Shown piece after piece: positions 1 to 12,426 of a DNA stretch of 12,426 nt. The stretch spans positions 1 to 12,426 of the forward strand of contig CANOGG010000008.1 of NCBI GenBank assembly GCA_947565485.1, read 5' to 3'. Each line of letters begins with the position of its first letter. The first letter of the stretch is position 1. The notes beneath the pieces are model-generated. The model had not been told where the DNA came from and ran no database searches. It saw only the letters and a program-made list of their open reading frames with translations. The position numbers were made by a program, and so were the translations under genes. This stretch comes from an uncultured Mycoplasma sp. (GTDB taxonomy: Bacteria; Bacillota_I; Bacilli_A; RF39; UBA660).

Positions 1-1
1 G

Positions 2-145
2 TATATATTTTATCACCCGTTTTCTAGTACACAGCATAAAAGATTAGAAAGTTTTGATAAATCAAAGCCCATTTCGCTAAAACTTTTTTTAAAAATTGTA
101 TTTTTATTTGATAGAAATATAAGTGATTTTTTAAAAGATGATTAG
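2..145 (+). CDS. XRE-type helix-turn-helix regulator, 3' end only (partial)
   Basis: An open frame enters from the left edge without a stop and ends at TAG 143-145, giving the last 47 residues of a plus-strand protein. The tail contains RLESFDKSKPISLKLFLKIV followed by NISDFLKDD. This matches the end of XRE/Cro-C1 HTH domains, where a recognition helix leads into 'rlE.gkskPSLktLlkIa.aL.vslsdll'. Ending right after the HTH is typical of small stand-alone regulators, including the controller (C) proteins of restriction-modification systems. It converges on the minus-strand restriction-endonuclease homologue at 251-970 and its stop lies inside a terminator hairpin. The HTH assignment is by pattern only. 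The start and any partner domain lie outside the window. Confidence 0.6.
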   Translation, partial: YIFYHPFSSTQHKRLESFDKSKPISLKLFLKIVFLFDRNISDFLKDD

Positions 146-165
146 TAATGCTAAACATCTTTTTT
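133..165 (+). terminator. Rho-independent terminator of the XRE-type gene
   Basis: AAAAGATG (133-140) pairs with CATCTTTT (156-163). Inside it, TTAG (142-145) pairs with CTAA (151-154) around a TAATG loop, with one A-A mismatch. A run of six T (160-165) follows on the plus strand. The TAG stop of the partial gene sits in the left arm. The reverse direction has a poorer U tract, so it mainly serves the plus strand. Confidence 0.65.
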
Positions 166-193
166 GCTGCAATAAATATTTGAATATATTATA

Positions 194-217
194 TTAAAAA
201 AAGATATATTTTTTTAA
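194..217. terminator. All-AT hairpin between convergent genes
   Basis: TTAAAAAAA (194-202) and TTTTTTTAA (209-217) form a 9-bp AT-only stem around GATATA. It lies 34 bases past the end of the minus-strand gene 251-970 and could terminate it. A stem with no GC pair is weak, so this is tentative. The rest of 146-250 holds nothing else recognisable. Confidence 0.3.
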
Positions 218-250
218 AATACACCTTTAGTATAAGAAAAAATAAATCAA

Positions 251-970
251 TTAAATTTTTATTTCATTAAAGAGTTTTAGAAAGTCTACTTCTTGAATTT
301 CAAAAAATGGCCCATGATTATAAGTTATCTCTTTATTCTCGACGTTGGGAATAAATCCGGCTTTAAAAGTTATTCTAATGTTGCCGCTGGCGATAAGCTT
401 TATTATTTCATCGGGAGTTTTTAATTTATAGAATGAGATATCATAATATTTGTAGTATTCAGTTCGACCCTCGAGTTTAGTCCACGTTTTTAAGAGAACT
501 ATATACTCGTATTTATTTTTGAGATTTTTGATTACTTGATTAAAGGGCCAGAAAACACTTTTTTCAACAGCATTGAAGCTTTTGTCACTTACTTTCAAAT
601 AAATTTTTCTTTCTTCATAACCCAGTTCTAATTTGAATATCTTACTTCCAACAAAAGTAGAACAATTGGCTTGGATGGAACTATGAAGAACTTTCGTCTT
701 GCTTTCAATAGTTGGTAGGTAGCCATAGTTTTTGAGAAGTCTTAAGGAATCATCTTTTTCATTGGGTGAGGCTTTAAAAAGACGGATATAATTACTGGTG
801 TAGTCTTTTTTGCGGCGGATTAAGATTTTAGATGAATTTTTAGGTAAAGTAATTAATTTTTTGAAAGTATATTCAATACTGTCAGGTCCCCTTCCCGCAT
901 TTTTTAGATAGCCCATTTCTTTAACTCGTAAAAATTCTTGCTTTATTTTTTCTAATTCTTCGTTTTTCAC
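251..970 (-). CDS. MvaI/BcnI-fold restriction endonuclease homologue, catalytic residues apparently lost
   Basis: The 239-residue protein matches the MvaI/BcnI restriction endonuclease family (MvaI itself is about 249 residues) over its full length, judged by aligning from memory. Shared stretches are the N-terminal 'TF.+L' (35-39), 'RLF+ASP' (63-69), 'LL+NYGY' (78-84), 'KSVFWPF' (137-143), 'EYYKYYD' (171-177), 'I..GNIRI..+.G' (193-205) and the C-terminal NHG..F (218-223). Active MvaI-type enzymes cut CCNGG-type sites with a D...ExK centre (D50, E55, K57 in MvaI). Here those positions read Asn45, Leu50 and Arg52, so cleavage is not expected. The protein may keep DNA binding or be a decaying remnant. 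No methyltransferase gene is in the window. An XRE-type gene converges on it from the left, a layout reminiscent of restriction-modification loci. The start is GTG at 968-970, with AGAAAGG ten bases upstream and an extended -10 behind it. Family confidence is good; loss of activity is inferred. Confidence 0.75.
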   Translation of the reverse strand: MKNEELEKIKQEFLRVKEMGYLKNAGRGPDSIEYTFKKLITLPKNSSKILIRRKKDYTSNYIRLFKASPNEKDDSLRLLKNYGYLPTIESKTKVLHSSIQANCSTFVGSKIFKLELGYEERKIYLKVSDKSFNAVEKSVFWPFNQVIKNLKNKYEYIVLLKTWTKLEGRTEYYKYYDISFYKLKTPDEIIKLIASGNIRITFKAGFIPNVENKEITYNHGPFFEIQEVDFLKLFNEIKI

Positions 971-980
971 TTACAACATT

Positions 981-987
981 CCTTTCT
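981..987 (-). promoter_or_regulatory. Ribosome binding site fixing a GTG start
   Basis: AGAAAGG ends 10 bases before the GTG at 968-970. No other in-frame start has such a site. Confidence 0.6.
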
Positions 988-1005
988 AATTGAAGAATGC
1001 TGTAT

Positions 1006-1014
1006 ATAATAGCA
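1006..1014 (-). promoter_or_regulatory. Extended -10 promoter of the endonuclease-like gene
   Basis: TGC-TATTAT on the minus strand, about 35 bases before the start codon. No convincing -35 is present at 17 bases; the TGn extension would compensate. Confidence 0.5.
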
Positions 1015-1118
1015 CATCGGAAGCGCGAAATTTGTCGAATCAAGGACGAGATAAGCACTTTTTTTAAGAAATTGGCAAAAAATTAGCGTTTTGAGGCGTT
1101 TTTTCGCTCGAAACATAT

Positions 1119-1166
1119 AAAAAAAGAAAGATTAATGACTCATAAGAGTAGCACTTACTTTCTTTT
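1119..1166 (-). terminator. Terminator of the pilin-like gene
   Basis: On the minus strand AAAAGAAAG (1158-1166) pairs with CTTTCTTTT (1122-1130), and a small ACTC/GAGT hairpin sits inside. T residues continue to 1119. The TAA stop at 1132-1134 lies in the internal loop. The long AT-rich internal loop makes this only moderately certain. The stretch 1020-1118 holds no other clear element. Confidence 0.4.
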
Positions 1167-1512
1167 CATCTTCTTTATATTCAAGTTTTATCTTGGCATC
1201 GTTATAATTTTTCTTCGAGTCGCTGGGGTCAGTGATGAGACCATCACTATTACCAATTAGATAATTTTTTTCAATTAAATCATTCACGGTAATAAAAGCA
1301 GTTTTAGATTCATTAAATAAGTTTAGATTATCCATCGCATAGTCCTCGGCTTGAAGTTCAATTAAGTTTTCAATTTCGGTGACGGAGGATGAACTATCAA
1401 TTGCAAAAGCGTATGATGTTTTATTAATAGTGATAAAAGCGACTATTCCTAAAAGCACCACGATAATCATTAATTCCATTTTTGTATAACCTAAATTATT
1501 TAACTTCCTCAT
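1132..1512 (-). CDS. Type IV pilin-like (pseudopilin) protein with class III leader
   Basis: A 126-residue protein beginning MRKLNNLG followed by YTKMEL and a hydrophobic helix (MIIVVLLGIVAFITI). This is the prepilin signature: a short basic leader, Gly at -1, an aromatic residue at +1 and Glu at +5, then the N-terminal transmembrane/assembly helix. A prepilin peptidase would cut after the Gly. The rest is acidic and soluble, with a region rich in Leu-Ile-Glu-Asn and an NSDGLITDPSDSKK segment resembling a pilin loop; no cysteine pair is present. In Gram-positive bacteria such proteins belong to competence (ComG) pili or other type IV filaments, but no pilus ATPase, peptidase or further pilin gene is nearby. 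The ATG at 1510-1512 is chosen over an in-frame GTG nine bases upstream because that GTG lies inside the AAGGTGG ribosome site. It has its own extended -10 promoter. Pilin-like call firm; role unknown. Confidence 0.75.
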   Translation of the reverse strand: MRKLNNLGYTKMELMIIVVLLGIVAFITINKTSYAFAIDSSSSVTEIENLIELQAEDYAMDNLNLFNESKTAFITVNDLIEKNYLIGNSDGLITDPSDSKKNYNDAKIKLEYKEDEKKVSATLMSH

Positions 1513-1516
1513 TTTA

Positions 1517-1523
1517 ACCACCT
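1517..1523 (-). promoter_or_regulatory. Ribosome binding site deciding the pilin start
   Basis: AAGGTGG lies 4 bases before ATG 1510-1512. It overlaps the alternative GTG (1519-1521), which rules that codon out. Confidence 0.65.
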
Positions 1524-1530
1524 TATTATA

Positions 1531-1539
1531 AGTATAGCA
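1531..1539 (-). promoter_or_regulatory. Extended -10 promoter of the pilin-like gene
   Basis: TGC-TATACT on the minus strand. The predicted start point is right at the ribosome site, so the leader would be only about 12 bases. A TATAAT at 1525-1530 is too close to the Shine-Dalgarno site to be preferred. Confidence 0.4.
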
Positions 1540-1544
1540 TAAAG

Positions 1545-1570
1545 AAAAAAAAGATTAAAGAATAATCTTT
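1545..1570 (-). terminator. Terminator of the DNA glycosylase gene
   Basis: AAAGATTA (minus, 1563-1570) pairs over 8 bp with TAATCTTT (1550-1557) around a 5-base loop. More T residues follow down to 1545. It lies 57 bases beyond the glycosylase stop and just ahead of the pilin promoter. Confidence 0.55.
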
Positions 1571-1626
1571 ATCTTTTGACAAAGTTTTACCATATTTTGT
1601 CTAGTGTTTTACTTTAGTTTTGACAC

Positions 1627-2139
1627 TTATTTGATATTTTTTAAAACTTGGTAAGCTTCTTCTAAGTCAGCAAGACAAAATTTTGCATTAGCCGGACTTG
1701 TACTGGGAAGGCTAATTAAGGGAATATTATATTTATCTTTAAAAAATCGCTGATACAGGTTATAGGCAGTCTTGCCATCAAAGGCAATCACTTTTATGTT
1801 AGCAACAGCAAAGATTTCGTCTAAGTTACTGGGGGTGACATTTTTGATGGAAGCATCACTACTAGCTTGGATAGCACATTTGCTACATACATCATAAAGG
1901 GCAATTTGATGATGGGATAAAAATTCTTTCTTCTCTTCTATATTTTGAGGTACTTCTTCATTAAAGGTATGGGCTAGAACTTGCCAAAATCTATTTTGAG
2001 GATGGGAGTAATAAAAACCTACTTCTCGGGATTTGATACTGGGAAAACTACCTAAAATTAGAATTTTAGAGTCTTTGTGATAAAATGGTTTTAGAGGGTG
2101 TTCTAGAGTATGGAATTTATTTTGAGGGTTTATTTTCAT
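1627..2139 (-). CDS. DNA-deoxyinosine / uracil-type DNA glycosylase (UDG superfamily, family-6-like)
   Basis: A 170-residue, single-domain member of the uracil-DNA glycosylase superfamily, closest by pattern to the hypoxanthine (deoxyinosine) glycosylases. It would remove deaminated bases from DNA as the first step of base excision repair in the cytoplasm. The first motif is ILILGSFPSIKSREVGFYY (26-44), followed by HPQNRFW (46-52), the family's signature. A middle motif YDVCSKCAIQASSDASIKN (82-100) matches the 'DV...c.r.gS.D..I' block, and the C-terminal LPSTSPAN (144-151) is the second superfamily motif near the minor groove. The length is normal for the family. Four Cys are present but not arranged as an iron-sulfur site. 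It has a TGCTATAAT promoter and AAAGGA ribosome site in front and a terminator behind, so it appears monocistronic. Substrate preference (I, U or both) cannot be read from the sequence. Confidence 0.85.
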   Translation of the reverse strand: MKINPQNKFHTLEHPLKPFYHKDSKILILGSFPSIKSREVGFYYSHPQNRFWQVLAHTFNEEVPQNIEEKKEFLSHHQIALYDVCSKCAIQASSDASIKNVTPSNLDEIFAVANIKVIAFDGKTAYNLYQRFFKDKYNIPLISLPSTSPANAKFCLADLEEAYQVLKNIK

Positions 2140-2164
2140 TTTAAGGTTCTTCCTTTCTTTTTAT

Positions 2165-2173
2165 ATTATAGCA
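2165..2173 (-). promoter_or_regulatory. Extended -10 promoter of the glycosylase gene
   Basis: TGC-TATAAT on the minus strand, 25 bases before the start codon. No good -35 at the right spacing. AAAGGA (2150-2155) serves as ribosome site. Confidence 0.6.
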
Positions 2174-2193
2174 TTAAATAATTATTAAATGTG

Positions 2194-2226
2194 AAAAAAA
2201 AGATAAGTTTTTTATTTCTTATCTTT
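2194..2226 (-). terminator. Terminator of the NfeD/SPFH operon
   Basis: On the minus strand AAAGATAAG (2218-2226) pairs over 9 bp with CTTATCTTT (2199-2207), and a run of T continues to 2194. The TAA stop of the SPFH gene (2212-2214) lies in the loop, so the hairpin overlaps the end of the coding region. Confidence 0.8.
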
Positions 2227-3099
2227 GAGACTCTCGGCAATTGTAGAACCAAAAGTGGCTATATCGCTTAAATTTGAGGGAACAATAAGTTTAGTTGATT
2301 GGCCATCGGCAAGCTTGGCTAAAGTTTCATAACTCTTAAGGGTTAGAACACTACTATCAGCTTTAGCAGCTTTTAATAATTCAATACCCTTAGCCTCGGC
2401 TTCTTTTCTTTTTAACATAGCTTCCGCTTCACCTTCAGCAATTTTTATTTTACTTTCTTTTTCAGCTTCAGCACGAAGAATAGCACTTTCTTTTTCACCT
2501 TCAGCGATTAAGATACTACTTTTCTTCTCACCTTCAGCTTGAAGAATTTTTTCGCGACGTTCACGTTCCGCACGCATTTGTTTTTCCATAGCTTCTTGGA
2601 TGTCTCGTGGTGGTAAAATATTTTTTACTTCAACACGGTTTACCTTGATACCCCATGGGTCAGTTGCTTCATCTAGAATAGCACGCATTTTACTATTGAT
2701 GATATCACGACTAGTTAGAGTCTGGTCGAGTTCTAACTCGCCGATTATGTTCCTTAGAGTTGTTGCAGTTAAATTTTCAATAGCACTAATAGGTGTTTCA
2801 ACACCATAGGTATATAATTTAGAATCAGTTATTTGAAAGTATACAACGGTATCGATTTGCATTGTAACATTATCTTTCGTGATAACTGGTTGAGGATCAA
2901 AATCCTTCACTATCTCCTTTAAACTTACAATTTTAGCGACACGGTCGATAAATGGTATCTTGAAATGAAGACCATTATTCCAAGTGGCATAGTAGCTTCC
3001 TACCCTTTCAATAACATACGCTTTTGCTTGTGGTACAATTTTAATATTAGGTATAACAATAATAGCGACTAATATTAAAATGGCAATAAAAATTTCCAT
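2212..3099 (-). CDS. SPFH/Band 7 stomatin-like membrane scaffold protein (QmcA-type)
   Basis: A 295-residue protein with one N-terminal membrane helix (2-18), then an SPFH domain (about 20-170) with the typical NIKIVPQAKAYVIERVG opening, GLHFKIPF (43-50), ITKDNVTMQID (73-83), YGVE (98-101) and the ...NILPPRDIQEAMEKQM junction (160-175). A long charged helix follows (176-245) made of 11-residue repeats, then a C-terminal helical tail. Such proteins form large membrane-bound cages or microdomains that organise membrane proteins and proteases. The start overlaps the stop of the upstream NfeD gene (TAATG at 3097-3101), so the two are translationally coupled. NfeD/SPFH pairs are a widely conserved operon and the products are thought to act together. 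The operon ends in a hairpin that includes this gene's stop. Family assignment is very secure; the specific partner is unknown. Confidence 0.93.
   Translation of the reverse strand: MEIFIAILILVAIIVIPNIKIVPQAKAYVIERVGSYYATWNNGLHFKIPFIDRVAKIVSLKEIVKDFDPQPVITKDNVTMQIDTVVYFQITDSKLYTYGVETPISAIENLTATTLRNIIGELELDQTLTSRDIINSKMRAILDEATDPWGIKVNRVEVKNILPPRDIQEAMEKQMRAERERREKILQAEGEKKSSILIAEGEKESAILRAEAEKESKIKIAEGEAEAMLKRKEAEAKGIELLKAAKADSSVLTLKSYETLAKLADGQSTKLIVPSNLSDIATFGSTIAESLKDKK
2407..2571 (-). repeat. Five in-frame 33-base (11-residue) coiled-coil repeats
   Basis: Residues 177-231 of the SPFH protein split into five 11-residue units: AERERREKILQ, AEGEKKSSILI, AEGEKESAILR, AEAEKESKIKI and AEGEAEAMLKR. 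This hendecad pattern, visible directly, produces the long nearly straight helix of the stomatin family. At DNA level it is an imperfect 33-base tandem repeat that could change copy number by slippage. Confidence 0.8.
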
Positions 3100-3524
3100 T
3101 ACTCCTCACCCTTTCTGACACAGAGTTTTACGCCTTCTACTCTTTCCACAATAATTCTTGTCCCTTCTGTGATTTTTTGGTCACTTATGGCACTCCATCT
3201 TTTGCCATCAACTTTTACTTCGCCAACTTTTAGTTTACTGATTTCCTCAGTAACTAAGCCTTCCATGCCAATGACACGGTCGAGATTGGTTTTGACGTCT
3301 TTGCGAGCAAATTTTTTTAGGAGTATAGGCCTTGTAATTATCATAAGTAAGAGTCCTAAGGCAACAAAGATGATAAATAAAATACAAAAGGAGTCAATTA
3401 CAAATGATAAGAAGAGACTTACAAGACCACTGGCGATAAACCAAATACTAACGAGATTAATAGTCATAGCCTCTAGTATAGCAAGTAAAATTACAATAAT
3501 TAGCCATAAAATCCACATATCCAT
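3099..3524 (-). CDS. NfeD-family membrane protein (short form with OB-fold)
   Basis: A 141-residue protein, the short NfeD type without the ClpP-like protease domain. Hydrophobic segments at about 2-20, 24-42 and 48-68 form the membrane part. Residues from about 80 to the end have the NfeD OB-fold pattern: VIGMEGLV, KVGEVKVDGKRWSAISD, ITEGTRIIVERVEGVKLCVRK. These proteins sit in the membrane and pair with SPFH proteins, as here where the next gene starts inside its stop. I chose the ATG at 3522-3524: AGGTGAT (3529-3535), an exact match to the anti-Shine-Dalgarno sequence, is best spaced for it. The upstream in-frame ATG 3528-3530 and GTG 3531-3533 fall within that site. A downstream ATG (3516-3518) is possible but too far. 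Family secure. Confidence 0.9.
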   Translation of the reverse strand: MDMWILWLIIVILLAILEAMTINLVSIWFIASGLVSLFLSFVIDSFCILFIIFVALGLLLMIITRPILLKKFARKDVKTNLDRVIGMEGLVTEEISKLKVGEVKVDGKRWSAISDQKITEGTRIIVERVEGVKLCVRKGEE

Positions 3525-3528
3525 ATAC

Positions 3529-3535
3529 ATCACCT
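3529..3535 (-). promoter_or_regulatory. Ribosome binding site deciding the NfeD start
   Basis: AGGTGAT, four bases before ATG 3522-3524. It overlaps two upstream in-frame start codons and so argues against both. Confidence 0.6.
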
Positions 3536-3545
3536 ACCTAGTTTA

Positions 3546-3551
3546 ATTATA
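3546..3551 (-). promoter_or_regulatory. -10 of the NfeD/SPFH operon
   Basis: TATAAT on the minus strand, 22 bases before the start codon. It lacks the TGn extension seen at the other promoters and a good -35. The upstream space is taken by the terminator of the preceding gene. Confidence 0.45.
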
Positions 3552-3563
3552 CGACAAATTTTT

Positions 3564-3592
3564 AAAAAAAGATACTTTATTTAAGTATCTTT
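3564..3592 (-). terminator. Terminator of the small gene 3591-3902
   Basis: A 10-bp stem, AAAGATACTT (minus, 3583-3592) with AAGTATCTTT (3568-3577), a 5-base loop and further T residues to 3564. The stem begins within the TAA stop codon of the gene. Confidence 0.8.
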
Positions 3593-3902
3593 AGCGAAGA
3601 CATGCTTTATTTTCTCTTTGGACACGACTAGCAACACCATATTTTAATGATAGTTCTTCATATTGTTTTCTTAGCATTTCTAATTCAACATTAGCACATT
3701 TTACATAAGTATCAATACCAGCTTTTTTAAGAGCAACCATAGTCACCCATAACTGTTTTTTTAGATTACTTACGATAATGCTTAACTCATCACTTGTTTT
3801 GCTAGAGTAGAGATTAAAGTAGTGGTCTAACACTTCTAAATGTAACTCCTCTTCATTCTTTTTTGGCATTACTGCCGATTTTGTTCCAACGAAATTATTC
3901 AT
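3591..3902 (-). CDS. Small cytoplasmic protein of unknown function
   Basis: A 103-residue protein that I do not recognise. It begins MNNFVGTKSAVMPKKNEEEL and then appears all-helical: about 18-33 (acidic, aromatic), 37-61 (amphipathic, with VSNLKKQLWVTMVALKK), and 64-89 (TYVKCANVELEMLRKQYEEL, coiled-coil-like). The tail is basic. There is no signal peptide, membrane helix or metal-binding cysteine set (two isolated Cys). An earlier in-frame ATG at 3960-3962 is rejected because the consensus promoter (3934-3962) lies inside that extension. The ATG at 3900-3902 has a G-rich ribosome site. The gene stands alone between its own promoter and terminator. The strength of those signals suggests a well-expressed housekeeping or adaptor-like role, which is inference only. 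Confidence 0.7.
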   Translation of the reverse strand: MNNFVGTKSAVMPKKNEEELHLEVLDHYFNLYSSKTSDELSIIVSNLKKQLWVTMVALKKAGIDTYVKCANVELEMLRKQYEELSLKYGVASRVQRENKACLR

Positions 3903-3906
3903 TGTA

Positions 3907-3916
3907 CCCCCCTTTT
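3907..3916 (-). promoter_or_regulatory. G-rich ribosome binding site
   Basis: AAAAGGGGGG, four bases before ATG 3900-3902. The run of six G is unusual in this AT-rich sequence. It supports the short form of the protein. Confidence 0.6.
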
Positions 3917-3933
3917 CTTCTTTCATGTTTATA

Positions 3934-3962
3934 ATTATAGCATAAAAGTAAAATTTTGTCAA
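3934..3962 (-). promoter_or_regulatory. Consensus sigma-A promoter of the small gene
   Basis: TTGACA (3957-3962), a 17-base spacer ending in TGC, and TATAAT (3934-3939). This is a full consensus at both hexamers plus the extended -10, the strongest promoter in the window. Confidence 0.85.
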
Positions 3963-4014
3963 GTTTTTTAGTTTTTAGTTGACTTTTTTGCATTTTTTTG
4001 ATTTTTTATGGAGG

Positions 4015-5313
4015 CTAATTAGAAACTTTCTCGTCTTCTTCTTTTAATTCAGTGAAAAGATGCGCCATCGTGGGATTATTATGAGTAAGTTTTTTGATGC
4101 TTAAGTCTTCGGCTTTATTATTAGCGAGGCGAAGATTGTTTTCGCTGGATATTAAAGCGTCTTTTATTTTGCCTAAATGGTCAATAGTTTTATCAATTTC
4201 TTCAATGGCTTTTTTAAATTTATCACTGGCGAGGCGATAATTTCGCGCAAAACTTTCTTTAAAGGCATTCATGTTATCTTCAAAGTGAGCAATATCGAGA
4301 TTTTGATTATGGATTGTTTGGAGTTCTTTTTTATAGGCTAAAGAATTGAGAGACATATTTCGAATAAGGGTGATAAGAGGAATAAAGAATTGAGGTCTGA
4401 TAACATACATTTTGGCATATTTATGAGAAACATCGACAATACCTTGATTATAGTAATCGTTATCATTTTCTAGAAGAGAGACTAAAACGGCATATTCACA
4501 ATTTTTTTCGTGACGGTCTTTGTCTAGTTCTTTAAAAAAATCCTCATTTTTGTGTTTGGTCGCGGTTGCATCGAGTTCATTTTTCATTTCAAACATAATA
4601 GAGACAAGCTCGGTTCCCTCGGCATCATAATCACGGAAAATAAAGTCACCTTTAGAACCTGTCTTGGCATCGTTATCTTTTTCAAAGTAGGCGTTTGGAA
4701 ATAAAGGACGAAGTTTGTTAAATTCATTACTACAATGGACTTCTAGAGATTCGCCGACCATTTTGGTTGATTGGCGGGCTTTTAAGTCACGATAGTAGGA
4801 AATTTGTTCATCACGGACTTTGATTTTTTCTTCATAGTTTTCTTTGAGGTTTTTCTCTTTTAAGAAAAATTCATTCTTGTTCGCTTCAATTTTATTTTGA
4901 AGATTATTTATTTCTTGTTCTTTCGTAGAAAGTGCATCTTTAAGGGCAAGTTTGGCTTCAGTTTCTTTTTGTTTTAAAGCATTTTCAAGATTAGCTATAG
5001 TGAGAGTTTTAGTGTTTAGTTCATCTTTGTAGGTTTGTTCTAATTTATGCGTAGCTTGTTCTTCTTTTGCTTTTAACTCGGAGTTTAATTTAGTTATCTC
5101 AATTTCTTTGGCACTAAGTCTTGCTTCATAGGTCTTTTTAAGATTAGCCTCGGCTAATAAAGAGGCATTTTTAGAGGCAGTTTCAAAATCTTTTTGGCGA
5201 GCGGTTAATTCTTTGGTAAATTCGGTATCGCGAATTTGACGAGCAATACTTTCATAGTCAGTTTCTGCGATTTGGAAAATAGTTCCACATTTGGGACATT
5301 TTATTTCATTCAT
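4015..5313 (-). CDS. DUF2130 family coiled-coil protein with PD-(D/E)XK-like core
   Basis: A 432-residue protein with the layout of the DUF2130 (COG4487) family. A short N-terminal CPKCG knuckle (6-10) is followed by a long charged coiled coil (about 20-180), the conserved domain (about 181-330) and a C-terminal helical tail. The domain opens with KMVGESLEVHCSNEFNKL (184-201). It carries GSKGDFIFRD (219-228), IMFEMKNE (239-246), and the block VIRPQFFIPLITLIRN (304-319). The spaced Asp223 and Glu242-x-Lys244 look like a PD-(D/E)XK nuclease centre, with Glu188 as a possible extra ligand. Nuclease activity is inferred and biochemical function is not settled as far as I know. It has its own promoter. 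No terminator hairpin was seen downstream in 3963-4014, only T-rich runs, and the next promoter starts there. The stop is TAG. Confidence 0.85.
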   Translation of the reverse strand: MNEIKCPKCGTIFQIAETDYESIARQIRDTEFTKELTARQKDFETASKNASLLAEANLKKTYEARLSAKEIEITKLNSELKAKEEQATHKLEQTYKDELNTKTLTIANLENALKQKETEAKLALKDALSTKEQEINNLQNKIEANKNEFFLKEKNLKENYEEKIKVRDEQISYYRDLKARQSTKMVGESLEVHCSNEFNKLRPLFPNAYFEKDNDAKTGSKGDFIFRDYDAEGTELVSIMFEMKNELDATATKHKNEDFFKELDKDRHEKNCEYAVLVSLLENDNDYYNQGIVDVSHKYAKMYVIRPQFFIPLITLIRNMSLNSLAYKKELQTIHNQNLDIAHFEDNMNAFKESFARNYRLASDKFKKAIEEIDKTIDHLGKIKDALISSENNLRLANNKAEDLSIKKLTHNNPTMAHLFTELKEEDEKVSN

Positions 5314-5337
5314 AGTTATTTATCCTTTCTTCTTTTT

Positions 5338-5366
5338 ATTATAACATTAAAAAATATTAAAATCAA
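5338..5366 (-). promoter_or_regulatory. Promoter of the DUF2130 gene
   Basis: TTGATT (5361-5366), 17-base spacer ending in TGT, TATAAT (5338-5343). AAAGGA lies 9 bases before the ATG. A perfect 12-base palindrome, AAACATATGTTT (5365-5376), overlaps the upstream edge of the -35. Confidence 0.7.
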
Positions 5367-5422
5367 ACATATGTTTAGTTTCTTTAAAAATATTTTTTGT
5401 TAAGCATTTCGTATAGCAATTT

Positions 5423-5447
5423 AAAAAAGCTTGTTTTAAGCTTTTTT
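5423..5447 (-). terminator. Terminator of ileS
   Basis: A perfect 10-bp stem, AAAAAAGCTT with AAGCTTTTTT, around a 5-base loop. The TAA stop of ileS (5436-5438) lies in it. The symmetry could let it act in both directions. Confidence 0.75.
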
Positions 5448-8400
5448 AGTGGTAATGCCAGCATTGTGACCATTAAGTTCCATGGTGCAATCAAGGCTTT
5501 CATCATAGATAATTTCAGTCGCTAAGATTTCGCCCGCGATAAAGTCATGGAACTTGGTTAGAGCTTCTTTTAAGAGTTCGTCACCACTATAAGTAACAAT
5601 GATGCGGTCACTGACATTATAATCTTCGTTTTTACGGATATTTTGAACTTTGGAAATAAATTCACGAGCTAAGCCTTCAAGTATTAAGTCTGGGGTACGA
5701 TTAGTATTTAAAATAACAAAGAGATTATTTTCCATACTAACATCGTAACCATCTTTGGCCTGAATGCGAATATCGACATAAGATAAGCCAATGTTATAAG
5801 TGACATCATCAATTACAAGGGCAATTTCTTCATTATTATTTAGTTTAGTGATATCGGTGTCATTTAAATTAGATAAAGCATTAGCAAATTCTTTAATATT
5901 TGAGCCAAAGATAGGACCAGCTACTTTATAGTTAGGTTTGATATAGAAACTCATATATTTGCTAAGGTCACTTGTAAAGATGACATCTTTCACGTTTAAC
6001 TCTTCCATGATTAGGTCTTTAAGGTTGCCAATTAAGTTTTCAAGACGGCCATCAAGGAGACATTCACTTAGAGGTTCACGAACCTTTATTTTGACACTTT
6101 CTCGGACATTGCGGCCAATACTGATAAGGGTACGAACCGTATCCATTTTCTCTTCTAAGTTGATATCGATAAATTCTTCATGATATTTAGGGAAGTATGA
6201 GAGATGGACTGATTCTTCACCAGTTAAGTTTTGGTATAACTCTTCGCTTAAGTAAGGAGTGATGGGAGCAATCATTTTAGATAAGCCGACTAGAACTTCG
6301 TAAGTGGTTATATAAACTGATTTTTTAGAGTTATCAAGAGTACTACCCCAGAAACGATTACGATTTCTTCTAATGTACCAGTTCGATAAGTCTTCAGAGA
6401 CAAAATTGGTTAGGGCGCGAACAACTTTATTTAAGTCATATTCATCGAAACTTTCGGTAACATATTTTAGGAGATTGTGATATTTAGAGATGAGCCATTT
6501 GTCAATTTCTTCACGGTCATTATAGGTTATTTCACAATCTTTGATATCGATGTTATCAGTGTTCGCATAAAGAGCAAAGAAATTGTAAGTATTACGGAGA
6601 GGATTGAAGAATTTAGAGTACACTTCTTTTAAGCCATCTTCATCAAATTTAATGGGGGTCCAAACAGGACTGATGTATGGGAGATAAAACCGGATAGTAT
6701 CAGCGCCGTAACGTTCCATTAAGCTAAATGGTTCGACAGTATTCCCTTTACTCTTGTGCATTTTCTTGCCATATTTATCAAGTAAAAGTTCGTTTACTAA
6801 GACGTTTTTATAAGGGCTTACGCCTTTCACAAAAGTACTGATGACTAAGAGAGAGTAGAACCAGCCTCTTGTTTGGTCGATTCCCTCACAGATGAAGTCA
6901 GCAGGAAATTGGTCTTCGAAGATTTCCATATTTTCGAAGGGATAATGGTATTGGGCAAATGGCATCGCGCCACTATCAAACCAGCAGTCAATGACCTCAG
7001 GAGTACGACTCATAGTTTTGCCACACTTAGGACAAGTAAGGTGGATATCATCGACAAAAGGACGATGGAGTTCAATTGTTTCGGCGATATCTTCGATAGC
7101 TTTATCGATTAGTTCTTGGCGAGAACCAATCATATCTTGGTAGCCACATTCACAGCGCCATAAAGGAAGTGGTGTCCCCCAATAGCGATTACGAGAGATA
7201 GCCCAGTCATTTAGGTTTTCGAGCCAGTTACCAAATCTTTTTTCGCCGACAAAGCTTGGATACCAGTTAACCTTGTTATTATTTTCGATTATTTTATCTT
7301 TGATTTTAGTAATTTCTAGGTAGTAACTTGGTTTACTATAATAGAGTAAAGGAGTGTTACAACGCCAGCAGTGAGGATAGTTATGTTTCATATGTATTTT
7401 TTTGAATAGTTTATCATTCTCTTTGAGATATTTGATGACTTCTTTATCAGCTGCAAAAACATTTTGACCTTGCCAGAGACCATAAGTATAACAGCCATCT
7501 TCGCCGACAGGATTTAGGAAAGGCAAGCCATATTTTTTGCCTACTTCGTAGTCATCAGCACCAAAGGCCGGAGCTAGGTGGACAATACCAGTACCACTAT
7601 CCATAGTGACATAATCAGCACAGGTGACATAGAAAGCTTTTTTGGCAACAGAGAGACTTGGTATTAGTTGCTCGTAACCGATATTTTCTAAGTCAGAACC
7701 TTGGAATGTTTCTAAAGTGGTATATTCATCGCCTAAGACAGAATTCGCTAATTTGCTTGCGACATAAAATTTGTAACCATTACTCTCAGCTAGGATATAT
7801 TCTTCTTTGGGATTCACACAAAGAGCGACATTGCTAATCAAAGTCCAAGGAGTAGTTGTCCAAACGAGGAAGTATTCGTCTTTATCGACTCTTTTAAAAG
7901 GAACAATAACGGTGTCAACATCAATTTCTTTATAACCTTGTTGGACTTCGTGACTCGCAAGCCCTGTGCCACATCTGGTACAGAAAGGAAGGATTTTATG
8001 ACCTTCATAAAAGAGATTTTCGTCAAAGAATTTTTTTAATATCCACCACTCAGTTTCGATATAATCGTTATCATAGGTGATGTAACGATTTTCGAGGTCG
8101 ATAAATTGACCCATGTTCTTAGTAAGTTTCGCGAAGGCACTCTCATTTTCCCAAACTGTTTCTCGACATTTTTGATTAAATTCTTTGATACCATATTTTT
8201 CAATATCACCTTTGCCATTAAAGCCGAGTTTTTTTTCAACTTGGACTTCGACAGGTAGGCCATGGGTATCCCAACCTATTTTACGGATGACTTTTTTACC
8301 TTGCATCGTTTGATATTTACAGATGGTATCTTTTAAGAATTTAGCGACCATATGATGGAGACCAGGTAAGCCATTAGCAGTTGCAGGGCCATCGTAAAAG

Positions 8401-8528
8401 ACATAATTTTCGTTCTTGGCACGAGTAGAAATAGATTTTCCTAAAATATCTATTTTATCCCAATATTCACGAAATGTACTTTCAACCAAACTTGTTTCCC
8501 TATTGTCTAAACTTTTAAAATTTTTCAT
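5436..8528 (-). CDS. ileS: Isoleucyl-tRNA synthetase, type 2, with GxHH signature
   Basis: A full-length 1030-residue IleRS that charges tRNA-Ile with isoleucine in the cytoplasm. The catalytic core has IGWDTHGLPVE (84-94), a CxC...CxxC knuckle (459-502), EVIDCWFDSGAMPFAQ (511-526) and DQTRGWFYSL (551-560). The CP1 editing domain shows VWTTTPWTL (222-230) and GTGIVHLAPAFGADDYE (312-328). The anticodon-binding helices follow (VSEDLSNWYIRRNRNRFW) with a type-2 C-terminal domain lacking the zinc finger of type-1 enzymes. Two oddities: the HIGH-equivalent reads GLHH (56-59), first and third residues swapped relative to HxGH, and KMSKS reads KMHKS (589-593). Start is ATG 8526-8528, with GGAAGG upstream. 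An earlier ATG at 8595-8597 is rejected because it lies within the T-box terminator. A T-box leader with an AUC specifier precedes it and a terminator overlaps its stop. Confidence 0.95.
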   Translation of the reverse strand: MKNFKSLDNRETSLVESTFREYWDKIDILGKSISTRAKNENYVFYDGPATANGLPGLHHMVAKFLKDTICKYQTMQGKKVIRKIGWDTHGLPVEVQVEKKLGFNGKGDIEKYGIKEFNQKCRETVWENESAFAKLTKNMGQFIDLENRYITYDNDYIETEWWILKKFFDENLFYEGHKILPFCTRCGTGLASHEVQQGYKEIDVDTVIVPFKRVDKDEYFLVWTTTPWTLISNVALCVNPKEEYILAESNGYKFYVASKLANSVLGDEYTTLETFQGSDLENIGYEQLIPSLSVAKKAFYVTCADYVTMDSGTGIVHLAPAFGADDYEVGKKYGLPFLNPVGEDGCYTYGLWQGQNVFAADKEVIKYLKENDKLFKKIHMKHNYPHCWRCNTPLLYYSKPSYYLEITKIKDKIIENNNKVNWYPSFVGEKRFGNWLENLNDWAISRNRYWGTPLPLWRCECGYQDMIGSRQELIDKAIEDIAETIELHRPFVDDIHLTCPKCGKTMSRTPEVIDCWFDSGAMPFAQYHYPFENMEIFEDQFPADFICEGIDQTRGWFYSLLVISTFVKGVSPYKNVLVNELLLDKYGKKMHKSKGNTVEPFSLMERYGADTIRFYLPYISPVWTPIKFDEDGLKEVYSKFFNPLRNTYNFFALYANTDNIDIKDCEITYNDREEIDKWLISKYHNLLKYVTESFDEYDLNKVVRALTNFVSEDLSNWYIRRNRNRFWGSTLDNSKKSVYITTYEVLVGLSKMIAPITPYLSEELYQNLTGEESVHLSYFPKYHEEFIDINLEEKMDTVRTLISIGRNVRESVKIKVREPLSECLLDGRLENLIGNLKDLIMEELNVKDVIFTSDLSKYMSFYIKPNYKVAGPIFGSNIKEFANALSNLNDTDITKLNNNEEIALVIDDVTYNIGLSYVDIRIQAKDGYDVSMENNLFVILNTNRTPDLILEGLAREFISKVQNIRKNEDYNVSDRIIVTYSGDELLKEALTKFHDFIAGEILATEIIYDESLDCTMELNGHNAGITTKKA

Positions 8529-8539
8529 ATTCTTTTTTT

Positions 8540-8545
8540 CCTTCC
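8540..8545 (-). promoter_or_regulatory. ileS ribosome binding site
   Basis: GGAAGG, 11 bases before ATG 8526-8528. It lies past the T-box terminator, which excludes the longer reading frame beginning at 8597. Confidence 0.6.
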
Positions 8546-8556
8546 TTTTATAAATT

Positions 8557-8610
8557 AAAAAAAGGTAATACCAAAGGGTGCTTAGTTGGAAAAGCACGGT
8601 ACCACCTTTT
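8557..8610 (-). terminator. T-box attenuator hairpin
   Basis: Minus strand: AAAAGGT pairs with ACCTTTT, GTACC with GGTAT (one G-U pair), and TGCTT with AAGCA, around a TTCCAACT loop. U residues follow (8557-8563). It contains the T-box core, so pairing of that core with uncharged tRNA excludes this hairpin. Confidence 0.85.
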
Positions 8611-8761
8611 ATTTTTTACTTATGACTTTTAACGCAAGTTAGACGTAATATCTTAATTAATTTTTCAGATATTATACTCCCAAGTGATTCTTTAAAAGAT
8701 AATTTACTAATTTTCACCATTCATTAGCTCTCTATAAAAATTTAATCTTTTAAACGGCTTG
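8557..8761 (-). promoter_or_regulatory. T-box riboswitch (tRNA-Ile, AUC specifier) of ileS
   Basis: The leader senses uncharged tRNA-Ile and lets transcription into ileS proceed only when isoleucyl-tRNA is short. Stem I runs from CAAG (8758-8761) to CTTG (8681-8684). Its upper helix is the exact 10-bp pair TTTAAAAGAT/ATCTTTTAAA, and it carries AGAGAGCTAATGAATGGTG, the GA-motif/distal-loop consensus of stem I. The specifier loop reads GAATCA with ATC at 8686-8688, an isoleucine codon. The T-box core AAGGTGGTACCG (8597-8608) contains UGGU, complementary to the ACCA end of a tRNA with an A discriminator, as expected for tRNA-Ile. The terminator is at 8557-8610. All signature parts are in the right order, so confidence is high. 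Confidence 0.93.
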
Positions 8762-8764
8762 TTC

Positions 8765-8770
8765 ATTGTA
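8765..8770 (-). promoter_or_regulatory. Possible -10 of the ileS leader
   Basis: TACAAT just upstream of stem I. There is no TGn extension and no good -35 at 17 bases, and the start point would fall at the base of stem I. Read-through from the upstream gene, which has no visible terminator, is an alternative. Confidence 0.3.
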
Positions 8771-8775
8771 TTTAA

Positions 8776-11700
8776 TTAGCGTCTTATACTACTAATGTCA
8801 CTTGTTAAGCCTGAGCATAAAATTAGAGTTGTGATACTTTCAATTTCTTGAGAAATTTGAGCTTTTTCTTCAGCATCAGTAGTAGTTTCGAGGAGAGATT
8901 TTAATTCTCTTCGACGACGATATAATAGTTGATTTTTTTCTTCTACTAACATATTTGGGTCAGCAGTTAAGCTTTCGTAGATATTATTTTTAGAAATATT
9001 TGCTGTTTCAATTGGTTCAACAGATGATGATTGGGCAATAAAAGCATCAATCGTTTGACGAAGGGCGTTAACGCGTTCAGCGACACTTTCTTCATTAATA
9101 GCTATAGTATAATTAATATCTTGTTTAGTGTTGTTTTCAACAGGTGCTTTACTTGGAAGAGCTTCTTTCTTTGGTTCTAAGCGAAGAGCGCCAGCGCCTA
9201 AGGCTTTACGAGTATTATCAACTCTCTTGCCCTCTTCTTTCTTATGGAAGAGACTCTTAATTTTGTTAAGACCATTTTTTAGAACTTTGAGGAAATTTTC
9301 TTTCCACCAAGTTAATTTTTCTGGTAATCTTCTTTTAACAACCTTTTCTCTTGGAGCTGGTTTAGCTTCTTCTTGTTTATTCTTGGCAAGAGCAATATTT
9401 CTTAATTCATTAGCAGTGATTAGATAATTGGTATAATCGGCTTCGTTAACAACGATATTATTGCCAATACTTTTTAAGTTATGTGGTTCTTTAACAGCAT
9501 CTGTTAAGATATCAAGTTGTTGTTTTAAGAGTTCGTATTCTTTAATATCTCTTTTTAAGATATGTTTGCTATCAGATGTTTGTCTGATTGGTTCATCACG
9601 ATGCGCAGGAACGTTTCCAATTATAGCACTAAGTTTTTTATTAATTTCAGCTATTTTGGCATTATTATTGTTTGTTGGTTCGACGGCTTCGTTGCTAACT
9701 GTATGTCTTGGACTTGTAACATCTTGTTTTACAGGTTCACTTTCGTGTTTTACTGTTGGTTCTTCAGCAACAACTTTATCAGGTGCCAATCTTTTAGGAG
9801 CACTAGAAGTACTACTTGTTTTAGGACTAGCAGTTCTTTCATATTGCGCATTTAGAAGAGCATTTGCTTCATTGATAAGTTTTTGTAACTCGTCAGTTTC
9901 GCCATTACTTTCAGGTGATGTTAAGATACTTTGGTAACGAGCTTCGATTTTAGCTTTACTAGCAGATAGTTTTTCTTGATAAGCTTTAAGTTCTTCAGCG
10001 CTTAAATGTTTTGGCTCCGTAGTATCTGTTGTAAGTTCTTTAGTAGCATCTAGATAATGAGGACCATCACCGATTTTTTTAGGAATATCAGATGTAAAGT
10101 CAACTTTAGATTCTACTAAGTCACGAACTTCTTTGATTAAAGTATCTAACTCTTGCATTTCTTGTTCATGTTTTTCTGGATTTAATAAGATATATTGACA
10201 TTTCTCTTGAATTTTTTTGTTTAATTCAGGAGTAGTTACGTCATAAGCAGCGGAAATGTTATGATTTAGTAAGATTTTGCGAAGAGTTACTAAATCAAGA
10301 TTAACATTCATATTTTGATTTTGACCTAGTTCGATAAGACCTAACAAGATGTTCATGTATTTATCTTTATCAGAAGTAGCAACGTAAATATCACGGGCAA
10401 CACTTACGATATCATTAGTTTTTCTAGCATCAGATAAGATAATACCTAGAGTACCCATTAAAATGAATTCTCTTTCATCGGTTTCTAAAACTTTATAATC
10501 ACCTATTGTTTTAACTTTCTCTTCAGGAGCATTTAGAGCTCTACTTGAAAGTTCTCTAATGCGGTTCATAACATAGGTTATTTCTTTTTCATTTAAGTTA
10601 GGATTAATAATAGCATCTTTGGTATCATTCTTAGAATTATTTTGAAAGAATTTAATACTACTTACAAGATTTTTGAATTTTTCAGTACTATTAGGACTAA
10701 CGTTAGCTAATTCTAAGACATTTTGTAAGTTATCTTTTTCGCCATCTAATAAAGAGATAAGTTCGATAACATGGTTAGCTTCAGCAAGGTCACGTTCACT
10801 AACAGTCCATGACTTAGTACCAAATAAAGCGGTTTGTTTTAGACTAGCTTTATCTTTTTTAGATGCTAATTCATTCATATAAGCTAATAATTGTTTAATT
10901 AGTTCTTGATTTTGAGCGATTAGAACAACACTACTATCTTCTTTTTTCTTTTTAGGAGTTGTAGTTCTCTTAGCACGTGGTTTTGTTGTTCTCTTAGTTG
11001 GTTCCTTGCTTTCAGTTTTTTTCGTTGTTCTTCTGGTTGGAGTTTTAGTAACAGAAGCTGAACCATTAAATAATTTAGTGTTTGCCATTAGTTCTTCTAA
11101 GGCTTTCTTATCATCAATGGTAGCAACGTAAGCAATGTCATTTACAAGGTAGCTACCTTTTTTATTTTCTACTTTATTTAGAATATCTAAAATATTAAGT
11201 AAATTTACATATTCGTCATAATCATCATTAAGGACACGTTCACCATTTGGTGCTTTAGTTGATGCTTTACGTGCTTTTTTACGTCTATCAACAATAGCTT
11301 GTAATTCATTATTTACTTTAGTTATAATATTAGTATTTGGTTTTTCGTTAGTTTGGTTGTTAAAGATGCTGATTTTATTAAGTAAGTTTGTAACTGTTTC
11401 AATATCATTATTATTTAAGCAAACAAGACCATTAAGAGATGTAATTTCACTATTTGGGTCTAATTTTTCACGGTAGCTTAAAAGCTCAAGCAAAGTGTTA
11501 TATTCTTCACTTTTAGAATCAAGAGTTTTTTCGCCATTTGGCATAAGCATTAATTGACCATCGTCATCAACGTTGATTTGCTTTGACTCAATATTTTTAA
11601 GTTGGTCATTAATTAGAGTATAGAAATCATTATTTATTTCTGTTGCTAAAGTCATAATATTTCTTTTAATATTATTTATCGCATTAATATATATTTTGAT

Positions 11701-12174
11701 TTCAATATTCATTTCGTCAAATTTATGAGCCCAATCTGGGTTTTCATAAGAAGAGTTTTTAACTGCTTCAATTTGGGCGTTTAGTTTATTGTATCTAAGA
11801 TTAGAACTAGTTAGACTACGTTTGTACTCAGCTAATTTACTTATTTTAGCAGCATTATCCTTAACAATAGCAGTATACTTATCATCATTATTAGTCTTTG
11901 TAACTTGTGGTTCATTATTTTGTGTTTTTTCAGACACTAAACCAGAGATATGGTTATAAACCTCCCGATAATCAACAGGTCCCATATCTGCTAAGTTAAC
12001 ATTTTTAAGTTTGCTATAGTATAGTGCGGCAAGATGTTCAAATATGCGAGCACGACCTTTCTTTATTTTGACATCCGAGTTAGGAATAGATACAAGTTCA
12101 TTATCTAACCCAGAGTTTTGTAATTTGTTTGTTTCTTCAACCAAAATCATTAAATTATTTTCAATATCTTTCAT
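8776..12174 (-). CDS. Large cytoplasmic repeat protein with basic linker, function unknown
   Basis: An 1132-residue, mostly helical, charged protein that I do not recognise. There is no signal peptide, membrane helix or enzyme motif. Visible parts: an N-terminal region (1-80); a coiled coil (100-200); repeated modules of 83-91 residues at about 190-272, 287-370, 424-512, 530-618 and 840-930, each a helix, a polar turn often with 'NG+++L', then 'EY..LL..L.IL' and a second helix pair; a Lys/Arg/Thr/Pro linker (376-411) like histone-H1 tails; two copies of a 38-residue helical unit (652-690, 741-778); a Ser/Thr/Pro/Glu-rich linker (779-838); an amphipathic basic helix (954-979); and a C-terminal coiled coil (1028-1118). 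A structural or scaffold role, perhaps linking DNA or RNA with the membrane, is speculation. Promoter TTGCTT-17-TACAAT and AGGGG support the ATG at 12172-12174. The next gene downstream is ileS behind its T-box; no terminator is seen between. Confidence 0.75.
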   Translation of the reverse strand: MKDIENNLMILVEETNKLQNSGLDNELVSIPNSDVKIKKGRARIFEHLAALYYSKLKNVNLADMGPVDYREVYNHISGLVSEKTQNNEPQVTKTNNDDKYTAIVKDNAAKISKLAEYKRSLTSSNLRYNKLNAQIEAVKNSSYENPDWAHKFDEMNIEIKIYINAINNIKRNIMTLATEINNDFYTLINDQLKNIESKQINVDDDGQLMLMPNGEKTLDSKSEEYNTLLELLSYREKLDPNSEITSLNGLVCLNNNDIETVTNLLNKISIFNNQTNEKPNTNIITKVNNELQAIVDRRKKARKASTKAPNGERVLNDDYDEYVNLLNILDILNKVENKKGSYLVNDIAYVATIDDKKALEELMANTKLFNGSASVTKTPTRRTTKKTESKEPTKRTTKPRAKRTTTPKKKKEDSSVVLIAQNQELIKQLLAYMNELASKKDKASLKQTALFGTKSWTVSERDLAEANHVIELISLLDGEKDNLQNVLELANVSPNSTEKFKNLVSSIKFFQNNSKNDTKDAIINPNLNEKEITYVMNRIRELSSRALNAPEEKVKTIGDYKVLETDEREFILMGTLGIILSDARKTNDIVSVARDIYVATSDKDKYMNILLGLIELGQNQNMNVNLDLVTLRKILLNHNISAAYDVTTPELNKKIQEKCQYILLNPEKHEQEMQELDTLIKEVRDLVESKVDFTSDIPKKIGDGPHYLDATKELTTDTTEPKHLSAEELKAYQEKLSASKAKIEARYQSILTSPESNGETDELQKLINEANALLNAQYERTASPKTSSTSSAPKRLAPDKVVAEEPTVKHESEPVKQDVTSPRHTVSNEAVEPTNNNNAKIAEINKKLSAIIGNVPAHRDEPIRQTSDSKHILKRDIKEYELLKQQLDILTDAVKEPHNLKSIGNNIVVNEADYTNYLITANELRNIALAKNKQEEAKPAPREKVVKRRLPEKLTWWKENFLKVLKNGLNKIKSLFHKKEEGKRVDNTRKALGAGALRLEPKKEALPSKAPVENNTKQDINYTIAINEESVAERVNALRQTIDAFIAQSSSVEPIETANISKNNIYESLTADPNMLVEEKNQLLYRRRRELKSLLETTTDAEEKAQISQEIESITTLILCSGLTSDISSIRR
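9238..9315 (-). other. Amphipathic basic helix in the large protein
   Basis: Residues 954-979 contain W957, F961, L962, L965, L969, I972 and F976 on one face, with many Lys on the other. This pattern fits a peripheral membrane-binding helix, though it could also pack against another protein. Confidence 0.45.
10942..11049 (-). other. Histone-H1-like basic low-complexity linker
   Basis: Codons for residues 376-411 of the large protein: about half Lys/Arg, with Thr and Pro filling the rest in 'RTTKK', 'KRTTKPR' and 'KRTTTPKKKK' blocks. It is disordered and strongly positive, the kind of segment that binds nucleic acids or other polyanions. Confidence 0.7.
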
Positions 12175-12218
12175 AAAAAGCCCCTACTTTCACTTCCGAA
12201 AAACTTCAGTTCCATTCC

Positions 12219-12247
12219 ATTGTAGCATATTTTGCAAAAATAAGCAA
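12219..12247 (-). promoter_or_regulatory. Promoter of the large repeat-protein gene
   Basis: TTGCTT (12242-12247), 17-base spacer ending in TGC, TACAAT (12219-12224). AGGGG lies six bases before the ATG at 12172-12174. Confidence 0.65.
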
Positions 12248-12266
12248 ATATTTTTTGCGCTAGATG

Positions 12267-12309
12267 CCTAAATAGTGGTAAAAACAGTATTTTTGCCCCT
12301 ATTTTTAGG
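12267..12309 (-). other. Strong imperfect hairpin at the end of the partial gene
   Basis: A 43-base inverted repeat: CCT/AGG, a 2-base bulge, AAATAG/CTATTT, one mismatch, GG/CC, a G-U pair and AAAAA/TTTTT around CAGTA, about 17 pairs in all. It includes the stop codon of the partial gene. No U tract follows on either strand, so it is not a standard terminator; it may stabilise or process the 3' end. Confidence 0.6.
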
Positions 12310-12426
12310 AAATATCACCGTATTTTTCGATTAATTTAGATTTTATTTTAGCCAGTAACTGGTCATCAGTTACCATTTCGACATAAAAGTCGTCATTTTC
12401 CATTATTCTTTTAAATACAAGATACT
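12305..12426 (-). CDS. 3' end of an unknown gene (partial)
   Basis: An open frame enters from the right edge and ends with TAA at 12305-12307, giving about 39 residues: YLVFKRIMENDDFYVEMVTD, then DQLLAKIKSKLIEKYGDIS. It is charged, probably a strand followed by a helix. I do not recognise the family. The reading is supported by the open frame, the charged soluble composition and the hairpin at its stop, but it is short. An internal start at the Met of 'RIMEND' would make a 32-residue peptide; with no ribosome site in front, a longer gene is more likely. Confidence 0.55.
   Translation of the reverse strand, partial: YLVFKRIMENDDFYVEMVTDDQLLAKIKSKLIEKYGDIS

Follow-up and report, generated by a model that had tools for sequence, protein, structure and literature searches.

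A type-2 isoleucyl-tRNA synthetase with two altered class I signatures, in a bacterial family whose ileS gene seems to have been exchanged repeatedly

Introduction

Isoleucyl-tRNA synthetase (IleRS) normally carries HxGH as its first class I signature and KMSKS as its second. In the stretch of DNA analysed here (12,426 nucleotides, hereafter the window), the ileS gene encodes GLHH in place of the first. This raises the question of whether the product is the cell's own housekeeping enzyme and whether it would be resistant to mupirocin.

The original prediction assigned the enzyme to a GxHH subset of type-2 IleRS (IleRS2) linked to extreme mupirocin resistance, and the main text of Brkic et al. 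(2023, PMC10485003) bears out both the subset and the link. According to that text, 86 of the 163 IleRS2 in the published tree carry G/AXHH and 77 carry HXGH. For the natural ALHH enzyme DrIleRS2 the mupirocin Ki is 6.6 mM, and its catalytic efficiency resembles that of canonical IleRS2; changing ALHH to HVGH lowered the Ki 823-fold, the reverse change raised it about 175-fold (Tt) and about 426-fold (Pm) (Table 1 of the same source), and type-1 enzymes (IleRS1) were intolerant of the motif swap. In the swapped motif the third His sits where the first, catalytic His otherwise would, causing a clash with mupirocin, and IleRS2 as the sole gene is given as one known route to resistance.

Results

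The window gene encodes a type-2 IleRS

The ileS gene (5436..8528, minus strand) starts with an ATG at 8528 and runs uninterrupted for 1030 codons, giving a protein of 1030 aa; an alternative, longer GTG frame extends into the leader. The protein scored 920.6 bits against the curated IleRS equivalog model (NCBIfam TIGR00392, cut-off 621.4). Pfam search identified tRNA-synt_1, Anticodon_1 and a C-terminal PF19302 (DUF5915) region at residues 837-1029 (5442..6020, minus strand; hmmscan, 167 bits). PF19302 marks the type-2 C-terminal region, a link supported within the host family only, where four genomes lacking it (G107, G248, G364, G392) are type-1 by their ileS. A phmmer search against solved structures was led by four chains of P. 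megaterium IleRS2 at 934-942 bits, with the GXHH mutant 8c8w at the top (941.6 bits); the best type-1 chain, 8c9f, reached 387.2 bits. The Pfam domains and the structure-sequence matches rule out a type-1 identity, and the predicted type-2 placement holds.

An AlphaFold model built from 33 sequences had a mean pLDDT of 84.3 and a pTM of 0.72. When it was searched with Foldseek, 8c9d, 8c8v, 8c8w and 8c8u came first (TM 0.79-0.80 over 1037-1042 columns, E 2.7e-95 to 6.3e-93), with a whole-chain rmsd of about 9 that reflects loose domain placement, and type-1 structures appeared only from rank 13 downward. The pLDDT fell below 50 at residues 593-597, with the blocks 581-590 and 591-600, which hold the second-signature loop, at 61 and 52; the model was also poorest at residues 62-69, in the GLHH stretch. 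It therefore supports the fold only and is silent on side-chain geometry at both signatures. P. megaterium IleRS2 (8c8u, 8c8v; mutant 8c8w) has the same fold and domains at 42% identity, but its natural signatures are HVGH and KMSKS, unlike the GLHH and KMHKS of the window enzyme.

The nearest relatives were 84% and 81% identical. Among the 80 nearest loci listed from named draft genomes (58-84% identity), samples came from rabbit (Lapin), chicken, goat, sheep and others, labels were mostly Bacilli, Bacillota or Tenericutes, and the final two were Clostridiales. The host is probably a gut-living Bacilli bacterium. Elsewhere in the window, 251-970 (minus strand) encodes an MvaI/BcnI-family restriction endonuclease (PF15515, 69 bits), for which no methyltransferase partner was found among the window proteins scanned, and 1132-1521 (minus strand) encodes a short protein that resembles a pilin, has a YTKMELMIIVVLLGIV stretch at its N-terminus and gave no family match in Pfam or NCBIfam.

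GLHH is an inherited GXHH signature

The reverse complement of 8352-8363 (minus-strand motif) is GGTCTCCATCAT, which reads Gly-Leu-His-His at residues 56-59 counted from the ATG at 8528. Its surroundings, GPATANGLPGLHH, aligned column for column with TANGLPGVHH of 8c8w and TANGLPHVGH of 8c8u. Direct reading confirmed the motif and residue numbers originally given, and the alignment agrees with the original statement that the surroundings align cleanly.

We collected 241 IleRS proteins, of which 221 were distinct (frames of at least 800 aa, exact copies merged; some loci may be the same species). Taking proteins more than 36% identical to that of the window as type-2 gave 181 rows, the window protein among them, and left 40 others. 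Across the 181 rows, residue 56 was Gly in 176, His in 2, Arg in 1 and missing in 2; residue 58 was His in 177, Gly in 2 and missing in 2; residue 59 was His in 179 and missing in 2. With this consistency the motif is neither a chance feature nor a read error. With Gly first and His third and fourth, GLHH has the GXHH pattern (Gly or Ala first), and the window enzyme is one more member of this already explained class. GXHH is nearly fixed in the major type-2 clade of the host family and also occurs in two Clostridiales outgroups. The family's GXHH descends from a GXHH ancestor, so the motif is, by itself, no evidence of current mupirocin exposure.

The second signature is altered to KMHKS

The original prediction passed over an altered second signature, a T-box before the gene and family-wide switching of IleRS type. 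The second signature is KMHKS, at residues 589-593 (6750..6764, minus strand; direct reading and alignment). It aligned to KMSKS of the solved IleRS2, retaining both Lys, the Met and the last Ser. The G/AXHH IleRS2 of D. radiodurans and S. griseus resemble the window enzyme in type and in having Gly (or Ala) first and His third, but the window enzyme has KMHKS in place of KMSKS, and the main text of PMC10485003, figures and supplements aside, does not mention KMHKS.

Loop position 3 was His in 82 of the 181 type-2 rows. The signature pairs were GxHH/KMSKS in 95 rows, GxHH/KMHKS in 80, truncated/KMHKS in 2, HxGH/KMSKS in 2, and RVHH/KISKS and GxHH/KMSKT in one each. The other 40 rows comprised 35 HxGH/KMSKS, 2 HxGT/KMSKS, one HxGH/AMSKS, one HxGH/KQSKS and one KIHH/KFSKT (L253). 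Within the host genus, L041 combines GLHH with KMSKS. A FastTree built from the 181 type-2 rows after both motifs were taken out required 7 changes for the loop His, all forced by branches with support of at least 95. KMSKS is the loop of both the Clostridiales and the HxGH outgroups, which on this tree places the origin of the loop His after that of GXHH. KMHKS was absent from the sequences compared outside the host family (L122 and L123, Clostridiales; L251 and L252, other Bacilli families; L271-L273), all of which have KMSKS. The usual codons, AGT for Ser (79 of 99 type-2 loops) and CAT for His (74 of 82), lie two base changes apart. Mapped on the rpoB tree described below, His591/Ser591 required 10 changes among the 45 type-2 genomes, against 7 on the 181-row IleRS2 tree, which fits exchange of type-2 genes too.

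We also searched for columns covarying with His591. Val95 was present in 76 of 80 His591 rows and went with His591 in 4.7 of 7 independent pairs, while Ile597 and Lys588 ran against it in 4.7 and 5.8 of 7, respectively; with median p values of 0.03-0.06 and very many columns tried, none was significant after correction.

A T-box leader precedes the gene

An Rfam search identified a T-box leader (RF00230; 97.4 bits, gathering 93) at 8571..8775 (minus strand), directly upstream of ileS. The likely specifier codon, placed by the Rfam alignment at 8686..8688 (minus strand), is AUC for isoleucine. The T-box core GGTGGTACC lies at 8598..8606 (minus strand); after it come a terminator-like hairpin (8597-8578) and then a U run. 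Transcription of ileS is probably controlled by this Ile-specific T-box, which would sense uncharged tRNA-Ile. Gram-positive relatives commonly control their housekeeping synthetase genes in this way. Among loci with at least 250 nt upstream, a crude T-box pattern preceded 118 of 178 in the type-2 set and 30 of 39 in the type-1 bin; its specifier pattern is loose and was not relied on. Just upstream of the T-box, 8776-12174 (minus strand) encodes a protein of 1132 aa with a high content of Lys, Thr and Asn, which had no Pfam or NCBIfam match.

The genome and the family mostly hold one ileS

The original prediction made the resistance of the housekeeping enzyme depend on this being the only ileS of the genome. 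In the window assembly (1.30 Mb, 219 contigs, 79.8% complete, 3.7% contamination), a single locus passed the ileS cut-off; the other class I matches were ValRS (843 aa), a 404-aa LeuRS piece and MetRS. P. megaterium, by the main text of PMC10485003, also carries IleRS1. In the host genus, 32 of 36 genomes had exactly one match at E 1e-100 and 4 had none; three of these 4 were re-examined, and one (G005) carried a small fragment of ileS where a contig ends. In the host family (193 genomes, 148 genera), 180 genomes had a match at E 1e-100, a search that would miss shorter or weaker second copies: 177 had one and 3 had two. When the 13 family genomes without a match were searched again at E 1e-20, none gave a locus over the cut-off and some gave short pieces. 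The only-ileS proviso thus stands for an assembly 80% complete and agrees with the family pattern.

None of the three two-match genomes held a type-1 and type-2 pair. G585 looks like one ileS split over two contigs, and G511 holds a third-lineage gene and a type-2 piece (contamination 4%). G501 has two overlapping type-2 pieces (L370, L390), one with KMHKS and one with KMSKS, representing two genes or contamination (2%).

A third lineage and unusual signatures

A third deep IleRS2 lineage was present in 4 of the 193 family genomes. With its member L371 as query, four family genomes matched at 59-100% identity (G511, G454, G482, G420), and the other matches listed lay at 31-37%. Its first signatures are GIHH (L371 in G511; L414 in G482), HVGH (L413 in G454) and KIHH (L253 in G420), and its loops are KFSKS, or KFSKT in G420. 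L253 had fallen into the type-1 bin at the 36% split and was treated apart, as its genome has PF19302 and it is 59% identical to L371. This lineage may correspond to the minor IleRS2 clade of Brkic et al.; in G420, a transposase-like frame adjoins ileS.

Several single loci also departed from the canonical signatures. L204 (G591) is a type-2 IleRS with RVHH and KISKS, Asn for Gly in TANG and Gln for His in WDTHGLP; this could reflect genuine variation, gene decay or misread sequence. The first-position Arg of L204 and Lys of L253 go beyond the Gly, or rarely Ala, of the G/AXHH set in the main text of PMC10485003. Among type-1 enzymes, L043 (G042) and L160 (G500) have Thr as the fourth signature residue (HCGT, HIGT), and L027 (G056) and L155 (G533) have AMSKS and KQSKS, with the first Lys or the Met changed. 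Across the non-canonical rows seen, the only constant residues were the two His and the two loop Lys. Two further ileS frames, G039:C1:504200-506644 and G051:C1:493191-495632, have TGA in frame 16 and 18 times, respectively, which fits a code that reads TGA as Trp.

IleRS types are interspersed across the host family

We typed 127 family genomes by one ileS each and obtained 102 major type-2, 24 type-1 and 1 third-lineage genomes; the other three third-lineage genomes come on top of these. The 24 type-1 proteins formed a single clade in a tree with 15 class relatives. Host-family type-1 enzymes (e.g. L151, L144) serve the same role as the window enzyme and in some sister species occupy the same chromosomal place behind a T-box, but they are only 28-31% identical to it, carry HxG[H/T] and are expected to be mupirocin-sensitive.

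An rpoB tree covering 68 genomes of the family (23 type-1, 45 type-2; typed ileS and an aligned rpoB piece of at least 440 residues, G420 excluded) required 15 type changes, at least 8 of them forced by strongly supported branches, and a FastTree rpoB tree of 84 rows, 10 of them genomes without a typed ileS, required 14; these counts rest on one marker (part of rpoB) and on draft genomes, where mis-binning could fake some switches. A single clade of type-1 genomes was rejected on rpoB (p-AU 1e-54). The type labels nevertheless clustered to some degree: for type-1, 9 of 500 shuffles gave a count as low. Both types were present in 4 of the 19 genera that had at least two typed genomes (genus codes as assigned by the database). 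Taken from the trees, these results suggest that ileS has been exchanged repeatedly between type-1 and GXHH type-2 in the host family.

We then compared one type-1 with one type-2 genome in each mixed genus (g34, g180, g187, g197). In g34, upstream genes that we take, reading the sequences alone, to be SepF- and DivIVA-like, as well as downstream genes, were common to both types; identity was 80% upstream, between -1596 and -332, and two downstream stretches matched at 72% and 80%. In g187, the two T-box leaders matched at 72% identity as far as the start codon; the genes themselves were of different type, and homology resumed downstream. In g180, identity was 76% across 2.5 kb upstream, to near the gene, and no downstream match was found in the stretch retrieved. 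The less clean case was g197, where an 81% identical leader lay about 1.7 kb upstream of the type-2 gene, separated by an insertion. Flanks were therefore shared on both sides in two genera, upstream only in one and with an insertion in one; since gene and shared flanks lie on one contig, mis-binning alone is no explanation for g34 and g187. An Rfam T-box above gathering was present in 6 of the 8 regions (not L401 or L406), indicating that the leader is often kept. In L407 (G593), a T-box leader at 5408-5610 (minus strand) is homologous to the ileS leader of a sister species but lies about 1.7 kb from ileS, with another frame between the two. Across family loci with at least 900 nt upstream, a DivIVA-like frame lay within 1.5 kb upstream in 37 of 97 type-2 and 12 of 21 type-1 loci. 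The many loci without it indicate that relocation also occurs and that in-place exchange is not the whole story.

Discussion

The sole ileS found in the assembly, preceded by its own T-box leader, is most likely the housekeeping isoleucyl-tRNA synthetase. Taken as one whole, a housekeeping type-2 GXHH ileS acting through the steps below is the explanation that we hold with good confidence. By analogy with the P. megaterium, T. thermophilus and D. radiodurans enzymes, His58, third in the motif, would do the catalytic work of the initial His in HxGH. Standing where HxGH has its Gly, this bulky residue would also clash with mupirocin, so that activity is kept and the inhibitor binds only at millimolar levels. 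As the enzyme belongs to the known GXHH class, a Ki in the millimolar range is a fair prediction. Homology places the Ser-to-His change of the second signature on the loop lining the channel for mupirocin's tail, and His591 may tune ATP binding or loop closure in the GXHH background. Because the main text of PMC10485003 places the tail between the signature helix and the KMSKS loop, a role of KMHKS in inhibitor exclusion or ATP binding is at most a fair guess. Its gene would have displaced an older ileS and been passed down in this lineage, and the trees suggest that such exchanges happened many times in the family. What is new relative to the main text of PMC10485003 is the double alteration together with the repeated exchange.

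A broader proposal, which we regard as evenly balanced, is that ileS is a swap locus: IleRS1, GXHH IleRS2 and rarely the third IleRS2 would substitute for each other, in many cases at the same site and downstream of a retained Ile T-box, while within the GXHH enzymes the second signature toggles repeatedly between KMSKS and KMHKS and acts with GXHH on ATP binding and inhibitor exclusion.

A serious contender, to which we give slightly under even weight, is that GXHH is an old inherited state without a present link to mupirocin, the exchanges being near-neutral or tied to growth rate or to other IleRS inhibitors. The near-fixation of GXHH in the major type-2 clade and its presence in both Clostridiales outgroups favour it, and we know of no mupirocin source in these guts. 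The main text of PMC10485003 associates IleRS1 with faster and IleRS2 with slower growers, which points the same way, but it also makes a strong cause-and-effect case from motif to Ki. Repeated switching between sensitivity extremes is, moreover, the pattern that fluctuating exposure would give, although the present data do not discriminate between the two.

It is improbable that a type-1 ileS hides in the missing fifth of the assembly and that the window gene is an extra resistance copy. Incompleteness leaves room for this, and both IleRS types occur in a small group of Bacillaceae (main text of PMC10485003), but the single locus in the assembly, the genus and family counts, the lack of a type-1 plus type-2 pair in the three doubles and the gene's own T-box all argue against it. 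Still less credible is a mobile MupA/MupB-like resistance cassette inserted in the chromosome. The staphylococcal MupA and MupB are likewise type-2 IleRS, their NCBIfam models matched at 892.7 and 862.7 bits, and plasmid MupA is 42% identical to the window enzyme; however, they are plasmid-borne and not housekeeping, both scores fall far under the curated exception cut-offs of 1900 bits, on which the cassette was rejected, none of the nine window proteins scanned was recognised as a mobility protein, and the 80 nearest listed loci sit on draft-genome contigs of mostly Bacilli, Bacillota or Tenericutes. A search of a phage collection matched 59 records, the best 10 of which comprised two at 42-46% identity and eight at 27-32%, several of the 10 resembling bacterial IleRS in contaminated records. 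Finally, a frame, assembly or sequencing error behind GLHH, conceivable for a single draft assembly, can be dismissed, as the original prediction had held for a frame error, because independent assemblies show the same motif (e.g. L044, 84% identity; L045, 81%).

Returning to the housekeeping GXHH enzyme and the exchange of its gene, one would expect essential housekeeping enzymes to evolve slowly and, for the most part, vertically. Here a core synthetase appears to have been swapped many times within one family, in some cases in place, between forms whose predicted sensitivities to a clinical antibiotic are vastly different. If the swap locus is real and the published values carry over, congeneric species would differ by up to about 7 orders of magnitude in mupirocin Ki. 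The natural series GXHH+KMSKS, GXHH+KMHKS, RVHH+KISKS, KIHH+KFSKT and HVGH+KFSKS offers a test of which signature residues class I synthetases need, and the natural species pairs would allow us to ask what selects resistant synthetases outside the clinic, and at what cost.
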